Below are positions 1 to 47,740 of a stretch of DNA of 47,740 bases, piece by piece (the first letter of the stretch is position 1; every line of letters begins with the position of its first letter). The notes below the pieces were generated by a model, which worked only from the letters and a program-made list of their open reading frames with translations, searched no databases and was not told the DNA's origin. Origin of the DNA: Clostridia bacterium. Its GTDB lineage: Bacteria > Bacillota > Clostridia > Christensenellales > Aristaeellaceae. A program made the translations under genes and the position numbers. The stretch lies in contig JAFWSH010000025.1 of assembly GCA_017519405.1 (NCBI GenBank), forward strand, positions 1 to 47,740, in the 5' to 3' direction.

Positions 1-1319
<1,319 letters not shown>

Positions 1320-1331
1320 TTGCGGCATTGA

Positions 1332-1366
1332 TTTCCTGCGGGTCGGCATCGGCCCGCGGGAATTTT
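1332..1366 (+). terminator. Hairpin with short T-run after dnaK
   Basis: A stem of about 12 pairs joins TTCCTGCGGGTC to GGCCCGCGGGAA across the loop GGCATC-like spacer and is followed by TTTTGT. It looks like an intrinsic terminator or attenuator and would lower dnaJ expression relative to dnaK. The T-run is short, so termination is probably partial. Confidence 0.6.
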
Positions 1367-1411
1367 GTCCCTTATAGCACAGGCCCCTTCGGGCCCTTGT
1401 GAGGTGTTTCC

Positions 1412-2560
<1,149 letters not shown>

Positions 2561-2563
2561 ATC

Positions 2564-2599
2564 GCAAAAGCAGACCGCAGCGCGCGATCTGCTTTTGTT
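2564..2599. terminator. Bidirectional terminator between dnaJ and convergent GNAT gene
   Basis: The inverted repeat AAAAGCAGA / TCTGCTTTT (2566-2574 and 2588-2596) forms a stem with U-runs on both strands. It ends dnaJ and can also end the opposing acetyltransferase transcript. Confidence 0.8.
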
Positions 2600-2647
2600 G
2601 TGCCCGCCGGGGCCAACGGCAGACCGTCGATTCACCCGGCTGAAAGC

Positions 2648-3154
2648 TTACTCTTTTTTCTTTACCATTCTGACGATGGATACCGGCGTGCCAAGATTCC
2701 ATTCCTTTTTGCATCCGTCAAATTCAAAACCGTATTGGTGGTAGAAGCGAATCGCCCGCTCGTTCTTTTCCAGCACCCACACAAAGATCGTATCATACCC
2801 GCTGAGCCTGGCAAATGCTTCATTCATCAGTCTGTATCCGATTTTCCGGCCATAATACGCGGAGAGGACATAGATTGCGACCACCTCTCCCGCATTCTTC
2901 AAATCTTCATCTCTCGACGGGCCGTAGACCGCGAATCCCACCACTTTCTCCCGATCCTTGGCAACGAGCGTGTTCTCCGGGAACCGCCGCGCACGTGCGG
3001 TTGTGGCCTCCACCGTCATCGAATCAAGATACCGGTCACAGACAATCCCCCTGTAAGCTTCCTGCCAGGAAGTACAATGCACATATCCCCTCCCGCACAG
3101 CTCCTCGTCCGTTTCGGCCGGCTTAATGCAGATCGAATCATTGATTTCTTCCAT
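2648..3154 (-). CDS. GNAT family N-acetyltransferase
   Basis: This 168-residue protein is a predicted acetyl-CoA-dependent N-acetyltransferase of unknown substrate. Motif A, around residues 95-110 (YVLSAYYGRKIGYRLM), carries a weak form of the pyrophosphate-binding R/QxxGxG/A loop. Motif B (ENERAIRFY-like, 130-143) and a terminal GF follow. The N-terminal SWQEAYRGI segment is typical of a GNAT subgroup and resembles SWQASHRAF in the acetyltransferase half of the preceding gene, suggesting that the two are related. I chose the ATG at 3154 because GGAGG lies 6 nt before it. An in-frame ATG one codon earlier is possible. The start overlaps the stop of the upstream gene (TGATG), so the two genes are translationally coupled. 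Confidence 0.85.
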   Translation of the reverse strand: MEEINDSICIKPAETDEELCGRGYVHCTSWQEAYRGIVCDRYLDSMTVEATTARARRFPENTLVAKDREKVVGFAVYGPSRDEDLKNAGEVVAIYVLSAYYGRKIGYRLMNEAFARLSGYDTIFVWVLEKNERAIRFYHQYGFEFDGCKKEWNLGTPVSIVRMVKKKE

Positions 3155-4284
3155 CATTTTCCTCCACTGAGGATGTCTGTCCACCCGCCGGTGACCAGCG
3201 GAGATGGGCCGGCAAGGCGCATCTCGATCTCGTCCAGCCCGTCTGCAATCCGGTTTCGTTTACCCGTTTTTTGAAAGCCCATGCGGAGGTAGAGCCTCTC
3301 CGCACCGGGATTGTTTTCAAGGATCCACAGCACCGGCGTATCCGTGCACTGCCTGATGGCAAATTGCAGCAGGGCAGTCCCGTAACCCCTGTTTTGCATC
3401 TCCGGAAGCACATAGAGGTCCTCGATCAGGCTGCCGGTCACTGAAACGATTCCCACCGGCTGTTCATCTTCCATCATGTAGACCTTTGTGCCGCCGTTGA
3501 TCTTGCTTTGCAGGTATTCCCGCTGGTGCTCCTGCGTGTGCTGTTCAATAAAGTCCGGTGTGCAGAAAGCCCGGTGTGATGCCTGCCAGGAGATGGCGTG
3601 GATCGCCGCGGCCTGATGGATATTCGTCTCATCAACGGGAATCGGAACCTCCCTTGCAAACATCGGTTTACCGGGCAGAACCAGAACACCGGCGCAGTAC
3701 GAAACCCGTGTAAAACTGAGGTTTGGAAAGAACTTTCTCAATTCATCTGCCACAAAGTAGATCTCTTCCTCATCCCATTCGCTGCCCGCTTTCTGCCGGC
3801 ATTGGTCCAATTCTGCACGGGTTTCAAAGGCAACATCCCCGATCACGATCCTGCCGTTCCCGTTGAGCCTGCTTTGCAGAATGCGCAGAAAGTCAATCTT
3901 CTGGCCATCCGTCAAATGATGCAGCGAATAGGTCGCCACAATATAATCATAGCGTTGACGCCGCAGCGGCTCAGCCAGCCCCTGGGAGAAGTCTCCCTGG
4001 TAGAGATGCGCTTCCGGCATTTTCTCAGCAGCCAGTTCCATCATCCTCGAGGAGAAGTCCTGTCCATAGATCGTGCAGCCGTGTTCATACAGCTTTGCAG
4101 TCAGGACGGCGGTACCAAACCCGATATCGAGCACCGTGGCCTGCGGCTTTTCCATGACCATCCGATAGACAGTTCTCAGCACCTCCCGGTAACCCGCAAA
4201 AGGATATGTGTTTTCCTCATCGGAGACGCCGACTGTCCGGTCATATCCATCTGCCCACAAGTCAAAGCCTTTTTCGTCCAGCAT
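3154..4284 (-). CDS. Fusion protein: class I SAM methyltransferase plus GNAT acetyltransferase
   Basis: This 376-residue protein has two enzymatic domains. Residues 1-200 form a Rossmann-fold methyltransferase resembling the YrrT/UbiE-type group. The SAM-binding motif I is VLDIGFGTAVL (51-61), an acidic segment follows, and a YDYIVATYSLHHL motif (112-124) is present. Residues about 208-358 form a GNAT acetyltransferase with the acetyl-CoA loop PEMQNRGYGTALL (294-306) and the ENNPGAERLY motif (323-332). Substrates are unknown. The fusion implies that one molecule or pathway is both methylated and acetylated, possibly as modification or detoxification; that is inference. It overlaps the downstream GNAT gene by TGATG and lies 86 bp after the TetR-type regulator on the same strand, so all three may be one transcript. 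Confidence 0.88.
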   Translation of the reverse strand: MLDEKGFDLWADGYDRTVGVSDEENTYPFAGYREVLRTVYRMVMEKPQATVLDIGFGTAVLTAKLYEHGCTIYGQDFSSRMMELAAEKMPEAHLYQGDFSQGLAEPLRRQRYDYIVATYSLHHLTDGQKIDFLRILQSRLNGNGRIVIGDVAFETRAELDQCRQKAGSEWDEEEIYFVADELRKFFPNLSFTRVSYCAGVLVLPGKPMFAREVPIPVDETNIHQAAAIHAISWQASHRAFCTPDFIEQHTQEHQREYLQSKINGGTKVYMMEDEQPVGIVSVTGSLIEDLYVLPEMQNRGYGTALLQFAIRQCTDTPVLWILENNPGAERLYLRMGFQKTGKRNRIADGLDEIEMRLAGPSPLVTGGWTDILSGGK

Positions 4285-4370
4285 GTATACCTCTGCTCCT
4301 TCTGTTTTTTCGCCAGGTCACCAGATTGAAGGCCGGATGTCTGCTGCTGATCGTTCATAGTTCTCCGGCT

Positions 4371-4916
4371 TCATGCCTGTTCCATCTGAATGAGGCGGAT
4401 CAGCTGCCGGGCGGTTTCCCGCGGAGGCTCCCTGTCCTCCTTGTTCAGCCAGACACAAATCACCCGGTATGCGCCATAGGTGATGAAGCTGGAATAGTAC
4501 TCCACCCCCGCCGGGTCCTGTCGGGCGCTGTATTTCGCTTGGGCGGCCTCCCGCACCGCTGCCTGGGAAAACAGCTTCTGCGGGAAGAGGGGATCCACAT
4601 TGTTGTTGATGATCAGCCGCACAAATTCCAGGTGGCGCTCCATGTATTCACAGGCGCTCTCGATAATCCGGACCGGATTGGCCGCGTGCCGGGTGATGGC
4701 GTTGGAGAGGAAGTCCAGCAGATCCTTCTCCATGTCCGCCAGCAGATCGAACTGGCTCCCGTAGTATTTGTAGAAGGTGGAGCGGTTGACGTCCGCCCTC
4801 CGGCACAGCTCCCGGATGGAGACGTGGTAGATGTCCGTATCCCGCAGCATGTCCGTCAGGGCGTCCTTCAGCATCCGCCGGGTCATGGAGACCCTCCGGT
4901 CTTCTTTCTTTTCCAT
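4371..4916 (-). CDS. TetR/AcrR family transcriptional regulator
   Basis: This 181-residue protein is a predicted DNA-binding repressor. Its N-terminal helix-turn-helix spans about residues 28-60, with the TetR signature IRELCRRADVNRSTFYKYYG. The C-terminal ligand/dimer domain is of the type found in many short Clostridia TetR proteins and gives no clue to the ligand. GGGGGG lies before the ATG. It is divergent from the TauE/SafE-like gene at 5067, and the 150 bp between them hold four CAACAC/GTGTTG half-sites, likely operators. Downstream on the same strand lie the methyltransferase-GNAT fusion and the GNAT gene, which it may also control. The regulated signal is unknown. Confidence 0.92.
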   Translation of the reverse strand: MEKKEDRRVSMTRRMLKDALTDMLRDTDIYHVSIRELCRRADVNRSTFYKYYGSQFDLLADMEKDLLDFLSNAITRHAANPVRIIESACEYMERHLEFVRLIINNNVDPLFPQKLFSQAAVREAAQAKYSARQDPAGVEYYSSFITYGAYRVICVWLNKEDREPPRETARQLIRLIQMEQA

Positions 4917-4945
4917 CGCCGTCCCCCCTTTCTTTGGGCGTTCCT

Positions 4946-4968
4946 CAACACTTTTCCCCGCTGTGTTG
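4946..4968. promoter_or_regulatory. Inverted CAACAC...GTGTTG half-sites (possible TetR operator)
   Basis: CAACAC at 4946-4951 faces GTGTTG at 4963-4968 with 11 bp between them. The same hexamers recur as a joined palindrome at 5008-5019. The position just upstream of the TetR-type start fits autoregulation. This is inference from symmetry and repetition. Confidence 0.45.
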
Positions 4969-5007
4969 ACGAACAGTCCATTCGTAAAAATCTGTCGGTT
5001 GTATCAT

Positions 5008-5019
5008 CAACACGTGTTG
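5008..5019. promoter_or_regulatory. Perfect 12-bp palindrome CAACACGTGTTG (likely TetR operator)
   Basis: This perfect palindrome lies between the divergent regulator and membrane-protein genes. A weak plus-strand promoter, TTGTAT (4999-5004) / 17 bp / TGTGAT, would place it in the spacer, where a bound repressor blocks RNA polymerase. It shares its half-site with 4946-4968. Confidence 0.55.
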
Positions 5020-5066
5020 TCTGTGATTCTAATCAGGGGGAATGTGCCTGTCAAGGGGGTGAGCCT

Positions 5067-5648
5067 GTGGAATACATATGGTATATCATCGCGGCGCTGG
5101 GCGCGGGCATCGGCACCGGCCTGGCCGGGCTCTCGGCGGCCACGGTCATGGTGCCGATCCTGATTGTCCTATGCCCCTCCTTCTCCGGGGAAACCGGCGC
5201 GTACCAGGCCACAGCCATCGCCCTGGCCTCGGATATCCTGATCCACCCGGCCATTGTGCTGGAGAAATGGAATGTGATGCTGATCTGCATCCCTGTCACC
5301 ACGGCGGCCAGCCTCCTGTCTGCCCGCTTTGCCAACCGGGTGAAGGGCCGCACGGTGGGGCTCGTCACCGGCGGGGTGCTGACGGTGCTGGGAGCGGCGA
5401 TGCTGGTGCTGCACTACCGGGAGACCCTGTCCCGGTTTCCCCTGCTCGTCGAAACCCTCTCCTGTTTCGGGACCTTCCTGGCCTTTATCCTGCCGGCCCT
5501 GGCCATCCTGGTTCCCATGGAAGTGCGGGAGAACCGGCGAGAGCTGGAGCAGGTCATGGATGCTGCCATTGAAGCGGTGACGCAGAAAACTGATGAGCAG
5601 CAGCCTGTGCAGGATGCTTCAAAACAGAAGCACGATCAGGAACGGTAA
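5067..5648 (+). CDS. Short TauE/SafE (TSUP) family membrane protein
   Basis: This 193-residue polytopic membrane protein has about five predicted helices. It opens with the family-like glycine-rich helix GAGIGTGLAGLSAATVMVPIL, followed by GETGAYQATAIALASD. TSUP proteins export sulfite, sulfoacetate or related anions. Most are 240-300 residues with two repeated halves, so this one is short and ends in a charged, Gln/Lys-rich cytosolic tail. The frame stays open far upstream without a credible start. I chose GTG at 5067 because AAGGGGG lies 7 nt before it and the first membrane helix starts there. The divergent TetR-type regulator probably controls it. Truncation or a dimer of half-units are both possible; the anion carried is unknown. 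Confidence 0.75.
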   Translation: MEYIWYIIAALGAGIGTGLAGLSAATVMVPILIVLCPSFSGETGAYQATAIALASDILIHPAIVLEKWNVMLICIPVTTAASLLSARFANRVKGRTVGLVTGGVLTVLGAAMLVLHYRETLSRFPLLVETLSCFGTFLAFILPALAILVPMEVRENRRELEQVMDAAIEAVTQKTDEQQPVQDASKQKHDQER

Positions 5649-5650
5649 TG

Positions 5651-5692
5651 AAAAACTCCCCGGCTGGGCTGTGTAAGAAGCCCGCCGGGGAG
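5651..5692 (-). terminator. Intrinsic terminator (minus strand), hairpin shared with plus strand
   Basis: CTCCCCGGC...GCCGGGGAG forms a strong stem (5656-5692). The minus-strand copy runs into TTTTT, so it ends the leftward GNAT transcript. No T-run follows on the plus strand, although the hairpin lies just after the TSUP-like stop. Confidence 0.7.
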
Positions 5693-5828
5693 AACGGCAA
5701 ACTGGAATTTGTTTATCTGTTCAAAACGCAGTTATAAAAACAACGGATCCATCAGGATAATCAACTACAGTTTGGGTCGTAATGGCACAATGATAATCCT
5801 CCCTGCTCCTGCCCAACGAAATCAAGAT

Positions 5829-6377
5829 TCAGCGCTCCGTTTGCAAGATGGAATACCAGCTTATATCGCAGATTCCTGTGTTGTTTCGGTCTGATGCACG
5901 CCTGGTCCCCTCATATTTCATTCCGCAGTGTTTCATCACCATGCCGGAATGGGGATTGTTCGGATCGTGGTAGGAACAGATGCTGTTCGGCTTGACTTGG
6001 TCAAAGAAGAAGTCCATGACCGCCTGCAGCGTTTCGGACATTATCCCCTGATGCCACCAGACTCGTCCGAGACAATATCCGACCGTTATCTGTTCCAGAT
6101 CGTCATTCACAAGACCGTGAATGGTTCCGATCGGCTCGTCTCCGTTCTCTTTGAGTGTTATAGCCCAGTGATAGTAGTCGTTTTTTTCATAAAGCGGAAG
6201 CCAGGTTCCGATTACATGCTTTGTAATTTCAACATCCGCATGTGCCGGCCAAGTCAGGAATCTGGTTACCTCTGTGTCTGATGCCCAATTACGATACATG
6301 GCATCCGCATCCTCCATCGTCAGCCTTCTGTGCAATAGCCGTCTGGTTTCCAGTTTCTGTGTTCCGCAATGGTTCAT
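5829..6377 (-). CDS. GNAT family N-acetyltransferase, RimJ/RimL type
   Basis: This 182-residue protein begins with ETRRLLHRRLTMEDADAMY, the typical opening of RimJ/RimL-type acetyltransferases. The acetyl-CoA region VGYCLGRVWWHQGIMSETL and a later NPHSGMVMKHCGMKYEGTRR segment follow, as in that group. Members acetylate ribosomal protein N-termini, amino acids or antibiotics; the substrate here cannot be told. I chose the ATG at 6377 because GGAAGGAG lies 7 nt before it, although the frame is open further upstream. It stands alone in the low-GC accessory block. The downstream terminator at 5651-5692 is about 135 bp past the stop, and nothing recognisable lies between. Confidence 0.87.
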   Translation of the reverse strand: MNHCGTQKLETRRLLHRRLTMEDADAMYRNWASDTEVTRFLTWPAHADVEITKHVIGTWLPLYEKNDYYHWAITLKENGDEPIGTIHGLVNDDLEQITVGYCLGRVWWHQGIMSETLQAVMDFFFDQVKPNSICSYHDPNNPHSGMVMKHCGMKYEGTRRASDRNNTGICDISWYSILQTER

Positions 6378-6558
6378 GAGACTGCTCCTTCCACAGACGA
6401 TAATTCCACAGTGTTCTGACATGTGCCAATTCCGGTTTGTCGAACGCTCAGCTCCCTGTAAGCATACCATATTCCCGCGCCCTTTTCCATCAGAACATGT
6501 GAACTGCCTCAAGCAACAGATCACCTTCTGCTGACGGATGTGCGCCATCGCGGAATCC

Positions 6559-6593
6559 AAAAACCTGCCGCGCTTTCATGACGACACGGCAGG
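6559..6593 (-). terminator. Intrinsic terminator after the DUF134-NifX gene
   Basis: On the minus strand CCTGCCG pairs with CGGCAGG (6564-6570 with 6587-6593) and is followed by TTTTT (6559-6563). Confidence 0.75.
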
Positions 6594-6614
6594 GCGATGC
6601 GGGGCTTCCGGCAG

Positions 6615-7340
6615 TCAGTTCCCGTGGCAGTGATGGTCTGCACAGTGGTCATGACCGCAGTCGCCCTGGTGATGCTCGTGATGATCGCAGCGGGCGTCAG
6701 GATCATAGGCCAGTGTGCCTGCGGCGAGTGCCCGGGCTGCCTCATCCGCGGAGCCCTGCACACCGGCGTAGAGCCGGATGCCGGCGTCGGCCAGCGCCAT
6801 CTGGGCGCCCATGCCGATGCCGCCGCAGATCAGCGCGTCCACCCGGGCAGCCTGCAGGAAACCGGCCAGGGCCCCGTGGCCGTATCCGTCGGTATCCACC
6901 ACCTGTTCGTCCGTGATCTTTCCGTCGTTCACGTCGTAGAGCTTGAACTGCTCCGTATGGCCGAAGTGCTGAAAGACTTCCCCGTGATCGTATGTGACAG
7001 CAATCCTCATCGATTCCAACCCTTTCTCTCTGATGTTCTGCCGGAGTGCAACCGGTTCAAAGGAGCAGCAGCCGCCCGTGATCAGGAGCCGCTTTCCGTG
7101 GACAAGCGCGTCGGCGACCTTTTGCCTTGCGCTCTCGTAGATGGCCGTGACGGTCGTCCGGGCGATGTTCATTCTGGCCGCACAGGCCTCCTGTGTGAGC
7201 CCCTCGTCATCCAGCAGTCTCAGCGCCTCAAACTCGTCCACCGTCATGCGGACAGACTCAGCGGCCGTGATGTCATCCGGCGAGAAGCTCCGGTAGACCG
7301 GAAGCTGCTCAATTCTGCGGCAGCGGAATGGCCGCGGCAT
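6615..7340 (-). CDS. DUF134 helix-turn-helix protein fused to NifX/NifB-like cofactor-binding domain
   Basis: This 241-residue protein joins two families. Residues 1-95 match DUF134: MPRPFRCRRIEQLP at the start and a sigma-region-4-like helix-turn-helix around TVDEFEALRLLDDEGLTQEACAARM. Residues about 112-215 match the dinitrogenase iron-molybdenum cofactor domain (NifX/NifB C-terminal), starting MRIAVTYDHGEVFQHFGHTEQF and including CGGIGMGAQ. The last 24 residues hold nine His and four Cys, a likely metal-binding tail. No nitrogenase gene is nearby, so a metal- or Fe-S-responsive regulator is more likely than nitrogenase maturation; that is inference. I chose the ATG at 7340, which follows AAGGAGG by 6 nt and gives the family N-terminus. 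Two identical palindromes flank its promoter, suggesting autoregulation. Confidence 0.9.
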   Translation of the reverse strand: MPRPFRCRRIEQLPVYRSFSPDDITAAESVRMTVDEFEALRLLDDEGLTQEACAARMNIARTTVTAIYESARQKVADALVHGKRLLITGGCCSFEPVALRQNIREKGLESMRIAVTYDHGEVFQHFGHTEQFKLYDVNDGKITDEQVVDTDGYGHGALAGFLQAARVDALICGGIGMGAQMALADAGIRLYAGVQGSADEAARALAAGTLAYDPDARCDHHEHHQGDCGHDHCADHHCHGN

Positions 7341-7355
7341 GCGCATCCTCCTTTC

Positions 7356-7367
7356 TGACATATGTCA
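7356..7367. promoter_or_regulatory. Operator copy 1, TGACATATGTCA
   Basis: This perfect 12-bp palindrome covers the expected transcription start of the DUF134-NifX gene, about 7 nt past its -10 box, and lies just before the ribosome site. An identical copy lies 33 bp upstream. Confidence 0.75.
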
Positions 7368-7372
7368 TATTG

Positions 7373-7401
7373 AATATAGCACAGTAGATGACATATGTCA
7401 A
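7373..7401 (-). promoter_or_regulatory. Promoter of the DUF134-NifX gene
   Basis: A consensus -35 TTGACA (7396-7401) is separated by exactly 17 bp from TATATT (7373-7378) on the minus strand. The -35 box overlaps the distal palindrome. Confidence 0.85.
7389..7400. promoter_or_regulatory. Operator copy 2, TGACATATGTCA
   Basis: This is the second perfect copy of the 12-bp palindrome and overlaps the -35 box. The centres of the two copies are 33 bp apart, about three helical turns, so two dimers could bind the same face. Confidence 0.75.
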
Positions 7402-7461
7402 TAAGCTGAAGCGGATTCAGATCGCTGCGGAAAACGGGGATAAAGGATTTCACTCGGACTG

Positions 7462-7497
7462 AAAATGCTCTGCCGATCTGTCATGACCGGCAGAGCA
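7462..7497 (-). terminator. Intrinsic terminator after the secreted-protein gene
   Basis: TGCTCTGCCG (7466-7475) pairs with CGGCAGAGCA (7488-7497). On the minus strand the stem is followed by TTTTC. Confidence 0.8.
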
Positions 7498-7517
7498 ATG
7501 ACCGTGGGCGAAGCGGC

Positions 7518-8102
7518 TTACCTCAGCTCCACCGGATCCCAGCCGTAATCCCGGTAGGCCGTCACGGCGAGATGGTTTGCGTCCACATAGTCCCGGATCA
7601 GCCGCGTGCGGATCTCCCGGTTCTCCGGAGCATCCAGATCCGAGGCGGCGAGATACTTGTCCTCCAGCGCCTCATCCCCGTGGGCAAAGCGGTGAATGTC
7701 CAAGTAATAATCGTCGCCGATATCGGCCTCCTCCATGGACATGACCACCCATTCCTCATCGGCCCGCTCGAGCAGGATGACGGCCGGAATCTCTCCGCCG
7801 GAGATGCTTTCCAGGATCCCGTCTTTCTGCACATAGTTCAGAATCCAGCATGTGCCGTACACCTTCGCATGAGCATCGTCGATCATTTCTGTCTGATGGA
7901 TGATCGGGCAGGGAATCGTCACACAGCCCGGTTCCATCAGGAACTGCTCTGCGCGTCCGCCGGATGCCAGCGCGTTGGCAACGGCGCCCTCAATGGGATC
8001 GCCGCCGGTGTATGTGTAGGCCGGAAGCCCCGCTTCCGCATCCGCGGATACCACAGCCATCAGCATGAGCACTGCAAGCAGCATGGCCAGTCTTTTTGTC
8101 AT
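7518..8102 (-). CDS. Secreted protein of unknown function
   Basis: I do not recognise this 194-residue protein. It has a clear signal peptide: MTKR, a hydrophobic core of Leu/Met/Ala, and a likely cleavage site near SADAEA. The mature part is acidic, with a YVQKDGILESISGGEIPAVILLER strand-like stretch and many Asp/Glu, and no catalytic motif that I can name. I chose the ATG at 8102, 9 nt after AGAAGG. An ATG three codons earlier (8111) abuts that site and is less likely. It is monocistronic with its own terminator at 7462-7497. It is probably an extracytoplasmic, lineage-specific protein. Confidence 0.7.
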   Translation of the reverse strand: MTKRLAMLLAVLMLMAVVSADAEAGLPAYTYTGGDPIEGAVANALASGGRAEQFLMEPGCVTIPCPIIHQTEMIDDAHAKVYGTCWILNYVQKDGILESISGGEIPAVILLERADEEWVVMSMEEADIGDDYYLDIHRFAHGDEALEDKYLAASDLDAPENREIRTRLIRDYVDANHLAVTAYRDYGWDPVELR

Positions 8103-8399
8103 TTTCTTCATCCTTCTTTCCGGGCGGTCCTGTGCCGCTCACTGTATGGAACGATTCATTCGCCGCGTTTACTCCGCGGTGAATGGTATATTTTCAGAAA
8201 AAACCACAGCTCGGGCTGAGCAGGGACCAAAGCCTCACTGTCCCCTGATTCTCTTTTCAAACCGGAACATGCCGCCGCCTTCTTCATAGTCTTCTTCCTC
8301 CCGGTTTGTCGAGCAGAAGCTCCAGCAACATTCTACCATCAACATCAGATTCCTGCAATCAAATCTATGCACCATTGGTGCAGAAAGAAGGTGATTTCA
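8103..8399. other. Intergenic region between the secreted-protein gene and the TnpW-like gene
   Basis: This holds the leader of the leftward secreted-protein gene and the upstream region of the rightward TnpW-like gene. The only clear structure is the palindrome TGCACCATTGGTGCA at 8368-8382. I see no convincing gene. Confidence 0.5.
8368..8382. repeat. 15-bp inverted repeat TGCACCATTGGTGCA
   Basis: Six-base arms TGCACC/GGTGCA flank ATT, a few bases before the ribosome site of the TnpW-like gene. It could be an operator or a small RNA hairpin. Confidence 0.4.
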
Positions 8400-8570
8400 A
8401 TGGGAGCAAAACAGAAAGGGGCGACTGAGCAGAAAGCAGCAATGACCATCAGATATGGCAAGACGCTCTACATGGTCATCTTCCGCTTTGCCGAGAAAGG
8501 GAAAGCGACCATGAACGACAAGGTTTTGAAGCTGATCCGCTCAAATTCTCTTTGTGAACCGACATCGTAA
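8400..8570 (+). CDS. TnpW-like transposon-associated small protein
   Basis: This 56-residue peptide resembles TnpW, a small protein of unknown role carried by conjugative transposons of Clostridia. The central segment IRYGKTLYMVIFRFAEKGKA followed by TMNDKVLKLIRSNS matches the family pattern as I remember it (IGKTTY..V.F...SKETM.DKILRLI). The start ATG follows AAGGTG at good spacing. No recombinase, relaxase or other transfer gene is in the window, so it is either a remnant of an integrated element or a domesticated copy. The surrounding 2640-8600 block is AT-richer than its neighbours, which fits acquisition. The family call is from memory and needs a search. Confidence 0.6.
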   Translation: MGAKQKGATEQKAAMTIRYGKTLYMVIFRFAEKGKATMNDKVLKLIRSNSLCEPTS

Positions 8571-8605
8571 AGCGCAATTTCAAATTTCCTGTAAAAAACA
8601 GCGTA

Positions 8606-8642
8606 AAAGTACTTGACCCAAGGGCAGCGTACTGCCCGGGTC
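8606..8642 (-). terminator. Probable terminator after the ABC exporter gene
   Basis: GACCC-AA-GGGCAG / CTGCCC-GGGTC (8615-8642) folds into a long stem with a two-base bulge. On the minus strand a T-run TTTTAC follows after a short gap, so termination may be imperfect. Confidence 0.5.
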
Positions 8643-8696
8643 CCGGAAGCCCCTGCTGCACAGCGGATACCGGGTGAAAGTGCTCAATGCCGTCGC

Positions 8697-10421
8697 TCAC
8701 TGCTGGGACACGGTGAAGAGGGAGTAGAAGTAGCCCTTCTTCTCCATCAGTCCGTCGAAGGTGCCCTCCTCCAGCACGGTGCCGTTCTTCAGGGTGAACA
8801 GACCGGTGCAGCGGCGCAGGATGTTCTCGTCCAGGTCGTGGGTGACGATGATCCGGGTGTAGCCCGTGAGGTTCAGGATGGCGTCCAGCACCTCGAAGGA
8901 GGTCTCGGCGTCCAGGGAGGCCGTGGCCTCGTCCACCAGCAGCACGGGTGTCTTGCGCAGCAGGGCCCGGGCGATGGAGATGCGCTGGCGCTCGCCGCCG
9001 GAGAGACCCGCGCCGTTCTCCCCGCACAGGTAGTCCTCCCCCTTCTCCGCCACCAGCCTGCTCAGCCCGGAGAGGCGCACCGCCCGATCCACCTCCTCCT
9101 TCGGGAAATCGGAGAACATGGTGATGTTGTCCCGGATGGAGCTGTTGAAGACAAACACGTCCTGCTGGATGATGGACACCAGGTCGTAGAGCGAGCCGGG
9201 GGAAACCGTCCGCAGCTCGGTGCCGTCATAGCGGATCTCCCCCTGATAGTCCCGGGAGGCGGCCATGAGCAGGTTGAGGATCGTGGACTTTCCGCTGCCC
9301 GAGCCGCCCACCAGGGCATAGCAGCCCCCGGCGCGGAAGGTCAGATCCACGCCCTGCAGCACGGGCTTGTCCTCCTCATAGGCGAAGCGGAGATCCCGGA
9401 CCGCGATGCCCTCCGTGAGCCGGGGCGCGATGGCCTCCCCCTCGTCCGGAACGTTCCGGTGCAGGGCGCCGGCCAGCTTGTCCACGAGGCCGAAGGCGGA
9501 TTTCGCCCCGGCAAAGAACTCGGGGAACACCTGGATGGGGCCCAGCACATAGTTCAGCAGCTGCACAAACACGATGGCGGTGCCGCCGGTAACGCTGCTG
9601 CCGGAGAGGGCCATGGCAGCCGCCACAAAGAACACGCCGAACTGCAGGATGGCGCCGGCCAGGCCGGAGGTACTGTTCACCAGCACGCCTACCCTGGTGC
9701 GCTGCTCTGTGGCCTCCGCCACCCCCTCGTTGTTCTCCCGGTGCATGCGGTCAATGCTCTCCTCCGCCTTGGAGCTCTTGATCACCGCGAACCCGGTGAG
9801 CACGTCCTTCAGCAGGCCGGTGTAGCGCTCCTTCCGGTCGGAGACGGTCTTCTCCGCCTCCGCCGCCTTGCCGCCGAACACCACCGAGGCGATGATGGGC
9901 AGCAGGGAAAAGCCGATGGCGATCACCGTGAGCAGAGGGCTGTACCACAGCATGAGCCCCAGGGCACCCACAAAGGCCACCCCTGTGGTGATGACGGTCC
10001 GCAGAGGCACGAGAAAGTCCCGCTCAATGGTGTTGGCGTCGTTGGACAGGGCGGAGAGGTAGAGGGCGGTGTTCTCCCCGGAGAAGGCCCGGATGCCCTT
10101 CTCCAGCAGCCGCTGGAAAGCATAGGCCCGGTACTGCCGCATGGCCCTGGCCTGGAAGCGGGAGAGAAAGACATAGTCGATCCCCGCAGAGAGCAGCAGC
10201 AGGGCCAGCCCGCCTCCCGCGATCAGCAGCAGGGTCCGGAAGCTGTAGGGGCTGACACCGGCGATCAGGTCCACGATCTCCTTGATGAGCCAGGAGATCA
10301 CCAGCTCCCCCAAGGCCGTCAGGATGGCCGCCGCCACCGTCATGGCCAGGTTGAAGCGATTGCGCCGGAACAGCTCCCCCAGGAAGGGGCGCCGCAAAGC
10401 CTTGATTTCCTTCTTGCTCAT
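8697..10421 (-). CDS. ABC transporter, fused permease and ATP-binding protein
   Basis: This 574-residue half-transporter of the exporter type works as a dimer in the membrane. Residues about 1-320 form the six-helix transmembrane domain. The C-terminal ATPase has Walker A GGSGSGKST, the Q-loop QQDVFVFNSSIRDN, signature LSGGERQR, Walker B VLLVDEATASLD and H-loop VTHDLDE. The substrate is not evident; lipids, peptides and drugs are all handled by such proteins. AGGAGG lies before the ATG. A promoter TTTACT/17 bp/TATAAT is 130 bp upstream, with a 43-codon open frame between that overlaps this start. It is not paired with a second half-transporter gene, so it is probably a homodimer. Confidence 0.93.
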   Translation of the reverse strand: MSKKEIKALRRPFLGELFRRNRFNLAMTVAAAILTALGELVISWLIKEIVDLIAGVSPYSFRTLLLIAGGGLALLLLSAGIDYVFLSRFQARAMRQYRAYAFQRLLEKGIRAFSGENTALYLSALSNDANTIERDFLVPLRTVITTGVAFVGALGLMLWYSPLLTVIAIGFSLLPIIASVVFGGKAAEAEKTVSDRKERYTGLLKDVLTGFAVIKSSKAEESIDRMHRENNEGVAEATEQRTRVGVLVNSTSGLAGAILQFGVFFVAAAMALSGSSVTGGTAIVFVQLLNYVLGPIQVFPEFFAGAKSAFGLVDKLAGALHRNVPDEGEAIAPRLTEGIAVRDLRFAYEEDKPVLQGVDLTFRAGGCYALVGGSGSGKSTILNLLMAASRDYQGEIRYDGTELRTVSPGSLYDLVSIIQQDVFVFNSSIRDNITMFSDFPKEEVDRAVRLSGLSRLVAEKGEDYLCGENGAGLSGGERQRISIARALLRKTPVLLVDEATASLDAETSFEVLDAILNLTGYTRIIVTHDLDENILRRCTGLFTLKNGTVLEEGTFDGLMEKKGYFYSLFTVSQQ

Positions 10422-10549
10422 GCTTTTTCCTCCTCATATCCTTCCCCGTTCTCAGGGCAGGCGGCCAGGGCTTCCTCCCACAGGGATGCCAACTCCGGGT
10501 CCCGGAGATGCTCCAGGAGGGTGGCCGCGCAGCCTCCCGCCCGCCCCAT
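10418..10549 (-). CDS. Possible 43-residue leader ORF overlapping the ABC exporter start
   Basis: An open frame MGRAGGCAATLLEHLRDPE... runs to a TGA that overlaps the exporter ATG (ATGA), as coupled genes do. The sequence is helix-compatible (LLEHLRDPELASLWEEAL). Against it, its ATG has no ribosome site and overlaps the TATAAT box at 10548-10553, so a transcript from that promoter would lack it. It may be translated from an internal start or not at all. Confidence 0.25.
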   Translation of the reverse strand: MGRAGGCAATLLEHLRDPELASLWEEALAACPENGEGYEEEKA

Positions 10550-10576
10550 TATACCCGAAGGAACCGGAGAAGTAAA
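10548..10576 (-). promoter_or_regulatory. Promoter of the ABC exporter gene
   Basis: TTTACT (10571-10576) and TATAAT (10548-10553) are 17 bp apart on the minus strand. The untranslated leader would be about 120 nt. Confidence 0.65.
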
Positions 10577-10655
10577 CGCACCGTCAATACCATTCGTGCA
10601 GAAAATAACATACTGCCGGTATGGTTCCCGGGTTCATGCACGCCCGGCTTCCGGC

Positions 10656-10691
10656 ACGAAAAAGGAACCGGCCGCATCGGACCGGTTCCTT
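10656..10691 (-). terminator. Intrinsic terminator after ileS
   Basis: AAGGAACCGG (10662-10671) pairs with CCGGTTCCTT (10682-10691). The minus strand continues into TTTTT. Confidence 0.88.
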
Positions 10692-10705
10692 GTGGTTCGG
10701 TATGA

Positions 10706-13700
10706 TCAGGCCCTCGCGATGGCGATGGCCATGGCCTCCTTGCCCTCCGCCACGTTGACGGTGGTCTCGGGGGTCTCCACCCTGCCCAGGGTGGCCAGGG
10801 TCTCGCCGCAGATGTAGTCGGTCCAGCCCTCGGGGAGCTCCCCGCTGACCACGTCCAGCACAATGCGGTCGGTGATGTTCAGGTCCAGGGACTTCCGGGC
10901 GTCCTGGATGTTCCGGACAACCTCCCGGGCCAGGCCCTCCCGGCGGAGCTCCTCGGTCACCGTCAGGTCCAGGGACACCACGATGCCGCTCTCCGCCGCC
11001 ACGTGCATGCCCTTGTTGGCGTTGTAGGTGATCAGCAGGATGTCCTCCTCAAAGGACTTCTCCTCGCCGTCCACGCTGAGGGTCACCTTGCCGTCCGCCA
11101 AGGTGAACTTCCCGGTCTGCACGGCCTTGATGATGCTGCCCCGCAGGGCAGGATAGCGCTCGCCGATCACGGGGAAGCAGGGCTTGTAGCTCACCGTGGC
11201 GATGCTGCTCACATCGTCCAGGATCTCCAGCTCCTTCACGTTCAGCTCCTCCCGGATGAGGCCGGAGAAGCGGCGGACCACCTCGTCCACCTCGGGGTTG
11301 CCCAGCACCACCTGCATCAGGCGCAGGGGCTGGCGGTTCTTCACGTTCTGCTTCTCCCGGATGGAGCGGGCCAGGCGGATCACCCGGCGGGTGAGCTCCA
11401 CATCGGCCAGCAGCTTGGCGTCGGCGTAGCGCTCCGGGATCACCGGCCAGGCGGCCAGGTGCACGGACCTCTCCCCGGTGAGGATGCGGTAGAGCTTCTC
11501 GCTGAGGTAGGGCGCCACGGGGGCGTAGAGCTTCAGCACGCTCACCAGCACATAGTACAGCGTCTCATAGGCGGCCTGCTTGTCCGCGGTCATTTCGCTG
11601 CCCCAGAAGCGGCGGCGGGAGCGGCGGATGTACCAGTTGGTCAAGCCCTCCATCAGGGACACCAGGGGCGTCACATAGCCGTCCACCAGGTAGCGGTCCA
11701 TGCTGCCCCGGATGGAGGCCTCCGTCTCCTGAAGCTTGGCCAGGATCCAGCGGTCCAGCAGGTTGTCCGTCTCCGGCTCCTTCAGCCCGGCGGGCTGCCA
11801 GCCGTCGCTGTTGGCCAGGGGGATGAAGAAGTTGCAGGCGTTCCACAGGGGGGCGATCAGCTGCTGATAGGCGTCCTTGATGCCCTCCTCATCGAACTTG
11901 GAATCCCCGATAAGCATGGCGTTGGACTGGTAGAGATACAGCCGGAAGGGGTCCGTGCCCACGGTGCGCATCAGGTGCATGGGGTCGGTGTAGTTCCGGG
12001 AGGACTTGGAGAACTTCTTGCCGTCGTTGGACAGCAGCGTGCCGTGCACCACACAGTTCTTGAAGGCCGGCCGGCCGAAGAGGGCCACGGACATGACGTG
12101 CATGTAGTAGAACCAGCAGCGGATCTGGCCGGTGTACTCCACGATGAAGTCGCAGGGGAAGTGGGTCTCGAACCACTCCTTGTTCTCGAAGGGGTAGTGC
12201 TTCTGGGCGTAGGTCACCGAGCCGGACTCAAACCAGCAGTCCAGCACCTCCTGCACCCGGCGCTTGGTGCCGCCGCAGGCGCAGGGGAAGGTCACCTGGT
12301 CCATGTACTGCCGGTGGAGGTCGTGCAGCTCCACCCCGCTGGCCTCCTTGATCTCCGCCACGGAGCCCAGCACCGTGCGCTCGCCGCAGCGGTCGCACTC
12401 CCAGATGGGGATGGGGGTGGACCAGTAGCGGTTCCGGGAGATGTTCCAGTCCCGGGCGTTCTCCAGCCAGGCGCCGAAGCGGTTGTACTTCACGCTCTCC
12501 GGCACCCAGTTGATCTCCTCGTTGGCCGCCAGCAGCTGGGGCTTGATCTTCTCGATGTTGAAATACCAGGCGCTCATGGCCTTGTAGATCAGCGGATTCT
12601 TGCAGCGCCAGCAGTGGGGATAGTTGTGCACCAGGGAGCCGTCCGCCACGGCCTTCCCATGGTCGTAGAGGAAACGGATGATGATGGGGTTCATCTCGAT
12701 GACGTTGCGGGTGCGGCTGTCCTCGTAGAAGTCGGTGACTTCCTCCGTGAAGCGGCCCTTGGCGTCCACCGGGTTCACCACATCCGTGGGAATGCCCTTG
12801 CTGCGGCAGGTCCAGTAGTCATCCTCGCCGAAGGCCGGCGCCGTGTGCACGATGCCCACGCCCTCGGTGGCGTCCACATAGTCCGCCTCCACCACCCGGA
12901 AGGCGCCCTGTTCCTTCATGAAGGCGAAGTAGGGCAGCAGCGGCTCGTAGGTGTTGCCCACCAGGGCATCGCCGGTGCACTCCTTCACGATCACCGGCTC
13001 CTCGCCGAAGATCTTCTTGAAGTTCCCCAGGATGTTCTTGCAGGCCACAAAGATCTCGTCCCCCACGTCCACATAGGCGTAGGTCAGCCCCCGGTTCACC
13101 GCCAGGACCAGGTTGGAGGGCAGCGTCCAGGGGGTGGTGGTCCAGGCCAGGTAATACACAGGCTTCCCGCCAATGGGCGCCTCGGTCTCGGAGCGGAACT
13201 TGGTGATGATCCAGCGGTCCTGCCGGGGCCGGGTGGAGTCGGACTCCCGGGTGTCGGAGATGGACAGGGAGGTGCCGCAGTGCATGCAGTAGGGGGTCAC
13301 CCGGTAGCCGCTGTAGATCAGCCCCTTGTCATAGCAGGTCTTGAAGGCCCACATGACGCTCTCCATGAAGGAGGGGGTCATGGTCTTGTAGGCGTTGTCA
13401 TAGTCCACCCAGCGGGCCATCTCCTCGATATACTCCCGCCAGGACTCGTTGTTGCTGGAGACGATGCTGAGGCACTCGTCGTTGAAGGCGGAGATGCCCA
13501 CATGCATGTTCCGGAAGGCCTGCCCGGCCTGGGCGCGCTTGGCCACCGCCGCTGCCACCGCCTGATGCCAGGCCGCATTGGGCACGCCGTCCTGCGCCGC
13601 CGCCTCATCGGCCGATGCCACGTCCGTGGAGCGCTCGATGATGCTCTTATCGCTGAGCCCCAGGCGCTTCTCCGCCTGGTTCTCAATGGGCAGACCATGG

Positions 13701-13957
13701 CAGTCCCAGCCCCAGACCCGGGGCACGGAGTACCCCCGCATGGTCCAGTAGCGGGCGATCATGTCCTTGATGAAGGAGACCAGCACGGTGCCGTGGTGGG
13801 GCGTGCCGGTGGGGAAAGGCGGGCCGTCGTAGAAAACGACCTCCCCGTGTTTATCCCGCAGGGACTCCTCAAAAATCCCCTCCTGCTTCCAGAACGAGAG
13901 CAGCTCCTTCTGCAGCTGCGGAAGGTTCAGCCGGCTGTCCAGTGTCTCAAAACTCAC
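10706..13957 (-). CDS. ileS: Isoleucine--tRNA ligase, eukaryote-like (IleRS2) type
   Basis: This 1083-residue class I synthetase charges tRNA-Ile and edits valine. The ATP-binding HIGH signature appears as HHGT (54-57) in PPFPTGTPHHGTVL, and the KMSKS loop as KFSKS (648-652) in DGKKFSKSSRNYTDP. These forms and the length fit the eukaryote-like IleRS2 group rather than the usual bacterial type; IleRS2 enzymes are known to resist mupirocin. The editing domain lies between the two motifs. The start is GTG at 13957 behind GGGTGG. The promoter is about 35 bp upstream and leaves no room for a T-box leader, which often controls ileS in Bacillota. It is monocistronic with its own terminator. Confidence 0.96.
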   Translation of the reverse strand: MSFETLDSRLNLPQLQKELLSFWKQEGIFEESLRDKHGEVVFYDGPPFPTGTPHHGTVLVSFIKDMIARYWTMRGYSVPRVWGWDCHGLPIENQAEKRLGLSDKSIIERSTDVASADEAAAQDGVPNAAWHQAVAAAVAKRAQAGQAFRNMHVGISAFNDECLSIVSSNNESWREYIEEMARWVDYDNAYKTMTPSFMESVMWAFKTCYDKGLIYSGYRVTPYCMHCGTSLSISDTRESDSTRPRQDRWIITKFRSETEAPIGGKPVYYLAWTTTPWTLPSNLVLAVNRGLTYAYVDVGDEIFVACKNILGNFKKIFGEEPVIVKECTGDALVGNTYEPLLPYFAFMKEQGAFRVVEADYVDATEGVGIVHTAPAFGEDDYWTCRSKGIPTDVVNPVDAKGRFTEEVTDFYEDSRTRNVIEMNPIIIRFLYDHGKAVADGSLVHNYPHCWRCKNPLIYKAMSAWYFNIEKIKPQLLAANEEINWVPESVKYNRFGAWLENARDWNISRNRYWSTPIPIWECDRCGERTVLGSVAEIKEASGVELHDLHRQYMDQVTFPCACGGTKRRVQEVLDCWFESGSVTYAQKHYPFENKEWFETHFPCDFIVEYTGQIRCWFYYMHVMSVALFGRPAFKNCVVHGTLLSNDGKKFSKSSRNYTDPMHLMRTVGTDPFRLYLYQSNAMLIGDSKFDEEGIKDAYQQLIAPLWNACNFFIPLANSDGWQPAGLKEPETDNLLDRWILAKLQETEASIRGSMDRYLVDGYVTPLVSLMEGLTNWYIRRSRRRFWGSEMTADKQAAYETLYYVLVSVLKLYAPVAPYLSEKLYRILTGERSVHLAAWPVIPERYADAKLLADVELTRRVIRLARSIREKQNVKNRQPLRLMQVVLGNPEVDEVVRRFSGLIREELNVKELEILDDVSSIATVSYKPCFPVIGERYPALRGSIIKAVQTGKFTLADGKVTLSVDGEEKSFEEDILLITYNANKGMHVAAESGIVVSLDLTVTEELRREGLAREVVRNIQDARKSLDLNITDRIVLDVVSGELPEGWTDYICGETLATLGRVETPETTVNVAEGKEAMAIAIARA

Positions 13958-13992
13958 AATGCCACCCCCAGATGATGTTCATAACAGCGCCC

Positions 13993-14021
13993 ATTATAGT
14001 AGATTTTCCCCGGCGCGTCAA
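13993..14021 (-). promoter_or_regulatory. Promoter of ileS
   Basis: TTGACG (14016-14021) and TATAAT (13993-13998) are separated by 17 bp. The predicted leader is only about 30 nt. Confidence 0.85.
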
Positions 14022-14023
14022 CA

Positions 14024-14052
14024 GAAAAACCGCCTGCTGCACGGCAGGCGGT
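14024..14052 (-). terminator. Intrinsic terminator after the repeat-protein gene
   Basis: ACCGCCTGC (14029-14037) pairs with GCAGGCGGT (14044-14052). The minus strand then reads TTTTT, directly before the ileS -35 box. Confidence 0.88.
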
Positions 14053-14069
14053 CCGAAGCTTCGGGAGGT

Positions 14070-16970
14070 TCAGTCAAGGTCCGTGGGGGTGGCCTCCTCC
14101 GGCAGATCTGCCGGGGTAGCCAGGTCGGTGGGCGTGGCAGGCAGCGGCGGCATATACACCGCTTCCGGCAGCGGCAGCAGCTCATCCCGGGCCGTCCGGG
14201 TCAGGGTCAACGGGGTGTCCCCCTCCTCCCGCACGTCCCGCAGGGTCATGGTGTCCCCCTGGATGGCCGTCAGCTTGAACGCCACCTGATCCTGCAGCAG
14301 CAGCTCGTAGCCCTGCAGGCTGTAGTTGAAGGTCTCGCCGTCGATGGTCACCGTGCCGCTCTTGCGGATGATGTAGGTGTGGCTGTCGCTGCGCCAGGTG
14401 CCCAGGATGTTCCAGGCGGTGCGGTCCATCAGGGCTTCCGTGTCCCGATAGCCGATGCAGCGCTGGAGATAGGGATAGGCCCGCTCGTCCTCCCCGGCGT
14501 CCATCAGGCGGCTGCCCTCGGTGTAGCAGGCGCTGAGATAGAGCTCCTTCAGGTAGGCATAGCGCTCCGGGACGCTGGTCAGGTCCAGCTGGTCCAGCAG
14601 GAAGGCGGCTGCAGCGGCATTGCCGCCCTCCAGCGCCGCCCGGGCATGCTCCGCCGGGACACCGTAGACGTCGTCCTGGATCTGCATCAGCCGCTGGGCG
14701 CTGTCCCGATAGTCCCCCAGACGGCTGTAGAGCACTGCGCCGGTCTTCAGGTTGCCGTCCGCCAGGGCCTCCTCCGCCAGCTCATACCACAGGGCGTTGG
14801 CACGGTCCCCGGCGTCCTGATAGCCTGTCAGGGCGGCAAAGCTCTCCGCTGCCGCCTCCTTGCTGCCCGCCTCAGCCAGCGTCTCAGCCCGGGCATAGTC
14901 GCAGGCATTCACTTGCCGGGGGCAGTCCGCGTAATCCCCCAGGGCCACAAACAGCACCCGGGCATCGGTATAGTCCCCCGCCGCCAGCAGCGCTGCGGCC
15001 TGCATATACTGGGCTTCCTGGAGGCGGACATCGCTCTGTCTGTACTTGCCCAGCTCGGTGAAGATCACCGCCGCCTCGCTGTACTGCTCCCCGTTCATCA
15101 GGGCGTTGGCCTGGGCATAGCGTGCTTCCTTCGCCCGGTCGGCACTGTCCTTGTAGTCCCCCAGGGCCGCGAACTGCTCGTAGGCGCCGGCGAAATTCCC
15201 CGCGTCAAACAAGGCAGCCGCCTCCAGGTAGTGGGCGTCGCGGGCGCGCTCCGGGCTGTCCTTGTAGTCCCCCAGGGACTCAAAGGCCACCGCCGCCTCG
15301 CTGTACCTTCCCTCGGCGGCAGCCGCGGCAGCCGGCTCATAGACGCAGACCTTCCGCAGGTTCGCCGCGTCCTCATCGTCCTCCGGCAGCCCCGCCAGCA
15401 GCGCCCGGGCCTTTTCGTAGTCCCCGGCCTCCACCGCCTCCAGCGCGGCCTGGTAGACACACTGCCGGTATTTCTCGTCCGCGTCCCGGTAGCCGGGAAT
15501 GCCCGCGAAGAGCTCCGCTGCCCGCGTCCAGTCGCCGGCCTCCATGGCCTCCGCCGCCGGCGTGTAGATGCACGCCTGCGCCCGGGCCGCCGCGTCCTCA
15601 TAGTCCCCGGCCAGCAGGAACTCCGCCCCGGCGCCGGCGCTGTCCCCGCTCTCCAGCAGCGCATCCGCCTTCCGGTAGTGGGCCTGCTGGCAGAGCACCG
15701 CCGCGTCCTTGTAGTCCGCCGGGAGGCGGCTCAGCCAGTCGATGGCCGCGTCGGGCTCGCCGTTCTCCAGGGCCTGCTTGCCCGGGCGGTAGAAGCAGAG
15801 CAGGGCCTTGGCCTCGCTGTCCCGGTAGCCCGTCAGGGCGGCATAGGCCCGGTTGGCCTCCTCCCAGTGTCCGCTGGCATACAGCTCCTCAGCCTTCTGA
15901 TAGTCGCAGGCCGTCACCTGATCCCGGCTGTCCTTATAGTCCCCCAGCCCCCGGAAAACCTCCTGGGCCTGGCCGGTGTAGCCCTCCCCCATCAGGTGAA
16001 CGCCCCGCCGGTATTCCGCCTCGGTGATCATGGCGGCGCTGTCGCGGTAGCCGCCCAGGTCTCTCCAGACAGCCTCCGCGCCGTCGAAGTCCTCCGCATC
16101 CAGCAGGGCAAAGGCGCTGCGATAGCGGGTCTCCAGCAGCTGCGTATCGCTGTCTCCCCAGCCGTTCAGGGCGGAGAAGCCCTCCTCCGCCTGGGCATAC
16201 TCGCCCCGGGCCAGATGCTGGGCCGCCCGGCGATAGTCCAGATAGGGCATCAGCCAGAGGCTGGCCACGAAATATCCGCAAACCGCCAGCACCAGCGCAG
16301 CCGCCAGAATCGCGGGCCAGCGGCTCTTGTGCCGGCGCTCGATGGCGTCGTCCTCCTGCCCGGCCCCCAGCCGCCCGGTGTCCTGGCTCACCACGGTCTG
16401 CCGGGATTCCTGCTCCCAGACCTCGTCCACCGCCTCCCGGGAGCACAGGGAAAACACCGTGTCCCGATCCCTGCCGCAGCGGACGCAGACGCCCGCATTC
16501 TCCGGATTGGGCCGGCCGCAGACACACAGCCACAAATTGCCCTGGCGCTCGGGGTAGCCGATGGCGTCCTCCCCGGCCACATGCCGCAGCCGGGACAGGG
16601 CGCGGCCCCGGGGCAGGGCATTGGTCTGGTACTCCACCAGGCCGCTGCGGCTGCGGCGCCATACCACGCCATCATCGTACCAAAGCTTGTCCAGGGAGAT
16701 CTCCACCTTGGTGGGCGCAGGCACCAGCGTGTCCGCCGGCACCGCCATCAGCGCCTCAAACACCTGGTGGGGGGTTCCCTTCAGGTCGTGAATGCGCTCC
16801 ATGACCCGCTGGATCTCCTGCCCCGCGGCGTCCAGGAAGATCAGCGTGATCTCCACGGAGACAATCGGCTTCTCCCCCAGGTTGAACAGCGTGATCTCGC
16901 AAGGCTCTTCCGGTCCGGAGGGAAGACGGCAGCTCCACACCTCCGCCGGGCATTGCAGGTCAATTCTCAT
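14070..16970 (-). CDS. Membrane-anchored TPR-like repeat protein with zinc ribbon
   Basis: I do not know the function of this 966-residue protein, but its build is clear. Residues 1-115 look like a beta-rich domain. A zinc-ribbon-like CxC-x10-CxxC cluster (C149, C151, C162, C165) follows, then one membrane helix at about 219-241. Some 13-16 tandem repeats of mostly 37 residues extend from about 245 to 850, each with a LGDYKDS or GYRDS turn and A-x-x-L-x-x-G-x-Y-x-x-A helices, as in TPR/Sel1-like solenoids. Residues 853-925 (WNILGTWRSDSHTYIIRKSG) resemble a small lipocalin-like sensor barrel. A TPTDL-rich tail ends it. The ATG lies 14 bp after the stop of the secreted-protein gene, so they form one operon. 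The solenoid is predicted outside, the ribbon inside, the cell. Confidence 0.85.
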   Translation of the reverse strand: MRIDLQCPAEVWSCRLPSGPEEPCEITLFNLGEKPIVSVEITLIFLDAAGQEIQRVMERIHDLKGTPHQVFEALMAVPADTLVPAPTKVEISLDKLWYDDGVVWRRSRSGLVEYQTNALPRGRALSRLRHVAGEDAIGYPERQGNLWLCVCGRPNPENAGVCVRCGRDRDTVFSLCSREAVDEVWEQESRQTVVSQDTGRLGAGQEDDAIERRHKSRWPAILAAALVLAVCGYFVASLWLMPYLDYRRAAQHLARGEYAQAEEGFSALNGWGDSDTQLLETRYRSAFALLDAEDFDGAEAVWRDLGGYRDSAAMITEAEYRRGVHLMGEGYTGQAQEVFRGLGDYKDSRDQVTACDYQKAEELYASGHWEEANRAYAALTGYRDSEAKALLCFYRPGKQALENGEPDAAIDWLSRLPADYKDAAVLCQQAHYRKADALLESGDSAGAGAEFLLAGDYEDAAARAQACIYTPAAEAMEAGDWTRAAELFAGIPGYRDADEKYRQCVYQAALEAVEAGDYEKARALLAGLPEDDEDAANLRKVCVYEPAAAAAAEGRYSEAAVAFESLGDYKDSPERARDAHYLEAAALFDAGNFAGAYEQFAALGDYKDSADRAKEARYAQANALMNGEQYSEAAVIFTELGKYRQSDVRLQEAQYMQAAALLAAGDYTDARVLFVALGDYADCPRQVNACDYARAETLAEAGSKEAAAESFAALTGYQDAGDRANALWYELAEEALADGNLKTGAVLYSRLGDYRDSAQRLMQIQDDVYGVPAEHARAALEGGNAAAAAFLLDQLDLTSVPERYAYLKELYLSACYTEGSRLMDAGEDERAYPYLQRCIGYRDTEALMDRTAWNILGTWRSDSHTYIIRKSGTVTIDGETFNYSLQGYELLLQDQVAFKLTAIQGDTMTLRDVREEGDTPLTLTRTARDELLPLPEAVYMPPLPATPTDLATPADLPEEATPTDLD

Positions 16971-16984
16971 ACGGCATGCTCCGT

Positions 16985-18184
16985 TCAGCGTCCCACAGTG
17001 ATATTGATCTCCGTCAGCGTGTACATCTCGAAGAGGGCCATCAGCATCACTTCCCGGCCGTCATCCAGCGTCAGGCCGTAGCGCAGGGTGACGGAGGCAT
17101 CCTCCCCATAGTCCGCGTCTCCCCAGCTGCCCTGTCCCACGGTGCCGTAGAGCACCTCATACAGGCCGTCCAGTTCCCCCTCGCCGAAGCGGAAGCGCTG
17201 CATGGCCATGTTCAGGCTGTCTCCCACCCGCAGTGCCCGGGGGCCCTCCAGGTTCTGCCCGTCGATGGTCAGCACCGTCAGGCGGTAGGTCTCCTCCATG
17301 GGGTCCTTCATAAAGACCAGGGTGCAGCCGTCGAAGCTCATCACCCGCATCCGGGCGCCGCTGTCGTCAGACATCTCATCGTCGGCCTCAGGCTCCCCCA
17401 GGGCGGCCTCCGCGTCCTCCGGCGTGCAGGTCCTGACATCCACGCCCAGGAAGGACAGGTCCTCCTCGCCGAACATCGGGTTGTCCGTGCCCACGCGGGA
17501 GGAGGGCACCATGGCATAGGCACCGGCATTCTGCAGCGGCAGCAGCTCCTGCTTCTCCGCCTCCAGCGCCGCCTCGTCCGCCGTGGCATCCAGACCGAAC
17601 ACCCGGATGGCCACCAGGGAGTTGTCCTGCAGGGTGCACACCAGGCCGCCGTCGGTGTACAGGCCGTCCTCCCGCTGCTCATGGGCGGTGTACTGCACCG
17701 TCTCCAGCCACTGGCCGTCCCGCAGCACCCGGCCCCACCACATCCCCTCCGGAAGGCTGTCGCTCAGGTAGAGCAGGGCGCTCTCCCGGGTGCCGGCCAG
17801 GGTCTCGTTCTCGGTGTAGAAGGCCTTCAGCAGTTCCTCTGCGCTCATGAGCGTGTTGATGCCCCGGGGGCCTTCCACTTCCTCCCCCAGCACCACCGCG
17901 CCCCGCAGCACGGCGTCATCCGTCAGCTCCGGGCTGTCAAAATACAGCGTCCCGAAATCATAGACATACGCGTAGCCGTCCTCCGACAGCGCCGCCTCGT
18001 CGTGGGGATCGTTCAGGGGCTTCGCGGCCCTGCCCTGCATCTCCAGGCTCCGGGCCCAGGCCACCACCTCGGCCCAGGTCAGGGGATCCGCCCCGTTGTC
18101 GGCGCCCATGGCCGGGATCACCCACGCGCAAAGCAGCAGCGCACTCAGCAGAAGGCAGATAAACTTTCTCGCCTGATGAATCAT
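16985..18184 (-). CDS. Secreted protein of unknown function, partner of the repeat protein
   Basis: I do not recognise this 399-residue protein. It has a signal peptide (MIHQARKFICLLLSALLLCAW, likely cut near AMGADN) and an acidic mature part with a DGGLVCTLQDNSLVAIRVFG stretch and a C-terminal half in which LRVGDSLNMAMQRFRFGEGEL and YGLTLDDGREVMLMALF suggest a repeated beta-rich fold. It is probably exported and may act beside the extracellular repeats of the downstream protein. I chose the ATG at 18184, 8 nt after AGGGG, which gives a normal signal peptide; an ATG eight codons earlier lacks a site. It heads the operon with the 14070-16970 gene, 14 bp apart. Confidence 0.8.
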   Translation of the reverse strand: MIHQARKFICLLLSALLLCAWVIPAMGADNGADPLTWAEVVAWARSLEMQGRAAKPLNDPHDEAALSEDGYAYVYDFGTLYFDSPELTDDAVLRGAVVLGEEVEGPRGINTLMSAEELLKAFYTENETLAGTRESALLYLSDSLPEGMWWGRVLRDGQWLETVQYTAHEQREDGLYTDGGLVCTLQDNSLVAIRVFGLDATADEAALEAEKQELLPLQNAGAYAMVPSSRVGTDNPMFGEEDLSFLGVDVRTCTPEDAEAALGEPEADDEMSDDSGARMRVMSFDGCTLVFMKDPMEETYRLTVLTIDGQNLEGPRALRVGDSLNMAMQRFRFGEGELDGLYEVLYGTVGQGSWGDADYGEDASVTLRYGLTLDDGREVMLMALFEMYTLTEINITVGR

Positions 18185-18240
18185 GACGTTTTCCCCTTTT
18201 CGTGTCACAAATCGTTGGTGGGCAAAGCTACACCGCTTGA

Positions 18241-18269
18241 ATTATACCCCAAAACCCCGGTACCCACAA
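18241..18269 (-). promoter_or_regulatory. Promoter of the secreted-protein / repeat-protein operon
   Basis: TATAAT (18241-18246) lies 17 bp from a weak -35 TTGTGG (18264-18269) on the minus strand. Confidence 0.6.
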
Positions 18270-18391
18270 GGGGGCGGCGGAGAAATATTTGCAAACAGAT
18301 GAATATTTTATGTAGAATCGTAACATTTCCGCGTCACACCTTCGCACCGGCCGGCCCTGACGCCCGACCGCGGACCCGGCTCCGCCGCGGG

Positions 18392-18420
18392 TTGACGGAA
18401 ATCCCCGGAACCGTTATAAT
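18392..18420 (+). promoter_or_regulatory. Promoter of the aroK operon
   Basis: TTGACG (18392-18397) and TATAAT (18415-18420) are 17 bp apart, about 20 nt upstream of the aroK ribosome site. It is divergent from the promoter at 18241-18269. Confidence 0.88.
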
Positions 18421-18447
18421 AACAGAAAAGGACAGGAGGACGGGGAC

Positions 18448-18960
18448 ATGCTTGAGCGGCACATCTTCATCATCGGCATGCCCGGCAGCGGGAAGAGCAC
18501 GCTGGGCCGGAAGGTTTCCGGCAATCTGAAGCTGCGCTACGTGGACATGGACCGCCGCATCCAGGAGATCCTGGGGGGCTCCATGCCGGAGATCTTCGCG
18601 CGCTATGGGGAGGAGGCCTTCCGGGTGGCGGAGACCAACCTGCTCATCGCCCTGACCCGGGAGGAACCCATGGTGGTGTCCACCGGCGGCGGCACCGTCA
18701 TGAACCCCTGGAACCGGGAGATCATGCGGAATTTCGGGCTGATCCTGCTGGTGGACCGGCCCATCGAGCAGATTCTGGGGGACATCAAGCTGGACCGGCG
18801 GCCCAACTTCGCCGAGAAGGCGGAGGTGGAGCGGGTGTACCACGAGCGCATCCCCACCTACCGGGCCTCGGCGGATCTGGTTCTGGACAACAGCCGGGGA
18901 TACTACGCCGGTGTGGCGGCCATGGAGCGCCTGCTCCGGAGCCGCTTCCGGCTGAACTGA
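18448..18960 (+). CDS. aroK: Shikimate kinase
   Basis: This 170-residue cytoplasmic kinase phosphorylates shikimate at the 3-hydroxyl, the fifth step of chorismate synthesis. It has Walker A GMPGSGKST (10-18), the shikimate-binding acidic pair in VDMD (D33, D35), the STGGGTV loop near 78-84 and the lid arginines in DRRPNF. The length is typical. GGAGG lies 8 nt before the ATG. It heads a plus-strand cluster with rsmG 10 bp downstream, and no other aromatic-pathway genes are here. It could in principle be a shikimate-kinase-like paralogue, but the main substrate residues are present. Confidence 0.92.
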   Translation: MLERHIFIIGMPGSGKSTLGRKVSGNLKLRYVDMDRRIQEILGGSMPEIFARYGEEAFRVAETNLLIALTREEPMVVSTGGGTVMNPWNREIMRNFGLILLVDRPIEQILGDIKLDRRPNFAEKAEVERVYHERIPTYRASADLVLDNSRGYYAGVAAMERLLRSRFRLN

Positions 18961-18970
18961 GGGACAGGGA

Positions 18971-19702
18971 ATGAACGCGGAACAGATCGCGGGGCAGCTG
19001 GCAGCCTGCGGGCTCCCCTGTGACGGGGCCCTGGCCGGGCGGCTGGCGGTCTACGGGGAGATGCTCCTGGACTGGAACACCCGCATGGACCTCACCGCCG
19101 TCACGGAGGAGGACGGGATCATCCTCCGGCATTTTGCCGACAGCCTCAGCGCGCTGGCTGTTCCCGGCCTCGTGCCCGCTGCGGGCCGCCTGATTGACGT
19201 GGGCACCGGCGCGGGCTTCCCGGGGATGGTGCTGGCCCTGGCCTGTCCGCAGCTGCAGGTGACCCTCCTGGACGCCCTGCAGAAGCGGCTGAACTTCCTG
19301 GCAGCGGTGGCGGAGAAGACCGGCGCTGCCAACGTGACCCTGGTGCACGCCAGGGCAGAGGACGGCGCCCGGCAGGGGGCGTTGCGGGAGGCTTTTGACG
19401 TGGCGGCAGCCCGGGCCGTGGCACCCCTGAACGTGCTGGCGGAGTATCTGCTGCCCTATGTCCGGGTGGGGGGCGTGGCCCTGTGCTGGAAGGGACCGGC
19501 GCTGGCTCAGGAGCTGGAGGCCGGCAGACGGGCCGCCCATGTGCTGGGGGGCAGGGCGGAGGAACCCGTCCCGGTGCACTTCCCCGGCCTGGACTGGGAA
19601 CACAGCCTGCTGCCCCTGCGCAAGCTGCAGCCCACCCCGAAGGCCTACCCCCGGAAGGCCGGCACCCCGGCCCGGGATCCCCTGGGGCAGCCACGCGCCT
19701 GA
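18971..19702 (+). CDS. rsmG: 16S rRNA (guanine-527-N7)-methyltransferase RsmG
   Basis: This 243-residue enzyme places the N7-methyl group on G527 of 16S rRNA, a position linked to streptomycin response. The family blocks are clear: WNTRMDLTAVTEEDGIILRH, the SAM-binding motif LIDVGTGAGFPGMVLAL, and the C-terminal YPRKAGTPARDPL signature. The length is normal. It starts 10 bp after aroK and is likely co-transcribed from the 18392 promoter. In many Clostridia it sits next to mnmG or parAB, so this placement after a shikimate kinase gene is less common. Confidence 0.95.
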   Translation: MNAEQIAGQLAACGLPCDGALAGRLAVYGEMLLDWNTRMDLTAVTEEDGIILRHFADSLSALAVPGLVPAAGRLIDVGTGAGFPGMVLALACPQLQVTLLDALQKRLNFLAAVAEKTGAANVTLVHARAEDGARQGALREAFDVAAARAVAPLNVLAEYLLPYVRVGGVALCWKGPALAQELEAGRRAAHVLGGRAEEPVPVHFPGLDWEHSLLPLRKLQPTPKAYPRKAGTPARDPLGQPRA

Positions 19703-19778
19703 CCCCCGCAGGCGCGCCCATGCTGCCCGTCTTCATCGGGAAGAAACGCGCAATGCAAGCCGGAATGAGGAAGCCGCC

Positions 19779-20270
19779 ATGATCCGCATCAGGCCCTACA
19801 AGGATTCGGACGAAGCCCGGGTGCTCTCCTGGTGCCGGGACGAGGAGACCTTCTACCGCTGGACCGCCGGCGTTCTGGGGGCGCCGCCCCTGACCCCGGC
19901 CCGGTTCCGGAAGACCGGGGAACTCATGCGGTTCACCGCCCTTATGGAGAGAGAGCCGGTGGGCTTTTTTACCCTCCGGAACCCGGACGAATCCCCGGAT
20001 CATCTGCGGATCGGTTTTGTGATCGTGGATCCGGCCCGGCGCAGGCAGGGGATCGGGACGGCCATGCTCCGGCAGGCGCTGGTGTACGCCTTCCGGGTTT
20101 ACGGCGCGGAGAAGGTCAGCCTCGGCGTGCTGGAGGACAACCTCCCGGCGTATGCATGCTACCGCGCCGTGGGGTTCCGGGAGACAGGCATCCGGGAGAC
20201 CTACCCCATCTGCGGGGTGGCGCATGTGGCGGCAGAGCTGGAGATCACGGAGCAGGAGGCACGGCCATGA
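19779..20270 (+). CDS. GNAT family N-acetyltransferase
   Basis: This 163-residue protein is a predicted acetyl-CoA-dependent acetyltransferase. The N-terminus MIRIRPYKDSDEARVLSWC is typical. Motif A reads GFVIVDPARRRQGIGTAML, with the RRQGIG pyrophosphate loop, and motif B ends with NLPAYACYRAVGFRETG. The substrate is unknown. The frame is open upstream, but the ATG at 19779 gives the family start and follows AGGAAG. Its stop overlaps the Nudix start (ATGA), which implies translational coupling. It lies 76 bp after rsmG. Confidence 0.9.
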   Translation: MIRIRPYKDSDEARVLSWCRDEETFYRWTAGVLGAPPLTPARFRKTGELMRFTALMEREPVGFFTLRNPDESPDHLRIGFVIVDPARRRQGIGTAMLRQALVYAFRVYGAEKVSLGVLEDNLPAYACYRAVGFRETGIRETYPICGVAHVAAELEITEQEARP

Positions 20271-20722
20271 CCGGATACATCATGGAACTGCGGAAGCTGG
20301 TGGGCCACCGGACCCTCATCCAGTGCGCCGCCAGCATTATCTGTGTGGACGAGCAAGGCCGCCTGCTGCTGGGGAGGCGCACGGACAACCACCTGTGGGG
20401 CTACGCCGGCGGCTCGGTGGAGATCGACGAGCCCGTGGAGGACTGCGCCCGGCGGGAGTTCAAGGAGGAGACGGGGCTGACGGCGGAGGAGCTGACCTTC
20501 TTCTGCGTCAACTCCGGCCCGGAGACCCACTACGTCTATCCCAACGGGGACGAGGTGTCCAACGTGGAGATCATCTACCTCTGCCGGCATTTCCACGGCG
20601 AAGTGCGGCCCCAGGCCTCGGAGATCGAGGAGCTGCGCTGGTTTTCCCCGGATGAGATCAGTCTGGATCTCATCTCGCCGCCCATCCGCCCGGTGTTCAA
20701 AAAGTATCTTGCCTCCGTCTGA
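20267..20722 (+). CDS. Nudix hydrolase
   Basis: This 151-residue enzyme hydrolyses a nucleoside diphosphate linked to another group; the exact substrate is unknown. The Nudix box GX5EX7REUXEEXGU is complete at residues 49-71 (G49, E55, R63-E64, E67-E68, G70). The start overlaps the stop of the GNAT gene by ATGA and is preceded by AGGAGG. No further domain is present. Housecleaning of damaged nucleotides or repair of a cofactor are the usual roles of such small members. Confidence 0.93.
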   Translation: MTGYIMELRKLVGHRTLIQCAASIICVDEQGRLLLGRRTDNHLWGYAGGSVEIDEPVEDCARREFKEETGLTAEELTFFCVNSGPETHYVYPNGDEVSNVEIIYLCRHFHGEVRPQASEIEELRWFSPDEISLDLISPPIRPVFKKYLASV

Positions 20723-20815
20723 CCGCAAAAAAACACGAAATATACAAGGGTTTCCGCCCGCTTCATCGAATTGTGGAACGGAATTCTGATTCTATACCCG
20801 CCGAGGAGGTAGACC

Positions 20816-22204
20816 ATGCCCAACATGCGCCTGACCAAGAACCCCATGCCCTCCCAGGATCCAGAGACCCGGAGCCATAATTTCGGGGAGGTGGCCCTGG
20901 GTTACACGGAGGAGATGGCCCTGGACGAGGCCCAGCGGTGCCTGAACTGCAAGCAGAAGTTCTGCGTGGCCGGCTGCCCGGTGCGCATCGATATTCCTGC
21001 TTTCATCCACAAGGTGACGGAGGGCGACTATGAGGGCGCCTACCAGGTCATCAGCCTCTCCTCCTCCCTGCCGGCGGTCTGCGGCCGGGTCTGCCCCCAG
21101 GAGAGCCAGTGCGAGGGCCAGTGCATCCGGGGCAAGAAGGGCGAGCCGGTGGGCATCGGCCGGCTGGAGCGCTTTGTGGCGGACTGGCATAACGCCCACG
21201 CCGCCGGGGAGGTCAGGAAGCCTGAGCCCAACGGCCACCGGGTGGCCGTCATCGGCTCCGGCCCCTCCGGCCTCACCTGCGCCGGCGACCTGGCCAAGAA
21301 GGGCTACGACGTCACCATCTTCGAGGCCCTGCACTTGGCCGGCGGCGTGCTGGTCTACGGCATCCCGGAGTTCCGCCTGCCCAAGGCCATCGTGCAGCAG
21401 GAGATCGACGGGCTGAAGGCCCTGGGGGTGAAGGTGGAGACCAACGTGGTCATCGGCCGCACCCTCACCATCGACGAGCTGATGCAGGAGCAGGGCTTCG
21501 AGGCCGTGTTCATCGGCTCCGGCGCCGGCCTGCCCAAGTTTATGAACATCCCGGGCGAGAACCTGAAGGGCGTCTACTCCGCCAACGAGTTCCTCACCCG
21601 CATCAACCTGATGAAGGCCTACCGCCCCGACGCCCACACCCCCATCCAGCACGGCCGTCAGGTGGCCGTGGTGGGCGGCGGCAATGTGGCCATGGACGCC
21701 GCCCGCTGCGCCCGCCGGCTGGGGGCGGAGGTGACCATCGTCTACCGCCGCACCGAGGCCGAGCTCCCCGCCCGTCGGGAGGAGGTGGAGCACGCCATGG
21801 AGGAGGGCATCCGCTTCTGCTTCCTCACCAACCCCGTGGCCATCGAGGGGGACGACCAGGGCTGGGTGAAGGGGATCCGGGTGCAGCACATGGCCTTGGG
21901 TGAACCGGACGCCTCCGGCCGCCGCCGTCCCGTGCCCGTGGAGGGCAGCGAGGAGGACCTGGCGGTGGACTGCGTCATCATGGCCCTGGGCACCAGCCCC
22001 AACCCGCTGATCAAGTCCACCACGGAGGGCCTGGAGACCCAGAAGTGGGGCGGCATTGTGGTGCAGGAGGACACGGGAGCCACCAGCCGGGAGGGCGTCT
22101 ACGCCGGCGGCGACGCGGTGACCGGCGCCGCCACGGTGATCCTGGCCATGGGCGCGGGCAAGACCGCCGCCGCCGCCATCCACCGCCGGCTGATGGGCGA
22201 CTGA
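20816..22204 (+). CDS. gltA: NADPH-dependent glutamate synthase small subunit-like oxidoreductase (GltA/GltD family)
   Basis: This 462-residue flavoprotein resembles the GltD/GltA family that passes NADPH electrons through FAD and Fe-S centres. Two cysteine clusters near the N-terminus (CLNCKQKFCVAGCPV and CGRVCPQESQCEGQC) bind Fe-S. Two nucleotide-binding motifs follow, VAVIGSGPSGLTCAGDLAKK for FAD and VAVVGGGNVAMDAARCARR for NAD(P)H. It ends with a C-terminal GDAVTGAATVILAMGAGK FAD motif. GAGGAGG precedes the ATG. It has its own terminator and no glutamate synthase large subunit or NfnA beside it, so it may instead act as an NADH-ferredoxin-NADP oxidoreductase (Nfn) or sulfide dehydrogenase subunit. 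The family is certain; the partner is not. Confidence 0.9.
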   Translation: MPNMRLTKNPMPSQDPETRSHNFGEVALGYTEEMALDEAQRCLNCKQKFCVAGCPVRIDIPAFIHKVTEGDYEGAYQVISLSSSLPAVCGRVCPQESQCEGQCIRGKKGEPVGIGRLERFVADWHNAHAAGEVRKPEPNGHRVAVIGSGPSGLTCAGDLAKKGYDVTIFEALHLAGGVLVYGIPEFRLPKAIVQQEIDGLKALGVKVETNVVIGRTLTIDELMQEQGFEAVFIGSGAGLPKFMNIPGENLKGVYSANEFLTRINLMKAYRPDAHTPIQHGRQVAVVGGGNVAMDAARCARRLGAEVTIVYRRTEAELPARREEVEHAMEEGIRFCFLTNPVAIEGDDQGWVKGIRVQHMALGEPDASGRRRPVPVEGSEEDLAVDCVIMALGTSPNPLIKSTTEGLETQKWGGIVVQEDTGATSREGVYAGGDAVTGAATVILAMGAGKTAAAAIHRRLMGD

Positions 22205-22222
22205 CCCGCTGCGCAGCAGCAT

Positions 22223-22249
22223 AAGCTCCGGGAGACCGGAGCTTTTTTC
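22223..22249 (+). terminator. Intrinsic terminator after gltA
   Basis: AAGCTCCGG pairs with CCGGAGCTT across GAGA and is followed by six T residues. Confidence 0.93.
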
Positions 22250-22310
22250 TGTAAACCGGAAGAAAGCCACGGACTGCTTCGTTCTATGGTTGACAAAGGA
22301 GGGGACAGCC

Positions 22311-23183
22311 ATGAGGAAACTGTTGGCATTGCTGATGGCCGCCGTGCTGCTGCCATTGGCGGCGGCCGGCGACAGCGGCTGGGTGACCCAGGAGCGTTCC
22401 GTGCTGGTGCAGCCCGGGGCCTTCGGCAGCTGCCGGGCCCATCCGGGGGCCATGATCCGCCTGGTCTACAACGACGCCTGGCAGGCTGTGGACGAGGGCG
22501 GGCATATGTTCTTCACCGAGTGCAAGGGGTACTGCGCCGACTGCGGCACGGTGGTCTGCCAGGACGTGGTCCCTGCCGTCTACGAGTCCCATGCGCTGGA
22601 GGGCGGGCAGTGCGTCTGCGGTTACAGCCGGTCCATCTGGGCGCCGGGTGTGCCCGATGACAGCCGGGCAGACGACGTCTGGGATCCGGATCCCGCCCGG
22701 GAGCGCTGCTTCAGCTTCAGCACCGGCGTCTTTGACTTCGGCGAGGTGCTGAACAAGCCCGTCTACTCCGGGCCCGGCACCGGGTATCTCCGGGGCGCCG
22801 ACGGCAAGTCCCAGTTCATCAGCCGGAACTTCTCCTACGGCGGTCTGGAGGGGGACTGGATGCTGGTGCGCTGCAGCGTGAAAACCGGCACCCGCTATGG
22901 CTACATCAACGTCCGGGAATACCGGGATCAGCTCCAGGGCATTCCCCGCCTGGATTTCGCCTGGCTGGGGGCGGACATCACCCGGGACACCGCGCTGTGG
23001 GACAGCATGATGCAGGCCACCATGGGTCCACTGGGTTACCTCCGCCAGGGCACCCGGGTCACCTATCTGAGCACCTTTGTGGGGAAAGAGATGACCCTGG
23101 CCTACGTGGAGGCCACCGTCAACGGCAAAAAAGCCCGGGGCTTTGTGGATCCCGCCTGCATCCTGCTGGAGGGCGGATGGTAA
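22311..23183 (+). CDS. Secreted protein with SH3-like C-terminal region
   Basis: This 290-residue protein has a signal peptide (MRKLLALLMAAVLLPLAAAG). The first mature part contains paired cysteines (ECKGYCADCGTVVCQD and GGQCVCGYS), perhaps a small metal-binding or disulfide-rich module. The second part has KPVYSGPGTGYLRGADGK and GLEGDWMLVRCSVKTGTRYGYI, which resembles a bacterial SH3 domain with its usual P-V-Y-x-G-P-G-x-x-Y start. SH3b domains bind cell-wall peptides, so a wall-associated role is plausible. I chose the ATG at 22311, which follows AAAGGAGG by about 9 nt. It is monocistronic between two terminators. Confidence 0.75.
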   Translation: MRKLLALLMAAVLLPLAAAGDSGWVTQERSVLVQPGAFGSCRAHPGAMIRLVYNDAWQAVDEGGHMFFTECKGYCADCGTVVCQDVVPAVYESHALEGGQCVCGYSRSIWAPGVPDDSRADDVWDPDPARERCFSFSTGVFDFGEVLNKPVYSGPGTGYLRGADGKSQFISRNFSYGGLEGDWMLVRCSVKTGTRYGYINVREYRDQLQGIPRLDFAWLGADITRDTALWDSMMQATMGPLGYLRQGTRVTYLSTFVGKEMTLAYVEATVNGKKARGFVDPACILLEGGW

Positions 23184-23197
23184 GCCCGGACATAGAG

Positions 23198-23237
23198 AAA
23201 ACAGACAGGCGGCCTCTCCGGCTTCCTGTCTGTTTTG
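23198..23237. terminator. Bidirectional terminator between the SH3-like gene and yajC
   Basis: AAAACAGACAGG (23198-23209) pairs with CCTGTCTGTTTT (23225-23236), giving T-runs on both strands for two convergent genes. Confidence 0.88.
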
Positions 23238-23250
23238 CTGTGCTGCGGCG

Positions 23251-23676
23251 TCAGTTCAGCTCCACCGCATCATTCTCGATGGTGACTTCCTCCACAGAGC
23301 GGATGGCCCAGCGTGCCACCACCATGGTCATGTCCTGATTGCCCACCGCCAGGGTGACGGTGTCGTCCTTGATCTGCTTGATGGCGCCGTAGATACCGCC
23401 AATGGTGCAGATCCGGTCGCCCACCTTCAGGTTGTCCAGCATCTCCTTGACCTGCTTGTCCTTTTTGCGCTGCGGGCGGATCAGCAGGAAGTAGAAGATG
23501 ATCAGCAGGGCCGCCATGGGGAGGAACATGCTGAGCAGTGACGCCCACAGATTCGGCTGCTCCAGGGTCGGGTCTCCCGCAGCCTGCGCTGCAGTCTGTG
23601 CGGTCGTCGCCGCTGCGGTGCCGGCCTCGTCAGCCCACGCGGTGGCAATACCGGCCAGGTTGTACCAAAAATCCAT
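23251..23676 (-). CDS. yajC: Preprotein translocase accessory subunit YajC
   Basis: This 141-residue single-pass membrane protein is an accessory of the SecDF-YajC complex that aids protein export. The diagnostic part is the helix at about 46-66 followed by FYFLLIRPQRKKDKQVKEML, then the SH3-like VGDRICTIGGIYG. The N-terminal 40 residues are Ala/Thr-rich and longer than usual. I chose the ATG at 23676, 8 nt after AGGAG; an ATG six codons earlier lacks a site. secD and secF are not nearby. It has a strong promoter and its own terminator. Confidence 0.95.
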   Translation of the reverse strand: MDFWYNLAGIATAWADEAGTAAATTAQTAAQAAGDPTLEQPNLWASLLSMFLPMAALLIIFYFLLIRPQRKKDKQVKEMLDNLKVGDRICTIGGIYGAIKQIKDDTVTLAVGNQDMTMVVARWAIRSVEEVTIENDAVELN

Positions 23677-23707
23677 TCTGATTGCTCCTTTCAATGGGGT
23701 TCGCCCT

Positions 23708-23736
23708 ATTATAGCAGAGTTTGTCTCTTTTCACAA
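23708..23736 (-). promoter_or_regulatory. Promoter of yajC
   Basis: TTGTGA (23731-23736) and TATAAT (23708-23713) are 17 bp apart on the minus strand. Confidence 0.8.
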
Positions 23737-23766
23737 GGGGCGAAAGGGCCGCGGCCTCCGACCGGG

Positions 23767-25233
23767 TCAGATCTCCTCGTCGGAGACGACGCGGTCAAAC
23801 ATGGTCTCCACCTCCGGGGCGGGTTTCTTATCCGCCAGGGAGACCACCACCGCCGCCAGCAGGCCGCAGAAGAAGCCGGGGATGATCTCATACAGGCCGA
23901 TGCCGCTGAGGAAAACCAGCCACAGGATGTCCACCGCCGCACCGGCCACGATGCCCGCCAGGGCGCCCTTGAAGGTCATCCGCTTCCAGAACAGGCTCAG
24001 CATGATCACCGGGCCAAAGGCCGCGCCGAACACGCCCCAGGCGTTGCTCACCAGGCCCATGATGGTGCCGGCGTCGGGGTTGGTGGCGATGAGCAGGGCG
24101 GCCAGGGCGATGATCAGCACCACCAGGCGGCCGATCCAGAACATCTCGGCATCCTCGGCCTTGCCCTTGCGCAGGATGGGCTTATACACATCGCTGGCGA
24201 AGGCGGAGGCGCTGGCCAGCAGCTGGCTGTCCGCCGTGGACATGGAGGCGGCCAGGATGGCGGAGAGCAGGATGCCGCTGATCACCGGCGGGAAGATCAG
24301 GCGGACCATCTGGATGAAGACGGTCTCCGCCTGGTAGCTGTCCGCCGCCACGATCTTGTCGCCCATCATCCGGCCGATGATGCCGGCAAACACCGCGAAG
24401 CCCAGGATCAGCACGGTCCAGGAGATGCCGATGGCGGCGCTCTTCTTGATGTCCTTGTCGGAGCGCACGGACATGAAGCGGATGATGATGTGGGGCATGC
24501 CGAAGTAGCCCAGGCCCCAGCCCAGGCCGGAGAGCACGTCCTGCCAGGAGGTGAAGAGGTTCCAGTAGCCCTCCTGCACCGGCGCGGCGGCGGCGTCCCC
24601 GGCCTCCACCAGGCCCAGGGCAAAGATGGGCGCCACCAGCAGGGCCCCCAGCATCAGCAGGCCCTGGAAGAAGTCCGTCCAGCACACGGCGGAGAAGCCG
24701 CCCATGAAGGTGTAGGACACGATGACGATGGCCGCGATGTACATGGCCAGGTTGGGGTCCAGGCCGATCACCCGGTTGAAGAGCGTGCCGCAGGCGGAGA
24801 TGGAACTGGCGGCGTAGATGGTGTAGGCCACCAGGAAGATCACCGCGCAGATGGCCTGCATGGCCTTGCTGGAGGAGAGGAAACGGTTGGTCAGGTACTG
24901 GGGGATGGTGATGGAGTCCTTGGCCACGATGGAGAAGCGGCGCAGGCGGCGGGCCTCAAAGATCCAGCTGGCGGCGTAGCCCAGGGCCAGGCCGATGGCG
25001 ATCCAGGTTTGGCCGATGCCGGCGAAGTAGATGGAGCCGGGCAGGCCCATGAGCACCCAGGCGCTCATGTCCGAGGCCCCGGCGGACAGGGCCGACACCC
25101 ACGGGCCCATCTGCCGCCCGCCCAGGAAGTACTCCTTCTCGCTGCCGCTCTCCCGGCTGCGCACAAAGAAGTACACGCCGATGCCCACCGTAAAGACCAG
25201 GTAGACGATGAAGACAATCAGTTCCGTATTCAC
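23767..25233 (-). CDS. putP: Sodium/proline symporter PutP
   Basis: This 488-residue membrane protein of the sodium:solute symporter family imports proline with Na+. It has about 13 predicted helices. Family motifs include EYFLGGRQMGPWVSALSAGASDMSAW near residues 35-60 (the sodium- and proline-binding region) and SAILAASMSTADSQLL in the seventh-eighth helix region. I chose GTG at 25233, which follows AAGGAGG at 11 nt; an ATG 12 codons earlier lacks a ribosome site and overlaps the -10 box. It stands alone under its own promoter with no proline-catabolic genes beside it. Related solutes such as pantothenate are less likely, given the SDMSAW motif. Confidence 0.93.
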   Translation of the reverse strand: MNTELIVFIVYLVFTVGIGVYFFVRSRESGSEKEYFLGGRQMGPWVSALSAGASDMSAWVLMGLPGSIYFAGIGQTWIAIGLALGYAASWIFEARRLRRFSIVAKDSITIPQYLTNRFLSSSKAMQAICAVIFLVAYTIYAASSISACGTLFNRVIGLDPNLAMYIAAIVIVSYTFMGGFSAVCWTDFFQGLLMLGALLVAPIFALGLVEAGDAAAAPVQEGYWNLFTSWQDVLSGLGWGLGYFGMPHIIIRFMSVRSDKDIKKSAAIGISWTVLILGFAVFAGIIGRMMGDKIVAADSYQAETVFIQMVRLIFPPVISGILLSAILAASMSTADSQLLASASAFASDVYKPILRKGKAEDAEMFWIGRLVVLIIALAALLIATNPDAGTIMGLVSNAWGVFGAAFGPVIMLSLFWKRMTFKGALAGIVAGAAVDILWLVFLSGIGLYEIIPGFFCGLLAAVVVSLADKKPAPEVETMFDRVVSDEEI

Positions 25234-25267
25234 GCGAAAACCAGCCTCCTTCGGAAAAATCCTCTTC

Positions 25268-25297
25268 ATTTTAGCGGTTTGGGGCATTTGACGTCAA
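25268..25297 (-). promoter_or_regulatory. Promoter of putP
   Basis: TTGACG (25292-25297) and TAAAAT (25268-25273) are 18 bp apart on the minus strand. Confidence 0.75.
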
Positions 25298-25375
25298 TAT
25301 CGCGGCCCCTCAGATTTTGCATAATTCTTGTTTTTTCTGTGTATAGCATGCATCAGAAAAATAGGGGAAAGGGAC

Positions 25376-25404
25376 TTGACAGCGCCGGGGATGTGCCCTA
25401 TCCT
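25376..25404 (+). promoter_or_regulatory. Promoter of the unknown gene at 25435
   Basis: A consensus TTGACA (25376-25381) lies 17 bp before TATCCT (25399-25404). Confidence 0.75.
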
Positions 25405-25434
25405 GCAGATACATTCTTCCTGCAGGAGGCGCCC

Positions 25435-25932
25435 ATGGAACCGTATGACAAGCTGTCCGAGAACCTCAAATACGACCCGGAGGAGAAGAAACCCGAAGCG
25501 GTCGTGCGGCAGGCGCCGCGCAGGGACGTCGTGCCGGGAGAGACGCCCCTGCGGGATGACGGGATCTACTGCCTGGAGGACCGCAATCCCGACGGGAGCA
25601 TCTATTGCTATATGTGCCTGCGGTTCTATCCCCGTCTCCGGCAGGTGATTGAGAACTCCTTCGACACGCTGCCCGCTCCGGGGCTGTTCACCCTGGCCGA
25701 CGGCCGGTTCCGCAGGGCAGCCTACCAGCGGACCGGGGACAGCCTCCACTTCGAAAACGTCTCCCCCTACGGCCGGGTGGAATACCACGGCACCATCCGG
25801 GAGGACCGCCTGCTGATCCACCGGCACTCCTACATCAACGGTCGGGATTTCCCAAACTGCGTGTATGTCTTCATGAGCGATGAGGAGGTCCGGCAAGCCC
25901 TGAAGAAAAACCCGCCCTGGGAGGCTGATTAA
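25435..25932 (+). CDS. Protein of unknown function, cytosolic
   Basis: I do not recognise this 165-residue soluble protein. It has no signal peptide or membrane helix. The N-terminal 40 residues are charged and probably disordered (Lys/Glu/Pro/Arg). From about residue 45 a beta-rich pattern appears: GIYCLEDRNPDGSIYCYMCLRFYP, then GRVEYHGTIREDRLLIHRHSYING. This order of strands, ending with a charged helix EEVRQALKKN, resembles small lipocalin-like or DUF-type barrels, but I cannot name one. AGGAGG lies 5 nt before the ATG. It has its own promoter and terminator and no functional neighbours, as the genes either side are on the other strand. Confidence 0.8.
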   Translation: MEPYDKLSENLKYDPEEKKPEAVVRQAPRRDVVPGETPLRDDGIYCLEDRNPDGSIYCYMCLRFYPRLRQVIENSFDTLPAPGLFTLADGRFRRAAYQRTGDSLHFENVSPYGRVEYHGTIREDRLLIHRHSYINGRDFPNCVYVFMSDEEVRQALKKNPPWEAD

Positions 25933-25960
25933 GCCGCTTCCCCGGAACAGCCGGATCACC

Positions 25961-25998
25961 GAAAGCCCCTGCTCTGTGAATGAAGGCAGGGGCTTTTC
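25961..25998 (+). terminator. Intrinsic terminator after the unknown gene
   Basis: AAAGCCCCTGC pairs with GCAGGGGCTTT, followed by a short T-run. Confidence 0.85.
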
Positions 25999-26035
25999 AA
26001 TGCAAGAAAACGGGGAGAGACAGTGAGAAGGCAGC

Positions 26036-26067
26036 AAAAAAGAACCGCCCCGCTGAGGGAACGGCTC
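26036..26067 (-). terminator. Terminator at the end of the nfeD-floA operon
   Basis: On the minus strand GAGCCGTTCCC pairs with GGGGCGGTTC (with G-U pairs) and runs into TTTTTT (26036-26041). Confidence 0.7.
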
Positions 26068-26085
26068 TTTCCGGGTTGTATCCGC

Positions 26086-26559
26086 TTATCTCCGCTGGCA
26101 GGGGCGGCGCAGCACTTCCTGCATCACCAGGCTCTGCACCAGGCCCTGGGGAGTCAGAGGCAGCCGGAAGCTGTCCCCATCCTCCGGCTGCTCCTCCTCC
26201 GTCAGGGAGCGGTTCAGTTCCTGGTCGGAGTGCATGGACGGCATGTCCACCTCGCCGGTAAAGCCGTGGTCATGGTCATCCCTGCCCTCCCCGGAGTCAT
26301 CCGCGTTCAGGCTGCCGTCGAACATGCCCGTGTGGTCGTGCTCCGTCACCCGCAGGGTGCTTTGCAGGGTGGGCTGTGCAGGTCTGGGCGGCAGCATGGC
26401 CGCCGGCTGCTGCACCGGCTCAGACGGAGCGGGTTGTGGATTCGTCTGCGGACGCTGGTTTGCGGCCTTCTGCTTGGCGGCTTTGGAAAAGCTGCTGAGC
26501 ACTGCGCCGATCACCACAATGAAGATCCAGACCAGTACGCTCTCTTCCATGCTGTGCAT
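26086..26559 (-). CDS. Small membrane-anchored protein of unknown function in the floA operon
   Basis: This 157-residue protein has one N-terminal membrane helix (about residues 8-22, VLVWIFIVVIGAVLSSF) and a long soluble tail that is Pro/Gln-rich, then acidic with several HDH and DHDH stretches. The tail is likely disordered and could bind metal weakly. It is the third gene of a minus-strand unit after nfeD and floA, starting 34 bp after the floA stop, and so may be a flotillin partner. The ATG at 26559 is close to AAAGGAGG (3 nt); one at 26550 is further (12 nt), and neither spacing is ideal. I know no family for it. Confidence 0.75.
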   Translation of the reverse strand: MHSMEESVLVWIFIVVIGAVLSSFSKAAKQKAANQRPQTNPQPAPSEPVQQPAAMLPPRPAQPTLQSTLRVTEHDHTGMFDGSLNADDSGEGRDDHDHGFTGEVDMPSMHSDQELNRSLTEEEQPEDGDSFRLPLTPQGLVQSLVMQEVLRRPCQRR

Positions 26560-26593
26560 CCGCCTCCTTTCCTGGTCTTCTCCGTCTCAGGGC

Positions 26594-27589
26594 TTACTTG
26601 GTGCCGGGATTGCCCGTGGGGGTGCTGGCCTTGGCGATGGACTCCCGCATCTCGGTATCCGCGATGGTGTTGCGCATCTGGTAATAGTCCATGACGCCCA
26701 GCTTGCCTTCCCGCAGGGCAGCGGCCATGGCCTTGGGCACCTCGGCCTCGGCCTCCACCACCTTGGCCCGCATCTCCTGGACGCTGGCCTTCATCTCCTG
26801 CTCGTGGGCCACAGCCATGGCCCGGCGCTCCTCCGCCTTGGCCTGGGCAATGCGGCGGTCGGCCTCCGCCTGGTCCATCTGGAGCTGGGCACCCACGTTG
26901 CGGCCCACGTCCACATCGGCGATGTCGATGGACAGGATCTCGAAGGCAGTGCCTGCATCCAGGCCCTTGTTCAGCACGGTGCGGCTGATCAGGTCAGGGT
27001 TCTCCAGCACCTGCTTGTGGGTCTCGGCAGAGCCGACCGTGGTGACGATGCCCTCGCCCACACGGGCAATGACCGTCTCCTCGCCGGCGCCGCCCACCAG
27101 GCGCTCAATGTTGGTGCGCACGGTCACCCGGGCCTTGGCCCGCAGCTCGATGCCGTCCTTGGCGATGGCCGCCACCACAGGGGTCTCGATGACCTTGGGG
27201 GTAACGGACATCTGCACGGCCTGGAACACATCGCGGCCCGCCAGGTCGATGGCGCAGGCCTTCTCAAAGGCCATGGGGATGTTGGCCCGCTGGGCGGCGA
27301 TCAGGGCATTGATCACCCGGTCCACGTTGCCGCCCGCCAGGTAGTGGGTTTCCAGCTGGGTGATGTTCAGCTGCAGGCCGGCCTTGGTGGCCTTGATCAG
27401 CGGGTACACCAGCTTCTCGGGCTTGATGCGCCGGACCTTCATGCCGATCAGGGACCGGAAGGACACATGCACACCGCTGGCCACGCTGCGGATCCAGGTT
27501 CCGAAGGGAACGAACCGGAACAGCACCAGCAGCACAATCACAATGGCCGCCACAATGGCGATCAGGGTTCCATCAGCTCTGAAATTCAT
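26594..27589 (-). CDS. floA: Flotillin-like protein FloA
   Basis: This 331-residue protein is a bacterial flotillin that organises ordered membrane domains. The short N-terminal hydrophobic segment (about 8-27) anchors it. The SPFH/PHB domain follows ([23 protein letters not shown]). The C-terminal half is a helical coiled coil with EA-rich repeats ([20 protein letters not shown]). The length matches B. subtilis FloA (YqfA). AGGAG lies before the ATG. nfeD is immediately upstream on the same strand, the conserved pairing of this family. The third gene of the operon, downstream, is uncharacterised. Confidence 0.96.
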
Positions 27590-27641
27590 TCTGACTCCTC
27601 CTTATCAGTCTCCGCTGCCTGTGATGCAGCCGGATCCATGG

Positions 27642-28148
27642 TTATGCATTCTCTGTCATCGTCCTGACCAGAATGCGGCCGCCATCCACCTTTTCGATGC
27701 GGACCTGCGTTCCGGCCTCGATGAACTCGCCGCTGCTCATGACGTTGAGCCGCACGCCGTCAAACTCTGCCATGCCCGTGGGCCGCAGGGTGGTGATGAC
27801 GGTGCCGGTGCGGCCCAGGAAGACCTTCATGTCCTCGTTGGCCACATACCCGTCCTCCGGGCGCTCGGTGCTGCGCAGGATCATGTCGCTCTGGCTGATT
27901 TTTCCTTTTGTAGCCGATCGCAGTGAGATGGACAGGACAATTGCAATCACCGTCAGGGCCACCAGCAGGGTCACCGCCGCAGCCATGGGGCCGGCGGTCT
28001 GATACACCATGGCCACCGCCACCGCCTCAAAGACGATGCCGGAGATGCCTGCCACGCCGAAGCCCGGGATAAACGCCTCCGCCACCAGCAGGCCAATGCC
28101 CACCAGTACGCAGATCAATGCGGGCAGGTTCTGTACAATGAAATCCAT
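27642..28148 (-). CDS. nfeD: NfeD family membrane protein
   Basis: This 168-residue protein has about three to four membrane helices in residues 8-78 (LICVLVGIGLLVAEAFIPGFGVAGISG) and a C-terminal OB-fold of the NfeD type (GRTGTVITTLRPTGMAEFDGVRLNV). It lacks the N-terminal ClpP-like protease of long NfeD proteins, so it is the short form, as in B. subtilis YuaF/NfeD2. It works with flotillins, here FloA encoded 52 bp downstream. AAAGGAGG precedes the ATG. It heads the three-gene operon. Confidence 0.93.
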   Translation of the reverse strand: MDFIVQNLPALICVLVGIGLLVAEAFIPGFGVAGISGIVFEAVAVAMVYQTAGPMAAAVTLLVALTVIAIVLSISLRSATKGKISQSDMILRSTERPEDGYVANEDMKVFLGRTGTVITTLRPTGMAEFDGVRLNVMSSGEFIEAGTQVRIEKVDGGRILVRTMTENA

Positions 28149-28169
28149 CGAACCCCTCCTTTCGCCGCC

Positions 28170-28198
28170 AGTATAGCACGGCGTTTTTTATTCCGGAA
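28170..28198 (-). promoter_or_regulatory. Probable promoter of the nfeD-floA operon
   Basis: TATACT (28170-28175) is preceded at 17 bp by a weak -35 TTCCGG (28193-28198) on the minus strand. Confidence 0.5.
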
Positions 28199-28217
28199 GG
28201 GATTGTGTCTCAAAACC

Positions 28218-28835
28218 TCAGTTTCCCGTCTCAATTGTCATTTTTCCCAGCTGCAGCGCCAACAGGCGCAGGTCCTCCCGGTAGACCGCCTCCAGGGCCG
28301 GGTTGTAGATGACGGAGGCGGGGTGGTAGAGGGCAAAGAGCGGCAGGGGCGTCTCCCGCTCCGGCAGCCAGGCCTCCGTCAGGCGGCCGTGGCACGCGCC
28401 CACCGTGGCCTCCGGCCCCAGCAGCGCCTGCAGGGCCGTGTTGCCCAGGGTCACCACCAGGGTGGGCTGCAGCCGGCGGAGCTCCTCCTGCAGGATGGGC
28501 AGGAAAAGGCGTTTCTCCTCCCGGCTGGGCGGGCGGTTGGAGATGGTCCCCCGGGGGCTGACCTTCGCCGGCCGGACCTTCACGGTGTTGGTGATCCAGA
28601 TGGCCTCCCGCTGCAGGCCCACCGCCGCCAGAAAGGTGTCCAGGTTCCGGCCCGCCTTGCCCACAAAGGGCCGGCCCATGCGCTCCTCCTCGCCGCCGGG
28701 CGCCTCCCCCACCAGACAGATGGGCGGGCAGTCGCCCCGGCCCTCGCCGAACACCAGCCTCCGGTCCTCCACCTCCGGCTCCCCTGCCAGGCGTGCCCGG
28801 GCCCAGGCCTCAAAGTCCGTCATGCGCTGCGTCAT
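28218..28835 (-). CDS. Uracil-DNA glycosylase family protein lacking Fe-S cysteines
   Basis: This 205-residue protein has the uracil-DNA glycosylase fold motifs GEAPGGEEERMGRPFVGKAG (motif 1 and the uracil pocket), NTVKVRPAK and the second motif ALYHPASVIYN. It resembles family 4 but lacks the four Fe-S cysteines: the only cysteines near the N-terminus are in DCPPICLV, and the CRPP position reads VRPA. The upstream gene encodes a normal family 4 enzyme, so this may have a different base or DNA target, or have lost activity. Its start ATG overlaps the stop of that gene (ATGA), so the two are co-translated. A search against UdgX and other divergent uracil-glycosylase groups would settle its place. 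Confidence 0.85.
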   Translation of the reverse strand: MTQRMTDFEAWARARLAGEPEVEDRRLVFGEGRGDCPPICLVGEAPGGEEERMGRPFVGKAGRNLDTFLAAVGLQREAIWITNTVKVRPAKVSPRGTISNRPPSREEKRLFLPILQEELRRLQPTLVVTLGNTALQALLGPEATVGACHGRLTEAWLPERETPLPLFALYHPASVIYNPALEAVYREDLRLLALQLGKMTIETGN

Positions 28836-29434
28836 GGCTCACCCCCTGCTTTCTCTCCGTACAAATCCGGATACAGGCCCAGCTCCATCAGCTTGTCCCG
28901 CACCGCGTCCATGTCGGTCCACGCCTCGCGTTTCTTGGATGGATCCCGCAGCAGCGCGCTTGGGTGATAGGTTGCCAGCATCCACACGCCGCTGCGCTGG
29001 TGCCACACCCCCCGGTCCCGGCTGATGCGGATGTTGGGGTCCAGCGTCACCCGGGCCGCCGTGGCCCCCAGCAGCAGGATCACCCGCGGCCGCACCAGGG
29101 CTGTCTGGGCCCGCAGAAAGGGCAGGCAGGCCTCTGTCTCCCCGGGCTCCGGGGTACGGTTTTCGGGCGGGCGGCATTTCACGGTGTTGCAGATGTAGAC
29201 CCGGTCCCGGGGCATGCCCATGGACAGCAGCATCCGGGTGAGCAGCTGCCCTGCCGGCCCCACAAAGGCCAGCCCCTGCTGGTCCTCCTGGTAGCCCGGG
29301 CCTTCCCCGATGAGCATCAGCGGCGCGCTGCGGTCGCCCTGGCCCGGCACCTTGTGGTTGATGCCCCGGCAGAGGGGGCACCGGCTGCATTGCCGGATCT
29401 GTTCTTCCAGTTGTTCCCATGTCATCGTCTCCAT
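28832..29434 (-). CDS. Uracil-DNA glycosylase, family 4 (4Fe-4S)
   Basis: This 200-residue enzyme removes uracil from DNA. It carries the four Fe-S ligands C16, C19, C87 and C103 (CSRC...CRPPENRTP...AC), the motif GEGPGYQEDQQGLAFVGPAG and the catalytic-pocket segment ATYHPSALL near the C-terminus. The length fits the family, found in thermophiles and in many Clostridia and Actinobacteria. GGGACTGATATGGAG-type sequence lies before the ATG at 29434. Downstream it overlaps the Fe-S-less paralogue by ATGA, and upstream it follows a small membrane-protein gene by 9 bp. All three probably share the promoter at 29845-29873. Confidence 0.93.
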   Translation of the reverse strand: METMTWEQLEEQIRQCSRCPLCRGINHKVPGQGDRSAPLMLIGEGPGYQEDQQGLAFVGPAGQLLTRMLLSMGMPRDRVYICNTVKCRPPENRTPEPGETEACLPFLRAQTALVRPRVILLLGATAARVTLDPNIRISRDRGVWHQRSGVWMLATYHPSALLRDPSKKREAWTDMDAVRDKLMELGLYPDLYGEKAGGEP

Positions 29435-29443
29435 ATCAGTCCC

Positions 29444-29794
29444 CTATCCCCGGAACTGCACGGTCCGGCTCAGGTGCTGCAGCACCGGGAAGCGCTCGGT
29501 GATGTCCCCCTGCACCCACAGAATCAGCGTCACCACCAGCGCCACCAGCGCCAGCACCAGCAGGGTGCCCAGGATCACCAGAAAGAAATCGCTGACCCCG
29601 GCCAGCAGCCGGAGGCGATCCCGCCGCTGCAGCCGGTCCTCCCGCTCCTCGGCGTCCAGAATATGCCGCCAGGCACGCTCGGGCTGCGGCGCGGCTGTCT
29701 CCTCCGGATCCTCCGGGGGATCGTCGTCCGTCACCGGCTCGTGGAACAGCTGTTCCCGGACCGGCTCCTGTTCCTGGTGCTGAAAGTAGGTCAT
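29444..29794 (-). CDS. Small single-pass membrane protein of unknown function
   Basis: This 116-residue protein has an acidic, Pro/Glu-rich and probably disordered N-terminus (residues 1-50), an Arg/Asp/Leu-rich amphipathic stretch (50-66) and one membrane helix near 72-95 (LVILGTLLVLALVALVVTLI). A short tail follows. No family is recognised. GGAGGGGAGGTG precedes the ATG. It heads a minus-strand unit with two uracil-DNA glycosylase genes, 9 bp before the first. A link between this membrane protein and DNA repair is only suggested by position. Confidence 0.75.
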   Translation of the reverse strand: MTYFQHQEQEPVREQLFHEPVTDDDPPEDPEETAAPQPERAWRHILDAEEREDRLQRRDRLRLLAGVSDFFLVILGTLLVLALVALVVTLILWVQGDITERFPVLQHLSRTVQFRG

Positions 29795-29844
29795 GGGGTC
29801 ACCTCCCCTCCGGCTGTTTCCTCTGTATGCCCGATAATAATGGC

Positions 29845-29873
29845 ATTATAGCAAATCCCTCCTGCTTCGGCAA
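29845..29873 (-). promoter_or_regulatory. Promoter of the membrane-protein / glycosylase operon
   Basis: TTGCCG (29868-29873) and TATAAT (29845-29850) are 17 bp apart on the minus strand. Confidence 0.75.
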
Positions 29874-29885
29874 GGGGATCGTGGG

Positions 29886-29910
29886 AAAGCGCCCCCGCAT
29901 CCGGAGGCGC
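29886..29910 (-). terminator. Weak terminator after hisC
   Basis: GCGCCTCCG pairs with CGGGGGCGC (one mismatch) on the minus strand, followed by only TTT. Confidence 0.5.
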
Positions 29911-29919
29911 CTGTGGGGT

Positions 29920-30975
29920 TCACTTTCTGATGAGCCGCACCAGGGCCCCGGCCACCCTGCGCATCTCCTCCTCCGTGCCCATGCTCACCCGGAGCCAGGG
30001 GCGGAGTTTTTCTGCGGAGAAGTGCCGCACCAGGATGCCCTCCTCCCGCAGTGCCCGCTGCACCGGGCCGGCATCCGCCGGGTCCGCCTTCACGAAGAGG
30101 AAGTTGGTGGCGGAGGGCAGCACCGTGATGCCCGCGGCCAGCAGGGTCTGCCGGGTCTCTTCCCGGGCCGCGATGACCCGCGCCGTACAGCGGTCCGTGT
30201 AGCCGGTGTCCAGGATGGCCGCCGTGGCCGCCGCCTGGGCCAGCCGGTCCAGGGGGTAGCTGTTGAAGGCGTCCCGGATCCTCCGCAGGGCATCCACCAG
30301 CCGGGGATGTCCCATGGCGTAGCCCACCCGCATGCCGGCCAGGCTGTGGCTCTTGGAGAAGGTGCGCACGATCAGCAGGTTGTCGTATTCCCGGAGGAGC
30401 GGCACCGCCGTCTCCGGCGCAAAGGCCGCGTAGGCCTCGTCCACCAGCAGCACGGCATCGTGGGCCCTGCAGTGGGCCGCCATGCGCCGGATGGCCTCCA
30501 TGGGCAGGAAAATGCCGGTGGGGGCGTTGGGGTTGGCCAGGGCCACCGGGCCGTCCTGCATCAGGCCATCCACGTCCACGGTGTAGTCCGCCCGCAGGGG
30601 GACCGTGGCGTAGTGCACCCCGAAGAGCTGGGCGTACACCGGGTAGAAGGAGTAGGTCACCTCCGGCGCCCGCAGGGTCTTCCCCGCGAAGAACGCCGCG
30701 AAGGCGAAGGCCAGCACCTCGTCCGAGCCGTTGCCGCAGAAGACCTGCTCCGGCCGGACGCCGTTGACCTGCGCGATGGCCTCCCGCAGGGCCGTGGCCT
30801 CCATGTCCGGGTAAAGCCGCAGGCTGGGGGCCAGCCCCGCCAGCGCCTCCTGCACCCGGGGGGAGGGGGGATAGGGGTTCTCGTTGGTGTTCAGCTTGAT
30901 GAATTGCCGGTCTTTGGGCTGCTCCCCCGCCACATAGGGGGTCAGGCCCAGGGCCAGCTCGCTCTCGTATGCCAT
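29920..30975 (-). CDS. hisC: Histidinol-phosphate aminotransferase
   Basis: This 351-residue PLP enzyme converts imidazole-acetol phosphate to histidinol phosphate, step 8 of histidine synthesis. The family segments are clear: LNTNENPYPPSP near residue 27, NPNAPTG around 180, VDEAYAAF, and the PLP-lysine motif RTFSKSHSLAGMRVGY. Substrates of close paralogues include aromatic amino acids, but the hisF gene 10 bp upstream supports the histidine role. It is the last gene of purA-hisH-hisF-hisC. The length is normal. Confidence 0.95.
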   Translation of the reverse strand: MAYESELALGLTPYVAGEQPKDRQFIKLNTNENPYPPSPRVQEALAGLAPSLRLYPDMEATALREAIAQVNGVRPEQVFCGNGSDEVLAFAFAAFFAGKTLRAPEVTYSFYPVYAQLFGVHYATVPLRADYTVDVDGLMQDGPVALANPNAPTGIFLPMEAIRRMAAHCRAHDAVLLVDEAYAAFAPETAVPLLREYDNLLIVRTFSKSHSLAGMRVGYAMGHPRLVDALRRIRDAFNSYPLDRLAQAAATAAILDTGYTDRCTARVIAAREETRQTLLAAGITVLPSATNFLFVKADPADAGPVQRALREEGILVRHFSAEKLRPWLRVSMGTEEEMRRVAGALVRLIRK

Positions 30976-30985
30976 GTGATGCTCC

Positions 30986-31756
30986 TTACGCGTTCACCGG
31001 GCGGACGGGCACGCCCTCCGCCGCCAGCCAGGCCTTCAGTTCCGGGATGGGCAGGATGCCGTAGTGGAAGAGGGTGGCCGCCAGGGCCGCGTCCGCATGG
31101 CCCCGGGTCAGCACGTCCCGGAAGTGCTCCCGCTTTCCCGCGCCGCCGGAGGCGATCACCGGCACCGGCACCGCGTCCGCGATGGTCCGGGTGAGTTCCA
31201 TGGCGAAGCCGTCCCCGGCCCCGTCCTTGTCCATGCTGGTGAGGAGGATCTCCCCCGCCCCCCGCCGGACGCCCTCCACCGCCCACGCCAGGGCGTCCCG
31301 GCCGGTGTTGATCCGGCCGCCGTTGAGGTACACATCCCAGCCGCTGCCGTCACTGCGCGCCTTCACGTCCATGGCCAGGACGATGCACTGGCTGCCGTAG
31401 CGCAGGGCCGCCTCGGTGATGAGGTCCGGGTTGCGCAGGGCCTGGCTGTTCACGCCCACCTTGTCCGCCCCCAGGCGCAGTATGTCCCGGATCTGCTCCA
31501 CCGAGCCGATGCCGCCGCCCACGGTGAAGGGGATGAACACCTGCTCCGCCACCCGGCTCACCACGTCCAGCATAGTGCCCCGGCCCTCGTGGCTGGCGTT
31601 GATGTCCAGGAGCACCAGCTCGTCCGCCCCGGCCTCGTTGTAGCGCACGGCTGCCTCCACCGGATCCCCGGCGTCCCGGATGTTCAGGAACTGCACGCCC
31701 TTCACCACCCGGCCGTCCCGGATGTCCAGGCAGGGAATAATCCGCTTGGTCAGCAT
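30986..31756 (-). CDS. hisF: Imidazole glycerol phosphate synthase cyclase subunit HisF
   Basis: This 256-residue (beta-alpha)8 barrel joins ammonia from HisH to PRFAR and forms imidazole-glycerol phosphate plus AICAR. Both catalytic aspartates are in place: D11-type in [16 protein letters not shown] and D130-type in [13 protein letters not shown]. The VGGGI and ASGGAG phosphate loops are present. I chose the ATG at 31756, preceded by GAGGGGG, which gives the family start [11 protein letters not shown]. It lies 13 bp after hisH and 10 bp before hisC. Confidence 0.97.
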
Positions 31757-31769
31757 GCTTCGCCCCCTC

Positions 31770-32369
31770 TCAGCCCAGGGCCGCAAAGCGCCGGAGCATC
31801 CTCAGCCCCACGGCGCCGCTCTTCTCCGGGTGGAACTGGGTGGCCATCACGTTCTCCCGGCAGACCGCCGCAGAGAAGGGCTTCCCGTAGTCGCACACCG
31901 CCGCCGTCCATTCGGGGGAAACCTCCGCGGCGCAGTAGGAGTGCACGAAATACACGCACTGCTCCTCCCCGGCGTCGAAGAGGGGACAGGCGCGGGTGCG
32001 GATCGTGTTCCAGCCCATGTGGGGGACCTTCAGCCCCGGGGCCTCCAGGCGGGTGATGCTCCCCGGAAAGAGCCCCAGGCCCTCATAGTGCCCGTTCTCC
32101 TCGCTGGCGGCGAACATCAGCTGCATGCCCAGGCAGATACCCAGCACAGGCTTGCCGGCCCGGGCCGCCCGGAGCAGCGCCCCGTCCAGGCCACTCTGGC
32201 GCAGGCGCTCAATCGCATCCGCAAAGGCGCCCACGCCGGGGAGCACCACATGGCTCGCCCCGTCGGCCTCCGCAGGGCTTTCGGTGATCCGCGCCTCTTC
32301 CCCCAGGTACTCAAAGGCCTTCTGCACGCTGCGCAGGTTGCCCATGCCATAGTCCAGGATGGCGATCAT
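31770..32369 (-). CDS. hisH: Imidazole glycerol phosphate synthase glutaminase subunit HisH
   Basis: This 199-residue class I glutamine amidotransferase supplies ammonia to HisF. The start is [19 protein letters not shown]. The nucleophile cysteine is in [10 protein letters not shown] and the His-Glu pair in QFHPEKSG. The oxyanion segment [10 protein letters not shown] is intact. It lies 24 bp after purA and 13 bp before hisF, so the four genes are probably one operon. The rest of the histidine pathway (hisG, hisD, hisB, hisI, hisA) is elsewhere. Confidence 0.97.
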
Positions 32370-32393
32370 TGTCCTTCTCCCCTTCGCAGGCGT

Positions 32394-33671
32394 TTACCGC
32401 AGGAGGATTTCCTCCCGCTTGGGGCCGATGGAGACCATGCGGATGGGCGCGTCGCAGGCCTTCTCCACAAAGTCCACATAGCGCCGGCAGTTCTCCGGCA
32501 GGTCCTCGTAGCGCGCCGTGCCCCGGATGTCGCACAGCCAGCCGGGGAGGGTCTCGTACACAGGCTTGCAGCCCATGAGCACCGGGGTGGCCGGGAAGTC
32601 GGTGATCCGCTCCCCCGCCGCCGTCTCATAGGCCACGCACACCGGGATCTCCGGCAGGTAGCCCAGCACGTCCAGGTTGGTGAGCACCACCTCGGTGGCG
32701 CCCTGGACCATCACGCCGTAGCGGGTGGCCACCGCGTCGAACCAGCCCACATCCCGGGCCCGGCCGGTGGTGGCGCCGAACTCCCCGGCGTCCCCGCCCC
32801 GGCGGCGCAGCTCATCCCCCTCAGGGCCGGTCAGGCGGCACACGAAGGGCCCCGCGCCCACCGCGCTGGAGTAGGCCTTGGTCACGCAGATGATGTCCTT
32901 GAGGGACGTGGGCGGAACCCCCGCACCCACGCAGCCGTAGCCCGCCAGGGGCGAGGAGGAGGTGGTGTAGGGGTAGATGCCGTGGTCCGGATCCCGCAGG
33001 GTGCCCAACTGGCCCTCCAGCAGGATGGTCTTCCCTGCCCGGTCCGCCTCGTGCAGCAGCCGCGTGGTGTCGCAGACCATGGGCCGGATCTTCTCCCCCA
33101 GCTCCTTCAGGTACGCCACCAGCGCCTCCACATCCACCGCGGGCTTGTGGTAGAGGTGCTCCAGCAGGCAGTTCTTCTTCACCAGGGCGATGGCCAGGCG
33201 CTCCCGGAGGATCCCCTCGTCGTAGAGCTGGCAGACCTGGATACCCACCTTGGCAAACTTGTCCGAGTAGAAGGGCGCGATGCCGCTCTTGGTGGAGCCG
33301 AAGGAGTTCTTCCCCAGCCGCTCCTCCTCGAACTTGTCGAAGTCCACGTGCCAGGGCAGCATCACCTGGCAGCGGTCGGAGATGCGGATCTGGGGCGCGG
33401 GCACCCCCCGCTCATTGAGCCCCGCCAGCTCCTTCAGCAACGCCTCGATGTTCAGGGCCACGCCGGGCCCGATGACGTTGATCACATTCTGATGGAAAAC
33501 CCCCGAGGGCAGCAGATGCAGGGCAAACTTGCCGTACTCGTTGATGATGGTATGTCCCGCGTTGGCGCCGCCCTGGAAGCGCACCACCACGTCGCTCTTC
33601 TCGGCCAGCACGTCCGTGACCTTGCCCTTGCCCTCGTCGCCCCAGTTGGCGCCCACAATTGCCCGTACCAT
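32394..33671 (-). CDS. purA: Adenylosuccinate synthase
   Basis: This 425-residue GTP-dependent enzyme joins aspartate to IMP, the first step from IMP to AMP. The P-loop and substrate region reads ANWGDEGKGK, followed by FQGGANAGHTI. The GTP-specificity and IMP-binding blocks (GSTKSGIAP, GATTGRARDVGW) are present. I chose the ATG at 33671, 7 nt after GGAGG; an ATG two codons earlier is too close. It heads the unit purA-hisH-hisF-hisC under a good promoter. The product AICAR of HisF feeds back into IMP, so the gene order makes metabolic sense. Confidence 0.97.
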   Translation of the reverse strand: MVRAIVGANWGDEGKGKVTDVLAEKSDVVVRFQGGANAGHTIINEYGKFALHLLPSGVFHQNVINVIGPGVALNIEALLKELAGLNERGVPAPQIRISDRCQVMLPWHVDFDKFEEERLGKNSFGSTKSGIAPFYSDKFAKVGIQVCQLYDEGILRERLAIALVKKNCLLEHLYHKPAVDVEALVAYLKELGEKIRPMVCDTTRLLHEADRAGKTILLEGQLGTLRDPDHGIYPYTTSSSPLAGYGCVGAGVPPTSLKDIICVTKAYSSAVGAGPFVCRLTGPEGDELRRRGGDAGEFGATTGRARDVGWFDAVATRYGVMVQGATEVVLTNLDVLGYLPEIPVCVAYETAAGERITDFPATPVLMGCKPVYETLPGWLCDIRGTARYEDLPENCRRYVDFVEKACDAPIRMVSIGPKREEILLR

Positions 33672-33715
33672 GTTCATTCCTCCAGACAGTCCGCTTTCCG
33701 CGGCACAGCCCTTTC

Positions 33716-33744
33716 ATTATATATGATTCACGGGAGAATGACAA
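33716..33744 (-). promoter_or_regulatory. Promoter of the purA-hisHFC operon
   Basis: TTGTCA (33739-33744) and TATAAT (33716-33721) are 17 bp apart on the minus strand. Confidence 0.85.
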
Positions 33745-33837
33745 GCACGCCCGGCTCCCTCCCATGCTTTTTCGGTGCATTTTCCGGCACAGTCCGGGCA
33801 GGCGCACCGGGCGGCAGGGAAACGCGCCGCTCCGGCG

Positions 33838-33843
33838 TATAAT
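33838..33843 (+). promoter_or_regulatory. Probable -10 box of the secreted-protein gene at 33930
   Basis: TATAAT lies about 85 nt upstream of the start codon; no good -35 is seen at 17 bp. Two small hairpins, GCCGGG/CCCGGC and GGAGG/CCTCC, occur in the leader. Confidence 0.5.
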
Positions 33844-33929
33844 TTACACCGGCCGGGAACAAATTCCCCGGCAGCAACGTCTGTAGAGGTGGAGGGCCGG
33901 GAGAGGTCCTCCGGAAAGAGGGTATTTAC

Positions 33930-34949
33930 ATGAAGAAAATCCTGGCATGGGCCCTGGCCCTGATGCTTGTACTGACGGCCGCGGGCGCCTGCGCCGAGGC
34001 GGAGGATGCCGTGCTGGAGACCCTGGCCGGGCTGACCTGGAGCTTCTCCAGCGGCGCCGGCGCCTGGTCCACCGAGCTGGCCATCCAGCCCGACGGCTCC
34101 TTCACCGGCCTGTATCACGACAGCGATATGGGGGACAGCGGGGAGGACTACCCCGACGGCACGGTCTACTGGTGCGAGTTCTCCGGGCAGTTCACCCTGG
34201 CCGGCGAGGCGGACGAAAACGCCCTGATCCTCCGGGTGGAACAGCTGCAGAAGGCGCAGGAGGACGCCGGGGAGGAGATCCGGGACGGGGTGCGCTATGT
34301 TTATGCAGAGCCCTACGGCCTCTCCGCAGGGGATGAAATGCTGCTCTACCGCCCCGGGACGCCTGTGAGCGCGCTGCCGGAGGGGATGCTGCTCTGGGCC
34401 CACGCCATGGATCCGGAGACCCCCGCCACCGAGCTCACGACCTGGTTCCTGTGCAGCCCGAAGAACGACAGCGGCTTTGTGGGCGAGGAAGCCTTTGCGG
34501 ACGTCGCCCTCCCCAACCCCTGGCAGGACATGACGGCGGAGCAGCTGCAGCAGGCCACCGGCCTGGTGTTCGGCGTGCCGGAAGGGGCGCAGGACGTGCT
34601 GTACCGCTATCTGCCCGGTGAAGGCCTGGCGGAGATGCAGTTCACCCTGGAGGGGGACGAGTTCTGCGCCCGGATCCAGCCCGCCGCGCTGGCGCAGGGG
34701 GAGCTGATGAACATCTCCGGCATGTATTTCGCCTGGGAGAACGAGGAGGCCGTGGAAGTCGGCGGCTGCGCCGGCACCATCGGCGAGGCCAAGACCGGCA
34801 GCACGGAGTGGGTGGAGCTGTGCCAGTGGTATGACGCCGCCCCCGGCCTGATGTACTGCCTGTCGGTGTATTCCACGGACCCGGACGGCCTGGACCTGGT
34901 GGCCGTAGCCGAGATGGTCTATGTGCCTGTCCAGGGCGACGCGGAGTAA
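33930..34949 (+). CDS. Secreted protein of unknown function
   Basis: I do not recognise this 339-residue protein. It has a signal peptide (MKKILAWALALMLVLTAAGAC, cut near CAEAED). Residues about 30-110 hold LTWSFSSGAGAWSTELAIQPDGSFTGLYHD and YWCEFSGQFTLAGEADENALILRVE, a pattern like small lipocalin-type barrels. The second half (QATGLVFGVPEGAQDVLYRYLPGEGLAEMQF) resembles a repeated alpha-beta module in other Clostridia secreted proteins. The mature chain is strongly acidic. AGAGGG lies before the ATG. It is monocistronic, ending at a strong bidirectional terminator. It may be a wall or extracellular ligand-binding protein, but this is a guess. Confidence 0.78.
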   Translation: MKKILAWALALMLVLTAAGACAEAEDAVLETLAGLTWSFSSGAGAWSTELAIQPDGSFTGLYHDSDMGDSGEDYPDGTVYWCEFSGQFTLAGEADENALILRVEQLQKAQEDAGEEIRDGVRYVYAEPYGLSAGDEMLLYRPGTPVSALPEGMLLWAHAMDPETPATELTTWFLCSPKNDSGFVGEEAFADVALPNPWQDMTAEQLQQATGLVFGVPEGAQDVLYRYLPGEGLAEMQFTLEGDEFCARIQPAALAQGELMNISGMYFAWENEEAVEVGGCAGTIGEAKTGSTEWVELCQWYDAAPGLMYCLSVYSTDPDGLDLVAVAEMVYVPVQGDAE

Positions 34950-34968
34950 CGCCGCAGCCTGTTTGTTG

Positions 34969-35003
34969 AAAAAGCCTCCCGCCGATTTGGTGGGAGGTTT
35001 TTG
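34969..35003. terminator. Bidirectional terminator between the secreted-protein and BspA-like genes
   Basis: AAAAAGCCTCCC pairs with GGGAGGTTTTT, giving U-runs on both strands for two convergent genes. Confidence 0.92.
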
Positions 35004-35027
35004 TTGTGGGGGGAATGGGGCAGGAGC

Positions 35028-37169
35028 TCACTCCAGCGTGCCGTTGTAGCCGTTGTCCCCGGCCCACTGGAGCCAGTCGGCGGAGGGGACGTAGAGGGTG
35101 ACGCCGGGGTCGAAGGCGTCCGGGGCAATGGTGGTGATCCCCGCAGGGAGACGGATGGCGTCCACCCCGGGCAGGCCGGTGAAGGCCCCGGACTCGATGG
35201 TGGTGAGGCCCTCGGGGAGGGTGAGCACGTTCAGCCCCCGCACCGTCACCACACAGGACGCGCTGATGTCGCTGCTGTTCACCGCGGTAGCGGTGATGGT
35301 CACCGTGCCCGGGGCGATGCCGTGCACCGTGCCGTCGGCGTCCACCGTGGCGATGGTCTCGTCGCTGCTCGCGAAGGTCACCAGGTGGTTGACGCAGCTC
35401 TGGGTGCGCATGGTCACGTTGGCGGTGAGGGCCACGGTGCTCCCCGGCTGCACGACGGCGGTCTCCTCGGCGAAGGCCACGGCGGTGACGGGGTCGCAGG
35501 AGTGGACGGTGGTCTCGGCATACAGTCCGGAAATGCTGTCGCTCACCCAAAGCTGAGTCTCACCCACCGCCTTGCCGGTGACAAGGCCGTTCTTGTGCAC
35601 AACGGCATACGTATTGTTGTAGGTGCCCCAGGACAGGTCCAGGTTGGCATCGACAGGGGTGATCACCGGGACGGCCTGGCAGGTCTGCTTGGCCACCACC
35701 CAGATTTCGGGAATGGCGAGGGAGGTGGCGGGCCTCACCACGGTCACCGGGTAGGTCAGGGCTTTGCCATCCACGGTAACCGTTATGTTGGCCGTGCCCG
35801 CGGAGAGGGCGGTGAACAGGCCTTCGGCTGAGACGGTGCCGATGGCGGGGTCATCCACGGCCCAGGTAATCACGTAGTCCGTAGACGGGGGCAGGATGCC
35901 CACCGGCAGCTGGCGGGTTGTACCGATGTCCAGCCTGACAGCATCCGGCACGGAGACCACAGGCAGGTCTTCCTGCTGAATGTTGTCGATCAGTACCACC
36001 GGGTATCCGGCGTCCGTCGCCCAGGTCTCCAAGGGGGTGAATTCATAGCAGTAGATGGTGGTGCCCGCTGGGATGGCCTTGATCCCAACAGCTATCTCTT
36101 CATCGCTTTCCCACCACAGTTTGGAAAGGCCAGAATTATTGAACACATATACACCGATGCTGGTCACGCTGGACGGGATCGTGATGCTTGTCAGGCTGCT
36201 GCAGCCAGCGAAAGCACCATCGCCAATGCTGGTCACGCCATCCGGGATCGTGATGCTCGTCAGGCTGCTGCACCTATAGAAAGCATAGTCGCCAATGCTG
36301 GTCACGCTATCCGGGAGCGTGATGCTCGTCAGGCTTTCGCAGCCATAGAAAGCATTTTCGCCAATGCTGGTCACGCCATCCGGGATCGTGATGCTTGTCA
36401 GACCGCTGCAGCCAGCGAAAGCAGAGATCCCGATACTGTTCACGCTCTCCGGGATCGTGATGCTCGTCAGACTGCTACAGTTAACGAAAGCCCAGTCGCC
36501 AATGCTGGTCACGCCGTCCGGGATCGCGATGCTCGTCAGGCTGCTGCAGTACGCGAAAGCATAGTCGCCAATGCTGGTCACGCCGTCCGGAATCATGATA
36601 CTCGTCAGGCTACTGCAGATAGAGAACGCACCGCCGCCAATGCTGGTCACGCTATCCGGGATCGTGATGCTCGTCAGGCTGGTGCAGTTGTTGAAAGCAT
36701 TGTTGCCTATGCTGGTCACGCCATCCGGGATCGTGATGCTCGCCAGGCTGGTGCAGTTGCAGAAAGCATAGTTGCCTGTGCTGGTCACGCCATCCGGGAT
36801 CGTGATGCTCGTCAGGCTGCTGCACCTATAGAAAGCATAGTCGCCAATGCTGGTCATGCTATCCGGGATCGTGATGCTCGTCAGGCTTATGCAGCCATCG
36901 AAAGCCATTCGACCAATGCTGGTCACGCCATCTTCAATCACCACACTGTTGGCACTCACACCCCATGGCGCTGTCGTGATATAGTCTCCATTCATCTCCT
37001 TGATGCTGTAATCCTTCATCGTCCCGGACCCGCTAATGGTCAGCACCCCGTTATCGTCCAAGTTCCAGGTGATATTCCCGTCCGTCCCGCCGGCCGCCAT
37101 CGCGGAAGAGCAGCAAAACAGCGCAGCCAACACGGCCGCCAGCACCAGCCATCTCAAACACTTTCTCAT
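35028..37169 (-). CDS. BspA-like leucine-rich-repeat surface protein with bacterial Ig-like domains
   Basis: This 713-residue protein is predicted to be exported. Signal peptide: [19 protein letters not shown], cut near SAMAAGG. Then comes a typical BspA opening ([22 protein letters not shown]), followed by twelve LRR_5 repeats of 23 residues with consensus [23 protein letters not shown]. Next are about three Big_2-type Ig-like domains (for example [26 protein letters not shown]), and two further LRR_5-like units near the C-terminus. There is no LPXTG or other anchor, so the protein may be released or held non-covalently. BspA relatives bind host matrix proteins or other bacteria. I chose the ATG at 37169, 8 nt after AGGAG, which gives the signal peptide. 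The repeat region is highly similar in DNA. Confidence 0.92.
36139..36935. repeat. Twelve-copy 69-bp tandem repeat inside the BspA-like gene
   Basis: The 69-bp unit encodes one 23-residue leucine-rich repeat. The sub-sequence ATGCTGGTCACG or a close variant recurs every 69 bp at 36157, 36226, 36295, 36364, 36433 and onward to 36916. The copies are nearly identical in DNA, so the array can expand or contract by recombination or slippage. Confidence 0.9.
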
Positions 37170-37268
37170 GTCCACTTCTCCTATCTTCACCGGCTGGATC
37201 CCCGGATTCTTCCCATTCCCGTCCATCCGTATTCCCCCCCCGTGCACATTTTTCATCAGTATGAGCAC

Positions 37269-37297
37269 ATTATAGTTATCTTTGGGGTAATCCGCAA
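37269..37297 (-). promoter_or_regulatory. Promoter of the BspA-like gene
   Basis: TTGCGG (37292-37297) and TATAAT (37269-37274) are 17 bp apart on the minus strand. The leader is about 95 nt. Confidence 0.75.
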
Positions 37298-37356
37298 CCT
37301 CTTCCGTGCCACTTTTTCCACAGGCACCAGCATCGAGTGAGGACGGAAGGAACGGC

Positions 37357-37443
37357 GTGAAGATCTACCAGTACCACGGACGCTGCAACCTCTGCGGCGC
37401 CAATGTCTACCGCCCTCGGGAAGTGCTGCCGGCACAGCCCTGA
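37357..37443 (+). pseudogene. 28-codon remnant resembling the start of an XRE-type regulator
   Basis: A GTG start behind GGAAGG opens a 28-codon frame [20 protein letters not shown]... that stops at TGA. As I recall, many XRE helix-turn-helix regulators of Clostridia start with a KIYxYxGKCNxxGxRIRxAR-like stretch, which this resembles before it diverges and stops. No helix-turn-helix follows, so a truncated copy is likely. A genuine tiny two-cysteine peptide is also possible. The call rests on memory of the N-terminal pattern. Confidence 0.35.
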
Positions 37444-37445
37444 CA

Positions 37446-37478
37446 GGCGCCGAGCCGGGAACGGACGGGCGCTTTTTT
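37446..37478 (+). terminator. Intrinsic terminator after the XRE-like remnant
   Basis: GCGCC (37447-37451) pairs with GGCGC (37468-37472), followed by TTTTTT. A separate inverted repeat, ACAGCCGGC/GCCGGCTGT, lies at 37489-37525. Confidence 0.7.
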
Positions 37479-37550
37479 ATGCGCTGAAACAGCCGGCCGC
37501 AGCACCCATCGCCGCAGCCGGCTGTCTTTCGTCATTCAATCCCCAGCCCC

Positions 37551-37582
37551 AAAAACGAAAACCAGCGGCTTGTAACCGCTGG
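37551..37582 (-). terminator. Intrinsic terminator after rplS
   Basis: CCAGCGG pairs with CCGCTGG on the minus strand, then TTTTCGTTTTT follows. Confidence 0.85.
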
Positions 37583-37604
37583 TACAGGATCCCATTGCGC
37601 TGTC

Positions 37605-37955
37605 TCAGGTGCGCTTGACTTCCTGGATGCGGGCAGCCTTGCCCTGCAGGGAGCGCAGATAGTACAGCTTGGCGCGGCGCACCTTGCCGTGGCGCAGCAC
37701 TTCGATGCGGTCCACGCGCGGGGAGTGCAGCGGGAACGTGCGCTCCACACCGATGCCGTAGGAGACGCGGCGCACGGTGAATGTCTCGCGGATGCTGCCA
37801 TTGCGCTTCGCGATCACGGTGCCCTCAAACGCCTGCAGACGCTCATGCGTGCCTTCCACAACCTTCACCCAGACGCGGACAGTGTCGCCCACATACAGAT
37901 AGGGGCGATCATTGCGCAGCTGCTGAGCTTCGATGGAACGGATGATTTCGCTCAT
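37605..37955 (-). CDS. rplS: 50S ribosomal protein L19
   Basis: This 116-residue protein sits at the interface of the ribosomal subunits. The sequence [36 protein letters not shown] and the C-terminal [23 protein letters not shown] are diagnostic. I chose the ATG at 37955, 7 nt after AAGGAGG. In many Bacillota it follows trmD and rimM, but here it is alone with its own promoter and terminator. The leader contains a tight inverted repeat (38004-38028), which might serve autoregulation. Confidence 0.98.
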
Positions 37956-38003
37956 GATGGGTCCTCCTTCCCTCATAGACGTTCATGCCCGGCTGTTTCT
38001 TGT

Positions 38004-38028
38004 CCGGACAGCGGACCGTCCGTTGTCA
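38004..38028 (-). promoter_or_regulatory. Hairpin in the rplS leader
   Basis: GACAACGGAC and GTCCGCTGTC form a near-perfect stem in the 5' untranslated leader of rplS. Leaders of ribosomal protein genes are often regulatory; no known motif is asserted. Confidence 0.4.
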
Positions 38029-38037
38029 CAAGCGCCA

Positions 38038-38067
38038 GTATACCACACAACCGGCCCCTTGCGCAAG
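38038..38067 (-). promoter_or_regulatory. Probable promoter of rplS
   Basis: TATACT (38038-38043) is preceded at 18 bp by TTGCGC (38062-38067) on the minus strand. Confidence 0.6.
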
Positions 38068-38114
38068 AGGGAAAAACATTTTTCCGTTTCTCCCGGGCCT
38101 CCGGGGCGGAGGGC

Positions 38115-39194
38115 TTACTCCTCCTCCTCCGAGGCCACCCGGAAGGCGTAGATGGTGGTGGTGTCATACTTCTCGCCGGGGCGCAGCACCGTAGTGCCGG
38201 GGAACTGGGGATTGTTGGGGTCGTCCGGGCAGTGCTGGGTCTCCAGGCACAGGCCGGAGAAGCGGCCGTAGGTGGCACCCTCCTTGCCCCCCTCATAGTG
38301 GGCGGTGCAGGCGGTGTAGAGCTGGATGGCCGGCTGGTCGGTGATGACCTCCATCACCCGGCCGCTCTCCTCGTGGTAGACCCAGGCCGCCAGGCCCATG
38401 TTCTCGCCCTTGCGCAGGACGAAGTTGTGGTCATAGCCGCCGGCGGGGCCCATCTGGCTGCAGCCCTCCATGGCGTCCAGGCCGTCGCCGATGAGCAGGC
38501 CGTCGCTGAAGTCCAGGGGGGTGCCGGCCACCGGCATATAGCTGCCCAGGGGGATCAGCTCATCGTCCACCGGTGTGATGACGTCCGCCTCGATGAGCAC
38601 CTCGTGGTCCCGCACGGTGCCGTGGGCATGGCCGCCCAGGTTGAAGTAGGTGTGGTTGGTGAGGTTGCACAGGGTGGGCTTGTCCGTGGTGGCCTCATAG
38701 CGGATGATGAGGTTGTCGTCCTCGTCCCAGGTGTAGGTCACGGTGACATCCAGGGTACCGGGGTAGTTCTCCTCCCCGTCGGGGCTCACATAGTGGAAGG
38801 CCACGCTGTCCCGGTGTTCGCCGGGGATGGGGGTCGCCGTCCACATCTTGCTCCAGAAGCCCTTCTCGCCGCCGTGGAGGTGGTTCTTGCCGTGGTCGTT
38901 CAGGGCCAGCTGATAGGTCACCCCGTCCAGGGTGAAGCGGCCCTTGCCGATGCGGTTGCCGTAGCGGCCCACGGTGTCGCCCATGCTGCCGTGGCTGCCG
39001 CCGTACTTCTCCATGCTGTCGAAGCCCAGGGCCACGTCCCCCATTCTGCCTTCCTTGTCCGGCACGATGATGGAGGTCAGAATGGCGCCGAAGTCGATGA
39101 CGGAGATGGAGGAGCCGAAGGCGTTGGTCAGGGTGTACATGGTGACCGGCGAGCCGTCCGGCGCCGTTCCGAAGGGTCTGGTGGTGATTGCCAT
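38115..39194 (-). CDS. galM: Aldose 1-epimerase (mutarotase)
   Basis: This 359-residue enzyme interconverts alpha and beta anomers of sugars such as galactose, feeding the Leloir pathway. Catalytic and binding segments are intact: GRYGNRIGKGRF, NHLHGG, NLTNHTYFNLGGH with the catalytic His, YDHNFVLRKG, and the catalytic glutamate in SGLCLETQHCPDDPN. The length is typical. AAGGAGG precedes the ATG. It is monocistronic under its own promoter, with no gal genes alongside. Confidence 0.96.
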   Translation of the reverse strand: MAITTRPFGTAPDGSPVTMYTLTNAFGSSISVIDFGAILTSIIVPDKEGRMGDVALGFDSMEKYGGSHGSMGDTVGRYGNRIGKGRFTLDGVTYQLALNDHGKNHLHGGEKGFWSKMWTATPIPGEHRDSVAFHYVSPDGEENYPGTLDVTVTYTWDEDDNLIIRYEATTDKPTLCNLTNHTYFNLGGHAHGTVRDHEVLIEADVITPVDDELIPLGSYMPVAGTPLDFSDGLLIGDGLDAMEGCSQMGPAGGYDHNFVLRKGENMGLAAWVYHEESGRVMEVITDQPAIQLYTACTAHYEGGKEGATYGRFSGLCLETQHCPDDPNNPQFPGTTVLRPGEKYDTTTIYAFRVASEEEE

Positions 39195-39235
39195 GGAAAT
39201 GCCTCCTTCAGTGGTATTTTCTGTTCATTGGGTTC

Positions 39236-39264
39236 ATTGTATCGCAAGCCCCGGGGAGCGTCAA
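39236..39264 (-). promoter_or_regulatory. Promoter of galM
   Basis: TTGACG (39259-39264) and TACAAT (39236-39241) are 17 bp apart on the minus strand, immediately after the stop of the upstream gene. Confidence 0.85.
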
Positions 39265-39267
39265 GGG

Positions 39268-41370
39268 TCATTTGCCCTCGTCCGCCGGGCAGCTGTTCTC
39301 CTGCGCCCCGTGCTGCTCCTGCCAGATGCGGTTCATCTCCGCCTCGCACACGGCAGCCACCCGCCGCCGCTCCTCCTCGGGATCCGCATCCTCCCGGTAG
39401 ACAATCTCCGGGGCGAAGGTGATGGTGCGGGTATGCTTGTCGCAGAACACCGGCACAAAGCGGCAGCGCTTCCCCGTGCGGCTGTGGTAGATCTGGCCCA
39501 GCATGGCAAAGCCCGAGAAGAGGGTTCCCACCCCCTCCCGCTCATAGCCGTGGTCCTGGGCCACCGCGTTGGGGTTCTCCGGGAAGATCAGCAGGTTGTC
39601 CCCGGCCTGCAGGGCCTCCACCGAGGCGCGGAAGGTCTTCATCAGCTGGCCCGGCTTGTCCCGGTACACCGGCACGCACTCCAGCTGGTTCATGCACCAC
39701 GCCCCCAGGCGGGCCAGGAGCCGGGCCGCAGGCCGCCGCCACTTTTCGGGGAGCCAGCCCCACTTCGATGTGTCGTAGCGGTGGATATAGTCGATGGACT
39801 CCTCCGTGGTGATGGCAATCCGGGAGATCACCCAGGGCCGCACCGGCACCGGCAGACAGCAGATGGAGATCACCGGGCCGTAGATCTCGCTGTGGTTGCA
39901 GAGGAAGACCATGGGGTTCTCGTCGTCCACCCGGATGTTCTCCAGGCCCCGGAGGCGCTGGCGGTACACGTTCCGGATCACCGCCCGCAGCAGCCGCGTT
40001 GCAAAGGGCTGGCGGAAGGGCTGCACCACCACCTGCGTCAGGCGGTCCTTCAGGGCCCGGTTGTTCTCCCCCGCCTCCGCCAGGCGGAAGTGGCGGCGCA
40101 GCTTGTCAAAATACCGGGCTGAGATCGGGAAGCAAAACAGGCAGACCAGGGCTGCCAGGGTCAGCAGCAGGGCGGGCTGAAGCAGGATCCACCCCACCGT
40201 TCCCTGGAACAGGCCCAGGTTCTTTGTGTTCTCCATCAGCAGCGCCGCCAGCTGCAGGGCTGCCAGGGTCTGGCCCGTCAGCACCGCCAGATCCAGGCTC
40301 GCGGCCCGCAGCGCATCATAGCCCGCCGTATCGCCCTCCGCCGTGAAGCGCGCGGCCAGGTGCATGTCCCGCTCCAGGCTGCACAGCGCCGTCAGGCACA
40401 GCGCCGCGCCGCCCACGCACAGGGCTGCTCCCGCCCAGGGACCGGCAGCCAGTTCTCCCCGGGCCGCCATGTGCCGCAGGATGCCCAGCCCCACCAGCCA
40501 GAGGGGAAAGCCCACCAGGCACAGGTTGACGGCATCGGGCTCCCGGCCCTTTCTCCGCCTGTGCCAGCCCAGCACCGCCGGCACGGCGGCTGCGGCCAGG
40601 AAAATGGCGATCAGCGGCTGCGCCATGGCAGCGGGCTTGTCCGGCATCGTCAGAAGGGGCGGGAGGGCGGTGCAGCTCAGATACAGCGCCGCGGTGGTGA
40701 GACCGGCCAGCACGCGGTGAACCCGGCAGGCATTCCCGCCGCGCAGCTTCTCCCGGAGGGCCGCTGTCTGGGCCGCATCAGCCGCTTCCTGCTGCGCCCG
40801 GCGCCAGTCCCTGGCCTCCACCCGGTCGGCCCAGAATACCAGCAGGCCGCACAGGACATATCCCGCCGCCAGCACAGCGGCCTGACCGGCGGACATGGTC
40901 CCCGGGACGGAAATCAGCACCGCCAGCAGCGCCGTCCCGTGGATCGCCGCCGTGGACAGGGCCAGCCCCCGCCTGCTCAGCCTGTCTGCCGCCCGGAGCC
41001 GGATGACCTGCCGGCCGGCCAGATCCCGGAGGGCGGCAGAGACCGCCACCAGTGCCAGCACCGGATCCCCGCCCTCATTCAGGCGTTTCACCAGGCGGAC
41101 AAGCAGGATCGCCGCCGCGGGGATCAGCAGCAGGGTCGCGCCTGTGCGCAGCCAGCGCTCCGCCCGGCTCAGGCAGCCCCTGTCCCCGCGGATCCAGGCC
41201 GCGGCAGCGCCGCCTGCCGCGCGGATGCACAGATAGGCCGCCCCGCCGGAGAAGGAGCGCTCCGTCCGGACCAGGGACACGAGGATGCAGAACGCATACG
41301 AAAACAGACTGCCCAGACCGGGCAGCCGGCCGGGTCTCTCCTCAGCCTCCATTCTGGCCGCTCTTGTCAT
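39268..41370 (-). CDS. Multispanning membrane protein fused to a PlsC-type acyltransferase domain
   Basis: This 700-residue protein has a hydrophobic N-terminal half (about 1-435, roughly ten helices, MFS-like in pattern) and a C-terminal acyltransferase of the lysophosphatidate (PlsC) type (about 470-690). The acyltransferase motif I reads LCNHSEIYGP (H493): the conserved HX4D aspartate is replaced by Gly498. Motif III is FPENP (F596-N599). The replaced residue may reflect a distinct subgroup rather than loss of activity. A lysophospholipid flippase plus acyltransferase, as in the LplT-Aas pair of other bacteria, is a reasonable model. Its ATG overlaps the stop of the MerR-type gene (ATGA), so it is probably regulated by that protein. 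Confidence 0.82.
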   Translation of the reverse strand: MTRAARMEAEERPGRLPGLGSLFSYAFCILVSLVRTERSFSGGAAYLCIRAAGGAAAAWIRGDRGCLSRAERWLRTGATLLLIPAAAILLVRLVKRLNEGGDPVLALVAVSAALRDLAGRQVIRLRAADRLSRRGLALSTAAIHGTALLAVLISVPGTMSAGQAAVLAAGYVLCGLLVFWADRVEARDWRRAQQEAADAAQTAALREKLRGGNACRVHRVLAGLTTAALYLSCTALPPLLTMPDKPAAMAQPLIAIFLAAAAVPAVLGWHRRRKGREPDAVNLCLVGFPLWLVGLGILRHMAARGELAAGPWAGAALCVGGAALCLTALCSLERDMHLAARFTAEGDTAGYDALRAASLDLAVLTGQTLAALQLAALLMENTKNLGLFQGTVGWILLQPALLLTLAALVCLFCFPISARYFDKLRRHFRLAEAGENNRALKDRLTQVVVQPFRQPFATRLLRAVIRNVYRQRLRGLENIRVDDENPMVFLCNHSEIYGPVISICCLPVPVRPWVISRIAITTEESIDYIHRYDTSKWGWLPEKWRRPAARLLARLGAWCMNQLECVPVYRDKPGQLMKTFRASVEALQAGDNLLIFPENPNAVAQDHGYEREGVGTLFSGFAMLGQIYHSRTGKRCRFVPVFCDKHTRTITFAPEIVYREDADPEEERRRVAAVCEAEMNRIWQEQHGAQENSCPADEGK

Positions 41371-41750
41371 TTCTCTTTCCCCTGTTCCTCATAGTGGCGG
41401 AGTTTCTCGGTGAAGAACCCCAGCTTCCAGTTGACCTTGTCCAGATAGCGCTGCATCTCCGCCATCCGGGCCAGCACATTCTCCCGGCAGGCCCGGAGCA
41501 TGGCCACCCGCTCCGCCAGGGTACCGTCCCCCTGTTGGGTCAGCTGCACAAAGCGGGCGATCTCCTGCAGGGACATGCCGGTGTTCTTCAGGCAGCAGAT
41601 CAGCCCCAGCGCCTCCAGGTCCTCGTCGGAATACTGGCGGAAGCCGCCCTTGCTGCGCTGCACCCCCGTCAGCAGCCCTTCCTTCTCGTAGTAGCGCAGG
41701 GTATGGGCTGTGAGCCCCGTGCGCTGGCAAACCTCACGGATGCTGTACAT
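41367..41750 (-). CDS. MerR family transcriptional regulator
   Basis: This 127-residue regulator has the N-terminal winged helix typical of MerR (MYSIREVCQRTGLTAHTLRYYEKEGLL) and a short coiled-coil dimer helix (MAEMQRYLDKVNWKLGFFTEKL). There are no cysteines in a metal-binding arrangement, so it likely senses an organic ligand or none. I chose the ATG at 41750, preceded by GGAGG. The downstream membrane/PlsC fusion gene overlaps its stop, and it lies 24 bp after the DUF5711-like gene, so it may be the last regulator-structural pair of the long minus-strand unit. Confidence 0.93.
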   Translation of the reverse strand: MYSIREVCQRTGLTAHTLRYYEKEGLLTGVQRSKGGFRQYSDEDLEALGLICCLKNTGMSLQEIARFVQLTQQGDGTLAERVAMLRACRENVLARMAEMQRYLDKVNWKLGFFTEKLRHYEEQGKEK

Positions 41751-41774
41751 GCTCACTCCTCCCCGTTGCCTGCC

Positions 41775-42941
41775 TCATCTGGGCAGGGTCACGGAATACA
41801 CACTGTCCCCGCAGGCCACGATGATGCGGCCGCCGGAGGTGACGCCGATAAGGCCGGTCACCGTCATGCCCTCCGGCAGGGGGATCTGGTGGCTGTAGAA
41901 CTGCTGGCGGTTGATGCCGGTGTGGTAGATCTGGCTGCCGGAGACGGCGTAGATGCTGCCGTTGTACACCACCGCCCCCACGCTGAGGGAGGGAATGTCG
42001 AAGCGGCGGTCCGTCTGGCCGGTCATCACCCGCAGCTCCGAGAGCCCCGCGGCGGCATTGAGCTGATCCGATTTTGCCAGCAGAATGTTGGCATTGCCCC
42101 GCTGGGGATAATCCACCCCGATCACCTGCCAGCCGTGCACCAGCTGGTTGCCGGACATGTCCTGCACAGCCTTATAGTTGAAGGAGAACATCTGCTGGGT
42201 GGTGTAGACCCGCAGCGTGCCGTTGTCATAGATCACCCGGTAGGCCAGGTACTCCCCCAGGTTCACCAGGCCGGTGTTCATCTTGCCCACCTGGAAGGTG
42301 TTCAGCACGGTGTTGATGGTGACGCCGTAGACGTCCATGGCCAGGGTCCACATGTACTGGTCCGCCTCGCCGTAAAAGCCCACGTCCAGCAGCAGCATGC
42401 CCTCATAGGCCTCCCGCTCGGAATCCACCGCACCCCCGTCCAGGTTTCTCACGGAGAGCACCGGCTTGGTATCCTCCCCGTAGACGATGGCGCAGTAGTT
42501 GCCGCTCAGGCGCGCGAACTGCACCGCCCCGTCCTGGCTGGCGTTGTAGGTGGTGTGGCCGTTGCCGTCCACCACATAGACATCGGTACCCAGCCAGATC
42601 ACCAGGCCGTTGTCCGAGGCGGAGAACTGGGCGCCGGCGCCCACCGGCACACTCCATTGGATGCCCCCGGCCGCGCCCATGCAGTGGATGCTGCTGCCGT
42701 CGTAGTACAGCACCCGGTCCCCCATGATTGTCACGTCCTGGGAGGCGGCGCAGGGGAGCAGGTTTGCACTGATCCGGGTGGTCCTGTCCCGGAAAAAGAT
42801 CAGCCTCACCAGGGTGACCAGCACCAGGGCAATGGCCGCCACCGCCACCACGACGGCGATCCAGGAGAGGATCCGCTTTCCCCTGCTCATGGGCTCCCTG
42901 GCCTCGTAGGCGTTGCCGTGTCTCTTGTCTCTGTCCAGCAT
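41775..42941 (-). CDS. Membrane-anchored beta-propeller-like protein (DUF5711-like)
   Basis: This 388-residue protein has one N-terminal membrane helix (about 26-49) and a long extracytoplasmic part that reads like a PQQ/WD40-type propeller. Repeats such as VLYYDGSSIHCMGAAGGIQWSVP and DVYVVDGNGHTTYNASQDG have the right spacing. I recall this as the DUF5711 family, though I could not search it. Role unknown. AGGAAAG lies before the ATG. It follows the zinc-ribbon gene by 35 bp and probably belongs to the moxR-DUF58 unit. Confidence 0.75.
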   Translation of the reverse strand: MLDRDKRHGNAYEAREPMSRGKRILSWIAVVVAVAAIALVLVTLVRLIFFRDRTTRISANLLPCAASQDVTIMGDRVLYYDGSSIHCMGAAGGIQWSVPVGAGAQFSASDNGLVIWLGTDVYVVDGNGHTTYNASQDGAVQFARLSGNYCAIVYGEDTKPVLSVRNLDGGAVDSEREAYEGMLLLDVGFYGEADQYMWTLAMDVYGVTINTVLNTFQVGKMNTGLVNLGEYLAYRVIYDNGTLRVYTTQQMFSFNYKAVQDMSGNQLVHGWQVIGVDYPQRGNANILLAKSDQLNAAAGLSELRVMTGQTDRRFDIPSLSVGAVVYNGSIYAVSGSQIYHTGINRQQFYSHQIPLPEGMTVTGLIGVTSGGRIIVACGDSVYSVTLPR

Positions 42942-42976
42942 ATTCTTTCCTCAAGCAGCCAGCGCACCCGCTGGTT

Positions 42977-43771
42977 TTACTCCTCCGGGGCCTGGCTTTC
43001 GGCCTCCGCGTTCATGGCCTCGATCTCCGACAGGGAGACCGTATCCTGCATCTCTGTCTGCCGGTAACGCTGTTTCTTCGGGGCGCCCTCCGCCGGACGG
43101 AAGACGTCCGGAAGCCGCGTGTGCTTCTGCTTGCCCAGCTTGTCGGTGATGGTCTGCCGCATCTCGGGCCAGGAGGCCCGGTCGCAGGGAACGGCCGCCC
43201 GGAGCCAGTGGGCAGGCGCATAGAACAGCACCAGCTGCTTCTCCGGCCACAGGCCCACCCGCCGGATGCTCTTCCAGGGGATGGTCTTCTCCTCCAGGAA
43301 AAGGCCGTAGGTCCGCTGCAGCGCCGGATCCGCCGCCTCGGCGGGGCTGTGCAGACGCGCCAGAAGGCTCACCGCACCGGGCTTGGGCAGCAGCACCGTC
43401 ACGGTAAGGCCGCCCTTGTCCGCCGCGATCTCCAGCACTTCCCGGCCCCGCAGCAGCAGCACCAGCCCCGTGAGCAGCACCGCCGCCCCCACCAGGGACA
43501 GCATCAGCAGGGGGAAGCTGCCGGCCATCAGGCGTTCCAGGGCAGGCCAGCCGCCCAGGGTCAGCTCCACCCCCATCGCCGCCAGGGCCATCACCGCCAG
43601 GGCCGGCAGCATGATCCGCATGGGGGCGTTCCAGCAGCTCCAGCTCAGCACCGGGATCCGCTGGGTGCGCCACAGGCAGCGCCAGGGGCCCAGCTTGCCG
43701 CCGCAGCGCGGACAGAGCGCGCCGGAGGATGTCTCCGTGCCGCACTTTTTGCACCTCGCGCTGTAGGGCAT
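42977..43771 (-). CDS. Zinc-ribbon membrane protein of unknown function
   Basis: This 264-residue protein begins with a zinc ribbon, CKKCGTETSSGALCPRCGG, then has two membrane helices at about 55-115 and a soluble domain to about 215 (TIPWKSIRRVGLWPEKQLVLFYAP), ending in a charged disordered tail. The soluble part looks like a PH-like or YcxB-type fold, but that is a guess. I chose the ATG at 43771, 8 nt after GGAGG. It lies 30 bp after the DUF58 gene. In many bacteria moxR-DUF58 genes are followed by transglutaminase or von Willebrand genes; here this unknown takes the place. Confidence 0.75.
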   Translation of the reverse strand: MPYSARCKKCGTETSSGALCPRCGGKLGPWRCLWRTQRIPVLSWSCWNAPMRIMLPALAVMALAAMGVELTLGGWPALERLMAGSFPLLMLSLVGAAVLLTGLVLLLRGREVLEIAADKGGLTVTVLLPKPGAVSLLARLHSPAEAADPALQRTYGLFLEEKTIPWKSIRRVGLWPEKQLVLFYAPAHWLRAAVPCDRASWPEMRQTITDKLGKQKHTRLPDVFRPAEGAPKKQRYRQTEMQDTVSLSEIEAMNAEAESQAPEE

Positions 43772-43801
43772 CTTCCCCACCTCCGTCCGTCTGTCCCGAT
43801 G

Positions 43802-44935
43802 CTACACCGCCGGCGCCACGCTGATGACCTCCGCCCCGGCCTCCTGCAGCCGGCCGATGAGCCGCTGCCAGTCCGCCCGGTCCGGCGTCTCCGTCACCAG
43901 ATACAGTCTCAGGGTCGGCCCCAGGCGCCGCAGGTTCACCATCAGGTCGGTGGTGTGGCCATCCAGCCGTGTGGTGATCACCACCGCCGCGCCGAACCGA
44001 CGGGTCCGCTGGGCCGCCTCCTGCAGCTGCCGGGCAAAGGGTTTCCGGTCGTCGAACCGCACCCGGGCCAGGCGCTCCAGCACCAGGGGCATGCCCATCC
44101 TGATGCTCAGCTCCACCGGATGGTCCCCCCACAGGGGCAGCCGCACCTCGTTCTCGCTGTGCAGCTGGGCGTTCATGATGCTGGCGGCGGTCTCCAGCAG
44201 GGTATCCTGCAGAACCGTCCGGGCTTCCTCCGGGCTGTCCCCGCCGGTCTCGGGCGGAGTGCAGTCCAGCAGCACCAGGGCCTCCGGCAGGGTGGGTTCC
44301 TCAAAGCGGCGGACCATCAGCTCCCGCTTCCGGGCGGAGAGCTTCCAGTGCACCTTTTTCATGGAGTCCCCCCGCTGCCACGCCCGGACATCCATGGGGT
44401 CGGAGACATCCTCCGTGGCGCTGGCCACGCTGCCCAGGCCCGGATCGCTGGGGGCGAAGACCAGGGGTGTCAGCTCGAAGCACCGGGGGAGCACCAGCAG
44501 TTCATCCCCCGTCTCCGGCAGCACGGTCTCATGCTGCCGCTGGGTGATGGGATCCCGCACCGCATAGGAGGTGATGCCCGGGTGGACGGCGCCCACGTGC
44601 ATGGCCGGGAAGCTCAGGCTGTAGGAGCGCATGCCCCGGTGCTGGGGAATGCTCAACTCCTCCGGCTCCCTGCCCGGGGCGGTGGCCACAGACAGCACCA
44701 CCGGCGGCACCGGCAGCGGGCAGCGGTGTCCCGCCGTCACCCGGATCCGGGCCGTCTCCCCCCGGTTCACGGTTTTCGGCGCAATCTCCGCCGAGGCGCT
44801 GAAGGTTTTTGTCGTCCATAAGACCGCCGCGCGGTCCACCGCGTACAGCAGCAGGAGCAGCAGGCCCATCCCCAGCAGCAGCGCGCTGCCCGTGGACAGG
44901 GCCGCCAGGAGAAGCGCGGCGCACAGCAGCAGCAT
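43802..44935 (-). CDS. DUF58 domain-containing protein
   Basis: This 377-residue protein has two N-terminal membrane helices (about 1-38) and a beta-rich region, followed by the DUF58 signature DPMDVRAWQRGDSMKKVHWK and the von Willebrand-A-like C-terminal part (PEALVLLDCTPPETG). DUF58 proteins are usually partners of MoxR AAA ATPases, and the moxR gene lies 12 bp upstream. The role is thought to be in assembly or maturation of envelope complexes, but no target is known here. GAGGG precedes the ATG. Confidence 0.93.
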   Translation of the reverse strand: MLLLCAALLLAALSTGSALLLGMGLLLLLLYAVDRAAVLWTTKTFSASAEIAPKTVNRGETARIRVTAGHRCPLPVPPVVLSVATAPGREPEELSIPQHRGMRSYSLSFPAMHVGAVHPGITSYAVRDPITQRQHETVLPETGDELLVLPRCFELTPLVFAPSDPGLGSVASATEDVSDPMDVRAWQRGDSMKKVHWKLSARKRELMVRRFEEPTLPEALVLLDCTPPETGGDSPEEARTVLQDTLLETAASIMNAQLHSENEVRLPLWGDHPVELSIRMGMPLVLERLARVRFDDRKPFARQLQEAAQRTRRFGAAVVITTRLDGHTTDLMVNLRRLGPTLRLYLVTETPDRADWQRLIGRLQEAGAEVISVAPAV

Positions 44936-44947
44936 GACCGACTGCCC

Positions 44948-45892
44948 TCACATGCGCACCGGCACGGCGACCTTGTTCATCACGCTCTGCATGACCGCCT
45001 CCGCCGTGGCGCCCTTCATCCGGGCCTCCGGATTGACCACCAGCCGGTGGCAGCACACGGGAAGGGCCATGTGCTGGATATCCTCCGGCACCACATACTC
45101 CCGGCCGTCCAGCAGGGCGCAGGCCTGGCCGCCCCGGAGCAGGGCGATGGCCGCCCGGGTGGAGAGCCCCAGCTGCAGCGACGGCGTGGCGCGGGTGGCC
45201 GCCGCGATGGCCGCCACGTAGGAGCGGACCTGGGGGGCGCAGAAAATGCCGCCCACCGCCTCCTGCATGGCCACCACATCCTGGGCGGTGCAGACCGGCT
45301 GCAGCGTCTCCAGCGGCTTCACCTGGCCGGTGTAGCGGTTCAGCACCTCCATCTCCTGCTCCTGGGTGGGGTAGCCGATGGAGATCCGCAGGAAAAAGCG
45401 GTCCAGCTGGGCTTCCGGCAGGGGGTAGGTACCGGTGAAGGCATCCGGGTTCTGGGTGGCCAGCACGATAAAGGGGGTGGGCAGCGCATGGGTCACGCCG
45501 TCCACCGTCACCTGGTGCTCCTCCATGGCCTCCAGCAGGGCACTCTGGGTTTTGGGGCTGGTGCGGTTGATCTCGTCCGCCAGCACCACCTGGCTCATCA
45601 CCGCGCCCTCCCGGAACTCCTCCTCCCCCGTGCGGATGTTCACCAGGGTATAGCCCGTCACATCCGACGGCATCAGGTCCGGCGTAAACTGGATGCGGCG
45701 GAAACTGCAGTCCAGGGACTTGGCCAGCGCCGAAGCCAGGGTGGTCTTGCCCACCCCGGGCACATCCTCGATCAAAACATGACCGCGGCAAAGCAGGGCG
45801 ATGAGGGCATACTCAATCGCCTCCTCCTTGCCGACAATCACCCGGCTCACGTTTTCCAGCAACGCGCCGACGATTCTTCTGGGCTGATACAT
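44948..45892 (-). CDS. MoxR family AAA ATPase
   Basis: This 314-residue AAA+ ATPase is a predicted chaperone for assembling protein complexes. Walker A is EDVPGVGKTTLASALA, Walker B VVLADEINRTSPKTQSALLEAMEE, sensor ATQNPDAFTGTYPLPEAQLDRF. I chose the ATG at 45892, just after GGAGGCCCC, giving the usual MYQPRRIVGALLENV start; the frame is open further upstream without a site. It heads the minus-strand unit with DUF58 12 bp downstream and is driven by a good promoter. Confidence 0.96.
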   Translation of the reverse strand: MYQPRRIVGALLENVSRVIVGKEEAIEYALIALLCRGHVLIEDVPGVGKTTLASALAKSLDCSFRRIQFTPDLMPSDVTGYTLVNIRTGEEEFREGAVMSQVVLADEINRTSPKTQSALLEAMEEHQVTVDGVTHALPTPFIVLATQNPDAFTGTYPLPEAQLDRFFLRISIGYPTQEQEMEVLNRYTGQVKPLETLQPVCTAQDVVAMQEAVGGIFCAPQVRSYVAAIAAATRATPSLQLGLSTRAAIALLRGGQACALLDGREYVVPEDIQHMALPVCCHRLVVNPEARMKGATAEAVMQSVMNKVAVPVRM

Positions 45893-45936
45893 GGGGCCTC
45901 CGGAATCCGCTGAATTTCTGCACACAGTGCCCCTAC

Positions 45937-45965
45937 AGTATACGCGCAAACACAAAACTTTTCAA
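45937..45965 (-). promoter_or_regulatory. Promoter of the moxR-DUF58 unit
   Basis: TTGAAA (45960-45965) and TATACT (45937-45942) are 17 bp apart on the minus strand. Confidence 0.85.
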
Positions 45966-46000
45966 GCATGCATTCATCTTTCCCGCCCCGCCCCGTCTCC

Positions 46001-46029
46001 TTGCCAAAGGCCCGCCCCGGGCGTATAAT
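46001..46029 (+). promoter_or_regulatory. Promoter of birA-acpS
   Basis: TTGCCA (46001-46006) and TATAAT (46024-46029) are 17 bp apart, just before the ribosome site. No BirA operator is evident. Confidence 0.8.
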
Positions 46030-46053
46030 GGAGGTGGAAAAGGAGGCCGTAAC

Positions 46054-47019
46054 ATGCAGCAGATTCTTGCAATGCTGGCGGAGGGCGGGTATGTGTCCGG
46101 CGAGGAGATGAGCCGCCGGATGGGCATCACCCGGGCCGCGGTGTGGAAGAAGATCCGGCAGCTTCAGGCGGAGGGCTGGCCTGTGGAGAGCGGCGGAAAG
46201 CGCGGCTACCATCTGGCGGCATGCGACCGTCTGGAGCCCGCCCTGTGGCAGGGGAGCCTGGCCACCCGCGCACTGGGCAAGGGCGAAGTCTGCTTCCTGC
46301 CCCGGGTGGACTCCACCAACAGCCGCCTCAAGCGGATGGCGGCGGAGGGCGCGCCCCACGGCAGCCTGTGCATCGCGGAGGAACAGACCGCAGGCCGCGG
46401 CAGGCTGGGCCGCACCTGGGTGAGCCAGCCCGGCACGGGACTGTGGCAGTCCGTGCTGCTCCGCCCGGAGCTGCCACCGGAGAAGGCGCCGCTGCTGACC
46501 TTCTGTGCGGCCCTGGCCATGGCGCAGGCCGTTGAATCCTGCACCGGCCTGGCCCCGGGCATCAAATGGCCCAATGACCTGGTGCTGGGGGGGAAGAAGA
46601 TCTGCGGCATCCTCCTGGAGCTCAGCGCGGAGCCGGAGCAGATCGAGTATGTGGTGGCGGGCGTGGGGCTGAATGTCCTGCGGGGCGCCGTGCCGCCGGA
46701 GCTGACCGGGCAGGCGGCCTCCCTGGAGGATTTCACCGCACCGCCCCTGCGCCGGAGGATTCTTTGCGCCTATCTGGCCGCGCTGGAGGCCGCCTCAGAC
46801 GCGGTGGCCGCCGGAGGCTGGGAGGCCATCGCAGAGGATTACAAGGCGCGGTGCGTGACCCTGGGCAGCCGGGTGCGGGTCAGCGGCGCCCTGTGCTGCG
46901 AGGGCACCGCCGAGGACGTGGACGGGGACGGCGCCCTGTGGATCCGGGAGGACGGCGGGCAAAGGCGCCGGGTGCTCTCCGGGGATGTATCGGTGCGGGG
47001 GGTGATGGGCTATGTTTGA
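46054..47019 (+). CDS. birA: Bifunctional biotin ligase / biotin operon repressor
   Basis: This 321-residue protein attaches biotin to carboxyl carrier proteins and, through its N-terminal winged helix, can repress biotin genes. Residues 1-60 hold the HTH (SGEEMSRRMGITRAAVWKKI). The ligase core has the biotinyl-AMP loop TAGRGRLGRTWVS (about 112-124) and the lysine motif IKWPNDLVLGGKKICGIL. The C-terminal SH3-like domain is present. AAGGAGG precedes the ATG. The acpS start lies within its last codons, so the two are coupled. No biotin synthesis genes are in the window. Confidence 0.95.
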   Translation: MQQILAMLAEGGYVSGEEMSRRMGITRAAVWKKIRQLQAEGWPVESGGKRGYHLAACDRLEPALWQGSLATRALGKGEVCFLPRVDSTNSRLKRMAAEGAPHGSLCIAEEQTAGRGRLGRTWVSQPGTGLWQSVLLRPELPPEKAPLLTFCAALAMAQAVESCTGLAPGIKWPNDLVLGGKKICGILLELSAEPEQIEYVVAGVGLNVLRGAVPPELTGQAASLEDFTAPPLRRRILCAYLAALEAASDAVAAGGWEAIAEDYKARCVTLGSRVRVSGALCCEGTAEDVDGDGALWIREDGGQRRRVLSGDVSVRGVMGYV

Positions 47020-47383
47020 GCTGCGGACCGGCCTGGACCTGTGCGGGATCCACCGCATGGAGGAGGCCCTGGGGCATCCCCATTTCCTCGACCGTTGCCT
47101 GACCCCGGAGGAGCGGGCCTATCTGGCCGGGAAGGGCGCCGGGCAGGCTGCGACCCTGGCGGGGCTCTGGGCCGCCAAGGAGGCGGTGCTGAAGGCCCTG
47201 GGCACCGGCATTGCCCTGCCCATGACGGAGGTGGAGATCCTGCACGACGAGGCCGGCGCACCGGTGTGCAGGCTCAGCGGCCGGGCAGCGGAGCTGGCGG
47301 GCGGCGGGACAGTCTCCGTCTCCATCACCCATGAGGCCGGCATGGCTGCGGCGTTTTGCGTGCTGGTCCGGCCCGGGGCGTGA
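47012..47383 (+). CDS. acpS: Holo-[acyl-carrier-protein] synthase
   Basis: This 123-residue enzyme transfers phosphopantetheine from CoA to acyl carrier protein, making it active for fatty acid synthesis. The key Mg-binding residues are in place: GLDLCGIHRME near residue 8 and WAAKEAVLKALGTG around 53-66. The C-terminal SVSITHEAGMAAAFCVL is typical. It overlaps birA by 8 bp, giving a cofactor-attachment pair. The length is normal. Confidence 0.95.
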   Translation: MFELRTGLDLCGIHRMEEALGHPHFLDRCLTPEERAYLAGKGAGQAATLAGLWAAKEAVLKALGTGIALPMTEVEILHDEAGAPVCRLSGRAAELAGGGTVSVSITHEAGMAAAFCVLVRPGA

Positions 47384-47620
47384 CTTTCCACTTCAGTTCA
47401 TGATGTCAAGCCTTAACTCAACTGAAGAAAAACAGGAAATGTTCCGCTGCCGATGCTGAGGACAGAGACAGCCTTTCTGCTTCCTTCGGTTCTTCAGCAA
47501 CCCGATAATGCCTTCTTCCGGCACCCGCGGCGCATCCGTTTGACTGCAGGATTCCGGCGAGGCCGGCAGGACAATGGATTGGGCTTTGGCCCGACAAACC
47601 GGGATTTGTGAGGAACAGAT
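47384..47620. other. Intergenic region, no clear gene
   Basis: No convincing gene is seen. CTTCAGTT...AACTGAAG forms an inverted repeat at about 47394-47425, but no plus-strand T-run follows. Sequence toward the right becomes AT-richer as it approaches the partial gene at 47621. Confidence 0.5.
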
Positions 47621-47740
47621 ATGAAAACAATATATCTGATCGGCGGTACAATGGGCGTCGGTAAAACGACGGTGAGTCAGCAACTGAAAAAGAAGTTGCC
47701 GAACAGTGTTTTTCTTGACGGCGATTGGTGTTGGGATGCC
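47621..47740 (+). CDS. P-loop kinase-like protein, 3' end outside window
   Basis: Only the first 40 codons are visible. The start MKTIYLIGGTMGVGKTTVSQ holds a Walker A motif GGTMGVGKTT, and LKKKLPNSVFLDGDWCWD resembles small nucleotide- or antibiotic-kinase-like proteins of the AAA_18/AAA_33 type. Gly-rich loop and Asp in LDGDWCW are in the expected positions. AGGAA precedes the ATG by about 6 nt. The codon use is AT-rich compared with acpS, which fits a recently acquired gene. The full product cannot be judged. Confidence 0.7.
   Translation, partial: MKTIYLIGGTMGVGKTTVSQQLKKKLPNSVFLDGDWCWDA

Follow-up and report, generated by a model that had tools for sequence, protein, structure and literature searches.

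Twin palindromes at the promoter of a DUF134–NifX gene: a probable operator for autogenous control by a DUF134 protein

In the 47,740-nucleotide stretch of Clostridia DNA analyzed here (the window), two exact copies of the 12-bp palindrome TGACATATGTCA lie across the promoter of a gene encoding a DUF134 helix-turn-helix (HTH) domain joined to a NifX-like domain. Pfam lists DUF134 (UPF0251) among its families of unknown function. The locus raises the question of which protein reads this pair of sites, and to what effect. Our analyses indicate that the palindromes are most probably the operator of the DUF134–NifX protein itself, which would repress its own gene while its NifX-like domain and tail sense a metal or a cluster.

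Both parts of the protein, as named in the first-pass annotation, are recognized above the curated Pfam cut-offs: PF02001 matches with an E-value of 2.2e-21 (76.7 bits versus a cut-off of 27) and PF02579 with 2.1e-18 (66.8 bits versus 26.3). The latter score establishes a NifX-type domain, for which cofactor binding is putative. In a structure search, the C-terminal domain matched PH0822, the orange protein ORP, NifX and NafY; retroviral integrases also appeared as fold matches, with an rmsd of 16–19, and were judged spurious. A Pfam scan detected no sigma region 2, which binds the core and the -10 element (E 0.001), and no SorC-type effector-binding domain, the remainder of the protein matching PF02579 only. 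Translation likely begins at the ATG at 7340 rather than at the start of the longer open reading frame (7361), judging from the Shine–Dalgarno sequence GAAAGGAGG ahead of this ATG; position 7361 falls within the second palindrome. The features are listed in Table 1.

Table 1. Features of the DUF134–NifX gene and its promoter, in window coordinates
Feature	Position	Strand	Basis and remarks
DUF134–NifX gene	6615..7340	minus	ORF and Pfam; likely start ATG 7340-7338, stop 6617-6615
DUF134 domain, putative sigma-region-4-like HTH	7071..7343	minus	PF02001 and fold comparison
Recognition helix, residues 63-83 (numbered from ATG 7346), begins RTTVTAIY	7098..7160	minus	AlphaFold2 models, alignment
Nitro_FeMo-Co (NifX-like) domain	6726..6983	minus	PF02579 and fold matches
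His/Cys-rich tail, possible metal ligands	6618..6689	minus	sequence; retained in relatives, length variable
Operator 1 (candidate), TGACATATGTCA	7389..7400	no strand	exact match; overlaps -35 box
Operator 2 (candidate), TGACATATGTCA	7356..7367	no strand	exact match; spans expected transcription start, abuts Shine–Dalgarno
-35 hexamer TTGACA	7396..7401	minus	promoter scan; five bases (TGACA) common to operator 1
Extended -10, TGC + TATATT (7378-7373)	7373..7381	minus	promoter scan
Shine–Dalgarno GAAAGGAGG	7347..7355	minus	sequence; kept beside operator 2 in relatives
Terminator-like hairpin	7466..7497	minus	pattern scan; weak, 0.6 such sites expected by chance in region scanned

The two perfect palindromes are 33 bp apart from start to start, with a 21-bp gap between them. 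They sit where the first-pass annotation had placed them, one on the -35 box and the other at the expected transcription start with the -10 hexamer TATATT in between, and both the coordinates and the promoter scan agree with this layout. The scan gave 11/12 matches on the minus strand, a -35/-10 spacer of 17 bp and the TG of an extended -10. In the window, three TGACATATGTCA sites with at most two mismatches were found versus 0.63 expected, and perfect 12-bp palindromes of any sequence number 24 versus a mean of 17.9 in Markov windows. The TGACATATGTCA pair is the sole palindrome repeated within less than 100 bp in the window, and such pairs arose in 0/60 first-order Markov windows. Its presence at the DUF134–NifX promoter is no chance occurrence. 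The hairpin farther upstream probably belongs to the upstream gene, leaving the DUF134–NifX promoter to open its own unit.

The arrangement is retained in close relatives, for which we used the best 80 of 125 from a profile of four proteins. These 80 are mostly ruminant-gut MAGs with the labels Lachnospiraceae, Oscillospiraceae, Selenomonadales, Solobacterium, Spirochaetales and others. The search upstream of orthologues that had been proposed for this palindrome was made in the stretch of at most 260 bp ahead of YRSFSPDD, a conserved anchor of the DUF134 domain, with at most two mismatches; at least one site was found in 80/80 of these best relatives, so the palindrome is not absent from them. 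Two sites were present in 76, three in one and one in three, while among 2,994 control tiles of 215 bp cut from these loci a site turned up in 22. In the 77 relatives with at least two sites, the spacing is 34 bp (62 cases), 33 bp (13), 35 bp (one) or 44 bp (one). Of the 73 distinct promoters, 66 have the exact TTGACA at operator 1 and 63 have their best -10 at a 17-bp spacing, and operator 2 is followed by GAAAGGAG with 89–98% conservation per position. A conserved candidate operator that overlaps the promoter elements of its own gene is thus observed, with two or more sites in 77 of these 80 (best of 125). Judging from their sequences, the identical sites before the relatives' genes very probably represent the predicted DNA grip by which the DUF134 family controls itself.

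Such conservation might also arise if the repeats were a promoter or leader element devoid of any protein operator function and kept by recent descent or transfer, and gene exchange is possible among relatives that come for the most part from ruminant guts, as MAGs, and carry the labels of several orders. We consider this extremely improbable, however: the sites stay while most of the spacer positions between them vary in the 73 distinct promoters, they are still found at 37–60% domain identity and where the operon is laid out differently, and operator 1 lies upstream of the transcription start and is therefore absent from the RNA.

In the source genome (2.27 Mb, 80% complete), TGACATATGTCA occurs in four exact copies and at five sites when one mismatch is allowed: two at the window gene, two at a second DUF134–NifX gene and one that falls within a long coding frame (L004). 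The second gene, on contig C10, encodes a protein of 80% identity, and both of its sites are kept, 34 bp apart, around a different spacer. The scan with at most one mismatch of this 80%-complete genome found no trans targets besides the two DUF134 genes, and the detectable targets in the source genome are thus the own gene and its paralogue only. About seven direct repeats of 21 bp (GATAACCCTACGGGAG...) lie upstream of the second gene (L001:1580-1724, G000:C10), and two serine-recombinase-like genes follow downstream (L008), an arrangement suggestive of a mobile element.

The link between site and gene was then followed across 200 genomes of the family. The twin core GACATATGTC-N22-25-GACATATGTC was found in 10 of them and its reversed control in none, and all 10 occurrences are at a DUF134–NifX gene, which in G076 is cut by the contig end. 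The nine genomes other than G076 are among the 34 with the protein at an E-value of 1e-60 or better; the exact twin core is missing in the other 25 of these 34, several of which have degenerate, single or variant sites. A count of exact single sites in 20 genomes that have the gene gave 25, spread over 18 genomes; 22 lie at the gene, and the remaining three are in long reading frames (two) and on G100 C61 (one); G091 and G119, also among these 20, have degenerate copies only and no exact TGACATATGTCA. Twenty genomes without a gene of the window type contain five sites in four genomes: one heads a split NifX/DUF134 operon, a second, in tandem, precedes a rubredoxin-type gene, a third is next to a CRP-like gene, and the remaining two fall within long reading frames. 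The near-exclusive association with DUF134 genes is directly supported by these counts.

Two comparisons help to decide which half of the fusion the sites accompany. In the one split-gene case examined (G005/L308), a twin site, TTGACATATGACG and TGACATATGTCA 39 bp apart, heads the operon of separate NifX and DUF134 genes. As a control, we took 20 genomes without PF02001 above the cut-off, eight of which have a NifX-type gene and are free of any PF02001 match; no site with at most two mismatches was found upstream of the NifX genes in these eight, and one 2-mismatch match lay downstream of a NifX gene. Since the split operon carries the sites and the NifX genes of the eight PF02001-free genomes have none upstream, the site goes with DUF134 rather than with NifX.

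These results bear on a further possibility, that another regulator of the CRP/FNR or SorC/DeoR type binds the palindromes and controls the DUF134 gene. The 12-mer is the core of the CRP site gtGtGAcatatgTCaCactttt in the passages available from PMC4655474, and one exact site in another genome adjoins a CRP-like gene (L305). The right half of the Bacillus subtilis DeoR operator is TTACATATGTTCAA in the excerpted text of PMC11229326, and it shares 14 matches over 15 letters with a distant DUF134 site, TTGACATATGTTCAA. We nevertheless regard control by another regulator as very unlikely. At operator 1, TGACA is preceded by A (91%) and T (100%), whereas CRP needs T and G, and a CRP/FNR site was rejected on these flanks, which do not fit TGTGA-N6-TCACA. 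Moreover, the twin core occurs at DUF134 genes only, among the 200 genomes, and the operator letters follow the residues of the DUF134 helix, as described below.

On the larger scale, DUF134 scores above the cut-off in 105/149 genomes sampled from the phylum, and our survey covered 150 distinct DUF134 genes, mostly across the phylum; beyond the phylum, the analysis took in one MAG labelled Spirochaetales (L094). A site with at most one mismatch was present in the upstream stretch (at most ~760 bp) of 76/150 genes and absent from that of 74/150. Helices of the SRPTF or SRQT types account for 45 of these 74, so autoregulation through this site is not universal in the family. Sites or variants reach DUF134 genes down to 37% domain identity, though some of these genes have none. 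The suggestion of the first-pass annotation that the layout might define a repressor operator for DUF134 proteins is thus borne out as a prediction, from the 80/80 relatives (best of 125) to about half of the surveyed family. For the 46 loci with flanks of at most 1.5 kb, 25 have a site (at most one mismatch) versus 0, 1 and 2 in the Markov controls; by helix, these are 17/18 loci with RTT(V/A) and 8/28 of the others.

The site was also recovered de novo when k-mers were counted in the upstream regions of 85 DUF134 genes with helices other than RTT(V/A), the known site not being supplied; 17 loci in which the regular expression missed the domain were dropped from the motif work. Among the top k-mers were TATGTCAA, AACATATG, ATGTCAATAA and CATATGTTCA, beside words from the conserved MPR start and A/T-rich words, and where they overlap they spell ACATATGTCAATAA and AACATATG(T/C). 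A degenerate score of at least 11/12 was reached by 19/85 genes versus 0.5 in Markov controls. In 55 promoters outside the subclass of the window, selected for having a site, TTGACA is at the first site in 49 and a -10 (at least 4/6) at 16–18 bp in 47; 15 of the 55 have two sites (at most one mismatch), 28–43 bp apart. Strict helical phasing, which the 33/34-bp spacings and the single 44 would fit in the window's subfamily, was rejected on this range elsewhere. Several sites lie 350–620 bp upstream of the anchor, distances explained by a DUF134 gene that is second in its operon, after a small gene (L042-like) or NifX (L308). Pfam identification in the distant operons (L042, L308 and the NifU of L016) assigned the small first gene of L042 to DUF5320; NifX and Mrp-type ATPase genes lie downstream in such operons, and L016 has a NifU-like gene.

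Our comparison of helix class with operator is summarized in Table 2, and the covariation is observed directly.

Table 2. Operator matches (at least 11/12, within ~245 bp upstream) by recognition-helix class
Helix class	Genes with a match
RTTVT(A/S/N)IY	TGACATATGTCA 21/21
RTT(V/A)TEI	CGACATATGACG 4/4; TGACATATGTCA 0/4
Other RTT(V/A)	TGACATATGTCA 11/40; TGACATATGTTC 4/40
SRPTFH	TGACATATGTTC 6/10; TGACATATGTCA 1/10
SRPTFF	TGACATATGTTC 2/5
Other SRPTF	TGACATATGTTC 3/34; TGACATATGTCA 1/34
SRQT	0/12
Remaining helix classes	3/24 in all

When the residue after the arginine is T, GACATATGTC is found in 42/68 genes, versus 0/17 when it is A or S; GGCATATGCC accompanies A or S in 4/17 and any other residue in 1/133. 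The latter variant came to light through the genes lacking the site, in which, besides A/T-rich words, GCATATGC was the only notable motif (9/73) and led to the R(A/S)T operator variant. Another variant, the pair CGGCATATGTCA and TGACATATGCCG 23 bp apart, precedes ARTTVQQIY-type genes (L184, L185). For the TEI class, a scan of 300 genomes gave 46 CGACATATGACG sites in 40 genomes, most of which are due to chance since the reversed control was also frequent. Of 30 fetched sites, 11 are at DUF134 genes, all with TEI helices (four known, seven new); the other 19 did not register as lying at a DUF134 gene in our test, and CGACATATGACG alone was rejected as a specific marker. In all 11 TEI cases the site lies between the -10 and the Shine–Dalgarno sequence, and a degenerate upstream site accompanies it only in L332. 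The operator variants track the residues of the DUF134 recognition helix, although the genes are related and not independent, so that the covariation perhaps reflects few events.

Regarding the mechanism, we infer direct binding by the DUF134 protein, its dimeric or tetrameric state, and the nature and sign of its signal. A dimer of the HTH domain would sit on each palindrome, with one recognition helix per half-site TGACA, and occupation of both sites would cover the -35 box and the transcription start and thus block RNA polymerase. The NifX-like domain and the His/Cys tail would probably sense a metal or an iron-sulfur-type cluster, altering the affinity for DNA. The placement of the sites, which is observed directly, points to repression rather than activation. 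NarL/LuxR-type relatives of the DUF134 fold can activate, the -35 box and the operator have bases in common, and contact between a sigma-region-4-like domain and the polymerase is conceivable; DUF134 could therefore bind the sites and activate or tune its own promoter (dual control) with no repression. We hold this to be unlikely: operator 2 lies over the start and directly against the Shine–Dalgarno sequence, the clear site of the TEI class is downstream of the -10 with L332 adding only its degenerate one, and both promoter hexamers already come close to consensus, so that an activator would be unneeded.

Autorepression of the kind proposed here has several counterparts. IscR, Fur and Zur are Fe-S- or metal-responsive repressors with palindromes that overlap promoters, and by analogy DUF134–NifX would work like them as a probable metal or cluster sensor, while its protein family and operator differ. 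The fold of its C-terminal domain is common to the cofactor proteins ORP, NifX and NafY; the orp operons of Desulfovibrio vulgaris are reportedly coregulated by sigma-54 and a cognate regulator, unlike the DUF134 repressor proposed here. In the models, the DUF134 HTH may resemble region 4 of sigma-70, the -35 binding domain. Unlike sigma-70, the protein has no region 2 and so is no sigma factor, and the inferred dimer on an inverted repeat would block the polymerase instead of recruiting it. The SorC-family repressor DeoR of B. subtilis (7bhy, 8r7y) may be similar in its DNA-binding domain: 7bhy is the first solved-structure match by sequence profile, at a non-significant E-value of 0.037, and the DeoR fold is among the nearest to the DUF134 HTH (Foldseek E 0.1, rmsd 0.5 over 40 columns). 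According to the excerpted text of PMC11229326, DeoR reads two half-operators that partly overlap the promoter, its tetramer spans both, and its right half-operator contains ACATATGTTCAA, as do the sites of distant DUF134 genes. With this precedent, a DUF134 tetramer across both sites is plausible. DUF134–NifX is unlike DeoR in having no SorC effector domain, a NifX-like partner and two full palindromes at its own gene.

An HTH autorepressor with a promoter-overlapping palindrome is thus of a known kind, whereas the family, the operator and the helix code appear to be new. No description of a DUF134 operator was found in the literature searched, which comprised titles and abstract openings, passages of PMC10434189, PMC5886521, PMC6345978 and PMC4655474, and few subscription papers. 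We also put forward, tentatively and with slightly less than even confidence, a wider reading in which DUF134 proteins would be phylum-wide repressors that look like sigma region 4. Their operator would consist of head-to-head -35 hexamers (ideally TTGACA-TA-TGTCAA), its letters would be predictable from helix residues 64 and 68, and the fused NifX protein would be an autogenous metal-cluster carrier-repressor. As the half-site TTGACA is the -35 hexamer and the HTH appears sigma-region-4-like, the repressor would compete with sigma for these bases; if so, an HTH of the type that reads the -35 is used to block the -35. With no detectable targets in the source genome other than the regulator's gene and the paralogue, this fusion protein would set its own amount.

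The helix-to-letter code makes DUF134 directly testable as a DNA-binding regulator and provides a handle for finding targets, and it suggests a way in which gut anaerobes control metal-cluster carriers. The candidate targets so far are DUF5320, NifU-like, NifX, Mrp-type ATPase and chromate-type transporter genes, and perhaps a rubredoxin operon. With regard to the last, the tandem TGACATATGTTGACATATGTCA stands before a rubredoxin/rubrerythrin-type gene and a ferredoxin-like frame (L309:1491-1512, G014:C20), and is a possible trans target in a genome with another DUF134 gene. On another contig of that genome, an exact palindrome lies between CRP/FNR-like and transporter-like frames (L305:1501-1512, G014:C19). 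A Chromate_transp (PF02417) gene directly follows a DUF134–NifX gene at L012:2308-2877, and the same chromate-transporter cluster is next in 6/54 placed contexts, the window not being one of them; these neighbour counts are rough, being based on crude ORF calls that placed the gene in only 54/84 contexts, long antisense frames having won in the rest.
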